Origin: Fusobacteriia bacterium 4572_74
Lineage (GTDB): Bacteria > Fusobacteriota > Fusobacteriia > Fusobacteriales > Fusobacteriaceae
DNA: 33,630 bases
Direction: 5' to 3'
Assembly (NCBI GenBank): GCA_002084825.1
Contig: NBMF01000001.1
Coordinates: 1 to 33,630, forward strand
Made by a program: the position numbers and the translations under genes. The stretch's first letter is position 1; the number at the start of each line of letters is the position of its first letter. Shown piece after piece: positions 1 through 33,630 of this stretch. The notes beneath the pieces were generated by a model that had not been told where the DNA came from, did not search any database, and worked only from the letters and a program-made list of their open reading frames with translations.

Positions 1-29
1 AAATAGGACTTTCGAGTTCTATTTTTTTA
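1..29 (+). terminator. Intrinsic terminator of an upstream gene
   Basis: A 10-bp stem (positions 1-10 and 15-24, one G-U pair) closes a TTCG loop and runs into a T tract. It probably ends a gene just left of the window; dnaA would be typical in front of a yaaA-recF cluster, but that gene is not visible here. Confidence 0.75.
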
Positions 30-118
30 TTTCTGAGACCCTCTAATATGTCAATTAAGGGTAGTTAAAAAACTTTTTAATGACGGGATTAAGATAGATT
101 GTTAAGAACCCATTTTAA

Positions 119-147
119 TTGATAATAAAGGGGAAATGTGATAATAT
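119..147 (+). promoter_or_regulatory. Candidate promoter for the yaaA-recF-dciA cluster
   Basis: TTGATA (119-124) and TAATAT (142-147) are separated by 17 bp, a good sigma-70-type match in the otherwise empty 250 bp before the S4 gene. The -10 lies in the first copy of a direct repeat, ATGTGATAATAT (136-147) and ATGTGATTATAT (153-164), which could be a regulator site. I saw no convincing DnaA boxes in 30-276. Confidence 0.45.
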
Positions 148-276
148 ATAATATGTGATTATATTGAATAGATAATCTAAATTTTATTAAAATTAATCTT
201 TACTTTGAAATTTTTTTTTAAAGGGATAGAGATTAAGTTGGTTTAGAAAATATTCAATTAACTTGGAGGTAAAAAA

Positions 277-486
277 ATGGAGAAAATAAAAATTACAACG
301 GAATTTATTAAATTAGACCAATTATTAAAGTGGGCCAATATAGTAGGTAGTGGATCAGATGCAAAACATATAATTATAGAAGAGATGGTTAAAGTAAATG
401 GTGAGATAGAAACTAGAAGAGGAAAAAAGATTCGTGTAGGAGATGTCGTAGAATTTGATGGTAAAGAGATTGAAGTAATTGCGTAA
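277..486 (+). CDS. yaaA: S4 domain-containing RNA-binding protein YaaA
   Basis: This 69-residue protein consists almost entirely of one S4 RNA-binding fold. The recognisable core is the stretch LDQLLKWANIVGSGSDAK followed by a beta-hairpin region (VKVNGEIETRRGKKI). The size and position directly upstream of recF match the small S4 protein YaaA/RlbA found beside recF in many Gram-positive bacteria and Fusobacteria. Such proteins are thought to bind structured RNA or ribosomes; the exact role is not settled. The start is supported by GGAGG seven bases upstream. It is probably co-transcribed with recF, whose start lies 11 bases downstream. A longer minus-strand reading frame over the same bases is a shadow. 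Confidence 0.9.
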   Translation: MEKIKITTEFIKLDQLLKWANIVGSGSDAKHIIIEEMVKVNGEIETRRGKKIRVGDVVEFDGKEIEVIA

Positions 487-497
487 GAGGTGCTAAA

Positions 498-1580
498 ATG
501 CAAATCCTGGATATGAATATGATCAATTTTAGAAACTTAGATGATGAACACTTGGAATTTGATCGTAGATTTAACTTGTTTTTAGGAAAAAATGGCCAAG
601 GGAAAACCAGTATATTAGAGGCTGTTTATTTTACGGTTACAGGAAAGAGTTTTCGAACTAGTAAAAATAAGGAAATGATAAAGTATGGTCACCAGAAGAT
701 GGGAGCTTTTGTTAACTATGAGGATAGGATAGCACGGAAATCCATATCGGTAAAGGTAGATGAAAAGAAAAAGATATATTCCTATAATAGGAAATCTATT
801 AAGTATGATGAATTTTTAGGTAAATTAAATATTATATCTTTTATACCAGAAGATATAGAGCTTATTATTGGGTCACCTAGCGTAAGGAGATCATTCTTTG
901 ACTATGAGATAGCTCAGGCAGATCCTGAGTACTACCTTTATTTAAAGTCGGTATCCAAACTGTTAAAATTTAGAAACAAATATCTAAAAGACAGAAATAC
1001 CAAAAATTCAATGTTTGAGATCTATAATTTGGAGTTTATAAAATATGCATCATTAGTAGTAAAGAAAAGGATTGATTATGTAAAAAACGTTTCGAGGTTG
1101 TTATCTTTAAACTATCGAAAGTTATTTGATGGAGAAAAAGAGTTAACCTTAGGCTATAAATCCTTTTTGGGAGAGCTAAGATCTCCTACTTTAGAGGAGA
1201 TAGAGGGAAAAATCAGAAAAAGTTGTGAAGAGGTAAGAGATCGGGAATTACGATATGGATATTCCCTTGTTGGTCCCCAAAGAGATGATTTTATCTTCCT
1301 GCTGGAAAATAAGGAAGCTAAATCCTATTCATCCCAAGGGGAGAAAAAATCCATAGTATTTGCCCTAAAAATATCTGAGATAGATATGATAATAAAGGAA
1401 AAAAAAGAAATACCTGTCTTTATAATAGATGATATATCATCTTATTTTGACTCTATAAGAAAGGAAAATATATTGAAATATTTTCAGAAGAGAGAGATAC
1501 AATTATTTATTAGTTCTACCTCAGATCTAGAGATAGAAGCGAAAAGATTTCATGTACACAGAGGTGAGATAGATGGTTAA
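498..1580 (+). CDS. recF: DNA replication and repair protein RecF
   Basis: RecF is an SMC-like ABC ATPase that loads RecA at single-strand gaps together with RecO and RecR. The 360-residue product has the usual family length. It starts with the typical strand order and a Walker A at residues 30-37 (GKNGQGKT), has a signature region around residue 277 (SSQGEKKS), and a Walker B/D-loop near residue 310 (VFIIDDISSYFD). The start ATG follows AGAGGTG at a normal distance. The last 8 bases overlap the start of the DciA-like gene, indicating translational coupling. The identification rests on motifs plus gene order between yaaA and gyrB and is close to certain. Confidence 0.95.
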   Translation: MQILDMNMINFRNLDDEHLEFDRRFNLFLGKNGQGKTSILEAVYFTVTGKSFRTSKNKEMIKYGHQKMGAFVNYEDRIARKSISVKVDEKKKIYSYNRKSIKYDEFLGKLNIISFIPEDIELIIGSPSVRRSFFDYEIAQADPEYYLYLKSVSKLLKFRNKYLKDRNTKNSMFEIYNLEFIKYASLVVKKRIDYVKNVSRLLSLNYRKLFDGEKELTLGYKSFLGELRSPTLEEIEGKIRKSCEEVRDRELRYGYSLVGPQRDDFIFLLENKEAKSYSSQGEKKSIVFALKISEIDMIIKEKKEIPVFIIDDISSYFDSIRKENILKYFQKREIQLFISSTSDLEIEAKRFHVHRGEIDG

Positions 1581-2412
1581 AAATCTAGTAGATGTAAGTG
1601 ATCTTATGGACGCAGCTATAACTAAGAGCCGATTACTAAAGGAAGGTATTTTAAAATCAGAGTGGGATAAGATAGTGGGGGAACTTTCTAAAAAAAGTTT
1701 TGTTATTTTCTTGAAAAATGGAAAACTTTTTGTAGGGGTAGAAAATTCTATCTGGATCCAGCAGATGAATTTTCAAAAACAATCTATTATAAAAAAAAAC
1801 AATGAATTTTTAGGTGGAGATTATGTGAGTGAAATAATCTTTAAAATTGGAAAAAAAGATACTAAGGATTATTTTTTGAGTGAAAAAGAAAGAGATGATT
1901 CCATAGATCTAGACAGTGTGATCTTAACCGATGAAGAATATTTACAGATGGAAGAGGAATTGATGGAAATTGAGAATGATCTTATAAAAAAACAGACAAA
2001 GGTTGTTTTGGAAAAGTCATATAAACGAAAAAAATATCTGAAGCTTCATGGATATAAGCAATGTAAGTGTGGAATTTATTATAGTTCTATAGAGCCTATG
2101 TGTGCTATATGTATGAATAAAGAAGTCTTAAAATTAGAAGAAACCCTTATGAAGGCGTTTAAAAATGGGAAAATGTTGAAATATTCCCAGGCTGTAAAAG
2201 AGATAGAAACCTTGACAGAAAAAGAATATAATAGGATAAAATTAAAAAAACTGTCTAAGATAAAAAAAGATATAGATATTTATTTGAGGAACGGGAAAAA
2301 AAATCTAGCTTTTGAGTTATCTAAACTATATTTTAGAATAGATTTAGGTGAATTAGAAGATGAATATATAGAGAAAAGAGCAGAGGAATTTATACAACTG
2401 TTAAAGAAATAA
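1573..2412 (+). CDS. DciA-like (DUF721) replicative helicase-associated protein with cysteine-rich C-terminal extension
   Basis: The N-terminal ~90 residues match the DUF721/DciA pattern: a short helix, then LLKEGILKSEWDKIVG and a strand-rich KH-like part with GVENSIWIQQM. DciA is the ancestral bacterial factor that acts on the replicative helicase DnaB, and the position between recF and gyrB is characteristic. At 279 residues it is much longer than a bare DciA domain. The extension is charged, contains a CKCGIYY...CAIC cysteine set near residues 163-180 that looks like a zinc ribbon, and ends in lysine/glutamate-rich helices. The start overlaps recF and is preceded by GGTGAG. The family call is fairly sure; the function of the tail is unknown. 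Confidence 0.75.
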   Translation: MVKNLVDVSDLMDAAITKSRLLKEGILKSEWDKIVGELSKKSFVIFLKNGKLFVGVENSIWIQQMNFQKQSIIKKNNEFLGGDYVSEIIFKIGKKDTKDYFLSEKERDDSIDLDSVILTDEEYLQMEEELMEIENDLIKKQTKVVLEKSYKRKKYLKLHGYKQCKCGIYYSSIEPMCAICMNKEVLKLEETLMKAFKNGKMLKYSQAVKEIETLTEKEYNRIKLKKLSKIKKDIDIYLRNGKKNLAFELSKLYFRIDLGELEDEYIEKRAEEFIQLLKK

Positions 2413-2432
2413 AATTTAGGAGGGTAAAATAG

Positions 2433-4349
2433 ATGAGTAATAATTATGATGCTTATGATGCAGCACATATAACGGTTTTAGAAGGACTGGAAGCCGTTAG
2501 AAAAAGACCGGGAATGTATATTGGTTCTACATCTGAAAGGGGACTACACCATCTTGTATGGGAAGTAGTGGATAACTCAGTAGACGAAGCCTTGGCAGGA
2601 TATTGTGATAATATAATTATAAATGTATTGGAAGATAATATAATTGAGGTAATCGATAACGGAAGGGGTATTCCTACAGGAATCCATCCTAAACATAAAA
2701 AATCAGCACTAGAAATTGTGTTGACAGTATTGCATGCTGGCGGGAAGTTTGAAAATGATAACTATAAGGTATCAGGGGGACTTCATGGAGTAGGTATCTC
2801 AGTAGTAAATGCCCTCTCTGAATGGATGGAAGTCTATGTAAAAAGAGAAGGACAAATTTTCCACCAAAGATTGGAAAGAGGAAAACCTATGTTTGATGTA
2901 AAAACAATAGGTAAAACTAATGAAACTGGTACTAGGATAGTCTTTAAAGCTGACGATGAGATATTTGAAACTTTAATTTATAGTTTTGAAACTTTAAAAA
3001 ATAGATTAAAAGAATTAGCTTATTTAAATAAAGGCTTAGAGATAGTGCTTACTGATTCTAGAAAAGAGGAAAAAGTAGAGGAAACATTAAAATTTGATGG
3101 TGGTATAGTTGATTTCTTGGCTGAAATAGAAGATGGGAATGAAAAATTAATCAAAGAACCTATTTATATGAAAGGAGAGGCTCAAGGGGTAATCGTAGAG
3201 ATCGCCATGACCTATACAATAAAACAAAGGGAGAGTATATTTTCATTTGTTAATAATATAAATACCCGTGAAGGGGGAACCCATGTAAGTGGTTTTAAGA
3301 CTGCTCTTACCCGTGTAGTAAATGATGTGGCTAAAACTATGGGACTTATAAAAGAAAGAGATGGAAACTTACAAGGAAGTGATATTAGAGAGGGAATGAC
3401 AGCTATTCTATCTTTAAAGGTACCAGATCCACAATTTGAAGGACAGACTAAAACAAAATTAGGAAGTTCGGAAGTTACCAGTATAGTTTCTGGAGTTGTA
3501 GGAAAATATTTAAAGATGCATTTAGAGGATACACCAGCAGATGCTAGGAATGTAATTGAAAAGATTTTGATGTCTAAAAAAGCAAGGGAAGCGGCTAAAA
3601 AAGCAAGGGAATTAGTAATGAGAAAATCTGCTTTAGAAGTAGGATCATTACCTGGAAAACTTGCAGACTGTTCATCTAAAAAACCTGAAGAATCCGAAGT
3701 CTATATAGTAGAGGGAGACTCAGCGGGTGGATCAGCAAAGCAGGGAAGAGACAGACATACTCAGGCTATTTTGCCATTAAGAGGAAAAATACTGAATGTA
3801 GAAAAAGCCGGATTGCATAGAGCCCTTGAAAATACAGAGGTAAGAGCTATGATCACAGCATTTGGTGCTGGAATGAATGATGAGATGAATCTTGAAAAAT
3901 TAAGATACCACAAGATCATAATTATGACCGATGCCGATGTAGATGGAGCTCATATAAGAACTTTAATTTTAACATTCTTATTTAGATATATGCATGATCT
4001 AATAACTAATGGAAACATATATATCGCTCAACCACCGTTATTTAAGATAACAGCAGGAAGATCGGTACAATATGCTTATACAGACAAACAGATGAAGGAT
4101 GCAACAGATCTACTTAATATGGAAAATAGAAGATTTACCCTTCAAAGATATAAAGGATTAGGAGAGATGAATCCAGACCAACTATGGGAAACAACGATGG
4201 ATCCAGATACGAGAACATTATTACAGGTAAGTATAGATGATGCTGTAGAAGCTGATAAGTTATTTGATAAATTAATGGGTGACAAGGTAGAACCTAGAAA
4301 GAAATTTATTGAAGAAGGAGCCGAATTCGTAAAGAACTTGGATATTTAG
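2433..4349 (+). CDS. gyrB: DNA gyrase subunit B
   Basis: GyrB supplies the ATPase and part of the DNA-cleavage core of gyrase, which introduces negative supercoils with GyrA. The 638-residue length is that of the short, Gram-positive-type GyrB. In order it shows the GHKL motifs EVVDNSVDEA (near residue 48), DNGRGIPTG (near 77) and GGLHGVG (near 115). These are followed by the transducer domain, the TOPRIM motif EGDSAGGSA (near 427), the metal-binding DADVDGAH (near 500), and the conserved QRYKGLGEM near the C-terminus. The start follows GGAGGG at a good spacing, 20 bases after the DciA-like gene. gyrA follows after a gap rich in inverted repeats. Confidence 0.98.
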   Translation: MSNNYDAYDAAHITVLEGLEAVRKRPGMYIGSTSERGLHHLVWEVVDNSVDEALAGYCDNIIINVLEDNIIEVIDNGRGIPTGIHPKHKKSALEIVLTVLHAGGKFENDNYKVSGGLHGVGISVVNALSEWMEVYVKREGQIFHQRLERGKPMFDVKTIGKTNETGTRIVFKADDEIFETLIYSFETLKNRLKELAYLNKGLEIVLTDSRKEEKVEETLKFDGGIVDFLAEIEDGNEKLIKEPIYMKGEAQGVIVEIAMTYTIKQRESIFSFVNNINTREGGTHVSGFKTALTRVVNDVAKTMGLIKERDGNLQGSDIREGMTAILSLKVPDPQFEGQTKTKLGSSEVTSIVSGVVGKYLKMHLEDTPADARNVIEKILMSKKAREAAKKARELVMRKSALEVGSLPGKLADCSSKKPEESEVYIVEGDSAGGSAKQGRDRHTQAILPLRGKILNVEKAGLHRALENTEVRAMITAFGAGMNDEMNLEKLRYHKIIIMTDADVDGAHIRTLILTFLFRYMHDLITNGNIYIAQPPLFKITAGRSVQYAYTDKQMKDATDLLNMENRRFTLQRYKGLGEMNPDQLWETTMDPDTRTLLQVSIDDAVEADKLFDKLMGDKVEPRKKFIEEGAEFVKNLDI

Positions 4350-4387
4350 GTTTAAATAAAATATTTAATTTAAAAATAAAAAATAGT

Positions 4388-4465
4388 AAGAGATAGAATT
4401 TTTTGAATTCTATCTCTTGATAAAGAATCTCCCTTCTCAAAAATAGAGAGGGTGTCCCATGGGAC
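4388..4465 (+). repeat. Three consecutive inverted repeats between gyrB and gyrA
   Basis: The gap holds a perfect 13-bp hairpin (arms 4388-4400 and 4406-4418, loop TTTTG), then a bulged hairpin of CCCTTCTC with GAGAGGG (about 4431-4452), then the 12-bp perfect palindrome GTCCCATGGGAC (4454-4465). None is followed by a U tract, so they are not ordinary terminators. They could control readthrough, mRNA processing or gyrA expression. Confidence 0.6.
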
Positions 4466-4497
4466 GGATGATATAGAAAGTGAATTAGGAGGATTAG

Positions 4498-7326
4498 ATG
4501 TCAAATATAATAACTAGATATATAGAACAAGAGATGAAAGAATCGTATTTAGACTACTCTATGAGTGTAATCGTAAGTAGAGCATTACCAAATGTAAAAG
4601 ACGGACTAAAACCAGTTCATAGAAGAATACTTTTTGCTATGAATGAGTTAGGAATGACTAGTGACAAACCTCATAAAAAATCGGCTAGAATTGTCGGAGA
4701 AGTATTGGGTAAGTACCATCCACATGGAGATACGGCTGTTTATAATACCATGGTTAGAATGGCTCAGGATTTTAACTATAGATATGAGCTGATAGACGGG
4801 CATGGAAACTTTGGATCGATAGATGGAGATTCGGCGGCAGCCATGAGATATACAGAAGCAAGAATGGCTAAAATTACTAAAGAATTATTGGTGGATTTAG
4901 ATAAAAATACTATAGATTATAGAAAAAACTTTGATGATTCATTGGACGAACCTATTGTATTACCTGCAAAATTACCTAACTTATTATTAAATGGAGCAAC
5001 TGGTATCGCAGTCGGAATGGCAACGAATATACCTCCTCATAACTTAGGAGAATTAGTAGATGGAATTCTGGCTATTATAAATAATAGATTAGAGATAAAG
5101 GGTAAAAAAGATACGATCGTAGAAGGATTTGAAAAGATAAAGGAATTGATTATTAACTCTACAGAAAAGATCGATGCAGAGATTAGTTTTGAAAGAATTG
5201 AAAAGATGATTTCAAAAGCCGAAGCATCAGATGAAAATAAATTATTGAATACCATCGAAAAGATAAAGGCTGTTGTAAATAAATCAATAGAAGAAAACGA
5301 TGCACTAAATCTTAAACTTCAAAAAGAAAGAGAAGCTAGAGAAGAATCTTTGGAAGTTGAGAATTATACAGAGATACCAAAAGAACTATCGCTGACTACT
5401 TTTAGAGAAGTAAAAGAAGTGATTTCAGAAATTTTAGGAGATGCAACTAGGATAACTTCAAGAGATCTAATTGAATATATAAGTGGACCTGACTTCCCAA
5501 CTGGTGGAATAATTGATGGGAAAAAGGGTATTTATGATGCCTATACTACCGGAAGAGGTAGGGTAAGAGTAAGAGGAAAAGTAAAGATTGAAGAACATAA
5601 AAATGGAAAGAGTTCTATAATAATTAACGAAGTGCCGTTCCAAGTAAATAAAGCCAGAATGATAGAAAAGATAGCTAACCTTGTGAGAGAAAAAAAGATT
5701 ACAGGAATAACTGATCTTAGAGATGAATCTGATAGAAATGGTATAAGAGTAGTAATCGAGACTAAGAGGGGAGAGGAACCTGAATTAATCCTAAATAAAC
5801 TATATAAATATACTGAGTTACAGAATACATTTGGGATTATCATGTTGGCTTTAGTTGATAATATACCAAAAGTATTGACTCTTAAAGAGATATTGGATCA
5901 TTACATTAACCATAGAATTGATGTAATAACTAGAAGAACTAAGTTCGAGTTGGAAAAAGCTGAGAAAAGATCTCATATTTTAGAAGGATTTAGAATAGCT
6001 TTAGATAACATCGGAGAGATAATTAAGATAGTTAGAGGATCAAAAGATGCCAATGCAGCTAAAGAGATTTTAAAAATAGATTATTCATTCAGTGAAGCTC
6101 AAGCTAGATCGATCTTAGATATGAAATTACAAAGATTAACTGGATTAGAAAGAGATAAAATAGAAAACGAATATATGGCTTTAGTAGAAATAATAAAAGA
6201 ACTAAACTTTATCTTAAACAATGAAAATAAAATTTATGAAATAATAACAGAGGAATTAGAAGAAATAAAAGGAAACTATTCAGATGAAAGGAGAACTCAA
6301 ATAGAAGAATCTAGATTAGATATCAATATAGAGGACTTAATTTCAGATGAGAAGGTAATCGTAACTCTGACTAACAAAGGATATGTAAAGAGAATAAGCC
6401 AGGATAAATACAAAGCACAAAAAAGAGGTGGAAAGGGTGTAAGTAGCCAAAATACCGTAGAGGGTGACTTCGTAGAAAATATGTATGCTGCTTCTAACTT
6501 AGATACCATGATGATCTATACAGACAGTGGAAAGGTATATAGCTTAAAAGTATATGAAATTCCAGAATTTTCTAAACAGGCTAGAGGGAAATTAATAGAA
6601 AATATGATTAATTTAGGAGAAGATGAGAAGGTAAGATCTATAATAAAAGTTAGAGATTTCTCTGAAGAACATGAAGTGTTCTTCTTAACTAGAAATGGTA
6701 TAGTGAAGAAAACCAATCTAAGCCAGTTTAAAAATATCAATAAATCTGGCTTACGTGCTATAAATTTAAAAGATGATGATGATTTAATCTTCGTTGGATT
6801 AATAGATAACAAAAAAAGTGAGGTATTCGTGGCTACAAAACTAGGATATTCTATAAAATTCCCGCAAGATAATGTAAGATCTATGGGAAGATCAGCGACT
6901 GGGGTAAAGGGAATTACTCTGCGTCCAGAAGATAAAGTAGTATCAGGAGTAATAGTAGAGTGTGAAGATGCTAAAATCCTTACTATAACTGAAAATGGAT
7001 ATGGAAAAAGAACGAGAATAAGTGGTTACACTAGCCAATCTAGGGGTGGGAAAGGTGTGATTAATATTAGAGTAAGTGCTAGAAATGGAAAGGTTGTAGA
7101 TGTAAAATCTGTAATGGATGATGAAGAATTGTTGGCTATCACTTCAAATGGGGTGGTAATCAGAACTCCAGTAGAAAATATATCTTTAATTGGAAGAGCA
7201 ACTCAAGGTGTAAAGATTATGAGAGTAGAAGATTCGGAACATGTAGTTTCTACAATTAAGGTAAAAAGAAATCTAGAAGAACTTATTGAAGAGGAACTTT
7301 CGGAGAACACAGAAGAAAAAAAATAA
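4498..7326 (+). CDS. gyrA: DNA gyrase subunit A, with large internal insertion
   Basis: GyrA carries the catalytic tyrosine that cuts DNA and the wrapping C-terminal domain. The active-site Tyr is Y118 in [11 protein letters not shown]. The C-terminal beta-pinwheel has a GyrA-box variant QKRGGKG near residue 640 and a related QSRGGKG near residue 850. The protein is 942 residues, about 120 longer than usual. The excess lies between ILAIIN (ending near residue 195) and [12 protein letters not shown] (starting near 324), where E. coli has only about eight residues. The insert is charged and predicted helical. At the quinolone-determining positions equivalent to E. coli Ser83 and Asp87 this protein has Thr79 and Asn83. 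The start is preceded by AGGAGG. Confidence 0.97.
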
Positions 7327-7383
7327 GAAAAAAAAGGAAGATATATAGTTTTGTAGAAAGACATAAGTACTAAGCAAGTTAGA

Positions 7384-7428
7384 AATAACGAATAATGAAT
7401 AATTGTTGATTATTCATTATTCGTTATT
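7384..7428. repeat. Perfect 20-bp inverted repeat upstream of the stress-protein gene
   Basis: AATAACGAATAATGAATAAT (7384-7403) is exactly mirrored at 7409-7428 around a TGTTG loop. It ends only a few bases before the ribosome-binding site GGAGGG of the next gene and has no U tract. It may be a hairpin that ends or stabilises the gyrA mRNA, or one copy of a dispersed short palindromic repeat. Confidence 0.75.
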
Positions 7429-7445
7429 CAAATGGAGGGATATTT

Positions 7446-8222
7446 ATGTTAAATAGAATTTTGATTTTATTCGGGAATGAACTGGACAAAAATAATTTAC
7501 TTAAAACAGGACAGCATTTAAAAGAAAAGTATGGAACAGAAGTGTATGGGCTATATATTAGAGATATAAGAAAGTATGAAGTATTGCCTCCTACAGTAGA
7601 GGGATTAGTAGTAGATAACTCAGCTAATTTTTTGATTAGAGAGTGGGAAAAATCAGAAAATATCCAGGTGGAAGAGTTACAAAAAATATTTAAAAATTAT
7701 TTCCCATTGAATCATCTATTAATAGAAGAAGGCGTTGTCCAAGAGATAGTACAAGAAAAAATGTTGGGATTTGATCTGATAATAGTTGAAAAATCTAAGA
7801 CTATTACGGCTGACCAAAAAGATCTTCTCAGACATCATTATAAACCTGTTCTACTAATTCCTGAAAATAATAGTTTAAAAGTAGAAAAAGTAATGATTGC
7901 CAACGACAAAAGTGAAAGGGTAAATAAATCTATCTTTACCTTTTTAAATATGTTTGGTAAATTAAATGATTTTACCTCTGTAGCTGTAAATTTAGATGAT
8001 GAAACTGATAATGAATTTTCAAAATATATGGAAATAGCAGGGAAAACATTGAATACTTTGGAATTAGAGGGGAAACCTATAAATATAATCTCTGAAAAGA
8101 GTGAAGAATTTGATGTCTTAATTATGGGAGATCTTAAACACTCTTTCCTATTGGAAAGACTGACTGGAAATACAGGTCTAAAATTATTGGAAAATATAGA
8201 TATTCCTATATTTATAGGATGA
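7446..8222 (+). CDS. Universal stress protein-like protein (two degenerate UspA domains)
   Basis: The 258-residue protein looks like two tandem universal-stress-protein folds. The first opens with a hydrophobic strand (RILILFG) and ends at LLRHHYKPVLLIPE. The second starts at VEKVMIANDKSE and ends with GLKLLENIDIPIFIG, the typical Usp C-terminal strand. The glycine-rich ATP-binding motif (G-2x-G-9x-G-S/T) is not clearly conserved, so nucleotide binding is doubtful. Role unknown; Usp proteins generally act in the cytoplasm in stress survival. The start has GGAGGG upstream. It stands alone between the gyrA hairpin and a stem-loop at 8245-8276. Confidence 0.65.
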   Translation: MLNRILILFGNELDKNNLLKTGQHLKEKYGTEVYGLYIRDIRKYEVLPPTVEGLVVDNSANFLIREWEKSENIQVEELQKIFKNYFPLNHLLIEEGVVQEIVQEKMLGFDLIIVEKSKTITADQKDLLRHHYKPVLLIPENNSLKVEKVMIANDKSERVNKSIFTFLNMFGKLNDFTSVAVNLDDETDNEFSKYMEIAGKTLNTLELEGKPINIISEKSEEFDVLIMGDLKHSFLLERLTGNTGLKLLENIDIPIFIG

Positions 8223-8244
8223 TTTTTTATATAAATAAAAATTT

Positions 8245-8276
8245 TTTAGGAGGAGAGCCAGTGTTCTTCTCCTAAA
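8245..8276 (+). terminator. Stem-loop after the stress-protein gene
   Basis: TTTAGGAGGAGA (8245-8256) pairs with TCTTCTCCTAAA (8265-8276) with one G-U pair. The tail is T/A-rich but not a run of Ts, so this may be a weak terminator or an mRNA end-protecting structure. Confidence 0.5.
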
Positions 8277-8325
8277 TTAATTTAGACTCTTTCAATGTTA
8301 AAAGAAAGAGGCGAAAGGAGTCATT

Positions 8326-8781
8326 ATGAAAATATTGATAGTATCGGATAGTCATTCGAGGCTGGATAATTTGATGAAAATATGGGAGAAGGAAGTTCCG
8401 GATGTGGTTATCTCAGCTGGAGACTATAGCAAAGATGTTGAGGAGCTATCGTATGTATATGTAGATTCTAAATATTATATAGTCAGAGGAAACTGTGATT
8501 ATATGGATCATAATACGAAGGATACTTTAGAATTTGAACTCTTAGGTAAAAAAATATTTTTGACTCATGGTCATCTATACGGAGTTAAGATAAGTTATGA
8601 TTATTTGAGGATGGAGGCTAAGGATAGAGGTAATGATCTATGTATCTTTGGACATACACATATCCCTTATTTAGAGGAAGAAGAGATGATTTTATTCAAT
8701 CCAGGAGCAGTGAAGGATGGGCTGTATGGTATATTGAATATAAATAATGATAAAATCAATATAGAGCATAGGAAACTATAA
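8326..8781 (+). CDS. YfcE/MJ0936-family metallophosphoesterase
   Basis: This 151-residue protein has the complete calcineurin-like phosphodiesterase motif series. The order is DSHS near residue 8, a GD motif in SAGDYS, GNCD near residue 60 (VRGNCDYMD), THGH near residue 86 and GHTH near residue 110 (FGHTHIPY), ending with FNPGA. Length and motifs match the YfcE/MJ0936 group of two-metal phosphodiesterases, whose natural substrate is not established. The ATG is preceded by AAAGGAG. The ribosome-binding site lies inside one of two mutually exclusive hairpins (see findings). It is encoded alone, followed by an inverted repeat and then pheS. Confidence 0.88.
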   Translation: MKILIVSDSHSRLDNLMKIWEKEVPDVVISAGDYSKDVEELSYVYVDSKYYIVRGNCDYMDHNTKDTLEFELLGKKIFLTHGHLYGVKISYDYLRMEAKDRGNDLCIFGHTHIPYLEEEEMILFNPGAVKDGLYGILNINNDKINIEHRKL

Positions 8782-8796
8782 ACCAAAAAAAAGTAT

Positions 8797-8819
8797 GATA
8801 ATTATCAAAAATTTGATAA
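8797..8819. repeat. Overlapping palindromes upstream of pheS
   Basis: GATAATTATC (8797-8806) is a perfect palindrome that overlaps TTATCAAA-AA-TTTGATAA (8802-8819), a perfect 8-bp inverted repeat with a 2-bp spacer. This could be an operator or the end of the phosphodiesterase transcript. No regulator can be named from the sequence. Confidence 0.45.
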
Positions 8820-8924
8820 AATACTATGAGATTAATGATATAAGTACCCGTAAAGGGCATCACCAATATACTATTAATTTACTTTATAAATATAGGATAT
8901 TGTGAGAAGTATTTAGGAGGCAAA

Positions 8925-9944
8925 ATGAAAGGAATAATAAATGCTCTAAAGGATGAAGTAGCTATTAGCTTAACTTCGGTAACTAGTGTAAAAGAATTAG
9001 AAGATCTAAAGATAGAGATTTTGGGGAAAAAAGGTAAATTGACAGATATCATGAAAGGTATGAGAAATTTATCTAAGGAAGAAAGACCTGTTATTGGTCA
9101 ATTAGCTAATGAAGTCAGGGATTTTATTACAAATGAAATCGAAACTAAGATGACTGAGCTAAAGGATATAGAAAAAACAGAAAGAATGAATAATGAAACT
9201 ATAGATGTTAGTTTACCAGGAAGGGAAACAGGAACTGGTAGATTACATCCTATAACAGAAACTATGGATTTCTTAAAAAATATATTTATAGAGATGGGAT
9301 TTGATGTAGCAGCAGGGCCGGAATTAGAGACTACATTTAATAACTTTGATGCATTAAATATACCAGAAACTCATCCATCGAGAGATTTACAGGATACTTT
9401 CTATATTGATGATAATACAGTATTAAGAACACATACATCACCTGTACAAATTAGATATATGCAAAATAAAACAGCACCATTTAGGATGGTCTGTCCAGGA
9501 AAGGTATATAGATCTGATTATGATGTATCTCATACACCTATGTTCCACCAAATGGAAGGATTGATGGTAGGAGAAGATATATCATTTGCTAATTTAAAAG
9601 CAATCTTAACAGAATTTGTAAACAAGGTATTTGGAGAAACTAACGTAAGGTTTAGACCTCATTTTTTCCCATTCACAGAACCTTCAGCAGAGATGGACGT
9701 AGAATGTGTAATTTGTAAAGGAAAAGGTTGTAGACTTTGTAAAAATACAGGTTGGTTAGAAATAATGGGTTGCGGAATGGTAGATCCTGAAGTATTAAAA
9801 AGTGTAAATTATGATGCAGATGAAATAAGTGGATTTGCATTTGGAATGGGAATAGAAAGAATTGCGATGCTAAGACACGGTATAGATGACCTAAGAGCAT
9901 TTTATGACAATGATATGAGATTCTTAAAGCAGTTTAACTTTTAA
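8925..9944 (+). CDS. pheS: Phenylalanyl-tRNA synthetase alpha subunit
   Basis: PheS is the catalytic subunit of the alpha2-beta2 enzyme that charges tRNA-Phe. The 339 residues begin with the coiled-coil tRNA-binding arm (about residues 1-90). The class II catalytic domain follows, with the motif-2 region FRMVCPGKVYRSDYD and its HTPMFHQMEG continuation, the cysteine-containing loop VECVICKGKGCRLC, and motif 3 GFAFGMGIERIAML near the end. The start has AGGAGG upstream. No T-box specifier structure was recognisable in the ~140-base leader. pheT follows after an unusually long gap with three hairpins. A tRNA-Phe gene is present elsewhere in the window. Confidence 0.97.
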   Translation: MKGIINALKDEVAISLTSVTSVKELEDLKIEILGKKGKLTDIMKGMRNLSKEERPVIGQLANEVRDFITNEIETKMTELKDIEKTERMNNETIDVSLPGRETGTGRLHPITETMDFLKNIFIEMGFDVAAGPELETTFNNFDALNIPETHPSRDLQDTFYIDDNTVLRTHTSPVQIRYMQNKTAPFRMVCPGKVYRSDYDVSHTPMFHQMEGLMVGEDISFANLKAILTEFVNKVFGETNVRFRPHFFPFTEPSAEMDVECVICKGKGCRLCKNTGWLEIMGCGMVDPEVLKSVNYDADEISGFAFGMGIERIAMLRHGIDDLRAFYDNDMRFLKQFNF

Positions 9945-9989
9945 TAGACTCTCATCTTTTCATAATGTTTAAAAAAAATAGAAAAAAAC

Positions 9990-10082
9990 ACAACTCTTTC
10001 CTTGTTGTCGTTTACTCTTTACTAAAGAGCAAACTATTGCTAATTATTTTAGCTTTGGTTTCACTTTTTTAAAGTGGAAACC
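9990..10082 (+). promoter_or_regulatory. Three-hairpin intergenic region between pheS and pheT
   Basis: Within the 170-base gap three stem-loops can be drawn in series. They are ACAAC/GTTGT (9990-9994 with 10004-10008), GTTTaCTCTTT/AAAGAGcAAAC (10010-10020 with 10024-10034), and GGTTTCACTTT/AAAGTGGAAACC (10057-10067 with 10071-10082, one bulge). The last ends just before the pheT ribosome-binding region. No U-tract terminator is present. A regulatory or processing role is inferred only. Confidence 0.45.
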
Positions 10083-10114
10083 TAGGAGGAAAAGTTAATA
10101 ATTTGGAGGAAAAA

Positions 10115-12496
10115 ATGTTAATATCTTTAGAATGGTTAAAAGAATATGTAGAGATAAATGAAGATGTTAAAGAGCTTGAAAATGCCCTAACTATGATTGG
10201 ACAAGAAGTTGAGGCAATAGAAGAGCAAGGACAACATCTAGACAATGTAGTTGTAGGACATATTGTAGAATATGGACAACATCCTGATGCTGATAAATTA
10301 TCACTATTAAAGGTAAATGTAGGGGAAGAAACTTCATTACAAATAATTTGTGGAGCTCCTAATCATAAATTAGGAGACAAAGTAATAGTAGCCAAAATAG
10401 GAGCTGTTTTACCTGGAAACTTTAAGATAAAGAAATCTAAAATAAGGGGAGTAGAATCTCAAGGGATGCTTTGTTCAGAGGTAGAATTAGGAATGGGTAC
10501 AGATGGTGATGGAATTGTTATCCTATCTGAAGATGCACCTATCGGAAAAGATATAAAAACATATTTAGGATTAGATGACGTAATTTTTGAATTAGAAATT
10601 ACACCTAATAGACCTGATTGTTTATCTCACATTGGTATCGCAAGGGAAGTAGCAGCTTATTATGATAGAAAGGTAAAATACCCTACATCTGATCTCAGAA
10701 CTATAACTGGACCAGCTGGAATTGTTGTGAATATTGTTGATGATAAAAGATGTACTAGATATAGCACTAGAATATTGAAAAACGTAAAGGTGGAAGAGTC
10801 ACCAGAATGGTTAAAGAGAAGATTGAAAGCTATTGGACTTAGACCAATAAATAACATTGTAGATGTAACTAACTATATTATGTTTGAATATAATCAGCCT
10901 ATGCATGCTTTTGACCACTCTAAATTAGATGGTTCAAAAATAATTGTGAGAGAAGCTAAAAAAGGTGAAAAAATCATTACTTTAGACGGTGAAGAAAGGG
11001 AATTAAATAACTCAGAATTAGTAATAGCTGATGAGGCAAAAGCTGTAGCAATAGCTGGAATTATGGGTGGACAAAACTCAGAGGTAGATAAGAATACTAC
11101 TGATATATTATTGGAAGTAGCATATTTTACTCCTGAAAATATAAGAAAAACAGCTAAGGAATTAGGGTTATTTTCTGACGCTTCATATAGATTTGAAAGA
11201 GGAATAGACAGAGATAATACTTTAGTTGTACTAGAAAGAGCATCATCTCTGATTCAGTCTATAACTAATTGTGAAGTTGTAGGAGAATATACAGATGTAT
11301 ATTCAGATCCTTATATTTCTAGAGAAGTTTCTTTAGATATCAATAAATTAAATAAATTTGTAGGCAAGGAAATAGAACTAGATACAGTAGGGAAAATCTT
11401 GAATAGCTTAAATATGCAGATAAATAATAGAGGGGAAAATAAAATTTCTGTAACTCCGCCACCATATAGAAATGATATAACTAGATCGGCAGATTTGTAT
11501 GAAGAGATTATTAGAATGTATGGTTTTGAAAATATTGAAGATAAAATGCCAATAGAAAATATCAAAGCTGGTGTAGTAGATGAAGAATTTCAAACTACCG
11601 ATACTTCTAAAAAACATCTGAGAGACATGGGATTACAAGAAGTTATAAACTATAGCTTTATTCCTAGAGGAATTTTAGAAAAATTAAAGATAGAAGTAGA
11701 GACTATAGATATTAAAAATCCTCTTAATGAAGATATGGTTACACTGAGGCCTACTTTGATGTATGGATTACTTACTAATATTAGGGATAATTTCAATAGA
11801 AATATAAATGATCTGAAGATATTTGAAGTATCTAGAACGTTTACTAAAGCAGAAACTTTAGCTGATGAAATTGTAAAAGTAGGAATAGCTTTAGCTGGTA
11901 GAGATGAAAGAAATCTATGGGATGCAAAGCCTGAAGCATATGATTTTTATGACTTGAAGGGATATGTAGAAAGTTACTTAAAAGATATGGGAATGACTAG
12001 ATATCAATTGAAAAGAACTGAAAATAAAAGTTACCATCCTGGTAGAGCAGTAGATATCTTAATAGGAAGAGATTATATTGGAACTTTTGGAGAGATCCAT
12101 CCCGATATAGCGGAAGCTATGTCTATCTCAAGGGAAAGAATATATTTAGCGGAGTTAGAATTAGCTAAGATAGTGAAATATGGAAAAACTGCAATAAAAT
12201 ACGAAAAGATAGTAAAATATCCAGCAGTAAATAGAGACTTAGCTATCTTAATGGATAGAGATAAATTAGTAGGAGATATGGTAGGAGATATTAAAAAATC
12301 TTCAAATATTATTGAAAGTGTAAATTTATTTGATATCTATGAAGGTGAAAAAGTAGAGGCAGATAAAAAATCAGTAGCTATTAATATAGTACTTAGAAAA
12401 ACAACAGGAACTTTGGAAGAAAATGAAGTAACTGCAGCAATCGATAAGATCTTAGGACTTATCAAGAAGAAGTATCAAGGTGAAATCAGACAATAG
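10115..12496 (+). CDS. pheT: Phenylalanyl-tRNA synthetase beta subunit
   Basis: PheT is the larger, non-catalytic subunit that binds and edits tRNA-Phe. The order is an EMAP-II-like tRNA-binding domain (VVVGHIVEYGQHPDADKLS...GAPN, about residues 40-150), the B3/B4 editing domain (ending around IAGIMGGQNSEV), B5 (EIIRMYGFENIEDKMP), the catalytic-like core, and a C-terminal anticodon-binding FDX-ACB domain (YPAVNRDLAILMDRD). The chosen start is ATG at 10115, giving MLISLEWLKEYVEIN. Its ribosome-binding site GGAGG (10105-10109) is well placed, whereas an upstream in-frame TTG at 10103 would overlap it. The 793-residue length is normal, and a strong terminator follows. Confidence 0.97.
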   Translation: MLISLEWLKEYVEINEDVKELENALTMIGQEVEAIEEQGQHLDNVVVGHIVEYGQHPDADKLSLLKVNVGEETSLQIICGAPNHKLGDKVIVAKIGAVLPGNFKIKKSKIRGVESQGMLCSEVELGMGTDGDGIVILSEDAPIGKDIKTYLGLDDVIFELEITPNRPDCLSHIGIAREVAAYYDRKVKYPTSDLRTITGPAGIVVNIVDDKRCTRYSTRILKNVKVEESPEWLKRRLKAIGLRPINNIVDVTNYIMFEYNQPMHAFDHSKLDGSKIIVREAKKGEKIITLDGEERELNNSELVIADEAKAVAIAGIMGGQNSEVDKNTTDILLEVAYFTPENIRKTAKELGLFSDASYRFERGIDRDNTLVVLERASSLIQSITNCEVVGEYTDVYSDPYISREVSLDINKLNKFVGKEIELDTVGKILNSLNMQINNRGENKISVTPPPYRNDITRSADLYEEIIRMYGFENIEDKMPIENIKAGVVDEEFQTTDTSKKHLRDMGLQEVINYSFIPRGILEKLKIEVETIDIKNPLNEDMVTLRPTLMYGLLTNIRDNFNRNINDLKIFEVSRTFTKAETLADEIVKVGIALAGRDERNLWDAKPEAYDFYDLKGYVESYLKDMGMTRYQLKRTENKSYHPGRAVDILIGRDYIGTFGEIHPDIAEAMSISRERIYLAELELAKIVKYGKTAIKYEKIVKYPAVNRDLAILMDRDKLVGDMVGDIKKSSNIIESVNLFDIYEGEKVEADKKSVAINIVLRKTTGTLEENEVTAAIDKILGLIKKKYQGEIRQ

Positions 12497-12507
12497 TTTT
12501 ATAAGAA

Positions 12508-12537
12508 TTCCTCCTAAATTTTTAGGAGGGATTTTCT
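12508..12537 (+). terminator. Intrinsic terminator of pheT
   Basis: TTCCTCCTAAA (12508-12518) pairs with TTTAGGAGGGA (12521-12531) with a wobble pair, followed by a short T-rich tail. It separates pheT from the convergent minus-strand YitT-family gene. Confidence 0.8.
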
Positions 12538-12599
12538 ATCTAATTAAAGTTTATAAAAAACTTTGATTGTGGTTAATTGGATGTAATGTCACATTTCTT

Positions 12600-13463
12600 T
12601 TATTCGTCTTCTGGATCACCAAAAACTTCATATACTTCCGAGATAACTATAAAAGCTGTTGGATCAATTATTTTTATAAATGCCTGTAAGTCACGAAGCT
12701 GTTTATTCTTTAAGATAACCATGATCATCTTTCTTTCAGAATTTTGAATACGACTCTTAGTCATAATAGTGGTACTATCGGTTTGTATATTATTAGCTAA
12801 AAGTTCTTGGATCTCATCATATTTTGAACTGGTAATATATACCATTTTACTATGGCTTATCCCTTCAAATATCTTATTTAAGATAAAATTACAGGTAAAT
12901 GCAGATAGGATAGCATAGAGTCCTCTTTCTATTCCAAAAACTACTATTCCACTTCCCATCACAAGAATATCTAATATCAAGATAGCGTGTGGAACTGGTA
13001 ACTTAGAGTATTTACTGATAACCTGTCCTAAGATATCGGCTCCTCCCATACTTCCACCAAATTTAAAAATTAAACCCATTCCTGAACCTAAGAATAATCC
13101 ACCAAAAATAGGAGCCAAGAGTAAATTTCCACCCTTTGCATAGTCAATTACGGATGTATTGTTTAACAATATTAGAAATGTTTGGGTATAAAAGGCTAGA
13201 CCTACAATTCCAAAAAAAGTTTTGAAACCATATTCTTTTCCGAATACTTTTACACCTAAGATAAATATAGGAATATTAAAGATTAGAATAGTAAGGCCAA
13301 TTGGAATTCCTGTCCCATAAAATAATATAGTGGCAACTCCCGGAACTCCGCTACTGACTAGTTTCCCAGGAACCAAAAAAACACCTATTCCAATGGCTGA
13401 TAATATCACTCCTAAATTAATAACAAAATAATCAAAAAATAACCCCTTTAAGTGTCTTTTCAT
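12600..13463 (-). CDS. YitT family membrane protein (DUF161/DUF2179)
   Basis: The 287-residue product has five or six hydrophobic helices in its first ~200 residues, with the family features GVFLVPGKLVSSGVPGVATI near the first helices and FGGSMGGADILGQVISKYS in the middle. It ends with a soluble DUF2179-type domain (VYITSSKYDEIQELL...MIMVILKNKQLRDLQAFI). This is the standard YitT layout of an integral membrane protein with unknown transport or regulatory function. I place the start at the ATG at 13463 (MKRHLKGLFFDY), which has AGGAGGGG upstream on the minus strand. A longer frame up to 13514 lacks a ribosome-binding site. It is monocistronic and convergent with pheT. Confidence 0.85.
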   Translation of the reverse strand: MKRHLKGLFFDYFVINLGVILSAIGIGVFLVPGKLVSSGVPGVATILFYGTGIPIGLTILIFNIPIFILGVKVFGKEYGFKTFFGIVGLAFYTQTFLILLNNTSVIDYAKGGNLLLAPIFGGLFLGSGMGLIFKFGGSMGGADILGQVISKYSKLPVPHAILILDILVMGSGIVVFGIERGLYAILSAFTCNFILNKIFEGISHSKMVYITSSKYDEIQELLANNIQTDSTTIMTKSRIQNSERKMIMVILKNKQLRDLQAFIKIIDPTAFIVISEVYEVFGDPEDE

Positions 13464-13888
13464 TTGTTTTGATCCCCTCCTAATTTGATAAACTTTATGA
13501 ATTTTAAATTCCATTGATTTAAATTATTATTTCTATAAATAGACAAATTTTATCATTTTTAAACCAAAAAAGATATACTAAAATTAGTCGTTTTTTAAAA
13601 ACTAAAAAAAATCATATAGAGGTATAACTTTTGTAATTTTATGGTAAAATTTAGGAGAGAAAAAAATGGAAATTAAAAAAACTTAGTCACGAATGATACT
13701 AATAAAAATGAAGAAAAATTATTGGGGAATATTAGAACCTAATCAAGAAAAAAGAATTTTAGTTAGTGAGGTGGTGCATAATTCATGACTAAAAAAAATG
13801 GTTTTTAATTTTTCAGAGGTAGTTTTGATTATTATCCTAAGGGTCCATAACGATGGTAACTCTTACAATTTAAGGAGGTTATTTAAAT
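13464..13888. other. Non-coding gap of ~425 bases with a broken small reading frame
   Basis: This gap lies between two divergently transcribed genes. It contains a poorly formed AT-rich inverted repeat near 13583-13605, a small interrupted reading frame (13666-13788) and a weak CCAT-AACG-ATGG hairpin near 13847-13858. I could not identify a convincing -35/-10 pair for either flanking gene, nor a known riboswitch. Confidence 0.4.
13666..13788 (+). pseudogene. Small reading frame interrupted by an in-frame amber codon
   Basis: An ATG at 13666 follows a good ribosome-binding site (AGGAGA) but meets TAG after six codons (MEIKKT). The same frame then continues openly through a second ATG at 13708 (MKKNYWGILEPNQEKR...) to TGA at 13786-13788. 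The part after the stop reads like ordinary protein, suggesting a decayed gene fragment of about 40 codons. Chance cannot be excluded in DNA this AT-rich. Confidence 0.25.
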
Positions 13889-14908
13889 ATGAATTTAGTA
13901 GAGGTAAAAAATAATGCCCGTGAAAAGATGAAGGGCGTATGTGCTATATGTCGTGAATGTAATGGTGTATGGTGTAGAGGAATGGTTCCAGGAATGGGAG
14001 GAGCAGGAAATGGTTCAACTATGCAGAGAAACTATAATAAATTAAATGAAATTAGAGTTATGATGAAAACATTGCATGATGCCAAAGATCCAGATATTAA
14101 ATTTAATTTTTTAGGTAAGGTGCTTTCTAGTCCCATAATGGCAGCTCCTATAACGGGATTAAACTATAATGCTGGAGGAGCAATAGAAGAGAAAGATTAT
14201 ATCGATGACATTGTAAATGGAAGTTTAGAATGTGGAACTATCGCTATGATAGGTGATGGAGGAAATCCGGATTTTTATAGATGGGGAGTAGAGGCTATAA
14301 AAAAGGTGGATGGTAATGGTATAGCGATTATAAAACCTAGGGAAAACTTTGAGATCATAAAAAGAATAAGGATGGCAGAGGAAGCTGGAGCACTGGCTGT
14401 AGGAATAGATATAGATGGAGCTGGATTATTGGTTATGAATACCATGGGACAGCCTGTAGGACCAAAATCAGTGGAAGAGTTAAAGGAATTGGTAGATTCA
14501 ACTAAATTACCTTTTATATTGAAAGGGATACTTAGTGTAAAAGAAGCTAAGATAGCCATGGGAGTAGGAGTGGCAGGCATCATAGTATCTAATCATGGAG
14601 GTCGTGTGTTGAACGGTACTATAAGTTCAGTTGAGACTCTGACTGAAATATCTACAGCTGTAGGAAATAAGATAATAGTAATAGCTGATGGAGGAGTAAG
14701 GGAAGGGATGGATATAGTAAAATTCTTAGCTCTTGGAGCCCACTGTGTATTGGTGGGAAGACCTATTATTTGGGGAAGTGTAGGAGGAAGAAGGGAGGGC
14801 GTTAAGTTAACTTTAGAAACTTTGAAAAAACAACTATATCAAGCCATGATACTGACAGGTGCTGCTAGTTTAGAAGAGATAGATAAGAGTATGATATACA
14901 AAAATTAA
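13889..14908 (+). CDS. FMN-dependent alpha-hydroxy-acid dehydrogenase family protein with N-terminal cysteine cluster
   Basis: The protein (339 residues) has the TIM-barrel fold of the lactate oxidase/glycolate oxidase family. It contains PIMAAPITG, the flavin-contacting lysine in LPFILKGI, the catalytic histidine segment IIVSNHGGRVL (near residue 235) and the phosphate-binding end IIVIADGGVREG...GAHCVLVGRPII. Unlike canonical members it begins with Cys18, Cys21, Cys24 and Cys29 (CX2CX2CX4C), a spacing that could bind a metal or Fe-S cluster. The substrate cannot be predicted; 2-hydroxy acids are the family norm, and some conserved arginine/tyrosine positions look altered. The start has AAGGAGG upstream. 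The gene is single, with its own terminator before the importer operon. Confidence 0.8.
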   Translation: MNLVEVKNNAREKMKGVCAICRECNGVWCRGMVPGMGGAGNGSTMQRNYNKLNEIRVMMKTLHDAKDPDIKFNFLGKVLSSPIMAAPITGLNYNAGGAIEEKDYIDDIVNGSLECGTIAMIGDGGNPDFYRWGVEAIKKVDGNGIAIIKPRENFEIIKRIRMAEEAGALAVGIDIDGAGLLVMNTMGQPVGPKSVEELKELVDSTKLPFILKGILSVKEAKIAMGVGVAGIIVSNHGGRVLNGTISSVETLTEISTAVGNKIIVIADGGVREGMDIVKFLALGAHCVLVGRPIIWGSVGGRREGVKLTLETLKKQLYQAMILTGAASLEEIDKSMIYKN

Positions 14909-14929
14909 TTAAAATATAATGTAAATTTG

Positions 14930-14961
14930 AAAAAAGTGCTGGGATTTCAGTACTTTTTTTT
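14930..14961 (+). terminator. Intrinsic terminator of the hydroxy-acid dehydrogenase gene
   Basis: AAAAAAGTGCTG (14930-14941) pairs with CAGTACTTTTTT (from 14948) around GGATTT, followed by Ts. Confidence 0.88.
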
Positions 14962-14990
14962 AGATTAAAAATAAATAATGTTCAAAACTA

Positions 14991-15019
14991 TTGACAAAGT
15001 GTCCATATTAAAGTAAACT
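14991..15019 (+). promoter_or_regulatory. Promoter of the DUF3798 importer operon
   Basis: A consensus TTGACA (14991-14996) is followed after 17 bp by TAAACT (15014-15019). A second candidate -10, TACAAT (15057-15062), lies closer to the gene with a weak -35 near 15033. Confidence 0.6.
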
Positions 15020-15110
15020 CATTATTAATAGTTTAAACTGTATTCTTTAAAAAGAGTACAATGCTAATTAAATGGTATTTGTATAAAATTTTATTTGAGG
15101 AGATGAAAAA

Positions 15111-16286
15111 ATGAAAAAATTATTTTTATTAGTTACAATGTTTGTAATGTCAGCGTTTGCTTTTTCAGCGGACTACCATATTGGTGTAGTATCCGGAACA
15201 GTATCTCAATCGGAAGACGGTCTTAGAGGAGCTCAAGAATTAATAAAGCAGTTTGGAGCAGCGGAAAAAGGTGGGAAAGTAGTCCATATAACTTACCCAG
15301 ATAACTTTATGCAGGAGATGGAAACTACAATCTCTCAAATCGTAAGTTTAGCAGATGATCCTAAGATGAAAGCGATAGTAGTAACAGAAGCTGTTCCTGG
15401 AACAGTGGAAGCATTTAGAAGGGTAAGGGAAAAAAATCCTGATATTCTATTAATTGCAAACAGTCCTCATGAAGATCCAGAGATGATTGCAGATGTAGCA
15501 GATTTAGTATTGAACCCTGATAATATAGCTAGAGGGTATTTAATTGTAAAAGCTGCTCAAGAGATGGGAGCAAAGAAATTCATGCATATATCATTTCCTA
15601 GACATATGAGTTATGAACTTTTATCTAGAAGAAGAGATATTATGAAACAAGCAGCAGCAGATTTAGGAATGGAATTTATAACTATGACTGCCCCAGACCC
15701 TGTAAGTGATGTCGGTGTAGCAGGAGCTCAACAATTTATCTTAGAAAAAGTACCATCATGGTTAAAAAAATATGGTAAGGACACTGCATTTTTCGCAACA
15801 AATGATGCACAAACTGAGCCTTTATTAAAGAGAGTCGCAGAAGATGGAGGATACTTTGTAGAAGCAGATTTACCTTCTCCAACAATGGGATATCCTGGAG
15901 CTTTAGGAGTTAAATTTGATAAGAGTGAAAAAGGAAATTGGCCTAAAATATTAAAGAAAGTTGAAAAATCAGTAGTTAAAGCTGGTGGTTCTGGAAGAAT
16001 GGGAACATGGGCATATTCATATAATTTTGCGGCAGCAGTAGCTTTAGGAACTCATGCTATAGATGTAATAGAAGGAAGATCAGAAATAGATGACTTTGAC
16101 CAAGTTATGGCATCACTAGGAATGCAAAGTCCTGGAGCAGGTTGGAATGGAAGTCAATATATAGATGTTGATGGAATAGAAAGAGAGAATTTTTTCTTAG
16201 TATATCAAGATACATATGTATTTGGAAAAGGGTATCTTCATATGACAAACTTAGAAGTTCCTAAAAAATATTTTGAAATTAACTAA
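15111..16286 (+). CDS. DUF3798 family substrate-binding protein of an ABC importer
   Basis: The first ~20 residues are a signal peptide (basic start, hydrophobic core, AFAFSA cleavage region) with no lipobox cysteine, so the mature protein should be free in the periplasm of a diderm cell. The rest is a two-lobed periplasmic-binding fold: YHIGVVSGTVSQSEDG at the first strand, KMKAIVVTEAVPGTVEAF, KKFMHISFPRHMSYELLSRR, and DTAFFATNDAQTEPLL. I recognise it as the DUF3798 group, which occurs with sugar/nucleoside-type ABC genes as here. The ligand is unknown. The start ATG has GAGGAG upstream. A terminator between this gene and the ATPase should make the binding protein the most abundant component. 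Confidence 0.82.
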   Translation: MKKLFLLVTMFVMSAFAFSADYHIGVVSGTVSQSEDGLRGAQELIKQFGAAEKGGKVVHITYPDNFMQEMETTISQIVSLADDPKMKAIVVTEAVPGTVEAFRRVREKNPDILLIANSPHEDPEMIADVADLVLNPDNIARGYLIVKAAQEMGAKKFMHISFPRHMSYELLSRRRDIMKQAAADLGMEFITMTAPDPVSDVGVAGAQQFILEKVPSWLKKYGKDTAFFATNDAQTEPLLKRVAEDGGYFVEADLPSPTMGYPGALGVKFDKSEKGNWPKILKKVEKSVVKAGGSGRMGTWAYSYNFAAAVALGTHAIDVIEGRSEIDDFDQVMASLGMQSPGAGWNGSQYIDVDGIERENFFLVYQDTYVFGKGYLHMTNLEVPKKYFEIN

Positions 16287-16306
16287 AACCTAACTAAGAT
16301 AAAATA

Positions 16307-16329
16307 GAGGGGCGAAAGCCCCTTTTTTA
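16307..16329 (+). terminator. Attenuating terminator between binding protein and ATPase genes
   Basis: GGGGC-GAAA-GCCCC (16309-16322) followed by six Ts is a short, strong intrinsic terminator. It lies inside what otherwise looks like one operon, with no clear new promoter after it, so partial readthrough is likely. Confidence 0.85.
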
Positions 16330-16358
16330 TCATTAAATGAGAAAACAGGAGGAATTGA

Positions 16359-17951
16359 GTGAGTGAACTACTTTTAAAAATAGAAAATTTATCCAAATCA
16401 TTTGGTGAAAATTGTGTACTAAAAGATATAAATATAAGTATAAACAAAGGTGAAATAATAGGATTAGTAGGAGAAAATGGAGCGGGAAAGTCGACTCTAA
16501 TGAAAACTATATTTGGAATGCCTGTAATTCGTGAAACAGGTGGATATGGTGGAAGTATAAAATTTGAAGGGAAGGAAATAGATTTTAAATCTCCATTTGA
16601 TGCTTTAGAAGTAGGGATAGGGATGGTACATCAAGAATTTTCTTTAATACCTGGATTTGAGGCTACTGAAAATATAGTTCTTAATAGGGAATCGACTAAA
16701 AATAGTTTTTTAGAAGTTTTATTTGGTGATAGGATAAAAAAATTAGACAGTTTGGAGATGGAAGCTAGGGCAGGGATAGCAGTAGGACATCTAGGTGTAA
16801 AGATGGATCCAAAAACTATAATAAAAGAGATGCCGGTAGCACATAAACAATTTACAGAGATAGCCCGGGAGATAGAGAGAAAAAACACCAAATTGTTGGT
16901 ACTTGATGAACCTACAGCAGTGCTTACAGAATCGGAAGCAGAAATATTGCTACAAACGATGAAACGGTTGGCCAATGAAGGAATCTCGATAGTATTCATC
17001 ACCCATAGATTAAATGAGATCATGGAGATAAGTGACAAGGTAGTTGTACTCCGTGATGGTATCTTGATAAAGGAGATAGAAACAAAGAAAACTAATGCCC
17101 ATGAGATAACAGAGTGGATGATAGGTAGAAGTTTTAGTGAATCCGAAGCTGTAAAAAAAGTGACTGAAAATAAAGAAGTCCTTCTGAAATTAGATGAATT
17201 CTGGGTGGATATGCCAGGAGAAACAGTAAAAAAACTAGACCTAGAAGTATATAAAGGTGAAATATTAGGAATCGGTGGAATGGCAGGACAGGGAAAATTA
17301 GGAATAGCAAATGGAGTCATGGGGCTATATACGGCTGGAGGAAAACTAACTTTTAGAGGGAAAAATTTAGAATTAAATAATCCTAAATTACCCTTGGAAA
17401 AAGGTATTTTCTTAGTGTCAGAGGATAGAAAAGGAGTAGGACTGCTCCTGGATGGAACTATTGAAGATAACATAGCCTACCCTGCAATCCAAATCAAAAA
17501 TGAATTTATCAAAAAATATCTGGGTGGATTAGTAGAGTGGGTAGATGAAAAAAATGTAGAAAAAAATGCATTGGAATATATAAAGAAATTAGAGATCAGA
17601 TGTATAAGCTCTAAGCAAACAGCCGGAGAACTCAGTGGTGGAAATCAACAAAAAGTATGTATGGCTAAGGCATTTACTATGAAACCTGAGTTGTTGATGG
17701 TTTCAGAGCCAACTAGGGGAATAGATGTAGGAGCAAAAAAATTAGTTTTGGAAACTCTGCGTGAATACAATGAAAAATATGGTACTACGATAATTATAAC
17801 TTCTTCAGAACTTGGGGAACTCCGTGGGATCAGTGATAGAATAGCTATAATAACAGAGGGTAAAGTAGCTGGTATACTGCCTCCAGAAGCAGATATAATT
17901 AAATTTGGAGAATTGATGGTAGGGATAGGAGGAACTGATGGAAAAAATTAA
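16359..17951 (+). CDS. ABC importer ATP-binding protein with two nucleotide-binding domains
   Basis: This 530-residue double ATPase resembles RbsA/XylG and the BMP-family (nucleoside) importer ATPases. The first domain has a full Walker A (GENGAGKST, residues 38-46) and Walker B (LLVLDEPTAVL, near 180), with IVFITHRLNEI as the switch region. The second has the degenerate Walker A typical of this class (GGMAGQGKLG), signature LSGGNQQKV near 424, and LLMVSEPTRGIDVG. It should power uptake of the ligand bound by the DUF3798 protein through the next two permeases. The start is GTG at 16359 with AGGAGG six bases upstream. It overlaps permease 1 by 14 bases. Confidence 0.92.
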   Translation: MSELLLKIENLSKSFGENCVLKDINISINKGEIIGLVGENGAGKSTLMKTIFGMPVIRETGGYGGSIKFEGKEIDFKSPFDALEVGIGMVHQEFSLIPGFEATENIVLNRESTKNSFLEVLFGDRIKKLDSLEMEARAGIAVGHLGVKMDPKTIIKEMPVAHKQFTEIAREIERKNTKLLVLDEPTAVLTESEAEILLQTMKRLANEGISIVFITHRLNEIMEISDKVVVLRDGILIKEIETKKTNAHEITEWMIGRSFSESEAVKKVTENKEVLLKLDEFWVDMPGETVKKLDLEVYKGEILGIGGMAGQGKLGIANGVMGLYTAGGKLTFRGKNLELNNPKLPLEKGIFLVSEDRKGVGLLLDGTIEDNIAYPAIQIKNEFIKKYLGGLVEWVDEKNVEKNALEYIKKLEIRCISSKQTAGELSGGNQQKVCMAKAFTMKPELLMVSEPTRGIDVGAKKLVLETLREYNEKYGTTIIITSSELGELRGISDRIAIITEGKVAGILPPEADIIKFGELMVGIGGTDGKN

Positions 17952-18975
17952 AAGTTATATAGAAACTATGGGATGGCCGAGGGTAATAATAGCACTATTT
18001 CTTTTGAGTATGTATGTGGCAGCTCCATTTGTAGGTTTAGACTTAGGCACATCTATAAGTGACACCTTAATAAGGTTTGGAATGAATGCTATCTTGGTAT
18101 TGTCTCTTATGCCTATGATATATTCGGGAACAGGGTTAAACTTTGGACTGCCTTTAGGGGTAGAAGCAGGGTTGATTGGAGCAGTAATTAGTGTGGAAAT
18201 GGGTCTCACTGGAGTTTTAGGGTTTTGGGGAGCTATCATGATGGCGATTCCATTTGCAGTTATATTTGGATGGGGTTATTCACAGATATTAAATAGGGTA
18301 AAGGGTGGAGAGATGATGATTGCTACCTATGTGGGATTCTCTTCGGTAGCAATTATGTGTATCATGTGGCTTATACTGCCCTTTAAAAGCCAGGATATGA
18401 TTTGGGCATATGGAGGATCTGGTCTTCGTACAACAATAAGTATAGAAAATTACTGGCAGGGAGCATTGAATAAAATATTTCCAATGGCTGATAAGATCCC
18501 ATTTGGAGAGATAATTTTCTTCGGTTTTTTAGCATTTTTGATGTGGGGATTTTTTAAAACTAAGTCAGGTTTGGCAATGAAAGCTGTAGGAGCTAATCCT
18601 AAATTTGCTTTAGCAACAGGGGTAAGCATCGATAAAGTAAGAACTAATTCAGTAATCATGTCTACGATGTTAGCTGCAATAGGAATAATAGTATATCAAC
18701 AAAGTTTTGGATTTATACAATTATACTTAGCACCATTTTATATGGCATTTCCAGCGATTGCAGCGATCCTTATAGGAGGGGCTTCTGTAAACAAAGCAAC
18801 TGTAATAAATGTAATGATAGGGACTTTTTTATTCCAAGGGATCCTGACAATGACACCTTCGGTAATAAATAACTTGGTCAAAACAGATATGTCAGAAACC
18901 TTGAGGATAATAATTTCAAATGGAATGATTCTCTATGCTTTGACTAGGAAAGGGGGTAAAAAGAATGGAAAATAG
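17938..18975 (+). CDS. ABC importer inner-membrane permease 1
   Basis: The 345-residue protein is very hydrophobic, with about eight to ten membrane segments, and belongs to the BPD_transp_2 permease group (RbsC, BmpC-like). Recognisable parts are MNAILVLSLMPMIYSGTGLNFGL near the start, the cytoplasmic loop KTKSGLAMKAVGANPKFALATGV that contacts the ATPase, and PAIAAILIGGASVNKAT. It shares this plan with permease 2, so the two probably form a heterodimeric channel. Start ATG with GGAGGAACTG upstream, overlapping the ATPase gene. Substrate unknown. Confidence 0.88.
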   Translation: MEKIKSYIETMGWPRVIIALFLLSMYVAAPFVGLDLGTSISDTLIRFGMNAILVLSLMPMIYSGTGLNFGLPLGVEAGLIGAVISVEMGLTGVLGFWGAIMMAIPFAVIFGWGYSQILNRVKGGEMMIATYVGFSSVAIMCIMWLILPFKSQDMIWAYGGSGLRTTISIENYWQGALNKIFPMADKIPFGEIIFFGFLAFLMWGFFKTKSGLAMKAVGANPKFALATGVSIDKVRTNSVIMSTMLAAIGIIVYQQSFGFIQLYLAPFYMAFPAIAAILIGGASVNKATVINVMIGTFLFQGILTMTPSVINNLVKTDMSETLRIIISNGMILYALTRKGGKKNGK

Positions 18976-20068
18976 AGGTAAAAAATTTCTTATAAATAAT
19001 ATAGTACCGATAGTGATATTAATAATGATTATTATGGCTATTCCGATGTCTGGATTGTCAGGGGGATATTTAGTTCAAGAAATGATTACTAGACTTTCTA
19101 GAAACTCATTTTTAGTACTGTCTCTTATTATACCAGTAGTTGCAGGAATGGGACTTAATTTTGGAATAGTTTTAGGAGCTATGGCTGGTCAATTGGGATT
19201 AATTTTTATTACCGATTGGAGGATAGCGGGAATGGAAGGGATTGTATTAGCGATCTTAATTTCATTACCAATTGCTATCTTATTGGGTATGTTAGGTGGA
19301 TATATATTAAATAAAGCTAAAGGCAGAGAGATGATAACTTCCATAATTATGGGATTTTTTATAAATGGTGTCTATCAATTGGTGGTTTTATATGGGATGG
19401 GAAATATCATTCCTATGACAAATAAAAAAATAATACTCAGTCGAGGATATGGGATTAGAAATGCTATCGATTTAAAAAATATTCGTCAAGTACTGGATCG
19501 ATCTATAGTTCTAAAAGTGGGGCAATTTACAATACCTCTTCTGACTATATTAATAATTGGAGCCCTTTGTTTATTTATAGTCTGGTTTAGAAAAACTAAA
19601 CTAGGTCAAGATATGAGGGCTATTGGACAGGATATGGAAATAGCAAAATCAGCAGGAATAGCAGTGGAAAGAACCAGAATCTTATCTATTGTAATATCTA
19701 CTGTATTAGCCTCTATTGGGCAGATAATATTTTTACAAAATATAGGGACGATGAATACATATAACAGTCATGAGCAGATAGGAATGTTCTCTATCGCAGC
19801 GATCCTAATAGGAGGGGCAACGGCTGTAAAAGCTAGTATACCCAATGCCTTAGGTGGAATAATATTATTTCATCTGATGTTTGTGATATCACCAAGGGCA
19901 GGAAAGGAATTAGTTGGATCAGCTCAAATAGGAGAGTTTTTTAGAGTATTTATTTCTTACGGAGTAATAGCCCTAGCTTTAGTATTACATCAATGGAGAA
20001 GGGAACAGGAAAATAAAGCTGAAAGAAAGAAAATGATGGAAATGCAACTTTCTGGAGGTGAAAAATAA
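18965..20068 (+). CDS. ABC importer inner-membrane permease 2
   Basis: This second BPD_transp_2-type permease (367 residues) overlaps permease 1 by 11 bases and is clearly its paralogue. It has NSFLVLSLIIPVVAGMGLNF near residue 45, the ATPase-contact loop KTKLGQDMRAIGQDMEIAKSAGI, and SIAAILIGGATAVKAS. The C-terminal tail is charged (QWRREQENKAERKK) and cytoplasmic by the positive-inside rule. Its stop overlaps the ATG of the small protein gene, so the two are translationally coupled. Substrate unknown. Confidence 0.88.
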   Translation: MENRGKKFLINNIVPIVILIMIIMAIPMSGLSGGYLVQEMITRLSRNSFLVLSLIIPVVAGMGLNFGIVLGAMAGQLGLIFITDWRIAGMEGIVLAILISLPIAILLGMLGGYILNKAKGREMITSIIMGFFINGVYQLVVLYGMGNIIPMTNKKIILSRGYGIRNAIDLKNIRQVLDRSIVLKVGQFTIPLLTILIIGALCLFIVWFRKTKLGQDMRAIGQDMEIAKSAGIAVERTRILSIVISTVLASIGQIIFLQNIGTMNTYNSHEQIGMFSIAAILIGGATAVKASIPNALGGIILFHLMFVISPRAGKELVGSAQIGEFFRVFISYGVIALALVLHQWRREQENKAERKKMMEMQLSGGEK

Positions 20069-20433
20069 TGAAAATTCTTGTTATAAGAATAGGTGTTATT
20101 CTAGCTATGATCCTTTTAGGAGTATTTTTATTTATAAGCGGAAAGGAACACGCTGTATTTATAGAGAATAAAGGAGAAAAATATACTCCTAAAAATGCTT
20201 ATTATATCTTAGATGGAAAAAAAGAAGTTAAAATAAAGAAAAAGAAGAAAAAAAGAGAATATATAAAGGGTGTTAATCACACTATAGAAGTTAGATTTAA
20301 AGGTGCAGATGGATTAGAAACAAAGGTGGTTAAGGAATTTAAAACAAAGATGGGTAAAAAGATAACTATAAATGCAGCTATGATAGAAAGTGAGTCATGG
20401 CTAGAAGTTGAGGAGTTAAAAAGCAAAAAATAA
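20068..20433 (+). CDS. Small membrane-anchored protein co-translated with the importer permeases
   Basis: The 121-residue product begins with one hydrophobic segment (about residues 4-24, ILVIRIGVILAMILLGVFLF) and then a soluble part predicted to be mostly beta-strand. A striking lysine run, VKIKKKKKKREY, lies near residue 55. The rest (HTIEVRFKGADGLETKV...ITINAAMIESESWLEVEEL) resembles a small beta-sandwich. The start overlaps the permease stop as TAATG. Topology suggests an N-terminal anchor with the domain on the periplasmic side. I do not recognise a function. Its position as last gene of the operon, before a strong terminator, suggests an accessory importer subunit. Confidence 0.7.
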   Translation: MKILVIRIGVILAMILLGVFLFISGKEHAVFIENKGEKYTPKNAYYILDGKKEVKIKKKKKKREYIKGVNHTIEVRFKGADGLETKVVKEFKTKMGKKITINAAMIESESWLEVEELKSKK

Positions 20434-20441
20434 TAAAAATT

Positions 20442-20477
20442 ATTCCCAGTTATGAAAATAACTGGGAATTTTTTTTT
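20442..20477 (+). terminator. Operon-end terminator of the importer
   Basis: A perfect 12-bp stem (20442-20453 with 20458-20469) with a GAAA loop is followed by eight or more Ts. Confidence 0.95.
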
Positions 20478-20612
20478 GAAAATAAAAATGTGTTATAGTT
20501 ATTTTTTTCACTTATGTAGCTTATAGCTCTTTTGTTTCAAGAAAAAGTGTTTTTTATCTTCTAGTTAGTATTGGGAAAAAAATAACTTATGTTTCGAATT
20601 ATCTTTTCCCCC

Positions 20613-20641
20613 TTGAAATTATTGAAAAAAGGTACTAGAAT
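20613..20641 (+). promoter_or_regulatory. Promoter of nadABC
   Basis: TTGAAA (20613-20618) and TAGAAT (20636-20641) are 17 bp apart, about 40 bases before the nadA start. No operator for a known NAD regulator was recognised. Confidence 0.55.
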
Positions 20642-20683
20642 TTAAATTGTATAGATATTTTAAATAAAAAAATGGGGGATGTT

Positions 20684-21586
20684 ATGAATCAGTTGGATAA
20701 GTTAAAAAAATTAAAAAAAGAGAAAAATGCAATAATTCTTGCACATTATTATCAAAATGCAGATGTACAGGATGTTGCTGACTATGTAGGAGATTCTTAT
20801 TATTTAAGTGAAGTAGGAAGAGACAGTGATGCCGATATAATCGTATACTGTGGTGTGAAATTCATGGCTGAAAGTGCTAAGATACTTTCTCCTGAGAAGA
20901 AAGTATTATTCCCCGTTCATGGAGAGGCCACTTGTTGTATGGAACATCAAGCTACTCCTGGATTGGTATTGGAGATGAAAAAACAACATCCAAATGCTAA
21001 AGTAATAACCTATATAAATTCATCTAGTGAGGTAAAGGCAGTATCAGATGCTTGCTGTACCTCTTCTTCAGCTTTAAAAATTGTTGAAAATATAGATGCC
21101 GATGAGATAATATTTGTACCTGATCAAAATTTGGCTTCATATGTAGCAGAACAGACAGATAAAAAAATTATCCCATTTGATGGGCAGTGTAATGTACATC
21201 ATAAGGTGACTTTAGAAAATATAAAAAAATTGTTAGAAGAACATGGGAAAGTGGAGATTTTAGCTCATCCAGAGTGTCAAAAAGAGATAAGAGATATCTC
21301 TACCTATGTAGGGAGTACAGCTGGAATATTAAACTATGCTAAAACTTCTCCCAATAAAGAATTTATTGTAGTAACAGAAAGAGGAATTCATCATCAGTTA
21401 AAAAAAGACAGTCCAGAAAAATTTTTTTATCTTCCGTATATGGTATGTTCATCGATGAAAAGAGTGTTTATAGAAACGATCGTAGATGCTTTAGAAAACG
21501 AAAAATGCGAGATAAAAATGGATAAAGAGCTTATAAAAAAAGCCAAGGTTTCTCTTCTAAATATGCATAAATATGCAGGAGGGTAA
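20684..21586 (+). CDS. nadA: Quinolinate synthase NadA
   Basis: NadA is a 4Fe-4S enzyme that condenses iminoaspartate with dihydroxyacetone phosphate to quinolinate, the second step of de novo NAD synthesis. The sequence has LAHYYQNADVQDVADYVGDS near the start. The three cluster cysteine contexts are all present: YCGVKFMAE (Cys56), a SDACCTSSSAL segment near 124, and AHPECQKEI near 195. The length of 300 residues is normal. I chose the ATG at 20684 (MNQLDKL), which has GGGGGA upstream. An in-frame ATG at 20672 has no ribosome-binding site. It is followed after two bases by nadB. Confidence 0.96.
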   Translation: MNQLDKLKKLKKEKNAIILAHYYQNADVQDVADYVGDSYYLSEVGRDSDADIIVYCGVKFMAESAKILSPEKKVLFPVHGEATCCMEHQATPGLVLEMKKQHPNAKVITYINSSSEVKAVSDACCTSSSALKIVENIDADEIIFVPDQNLASYVAEQTDKKIIPFDGQCNVHHKVTLENIKKLLEEHGKVEILAHPECQKEIRDISTYVGSTAGILNYAKTSPNKEFIVVTERGIHHQLKKDSPEKFFYLPYMVCSSMKRVFIETIVDALENEKCEIKMDKELIKKAKVSLLNMHKYAGG

Positions 21587-21588
21587 AT

Positions 21589-22890
21589 ATGAATTATGAT
21601 GTAATAATCTGTGGAACTGGAATAGCGGGAATCTATACAGCGCTTAATATTAACAGTGATTTAAGGATTGCAATAATTACTAACGATAAATTAGAAAATT
21701 GCAACACATATTTAGCCCAGGGTGGAATAACTACAGTTAGAGGGAAAGAGGATAGGGAGTCTTTTATCAAGGATACTCTCTATGCAGGTGGGAATGAAAA
21801 TAATTTAGAAACGGTGAAATTGATAGCCAAAGAAGCAGAGAAAAATATAAAAAAATTGGTATCTATGGGGGTACCTTTTAATAGGGGTGATGATGGGAAT
21901 ATATTATATACCAAAGAGGCTGCCCATTCTAAGAGAAGAATTTTGTATTCAAACGATCAAACTGGAAAATATATTTTTTTGACATTGGTAGAAAAGATGA
22001 AAAAAAGAAAGAATATAACAATCTATTCAAAAGTTGAAATTTTGGATTTAATAGTTTCTGAGGGGAACTCTTGTGGAGTATTAGGATGTAATAAAAATAA
22101 AGACATATTGAAATTTTGGGGGAAGAAGGTGGTTTTAGCTACTGGTGGTATTGGAGGATTGTTTAAAAATTCTACCAACAGAAGAAACCTTAAGGGAATA
22201 GGAATTGCTCTTTCAAAAAAAAACATGGTAGAGATATCCAACATAGGTGCTATTCAATTTCATCCTACAGCATTTTATGATCCTCAAAGTGAAAGACGAT
22301 TTTTGATCTCAGAATCTCTTAGAGGAGAAGGGGCAGAGCTAAAAGATCTAGAAGGAAATAGATTTGTAGATGAGCTCCTCCCTAGGGATGTAGTCGCAGC
22401 TAGTATTGAAGCAAAGAAAAAAGAGATAGGTTCCCCTTATGTATATTTAGATGCTACGAAATTAAAGGGTGATTTTTTAAGGGTAAGATTTAAAGGAATA
22501 TATGAAAATTTATTGGAGAAGGGTTATGATCTTACGAAAGACATGATCCCAGTAACAACCTCTCAGCATTATTTTATGGGGGGGATCACGGTAGATATGG
22601 ATGGGAAGACGAACTTAAATAACCTATATGCCTGTGGTGAGGTTGCATTTACAGGACTTCATGGGAAAAATAGACTTGCTAGCAATTCCCTATTAGAGGG
22701 TTTGGTATTTGGAAATAGGGTAGCTAATGACATAAATAAAGAAATATGGTCAAAGCGAGGGAAAGATAAACAAGTAGAAGTAGAGAAAAATATAAATATA
22801 GAAAAGATAAAGGAAAGTAATAAAAGATTGGTTATAGATGAGATATTAAAGGTTAGGGAGGATTTGAAGGATGAACTTTCTATTAATTGA
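21589..22890 (+). CDS. nadB: L-aspartate oxidase NadB (short form)
   Basis: NadB is an FAD enzyme that oxidises aspartate to iminoaspartate for NadA. In an anaerobe fumarate is a likely electron acceptor. The FAD-binding start IICGTGIAGIYTA is present. The catalytic core is also present: HSKRRILYSNDQTG, IQFHPTAFYD, SESLRGEGAEL, and the C-terminal FAD segment NLYACGEVAFTGLHGKNRLASNS. At 433 residues it is about 100 shorter than E. coli NadB because the C-terminal helical domain is nearly absent; the active-site region is complete. It sits between nadA and nadC and overlaps nadC by 20 bases. Confidence 0.93.
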   Translation: MNYDVIICGTGIAGIYTALNINSDLRIAIITNDKLENCNTYLAQGGITTVRGKEDRESFIKDTLYAGGNENNLETVKLIAKEAEKNIKKLVSMGVPFNRGDDGNILYTKEAAHSKRRILYSNDQTGKYIFLTLVEKMKKRKNITIYSKVEILDLIVSEGNSCGVLGCNKNKDILKFWGKKVVLATGGIGGLFKNSTNRRNLKGIGIALSKKNMVEISNIGAIQFHPTAFYDPQSERRFLISESLRGEGAELKDLEGNRFVDELLPRDVVAASIEAKKKEIGSPYVYLDATKLKGDFLRVRFKGIYENLLEKGYDLTKDMIPVTTSQHYFMGGITVDMDGKTNLNNLYACGEVAFTGLHGKNRLASNSLLEGLVFGNRVANDINKEIWSKRGKDKQVEVEKNINIEKIKESNKRLVIDEILKVREDLKDELSIN

Positions 22891-23710
22891 TAAGGTGATA
22901 AAAGATGCACTGTTGGAAGATGCTGTAATAGATGATATAACGACAAATTCGATCTTAGATGCCAGGGCTATATGTGAGGTGGATTTGATAGCTAAGGAAG
23001 AGGGGATAATATGTGGATTAGAGATTTTTAAAAGAACTTTTGATATCCTAGGTGATGTAGAGGTAGAATTTATGACTACTGAAGGATCGCTAGTAAAACC
23101 CAAAGAAATTATAGCTAAGATATCTGGAATAGCAAAAAACATACTGAGCGGTGAGAGGGTAGCTCTAAATTTGATTCAAAGAATGTCAGGGATAGCTACT
23201 AAAACAAGTAAAATGGTAAAGATTTTAGATGGAACAAGAATAAAACTTATGGATACCAGAAAGACAACTCCTAATTTGAGATATTTAGAAAAATATTCAG
23301 TGAAAGTAGGAGGGGGGAATAATCATAGATATAATCTGATGGATATGGCTATGATTAAGGACAATCACATAATGGCCGCTGGTGGTAGCCTTACTGAAGC
23401 AGTATTAGCTGTGAGAAATAATCATCCCTTTGTAAAGAAGATAGAGGTGGAAACGGAGAGTCTAGATCAGGTAAGGGAAGCTATAGAGGTAGGAGCAGAT
23501 ATTATAATGCTGGACAATATGGATGTAGAAACCATGAGAAGAGCCATTGAAATAATAGATGGGAAAGCCATAGTCGAGATATCTGGAAATATAGATGAAG
23601 CGAGGATAACAGAGATTAGAGGATTGAAAGTAGATTATATATCTTCTGGAGCCCTTACTCATTCATATACATCACTGGATATAAGTATGAAAAATTTAAA
23701 GTTAAAATAA
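22871..23710 (+). CDS. nadC: Nicotinate-nucleotide pyrophosphorylase (carboxylating) NadC
   Basis: NadC converts quinolinate and PRPP to nicotinate mononucleotide, the third de novo step. The 279 residues show the N-terminal sandwich domain, then the barrel with LNLIQRMSGIATKT, MDTRKTTPNLRYLEKYSVKVGG (a conserved substrate-binding Arg/Lys set), MIKDNHI, KKIEVETESLDQV and the final VDYISSGALTHS. The start lies inside the end of nadB and has a GGAGG about ten bases upstream, consistent with coupled translation. No clear terminator follows, only a T-rich stretch at 23711-23717. Confidence 0.96.
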   Translation: MNFLLIDKVIKDALLEDAVIDDITTNSILDARAICEVDLIAKEEGIICGLEIFKRTFDILGDVEVEFMTTEGSLVKPKEIIAKISGIAKNILSGERVALNLIQRMSGIATKTSKMVKILDGTRIKLMDTRKTTPNLRYLEKYSVKVGGGNNHRYNLMDMAMIKDNHIMAAGGSLTEAVLAVRNNHPFVKKIEVETESLDQVREAIEVGADIIMLDNMDVETMRRAIEIIDGKAIVEISGNIDEARITEIRGLKVDYISSGALTHSYTSLDISMKNLKLK

Positions 23711-23801
23711 TTTTTTTAGTAGAAGATTGAGTTTTATAAAGATTGAAAAAGTTTGGAAATTATGATATTGTTTTTAACAGATATAAAAACAAGTAATTCC
23801 A

Positions 23802-23888
23802 TATAATCTTTTAAATATGCTAAAAGAGTATCTACTAGGAGAGCAAAAAATCTTCTTTCTATGGGCGCACATGTGTGCCCTTTTTTTT
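23802..23888 (+). promoter_or_regulatory. Leader with internal terminator upstream of the EamA gene
   Basis: A good -10, TATAAT (23802-23807), with no clear -35, is followed about 55 bases later by an intrinsic terminator. The terminator stem is GGGCGCACATGTGTGCCC (23863-23880) followed by eight Ts (23881-23888). It lies only ~33 bases before the EamA start codon and cannot belong to nadC if the TATAAT is real. The arrangement suggests transcription attenuation or a small separate RNA. Confidence 0.6.
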
Positions 23889-23921
23889 ATAGGATTATTT
23901 AAGAAAATAGGAGATGAAAAA

Positions 23922-24851
23922 ATGAAAAAAAATAAATCAACAACGAAGTATATAATCTTCGTTCTATTGGGTGCTGTAAGTTATGGGGTTCTTTCAACTT
24001 TTGTAAAGTTAGCTTATGATGACGGGTTTACATTGGGGCAGATTGTATTTTCTCAAGCAGGAATAGGATGTTTAGTTTTATGGCTATTGGTCTTTTTAAA
24101 AAAACTAATAAATAAAGAATATAGGATGAATTTTAATAAAAAAGATTCGATGAAGCTTATATTGACAGGGATTCCGATTGGATTCACCAGTATAATTTAT
24201 TATAAATCTGTTCAAGAAATTCCAGCTTCAATGGCGATATTATTACTTTTTCAATTTACATGGATGGGAAATTTAGTGGAATGTATTTTGGAAAAAAGAC
24301 TGCCTTCTAAGACCCAGGTAATGTCGATTGTATTACTTTTAATAGGAACGGCATTTTCGTCGAATATTTTTGATGGAGGATTAACTAACTTAACATTTTT
24401 AGGGACAATATATGGACTCCTTGCAGCGTGTTCATATACAGCATTTACCTTTGTCAGCGGGAAAGTTGCATTGAGTGTGGATCCAATTCAAAGAAGTGCG
24501 TTAATGTTAACAGGAGCATTTATTTTTATAGTGATTTTATTTCCTCCTACATTTATTGGAAATCTTAAAATTGTTTTACCTCTATTAAAATATGGGGTAG
24601 CAGTAGCATTCTTTGGAACGATTATCCCACCATTATTTTTTTCAATAGGGGTTCCTGTTGTTGGTGTAGGTTTGACATCAATTCTTGCATCGGTAGAACT
24701 GCCAGTGGCCATATTAGCATCTACAACAATATTACATGAAAGTTCATCAATGATTCAATGGATTGGAATTTTAATAATTTTATTTGGAATTATATTCCCG
24801 GGATACATTCAGAAAAAAATTAAAGTTAAAGAAAGATTCTCATTCTCTTAG
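23922..24851 (+). CDS. EamA/DMT family transporter
   Basis: The 309-residue product has ten hydrophobic helices in two EamA repeats. The first opens at IIFVLLGAVSYGVLSTFVK and the second at FLGTIYGLLAACSYTAFTFV, with a typical ending VELPVAILASTTILHES and IGILIILFGII. Family members mostly export small metabolites such as amino acids; the substrate here cannot be predicted. I place the start at ATG 23922, preceded by AGGAGATGAAAAA. An in-frame upstream ATG at 23817 would translate through the terminator hairpin and lacks a ribosome-binding site. The gene converges on the PIN-PhoH gene. Confidence 0.88.
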   Translation: MKKNKSTTKYIIFVLLGAVSYGVLSTFVKLAYDDGFTLGQIVFSQAGIGCLVLWLLVFLKKLINKEYRMNFNKKDSMKLILTGIPIGFTSIIYYKSVQEIPASMAILLLFQFTWMGNLVECILEKRLPSKTQVMSIVLLLIGTAFSSNIFDGGLTNLTFLGTIYGLLAACSYTAFTFVSGKVALSVDPIQRSALMLTGAFIFIVILFPPTFIGNLKIVLPLLKYGVAVAFFGTIIPPLFFSIGVPVVGVGLTSILASVELPVAILASTTILHESSSMIQWIGILIILFGIIFPGYIQKKIKVKERFSFS

Positions 24852-24917
24852 GGGAAAACCGAAGTAGTATAAAAGAAGCTCAAATAACATTATAAAAATT
24901 ATAAAATAATAGTTTAT

Positions 24918-24957
24918 AAAATTAGACAAATATTAATATTTGTCTAATTTTATTTTT
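24918..24957. terminator. Bidirectional terminator between convergent genes
   Basis: AAAATTAGACAAATATT (24918-24934) is perfectly mirrored at 24935-24951, with a T-rich tail on the plus side and A-rich flank giving Ts on the minus side. It lies between the EamA and PIN-PhoH genes. Confidence 0.88.
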
Positions 24958-25006
24958 TACAATAATACTATATTATTCATCTCTTTAAAATCTGTGTCAA
25001 AAAAGA

Positions 25007-26341
25007 TTATCCAAAAATTTTCTTATCGAAAATCAAGCTGGCTTTATCTACAAATTCACTTCGATGAACTTTATTTAATGTGATATGAGCAGTTTCAGGA
25101 AGTTCTTTCAGCCATTCAATAGATGCGTATAGCCCTGATTTGTCTGGATCTAATCTAGAGACCGTCTGCTGAGCGATATCTCCTATCAAGATTAATTTAC
25201 TTCCCTCTCCTATCCTTGTAATCATCGATCTCATAGCATGGATATCAAATGATTGGGCTTCATCTATTACAACAATTTTATTGAGAAAACTTGATCCTAG
25301 AATAGAAGAAATATCCAAGACTTCTACTTTATCTTGATCCATCAGTCCCTGTAAAATTTCTACCCCTTTACGAGGTTTTTTACCCCTGAGATGCTGAATA
25401 TTTTCAAAGGTAGTGGTATAGTTGGCAAAATGCGTCAATAATTTTTCTTCTGTATCTCCAGTAGTGAATCCTTGATAACTCCATTTATCTACAGGGGCTG
25501 TATTTTTACCGATTAATATCTTTTCATAACGGTTCCCTTCTAGTACTTGCTCTAAGGCTGCTGCAATTGCTAAAAGAGTCTTACCACATCCTTGCCTAGA
25601 AGTGATTGTGATAAATGGAATTTTTGGATCAAGGAGAACGTCAATGGCAAATTTTTGTCTGATATCCTTAGGAGAGATACCATATATTTTAGCATCATCA
25701 TATTTTAATTTTATAACCTTATTTCTTTTTTTATCAAATTTACCAACAATCTGGTTGTAGGTAAATTCTGTATAACCATAAAAAAATTGATTGGGGTTCA
25801 TAGATTTAATTTTTAGATCTTCCAGGGAGATCTCTTTAGCTGTATAGAATTTTTTTACCATATCAGGGGTAACTTCACAAGTAATAACTCCTGTATAGAG
25901 ATCATCTAGTTTGTGTTTATCGGAAGCATCTAAGATAAGGCAATGTATTCCTAAAGAAGAAGCTTTGACCCTCATACTGACGTCGTTGGTCAAAAGAGTT
26001 TTATCTTTGTATTTTGGCATCATCATAAGGGATAAGATTTTATTATCTACATAGTTTTGGTCTAAACTATCAGGAATAAGGGAAAGATCTCCCTGAATCT
26101 CTGTTTTTAAAATAACTTTATTATTGACTGTTATTCCCTCTATAAGATTTCCATTTTTTTCGATCTCCTTAAAAAATCTAAAAAATTGTCTAGCACGAAA
26201 TCCGCTGTTTCCTTCTCTGGATTTAATTTTATCTAATTCTTCTAGTACGTAGATAGGAATGATTATCTCGCAATCATTAAAATCCCTCATAAAGAATGGA
26301 TTAGCAATTATAACATTAGTATCGACTATGTATGAATTCAT
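25007..26341 (-). CDS. PIN domain-PhoH ATPase fusion (PhoH2-like)
   Basis: The 444-residue protein joins an N-terminal PIN ribonuclease domain to a C-terminal PhoH ATPase. The PIN acidic residues are visible in IVDTNVIIANP (Asp7), VLEELDKIK and TNDVSMRVKA. In PhoH, GCGKTLLAIAAALEQ lies near residues 248-262, IVVIDEAQS is Walker B, and LILIGDIAQQT is the sensor region. PhoH2 proteins act as ATP-dependent RNA-unwinding nucleases in the cytoplasm. The P-loop reads SRQGCGKT, lacking the usual first glycine. The start is supported by AGGAGG on the minus strand and a good promoter. The gene is monocistronic. Confidence 0.92.
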   Translation of the reverse strand: MNSYIVDTNVIIANPFFMRDFNDCEIIIPIYVLEELDKIKSREGNSGFRARQFFRFFKEIEKNGNLIEGITVNNKVILKTEIQGDLSLIPDSLDQNYVDNKILSLMMMPKYKDKTLLTNDVSMRVKASSLGIHCLILDASDKHKLDDLYTGVITCEVTPDMVKKFYTAKEISLEDLKIKSMNPNQFFYGYTEFTYNQIVGKFDKKRNKVIKLKYDDAKIYGISPKDIRQKFAIDVLLDPKIPFITITSRQGCGKTLLAIAAALEQVLEGNRYEKILIGKNTAPVDKWSYQGFTTGDTEEKLLTHFANYTTTFENIQHLRGKKPRKGVEILQGLMDQDKVEVLDISSILGSSFLNKIVVIDEAQSFDIHAMRSMITRIGEGSKLILIGDIAQQTVSRLDPDKSGLYASIEWLKELPETAHITLNKVHRSEFVDKASLIFDKKIFG

Positions 26342-26370
26342 GAGTTATACCTCCTAATTTTGTTGATATA

Positions 26371-26399
26371 AGTATAGTATTTAAAATGTAAAATGGCAA
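26371..26399 (-). promoter_or_regulatory. Promoter of the PIN-PhoH gene
   Basis: Read on the minus strand, TTGCCA (26399-26394) and TATACT (26376-26371) are separated by 17 bp, about 30 bases upstream of the start codon. Confidence 0.65.
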
Positions 26400-26643
26400 G
26401 GTGATAACATAAAAGATTTGAATATGGGGAGACTAAAGGACAAAAAAATATGTAAATAATGATTAGTTTGGGAGTTGAATTTTCAGAAAAATAGCCTATG
26501 GATATTACTATGAGTTGAACATTTAGAAAACTTTGTATAGATAGTTTAAATATTGTAGATTAGACCGACCTTTTTCTATAAAAATTTAGATATTTCTATT
26601 TTTTTAGAAAAAAAATATTTTTTCAAAAAAAATAAAAAAAAAC
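26400..26643. other. Non-coding gap between the PIN-PhoH gene and the tRNA array
   Basis: No gene is visible. The gap contains two imperfect direct repeats beginning GAGTTGAA (26472-26504 and 26512-26543, 40 bp apart) and a very A/T-rich stretch with a TTTCTA/TAGAAA hairpin near 26595-26612. The tRNA promoter follows. Confidence 0.5.
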
Positions 26644-26672
26644 TTGCAAACAAAAACTACTTATAGTATACT
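26644..26672 (+). promoter_or_regulatory. Promoter of the tRNA array
   Basis: TTGCAA (26644-26649) and TATACT (26667-26672) with 17-bp spacing, ending 23 bases before tRNA-Val. An A-rich block directly upstream could act as an UP element. Confidence 0.75.
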
Positions 26673-26695
26673 TAATGAGTTCTGAAAAAACGAAT

Positions 26696-26771
26696 GCTCG
26701 CATAGCTCAGTTGGGAGAGCACCTGCCTTACAAGCAGGGGGTCACAGGTTCAAGTCCTGTTGCGAGCACCA
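26696..26771 (+). tRNA. tRNA-Val (anticodon TAC)
   Basis: Full cloverleaf of 76 bases. The acceptor GCTCGCA pairs with TGCGAGC, the anticodon stem CCTGC/GCAGG holds TAC, the T arm is ACAGG-TTCAAGT-CCTGT, and the CCA end is encoded. Confidence 0.97.
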
Positions 26772-26793
26772 TTTAAATCTTATATATCATTAT

Positions 26794-26870
<77 letters not shown>

Positions 26871-26878
26871 TATATGAT

Positions 26879-26954
<76 letters not shown>

Positions 26955-26986
26955 TTTTATAAGATTAATAAATAAATAAATATAAT

Positions 26987-27060
26987 GGCGACGTCGCCAA
27001 GTGGTAAGGCAGAGGTCTGCAACATCTCCATCACCAGTTCGAATCTGGTCGTCGCCTCCA
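26987..27060 (+). tRNA. tRNA-Cys (anticodon GCA)
   Basis: Full cloverleaf of 74 bases. The acceptor GGCGACG pairs with CGTCGCC, the anticodon loop holds GCA between AGAGG-side and CATCT-side stem bases, discriminator T, CCA encoded. It is the last gene of the array. Confidence 0.96.
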
Positions 27061-27075
27061 ATTTATAAAATTTTA

Positions 27076-27100
27076 AACCAGTCTGTTGACTGGTTTTTTT
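27076..27100 (+). terminator. Terminator of the tRNA array
   Basis: AACCAGTC (27076-27083) pairs with GACTGGTT (27088-27095) around TGTT, followed by Ts. Confidence 0.93.
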
Positions 27101-27137
27101 GTATTAAGATATAAATAATAGATTCTATGAAAATAAC

Positions 27138-27165
27138 TTGTAAAAAAATGATAAAGGAGTAAACT
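27138..27165 (+). promoter_or_regulatory. Possible treR promoter
   Basis: TTGTAA (27138-27143) and TAAACT (27160-27165) with 16-bp spacing. An ACTAT/ATAGT inverted repeat overlaps the expected start of transcription. Confidence 0.35.
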
Positions 27166-27203
27166 ATATATTAATAGTATATGTAAAAAAATGGAGTGAT
27201 TTA

Positions 27204-28157
27204 ATGAAAAAATTAACTATATTTGATGTAGCTAAAAAATCTGGAGTAGGAAAATCAACGGTATCTCGTGTATTGAATCACGATCAAAATGTAAAGGAAG
27301 AAACCAGAGAAAAAGTATTGAAAGTTATAAATGAGATGAATTATAAACCATCCATAAGTGCAAGGGGAATGAGATCAAATAATAGTCGTGTAATCGGTAT
27401 TATCACTAGTCGTTTAGATTCGTCATCTGAAGCACAGGCTGTCAGGGGTATGCTAGAGATCATCTACAGTATGGGTTATGATGTGGTACTTGCTGAGAGT
27501 TTATTTGATCGAGAAAAAACAAAGGAACATATAGAGATGTTTATGAATAAAAAAGTGGAAGGGATAATTCTGTTTGCTACTAGTGGTGTAGAATATAATT
27601 ATCTTAAAAAAATAAAAGTCCCAGTTATTATGATGGGTCAAGAAGTAAAAGGGTTCACTTCGATAGTTTATGATGATTATGGTGCTGTGGAAAAAATTTT
27701 GAAAGAATTTCAGAATATGGGATTAAAAAAAATAGGCTATATGGGAGTAGATTTGAGCGATAGAACTACTGGATATAGGAGATATCAGGCTTATGAGAAA
27801 TTTGTAAATGAAAATAATATGAAAAATATAAGTGCCTTTGGAGATTTCACCTATAAGAAGGCCTATGAGTTGACTGAAGTTTTAATGGAGCATGAAATAG
27901 ATGCAATAGTCTGTGCCACCGATAATTTGGTTTTAGGAGTGAGAAAATATTTGTTAGAAAAACACATTGAGAACATAGTTGTTAGTGGTATAGGAAAAAA
28001 TGAATTATTAAGTTTTTTATATAAAAATCATATTACGGTGAATTTATCTTATAAAAAATCAGGAATAGAGGCGGGAAAAATGATTTTTAAGATGTTATCT
28101 GGGGTATCTACAGATGAAAAAATAGTTATGGAATCACACTTAGTCAAAGGTGAATAG
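27204..28157 (+). CDS. treR: LacI-family trehalose operon repressor TreR
   Basis: The helix-turn-helix lies in residues 5-25 (IFDVAKKSGVGKSTVSRVLN), followed by the hinge and a periplasmic-binding-like effector domain. Several stretches resemble E. coli TreR specifically: GKSTVSRVLN, TSRLDSSSEAQAV, GFTSIVYDDYGAV, DRTTGYRRYQAY and ATDNLVLGVRKYL. E. coli TreR represses treBC and is induced by trehalose 6-phosphate. The gene lies directly upstream of treB, and a perfect 12-bp palindrome downstream of the treB promoter is the likely operator. Start ATG with GGAG upstream. The gene is intact, unlike its targets. Confidence 0.9.
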   Translation: MKKLTIFDVAKKSGVGKSTVSRVLNHDQNVKEETREKVLKVINEMNYKPSISARGMRSNNSRVIGIITSRLDSSSEAQAVRGMLEIIYSMGYDVVLAESLFDREKTKEHIEMFMNKKVEGIILFATSGVEYNYLKKIKVPVIMMGQEVKGFTSIVYDDYGAVEKILKEFQNMGLKKIGYMGVDLSDRTTGYRRYQAYEKFVNENNMKNISAFGDFTYKKAYELTEVLMEHEIDAIVCATDNLVLGVRKYLLEKHIENIVVSGIGKNELLSFLYKNHITVNLSYKKSGIEAGKMIFKMLSGVSTDEKIVMESHLVKGE

Positions 28158-28224
28158 GAAGGTCTATAAAAAAGTTAAAAACAGCAAAATTCAATACAAA
28201 AGATACTAAAAAAATACAAAATAA

Positions 28225-28254
28225 TTGACGGACATTAAAAAAGTGTGATATTAT
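28225..28254 (+). promoter_or_regulatory. treB promoter
   Basis: TTGACG (28225-28230) and TATTAT (28249-28254) separated by 18 bp, upstream of the predicted TreR operator. Confidence 0.7.
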
Positions 28255-28283
28255 GTTTTATAGAAATTTTTTTACACAAAATT

Positions 28284-28295
28284 GGGAACGTTCCC
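28284..28295. promoter_or_regulatory. Predicted TreR operator
   Basis: GGGAACGTTCCC is a perfect CG-centred palindrome, the form expected for LacI-family sites. It lies about 30 bases downstream of the -10, where a bound repressor would block elongation or initiation. Confidence 0.75.
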
Positions 28296-28347
28296 ATGAA
28301 TGCTTTTATCTAAAAAAATTAAAAATAAAATAGGGGGAGGAGTTGAA

Positions 28348-29620
28348 ATGGCTAAAATTTCAAAAAATGACGTAAAAAAACTTATTGAGTTTGTTGGCGG
28401 AAAAGAAAATGTTGCAGCTTTAAGTCACTGTGTTACAAGGATGAGGTTTGTTTTAAATGATGTGGAAAAGGCTAAGATAGAGGAGATAGAGGCTTTAAAA
28501 TCTGTAAAGGGTACTTTTACTAGTGGTGGACAATTTCAAGTGATAATTGGACCTGGAGTAAAAGATTTTTATAATGAATTCATAGATCAAACAGGGGTAG
28601 CATCTATGAATAAGGATGAAGCTAAAAAAGTAGCGAAACAAAATATGAATGTACTGGAGAGAACAATATCGCATCTAGCGGAAATATTTGTGCCATTATT
28701 ACCGGCAATTATAGTTGGAGGTCTTATATTAGGATTTAGAAATATAATAGGTGATATTAAGTTGATGAATGGTGGAACGCAAACACTTACAGAGGTAAGT
28801 CAGTTCTGGGCTGGAGTACATTCTTTCTTGTGGCTTATAGGAGAAGCAATATTTCATTTTCTGCCAGTAGGTGTAACTTGGTCAGTGGTTAAAAAAATGG
28901 GAGGGACACCTATACTGGGTATAGTTTTAGGTATTACTCTGGTGTCAGGTCAATTAATGAATGCCTATGACATTGGGGTAGTAGAACCGGATGTGTGGAA
29001 TTTTGGTTTTGTAACTATGAAAAAAGTAGGATATCAAGCACAAGTAATTCCGGCTATATTAGCAGGTATGTCTTTGGCGGCGTTTTGCAGTAATAGGATC
29101 GGCATTATTTGGATTTTTATATGGACCCCTTGTAATAACTGGTGTACATCATACAACTAATGCAGTGGATTTACAATTAGTTCAAAACTTAGGCGGGACT
29201 ATGTTGTGGCCGTTAATAGCTTTATCGAATATAGCTCAAGGGTCAGCTGTATTGGGTATAGTAATAGCTAATAGAAAAAATAAACTCGAAAGAGAAGTAT
29301 CTGTACCAGCTGTTATATCAGCATATTTAGGAGTAACGGAACCAGCAATGTATGGTATTAATTTGAAATATAAATATCCTATGTTATGTGCGATGATTGG
29401 ATCAGCTGCTGCCGCAATGGTTGCGGGGATGTTTGGTGTAATGTCAAATGGTATAGGGGTAGGCGGACTACCAGGAATTTTATCTATTAAGCCGCAATAT
29501 TGGGGAGTATATTCGATTTGTATGTTGATTGCAATCGTTGTCCCAGTCGCTCTTACTATAGCTGTATTTAAAAAGAAACAATTCAGCGTGAATAAAGTGG
29601 CATTATCTGAGATTAAATAA
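28348..29620 (+). pseudogene. treB: Trehalose-specific PTS enzyme IIBC, disrupted by internal deletion and frameshift
   Basis: TreB takes up trehalose and phosphorylates it to trehalose 6-phosphate. The intact N-terminal part has the EIIB domain with phospho-cysteine in LSHCVTRMRFVL, then the EIIC domain (FVPLLPAIIVGGLILGFRNII). At about 29077-29086 the frame changes: upstream reads ILAGMSLA, downstream in another frame reads AVIGSALFGFLYGPLVITGVHHTTNAVD and on to IGVGGLPGILSI. Compared with E. coli TreB, about 60 residues between these parts are missing, so a single base change cannot repair it. The start is ATG 28348 with GGGGGAGGAG upstream. No EIIA domain is present; a separate EIIA would be needed. 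Confidence 0.85.
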
Positions 29621-29629
29621 TATGTATGG

Positions 29630-29660
29630 TTTAAAGGGGTTTCCAGTGAATCCCTTTAAA
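29630..29660 (+). repeat. Stem-loop between treB and treC
   Basis: TTTAAAGGGGTT (29630-29641) pairs with AATCCCTTTAAA (29649-29660), one G-U pair, 7-base loop. It lacks a proper U tract, so it is more likely a processing or stability structure than a full terminator. Confidence 0.6.
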
Positions 29661-29735
29661 TTATATAGATGTAAAATAACTTTTTATAAAATAAAAAAAT
29701 GTAATTTTAAAGATTAATGTAGAAGAGGAGTGGAT

Positions 29736-31216
29736 ATGAGAGAGTTTGCAAAGGGATCTGTGTATCAGGTTTATCCAAAAAGTTTTAATGATACGACTGG
29801 TTCTGGTCAAGGAGATATAAAAGGAATAATAGAAAGATTAGATTATATAAAAGAATTAGGGGTAGAATTTATATGGTTGACTCCGATATATCCATCTCCT
29901 ATGAATGATAACGGTTATGATATAGCTGACTATACTAAGATTAATTCAGAGTTTGGAACTATGGCAGATTTTGAAAAATTAATAGAAGAATCAAAAAAAC
30001 GTGGATTGAAAATTATGCTGGATATGGTGTTTAATCATACATCTACTGATCATGACTGGTTTCAAAGGGCACTTAAAGGAGAGAAAAAATATCAGGATTA
30101 TTATATATTTAAAGAATCTAAAGATGGAAAAGTCCCTACTAACTGGATATCTAAATTTGGGGGGACAGCATGGGCATATGTTGAAAAATTAGATAAATAT
30201 TATCTTCATTTATTTGACAAAACTCAGGCAGATCTCAATTGGGAAAATCCAGAAGTGAGGGAAGAAATATATGAAATAACTAATTTTTGGTTGAAAAAAG
30301 GAGTTAAGGGATTTAGGCTGGACGTGATAAATCTTATAAGTAAGCCTGATGTATATATGGATGACGAAACAGGTGATGGAAGACGGTTCTATACAGATGG
30401 TCCAAAAATACATAAATATTTAAAAGAATTAAATGAAAGAACATTTGGCAGATATGATGATATTGTTACTGTAGGAGAGATGAGCAGTACAACTATCGAT
30501 AACTGTATTAAATACAGCAGTATAAAGGAAAAAGAATTGAGTATTGGTGTAATCATGATCAGCCTAGAGTAGTTAGCAGATTTGGAGATGATGCAGAGTA
30601 TCATAGGGAAAGCGCTACAATGCTTGGAACAGCTATTCACATGATGAAAGGAACTCCGTATATATATCAAGGAGAAGAATTTGGGATGACCAATGCAAAA
30701 TATAAATCTATAGATATGTATAGGGATGTAGAGTCTTTAAATTATTATGAAATATTGAAGTCAGAAGGCAAATCAGAGGATGAAATATTGGAAATATTAG
30801 GAGAAAAATCTAGAGATAACTCTAGAACTCCTATGCAGTGGAATAACAGTGAAAATGGAGGATTTACAGATGGAGCTCCTTGGTTGTCTTTATGTGAAAA
30901 TTATGAAAAAATAAATGCAAAAAATGCACTTTTGGACAAAACCTCTATATTTTATCACTATAAAGAATTGTTAAAAATCAGAAAAGAATTTCAAATAGTG
31001 GCTTATGGTAGTTACGAAATAATAGATATCGATAATTCTCAATTATATGTGTATAAACGAAAATATGAAGATCAAGAGATGTTAGTAATATGTAATTTCT
31101 ATAAGGAAAAGGTTGAATATAATATAGATTTAGAAGGCTATAAACTTCTGAATAGTAATTATAATGATGAAAGTGATGAAATTAGGCCTTATGAATCTAG
31201 GATATACATTAAATAA
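29736..31216 (+). pseudogene. treC: Trehalose-6-phosphate hydrolase, disrupted by internal deletion and frameshift
   Basis: TreC, a GH13 enzyme, splits trehalose 6-phosphate to glucose and glucose 6-phosphate. The first part (to about 30541) contains the (beta/alpha)8 motifs DMVFNHTS, the nucleophile segment GFRLDVIN and the acid/base segment VGEMSS. At about 30540-30545 the frame shifts. Downstream, in another frame, WCNHDQPRVVSRFGDD (third catalytic Asp) and GTPYIYQGEEFGMTN follow, then the C-terminal beta domain to 31216. Compared with E. coli TreC, about 45-50 residues between KELS and WCNHDQP are missing. The start is ATG 29736 with GAGGAG upstream. All three catalytic residues survive, but on separate frames. 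Confidence 0.85.
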
Positions 31217-31222
31217 TAATAT

Positions 31223-31251
31223 AAAAAACCATCAATTTTGATGGTTTTTTT
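31223..31251 (+). terminator. Terminator after treC
   Basis: AACCATCAA-TT-TTGATGGTT flanked by A and T runs (31223-31251). It would function in both directions. Confidence 0.92.
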
Positions 31252-31338
31252 ATTAAAACCAATTTTTTTAGTTTAATGATTTGTAGAAGAAATTATCTAT
31301 GTTGACAGATAAAGAAAGAGTATGGTGATGGATCTATA

Positions 31339-32301
31339 ATGAAAATGGGAGAAAATGTCCATATGAATGTAGAGGTAATACCTACTGGAAGTATAAATTT
31401 GGATAAAGCATTAGGGCTCGGAGGATTTCCTAGAGGAAGAGTTATTGAGGTTTATGGAGCTGAGAGTTCGGGTAAAACAACTATAGCTCTTCATGCGATA
31501 GCAGAAGCACAGAAGATGGGTGGAATAGCTGCGTTTATAGATGCAGAGCATGCATTAGACCCTAAATATGCAAAAGCTTTAGGGGTTGATGTGGACGAGT
31601 TGTTGATATCTCAGCCAGATTACGGAGAACAAGCCTTGGAGATTGCAGATATGCTGGTAAGATCAGGAGCAGTGGATGTAATAGTTATTGACTCGGTAGC
31701 AGCACTGGTACCTAAGGTAGAAATCGATGGAGAGATGGGCGATCAGCAGATGGGACTACAGGCTAGATTGATGTCTAAAGCATTGAGAAAGCTGACGGCT
31801 AATCTCAATAAATCTAAGACTACCATGATCTTTATCAACCAAATAAGAGAAAAAATCGGTGGATTTGGGTTTGGGCCACAAACTACAACAACGGGTGGTA
31901 GAGCTCTTAAATTCTATTCATCTGTAAGACTTGAGATAAAAAGAGTAGGATCGGTAAAACAAGGTGATGATATTTTAGGAAACGAAACTAAAGTAAAAGT
32001 AACTAAAAATAAGATAGCTCCTCCATTTAAGGAAGCTGCCTTCCAAATAATGTATGGGAAAGGAATTTCTAGAGTAGGAGAAATACTAGATATAGGTATT
32101 GAAAATGATATCGTGGCAAAATCGGGAGCATGGTTTAGTTATGGTGATATTAGATTGGGTCAAGGTAGGGAAAATGTGAAAGCCAGATTAGAGGAAGACA
32201 AGGATCTTTTAGGTCAGATAGAAAAAGAAGTAAATGTAATTTTATATCCAGTAGTAGAGGAAAAGGTTGTAAATGAAGATATTGAAATTTCAGAAAAATA
32301 A
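31339..32301 (+). CDS. recA: Recombinase RecA, lacking its normal N-terminus
   Basis: RecA forms filaments on single-stranded DNA for recombination and SOS signalling. The core is complete: Walker [21 protein letters not shown], Walker [13 protein letters not shown], loop L1 with [36 protein letters not shown] (L2 region) and the C-terminal [11 protein letters not shown] domain. The first usable ATG gives [13 protein letters not shown], about 30 residues inside a normal RecA. Upstream in the same frame, 31306-31338 encodes [11 protein letters not shown], the expected preceding RecA residues, but a TGA at 31303 closes the frame and no earlier start exists. The N-terminal helix for subunit contact is therefore missing. 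No good ribosome-binding site or promoter is visible. Confidence 0.93.
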
Positions 32302-32833
32302 GGTATACCTTGAAAATGATGAAGTCGTAGATATAAATAGGGATATAAAGGCTAAATATAGGATAAAAACAGATAGTGAGATCAGTGTAGATGAATATCA
32401 CAATATTATCTATGATTCAGTTCTTTCAAAATCGTATTTTTTATTGTCTAAACGTGATTATACAGCGAGGGAGCTCCTGCAAAAATTGAGAATGAAATAT
32501 AAGAGAAGTTCAGTAGTAGAAGGGGAACTCCAAAAAGTAATCTCTAAATTATCTGAGTTAGGGTACTTAGATGATTATAGTTATGCTGAATTTTATATAA
32601 GTTCAAAAAAAAGTTTAGGTAGAAAGAGGGTAGAGTACGAACTTCATCTAAAAGGAATAGACTCTTCCATCATAGACAGTATCTATGGGGAGGAGGAGGT
32701 GGATGAAAAGAAGATGATATCGGATTTACTCCATAAGGTAAAAAATAAAGAGAAGAACAAACAGGTTGCCTATTTTATGAGAAGAGGATTTAAATTAGGG
32801 GATATATTGGATGTATTGAAAGGATTAGACTAA
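32273..32833 (+). CDS. recX: Regulatory protein RecX
   Basis: RecX binds RecA filaments and limits their growth. The 186-residue protein has the family's three-helix repeats: [42 protein letters not shown] and [15 protein letters not shown]. Its position overlapping the end of recA by 29 bases is the classical recA-recX arrangement, suggesting coupled expression. The ATG at 32273 is preceded by a purine-rich stretch (GAGGAAAAGG) ten bases upstream. The gene itself appears intact despite the truncated recA, and its end lies inside the terminator stem. Confidence 0.9.
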
Positions 32834-32851
32834 AGAGTTTAATCCTTTTTT
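32822..32851 (+). terminator. Terminator of recA-recX
   Basis: GGATTAGACT (32822-32831) pairs with AGTTTAATCC (32836-32845), one G-U pair, AAAG loop, then six Ts. It overlaps the last codons of recX. Confidence 0.85.
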
Positions 32852-32853
32852 AG

Positions 32854-32996
32854 TTTACTCTTCCTTTTTATGGTGTTTTCAATGATTATTGAAATTAAGC
32901 TTATAAAATCTTAATTTACAAATGTTGACTTCGTAAAAGAAACCGAAGCGAGAATGATTAGCTATTTTAAAGGAAACACCTTAAAAAAGAGTAAGT
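32854..32996. repeat. Long imperfect inverted repeat enclosing two hairpins (MITE or structured RNA candidate)
   Basis: About 25 bp at 32854-32880 (TTTACTCTT...GGTGTTTTC) are repeated inverted at 32972-32996 (GGAAACACC...AAGAGTAAG). Inside are two further hairpins: AAATTAAG/CTTAATTT (32892-32899 with 32910-32917) and CTTCG/CGAAG (32929-32933 with 32944-32948). The whole could fold as a cloverleaf-like structure. No transposase or open frame is inside. The two arms differ by a few bases and a 3-base gap. Confidence 0.6.
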
Positions 32997-33032
32997 TTAT
33001 TATAGTGGGGGTTTTGGATGGGGGGAGAATAT

Positions 33033-33256
33033 ATGGGAAAGACGAAAAGTTATGAATGGTTAAAGAAAAAATGAAATATTTGATGAGAGCTATAAGGGAT
33101 AAAATTCCTCAGGGCGGGTTAGAAGAAATGTGGAAGTATTCTATATTGGACATGAATTTAAATGGGAAAGGTTTTGAGATAATAAAAAAATCTAAAAAAT
33201 TACTGGAAAAAGTTGAGGCGGAGTTAGAGAATATAGAAAAAATAAGCTTTAATTAA
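33033..33256 (+). CDS. Small hypothetical protein with apparent frameshift
   Basis: An ATG at 33033 with a strong ribosome-binding site (GGGGGGAG) starts MGKTKSYEWLKKK, then TGA at 33072. In another frame, directly overlapping, MKYLMRAIRDKIPQGGLEEM continues to 33256. The switch lies in the run AAG AAA AAA TGA, where one extra A, or a -1 ribosomal slip on the A run, would join both parts into a charged, helical protein of about 74 residues. Without the shift, the second part would start at 33056 with no ribosome-binding site. The product is not recognised; the end (LLEKVEAELENIEK) looks like a short coiled coil. Confidence 0.45.
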
Positions 33257-33285
33257 CTTTTAGTTTTAAAAAATAGGAGGTTTTT

Positions 33286-33630
33286 ATGAAAAAATTATTA
33301 GTAATGATATTCATAATGATATTTAGTATTGGTTTTAGTGAAGAAAAACTTGTAGGTATTAGAGAATTTGATGGAAACTTGAGATTTGGAGATGAATTTG
33401 AAAAAATTATTTTAATTCGCCCTAATAATTTTGCGATTATTATTGGGAAGAGTGAAATATATACTATATATTATGATATTTTATTTCATTCTATGTTGTT
33501 TAAAAGTGGAGAAGAAGAGTTAAAATTTGAAAAAGCTACAACATTTATAGGGGAATCAAGTTTGTATGATGTTTATAAAGTGAGGGAAGATATTGGGGTA
33601 GTTTTGATGACGGTAGGAATGGGTAAAGAA
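33286..33630 (+). CDS. Secreted hypothetical protein, partial at the window edge
   Basis: An ATG at 33286 with AGGAGG upstream begins a signal peptide (MKKLLVMIFIMIFSIGFS, cleavage likely just before EEK). A mixed sequence follows, LVGIREFDGNLRFGDEFEKIILIRP and onward, open to the last base of the window (115 codons visible). There is no lipobox cysteine. No family was recognised. It follows the small frameshifted gene after 29 bases and may be in the same transcript. Confidence 0.7.
   Translation, partial: MKKLLVMIFIMIFSIGFSEEKLVGIREFDGNLRFGDEFEKIILIRPNNFAIIIGKSEIYTIYYDILFHSMLFKSGEEELKFEKATTFIGESSLYDVYKVREDIGVVLMTVGMGKE

Follow-up and report, generated by a model that had tools for sequence, protein, structure and literature searches.

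What is the cloverleaf-like element that stands behind recX in Fusobacteriia bacterium 4572_74, and what kind of system does it belong to? The window, that is the whole stretch of DNA analysed here (33,630 nucleotides), comes from a genome that is 63% complete (G000) and is one of eight genomes of its genus (G000 to G007), which we infer to be Psychrilyobacter. The original prediction, made from the sequence alone, had described an outer stem and two hairpins at 32854-32996, just after the recX terminator and with no coding capacity, and had suggested either a miniature inverted-repeat transposon or a structured RNA as possible explanations. The description is borne out, coordinates included. 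The RNA fold of 32854-32996 reaches -31.1 kcal/mol against a mean of -19.43 (sd 3.04) for dinucleotide shuffles (z -3.84, 0 of 200 as good), DNA folding parameters give z -3.53 (again 0 of 200), and the predicted structure is a mismatched outer stem around two hairpins, at 32889-32921 and 32923-32953. No ORF of at least 60 aa overlaps these positions, and a terminator scan places the end of the recX unit immediately upstream, with a similar terminator recognizable by eye after recX in G002, G003, G006 and G007. Comparison with the rest of the family sets the limits of the repeat proper at 32857 (ACTCTTCC) and 32992 (AAAGAGT). The features of the window that concern us are as follows (R1 is the covariance model described below).

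32818-32849, plus strand: recX intrinsic terminator, 14 pairs followed by a T run, outside the repeat and just upstream of it (terminator scan)
32854-32862/32987-32995, 32866-32870/32982-32986 and 32872-32880/32972-32980: the three blocks of the outer stem (RNA fold)
32857-32874, plus strand: core motif ACTCTTCCTTTTTATGGT, at the 5' end of the repeat (degenerate motif search allowing up to one mismatch; copies by blastn in G002, G003, G004, G006 and G007)
32876-32928, plus strand: nested AT-rich hairpin module of the N1 type in the arm-1 loop (same module in the G004:C108 copy)
32929-32948, plus strand: arm 1, right side, including a small CTTCG/CGAAG hairpin (fold; module common to other copies)
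32948-32962, plus strand: putative remnant of arm 2, GCGAGAATGATTAGC (compared by eye with arm 2 of clean copies)
32972-32995, plus strand: 3' side of the outer stem (fold), unlike the 3' end of the family
9993-10095, minus strand: three-armed copy of the same element (R1 74.8 bits, E 2.9e-16 in the window)

The further genome copies that the original prediction had proposed to look for do exist. A 171-base query at E<=0.001 returned only itself in its own genome, where shorter queries bring out the family, and a 261-base query recovered the orthologous site in G002 (86%) together with further places in G002, G003, G004, G006 and G007. The core motif ACTCTTCCTTYYTATRGT, allowing at most one mismatch, is present at 15, 0, 56, 28, 45, 1, 10 and 15 places in G000 to G007, respectively, against 0, 0, 1, 0, 0, 1, 0 and 0 for the reversed motif. 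A clean copy is about 100 bp long and consists of an outer stem (ACTCYTCC...GGAARGAGT) enclosing three hairpin arms, the first of the GTTTCTC...GAGAAAC type, the second small, and the third of the GTTTTCTC...GAGAAAAC type. Second hairpin kinds are often lodged in the arm loops (N1 at 35 and N2 at 13 distinct places of the fetched loci, by loose patterns). The window itself holds a second, textbook copy, at 9993-10095, whose fold (z -5.96) was equalled by none of 200 shuffles and which lies between the ORFs 8925-9944 and 10103-12496, which we take from their sequences to be pheS and pheT. Four copies (L103, L106, L107 and L109) run at their 3' side into another shared module (CACGATCGTCATTGTAGAAAC and variants), which suggests that larger composite repeats may exist. 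A second cloverleaf-like family, ACCCTCTC...GAGAGGGT, was seen in L195 (G004:C9) and in the flanks of L268, at a site where G000 has the ACTC type.

We aligned 19 un-nested copies chosen among the loci fetched: of a set of 20, 17 were used (the irregular L232, L233 and L234 were excluded), and L030 and L247 were added. In this alignment 91.5% of the cells are paired, against 86.1% after shuffling and 47.5-55.1% when the structure is slid, and cells with changes on both sides of a pair number 45, against 15.6 shuffled (0 of 500) and 1 to 6 slid. Two of the five measures of covariation are weak, namely the number of pairs with a two-sided change (12 against 8.0, reached in 6 of 500 shuffles) and that of further pair types, which is no better than shuffled (24 against 24.0, 306 of 500); moreover, the copies are paralogues in one genus, and related rows inflate the counts. 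From copy to copy, two-sided changes preserve the pairing of the arms. The covariance model R1 was built from these 19 ORF-free copies; its counts in genomes take matches on either strand, so that a palindromic copy may count twice, and cover a scored part of the candidates.

The flagged element carries the 5' core motif and the arm-1 sequence of this family and is 91% identical over 98 bp to a copy in G004 (G004:C108, E 1.1e-33). R1 gives it only 13.7 bits (E 0.32), and it does not match as a whole copy; judging from the similarity of its 5' two thirds, it belongs to the family, and arm 3 has apparently been lost. The covariation that marks the family arms does not extend to the flagged copy: compared with its orthologue in G002, 34 of 45 pairs are unchanged, three are kept by a one-sided change, eight are broken and none shows a two-sided change. 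There is no sign of its fold being kept. The element is a decayed mosaic copy of a dispersed Psychrilyobacter cloverleaf DNA repeat that has lost the family fold. The orthologue in G002 occupies the same place after recX, and in G007 a variant whose 3' part is similar stands further downstream, ahead of a gene resembling the one that follows the element in G002. The 66-aa small gene at 33056-33256, which has no Pfam match, resembles by eye the C-terminal end of that longer G002 gene and may be a remnant of a longer gene. Searched against plasmids, the flagged stretch found nothing beyond short matches in three records.

Which machinery could have multiplied such repeats? A candidate is offered by a small endonuclease. 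The eight genomes contain 19 matches to PF04480 (DUF559, Vsr-like endonuclease), seven of which lie in one shared neighbourhood and look by eye to be vertically inherited. An R1 match (E<0.01) is present near none of these seven, and within about 200 bp of eight of the 12 others (L259, L260, L261, L262, L267, L268 with E 0.0085, L271 and L273); L264, L272, L275 and L277 have none nearby. In L267, R1 matches both an arm-1 half (1363-1448) and an arm-3 half (1821-1890), and the ORF (1447-1821) fills exactly the interval between them. In the orthologous pair L261/L262 and in L273 it lies between two inverted halves of the arm-3 type; R1 finds both halves in L261 (E 8e-4 and 7e-5) and one each in L262 and L273, whose far halves were recognized by eye (R1 E 4.8 and 1.3). 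The genome of the window has such an ORF of its own (G000:C45, L260), with an intact frame, an arm-1 half with N1 and, by eye, a worn 3' end. DUF559 ORFs thus adjoin or sit inside elements of this family. Repeats are also present in G005 (one R1 match) and G006 (six), where the only small DUF559 ORF is the vertically placed one, and overall copies free of an ORF far outnumber those that bear one.

An alignment of eleven chosen DUF559 proteins shows E33, D61, E72, D74 and H78 to be invariant, and we take these to be the catalytic residues. The linked ORF scores above the PF04480 cut-off and carries the conserved acidic and His residues of EDxHD/Vsr-like nucleases. The element-borne L267 product matches the solved chain 3hrl, an endonuclease-like protein (E 1.4e-17), a likeness that concerns the protein level only, the repeat context lying outside the comparison. 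A DUF559 protein is assigned to the EDxHD homing endonuclease family in an excerpt of PMC9403480, and an excerpt of PMC12907096 links DUF559 to Vsr.

The association is also seen beyond the genus. Among 98 genomes of Fusobacteriota, R1 (E<=1e-4) has matches in 11, which fall in five of 29 genera. Each of these 11 belongs to the set of 14 genomes in which a small (<200 aa) DUF559 ORF occurs, against none of the 84 others, and the five genera fall within the six that have such an ORF (hypergeometric 5e-5). The sole R1 match of G086 lies 35 bp from its interrupted DUF559 gene, one match of G013 lies 57 bp from its DUF559, and G011 has one just upstream of one of its two DUF559 genes (L279). G038 has its R1 matches at places other than its DUF559, and G001, G025 and G078 possess a small DUF559 ORF and no R1 match. 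In one locus of G038 (L281) the DUF559 gene lies between two near-identical repeat units (CACCTCTC...GAGAGGG).

Is the arrangement confined to this phylum? The L267 protein matched 34 plasmid records, 21 of which were analysed, the other 13 being near relatives of fetched records or coming from human-associated species. We looked for an inverted repeat, scoring at least 29, that has one side in each of the 250-bp flanks of the ORF; the test was designed after the first six plasmid loci had been inspected, and the threshold was chosen after the values had been seen. Gene ends were taken from the tblastn match for six plasmid records with no listed gene and for L335, which sits inside a longer annotated gene. 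Such a repeat brackets the DUF559 ORF in 12 of 21 plasmid loci, against three of 54 other genes of the fetched loci (Fisher 3e-6), one of these three being an IS4 transposase gene adjoining L328. Scores stay below 29 in nine of the 21 plasmid loci and in seven of 13 Fusobacteriota DUF559 loci; the remaining six of the latter reach it, and eight of the 13 exceed all windows of their own locus, against none of the six vertically placed loci tested (L270, whose contig ends after the ORF, was left out). The strength of a lone hairpin beside DUF559 is no useful criterion, as strong hairpins, probably terminators, stand next to the vertically placed genes too, and only the bracketing inverted repeat sets DUF559 loci apart. 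Bracketing is common among the plasmid DUF559 ORFs of Deinococcus, cyanobacteria and alphaproteobacteria. In Deinococcus proteolyticus (L323) the order is outer stem, hairpin, ORF, hairpin, outer stem, and in L323, L327, L336 and L343, all on Deinococcus plasmids, DUF559 genes occupy differing positions of the hpa operon. None of the bracketed plasmid loci is matched by R1; they resemble the Fusobacteriota elements in layout and not in repeat sequence.

The reading that we favour, and consider rather probable, is that of a dispersed DNA repeat spread by the nuclease that some of its copies encode. The ORF-bearing copy would be the autonomous form; its DUF559 product would nick or cut DNA, probably at or near hairpins, and repair would then copy the element into the break, much as a homing endonuclease spreads its intron. 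Copies with no ORF, including both copies in the window, would be non-autonomous derivatives. Homing-like copying into a cut would explain the missing target duplication (see below), the enclosed ORF and the majority of ORF-free copies. Beyond the genus, we suggest more tentatively, as a proposal that may well prove too broad, that small free-standing DUF559 genes supply the mobility nuclease for a widespread and so far unnamed class of cloverleaf DNA elements, laid out as outer stem, hairpin, nuclease ORF, hairpin and outer stem and present in Fusobacteriota, Deinococcota, Cyanobacteriota and Pseudomonadota, and that many abundant intergenic palindromic repeats could be their ORF-less derivatives, inserted by a repair-based, homing-like route that leaves no target duplication.

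The association between repeat and DUF559 is an observation, and that the nuclease moves the repeats is the conjectural part: the ORF may instead be a passenger or invader. According to this alternative, DUF559 ORFs invade the repeats as a safe insertion site, and the repeats spread by other means. It is a fair rival, although we hold it to be unlikely. The large excess of ORF-free copies speaks for it, as do the variable place of the ORF within the element (in L267 it separates arm 1 from arm 3; in L261, L262 and L273 it is flanked by two inverted halves of the arm-3 type) and the naming of a DUF559 protein as a homing endonuclease in the excerpt of PMC9403480. It accounts poorly for the bracketing of the gene by unrelated repeat sequences in other phyla, and for the restriction of R1 matches in the phylum to genomes with a small DUF559 ORF.

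The spread of the repeat by the nuclease must also be weighed against a conventional MITE, that is a non-autonomous descendant of some DDE or Y1 transposon, dependent for its movement on the transposase of the latter. Here the original prediction stood in part. The repeat is short and non-coding, has terminal inverted repeats and many dispersed copies, and lies between genes (94 of 95 copies with enough flank are outside long ORFs). Sites are occupied in some species and vacant in others. Between atpB and atpE, G000 has a short copy, G003, G005, G006 and G007 have the site with no copy, and the place is taken by a short A-rich spacer in G001 and by an unrelated insertion in G002. At the G000:C69 site, the comparison took in four genomes, G007 offering no anchor and G001 and G003 lying outside it: the copy is missing in G002, G005 and G006, and in G004 a palindromic element of a different kind stands there. 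Between rluD and rnhB, G001 and G005 have short spacers, G002 a piece of the element and G004 other repeats. The G007 site carries an element together with a DUF559 ORF, and that of G000 a remnant of DUF559 (G006 could not be anchored). In G038, a relative from another family, three units, each about 220 bp long, share 97-99% identity but lie in surroundings that show no alignment to one another; a cloverleaf lies inside this unit (about 1457-1672 of L300, L309 and L317), which has further inverted ends. The repeat is multi-copy and intergenic, with occupied and unoccupied orthologous sites and small hairpins nested in its arm loops.

What the MITE explanation lacks is the signature of transposition and, among the two transposase families searched, a parent. 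Over lengths of 2-9 bp, the flanks of 20 copies gave one exact 2-bp match (2.5 expected) and none of 3 bp or more; flank identity at k=9 exceeds the permuted level (p 0.007; eight lengths were compared), without any exact copy, and the orthologous-site comparisons gave no clean insertion boundary. Y1 (PF01797, the RAYT family) occurs in one of the eight genomes, as a broken gene with stops in G005, which has a single element match, and DDE_Tnp_1 has nine matches in five of the eight. An R1 match is near none of these ten loci, and we rejected both families as movers; the search covered these two families, in a set where three element-rich genomes are only 63-81% complete. We regard a conventional MITE as improbable.

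Could the repeat act in RNA? A BOX- or ERIC-like element serving RNA processing or stability inside operons would fit the strong folds, the covariation at family level, and the position of 54 of the 58 copies with both neighbours assigned between codirectional genes, a count taken with no genomic background. Nevertheless, in this setting the element is in sense orientation 30 times and in antisense 24 times (p 0.50), atpB-atpE occupancy differs between species, and the 19-copy alignment shows no preference for G.U over A.C (33 against 32 cells, 13 of the A.C cells coming from one column pair; six columns with only G.U and seven with only A.C), which is the strand-specific pairing expected of a structured RNA. 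Since a selected RNA should prefer G.U, equal numbers point to DNA. By these signs the repeat would act at the DNA and not the RNA level, and we regard an mRNA element as decidedly improbable.

Nor did known RNAs turn up. The Rfam scan of the window has no family at gathering score at the flagged place, the matches at that score being four tRNAs and one purine riboswitch, all elsewhere (the riboswitch at 23779-23881, 50.3 bits); a permissive scan of the flagged region and of five clean-copy loci gave only matches below gathering score. Intron families are likewise missing at gathering score in the window, and up to E 1 in the five clean-copy loci. As to a promoter for an RNA of its own, the three promoter-like sites found in 32700-33300 are all on the minus strand. 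The structured RNA of the original prediction finds no support in its general form, and in its most specific form, an RNA or cis-regulator of recX or of the downstream gene, it is scarcely credible: the stable fold, the orthologue in G002 and the variant in G007 are outweighed by the many unrelated copies elsewhere, by the eight broken pairs with no compensatory change against G002, by the lack of an Rfam match at gathering score at this place, and by the failure to find an element directly after recX in the stretches read of G003, G005, G006 and G007.

To our knowledge, how short bacterial palindromic repeats multiply is understood for few families. If DUF559 does drive the repeats, a family named for its unknown function would acquire one, and a mover would be named for a large number of orphan repeats between genes. 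The proposal can be tested directly, as the ORF, its element and unoccupied sites are all at hand. In the literature, none of the titles and abstract beginnings among the matches listed, where subscription journals are thinly covered, names these repeats or links DUF559 to palindromic repeats. A related case comes from Legionella, where, in an excerpt of PMC12308824, repeated segments with a transposase and DUF559 are described as recombination hotspots; these too have a DUF559 gene in a multi-copy segment, but they also carry a transposase, and the likeness concerns the segments without their ends.

With the homing endonuclease genes of group I introns and inteins, including EDxHD/Vsr-like ones, the elements described here share a small nuclease ORF inside a structured element; the carrier, however, is a dispersed intergenic palindrome, and no intron family was found in the Rfam scans described above. 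MITEs are similarly short, non-coding, dispersed and bounded by inverted termini, but here there is no target-site duplication and no parent transposon in the two families searched. BOX and ERIC sequences are modular, intergenic, hairpin-forming and present in many copies, whereas here element halves also flank a nuclease ORF and hairpins are nested in the arm loops. In REPIN-RAYT systems, REP palindromes are mobilized in trans by a Y1 transposase whose gene is itself flanked by the repeats. Both systems have numerous short palindromes between genes and a single-gene nuclease that goes with them and is itself flanked by the repeats; the nuclease here is DUF559 instead of Y1, and the repeat is a three-armed cloverleaf where the REPIN is a REP doublet.
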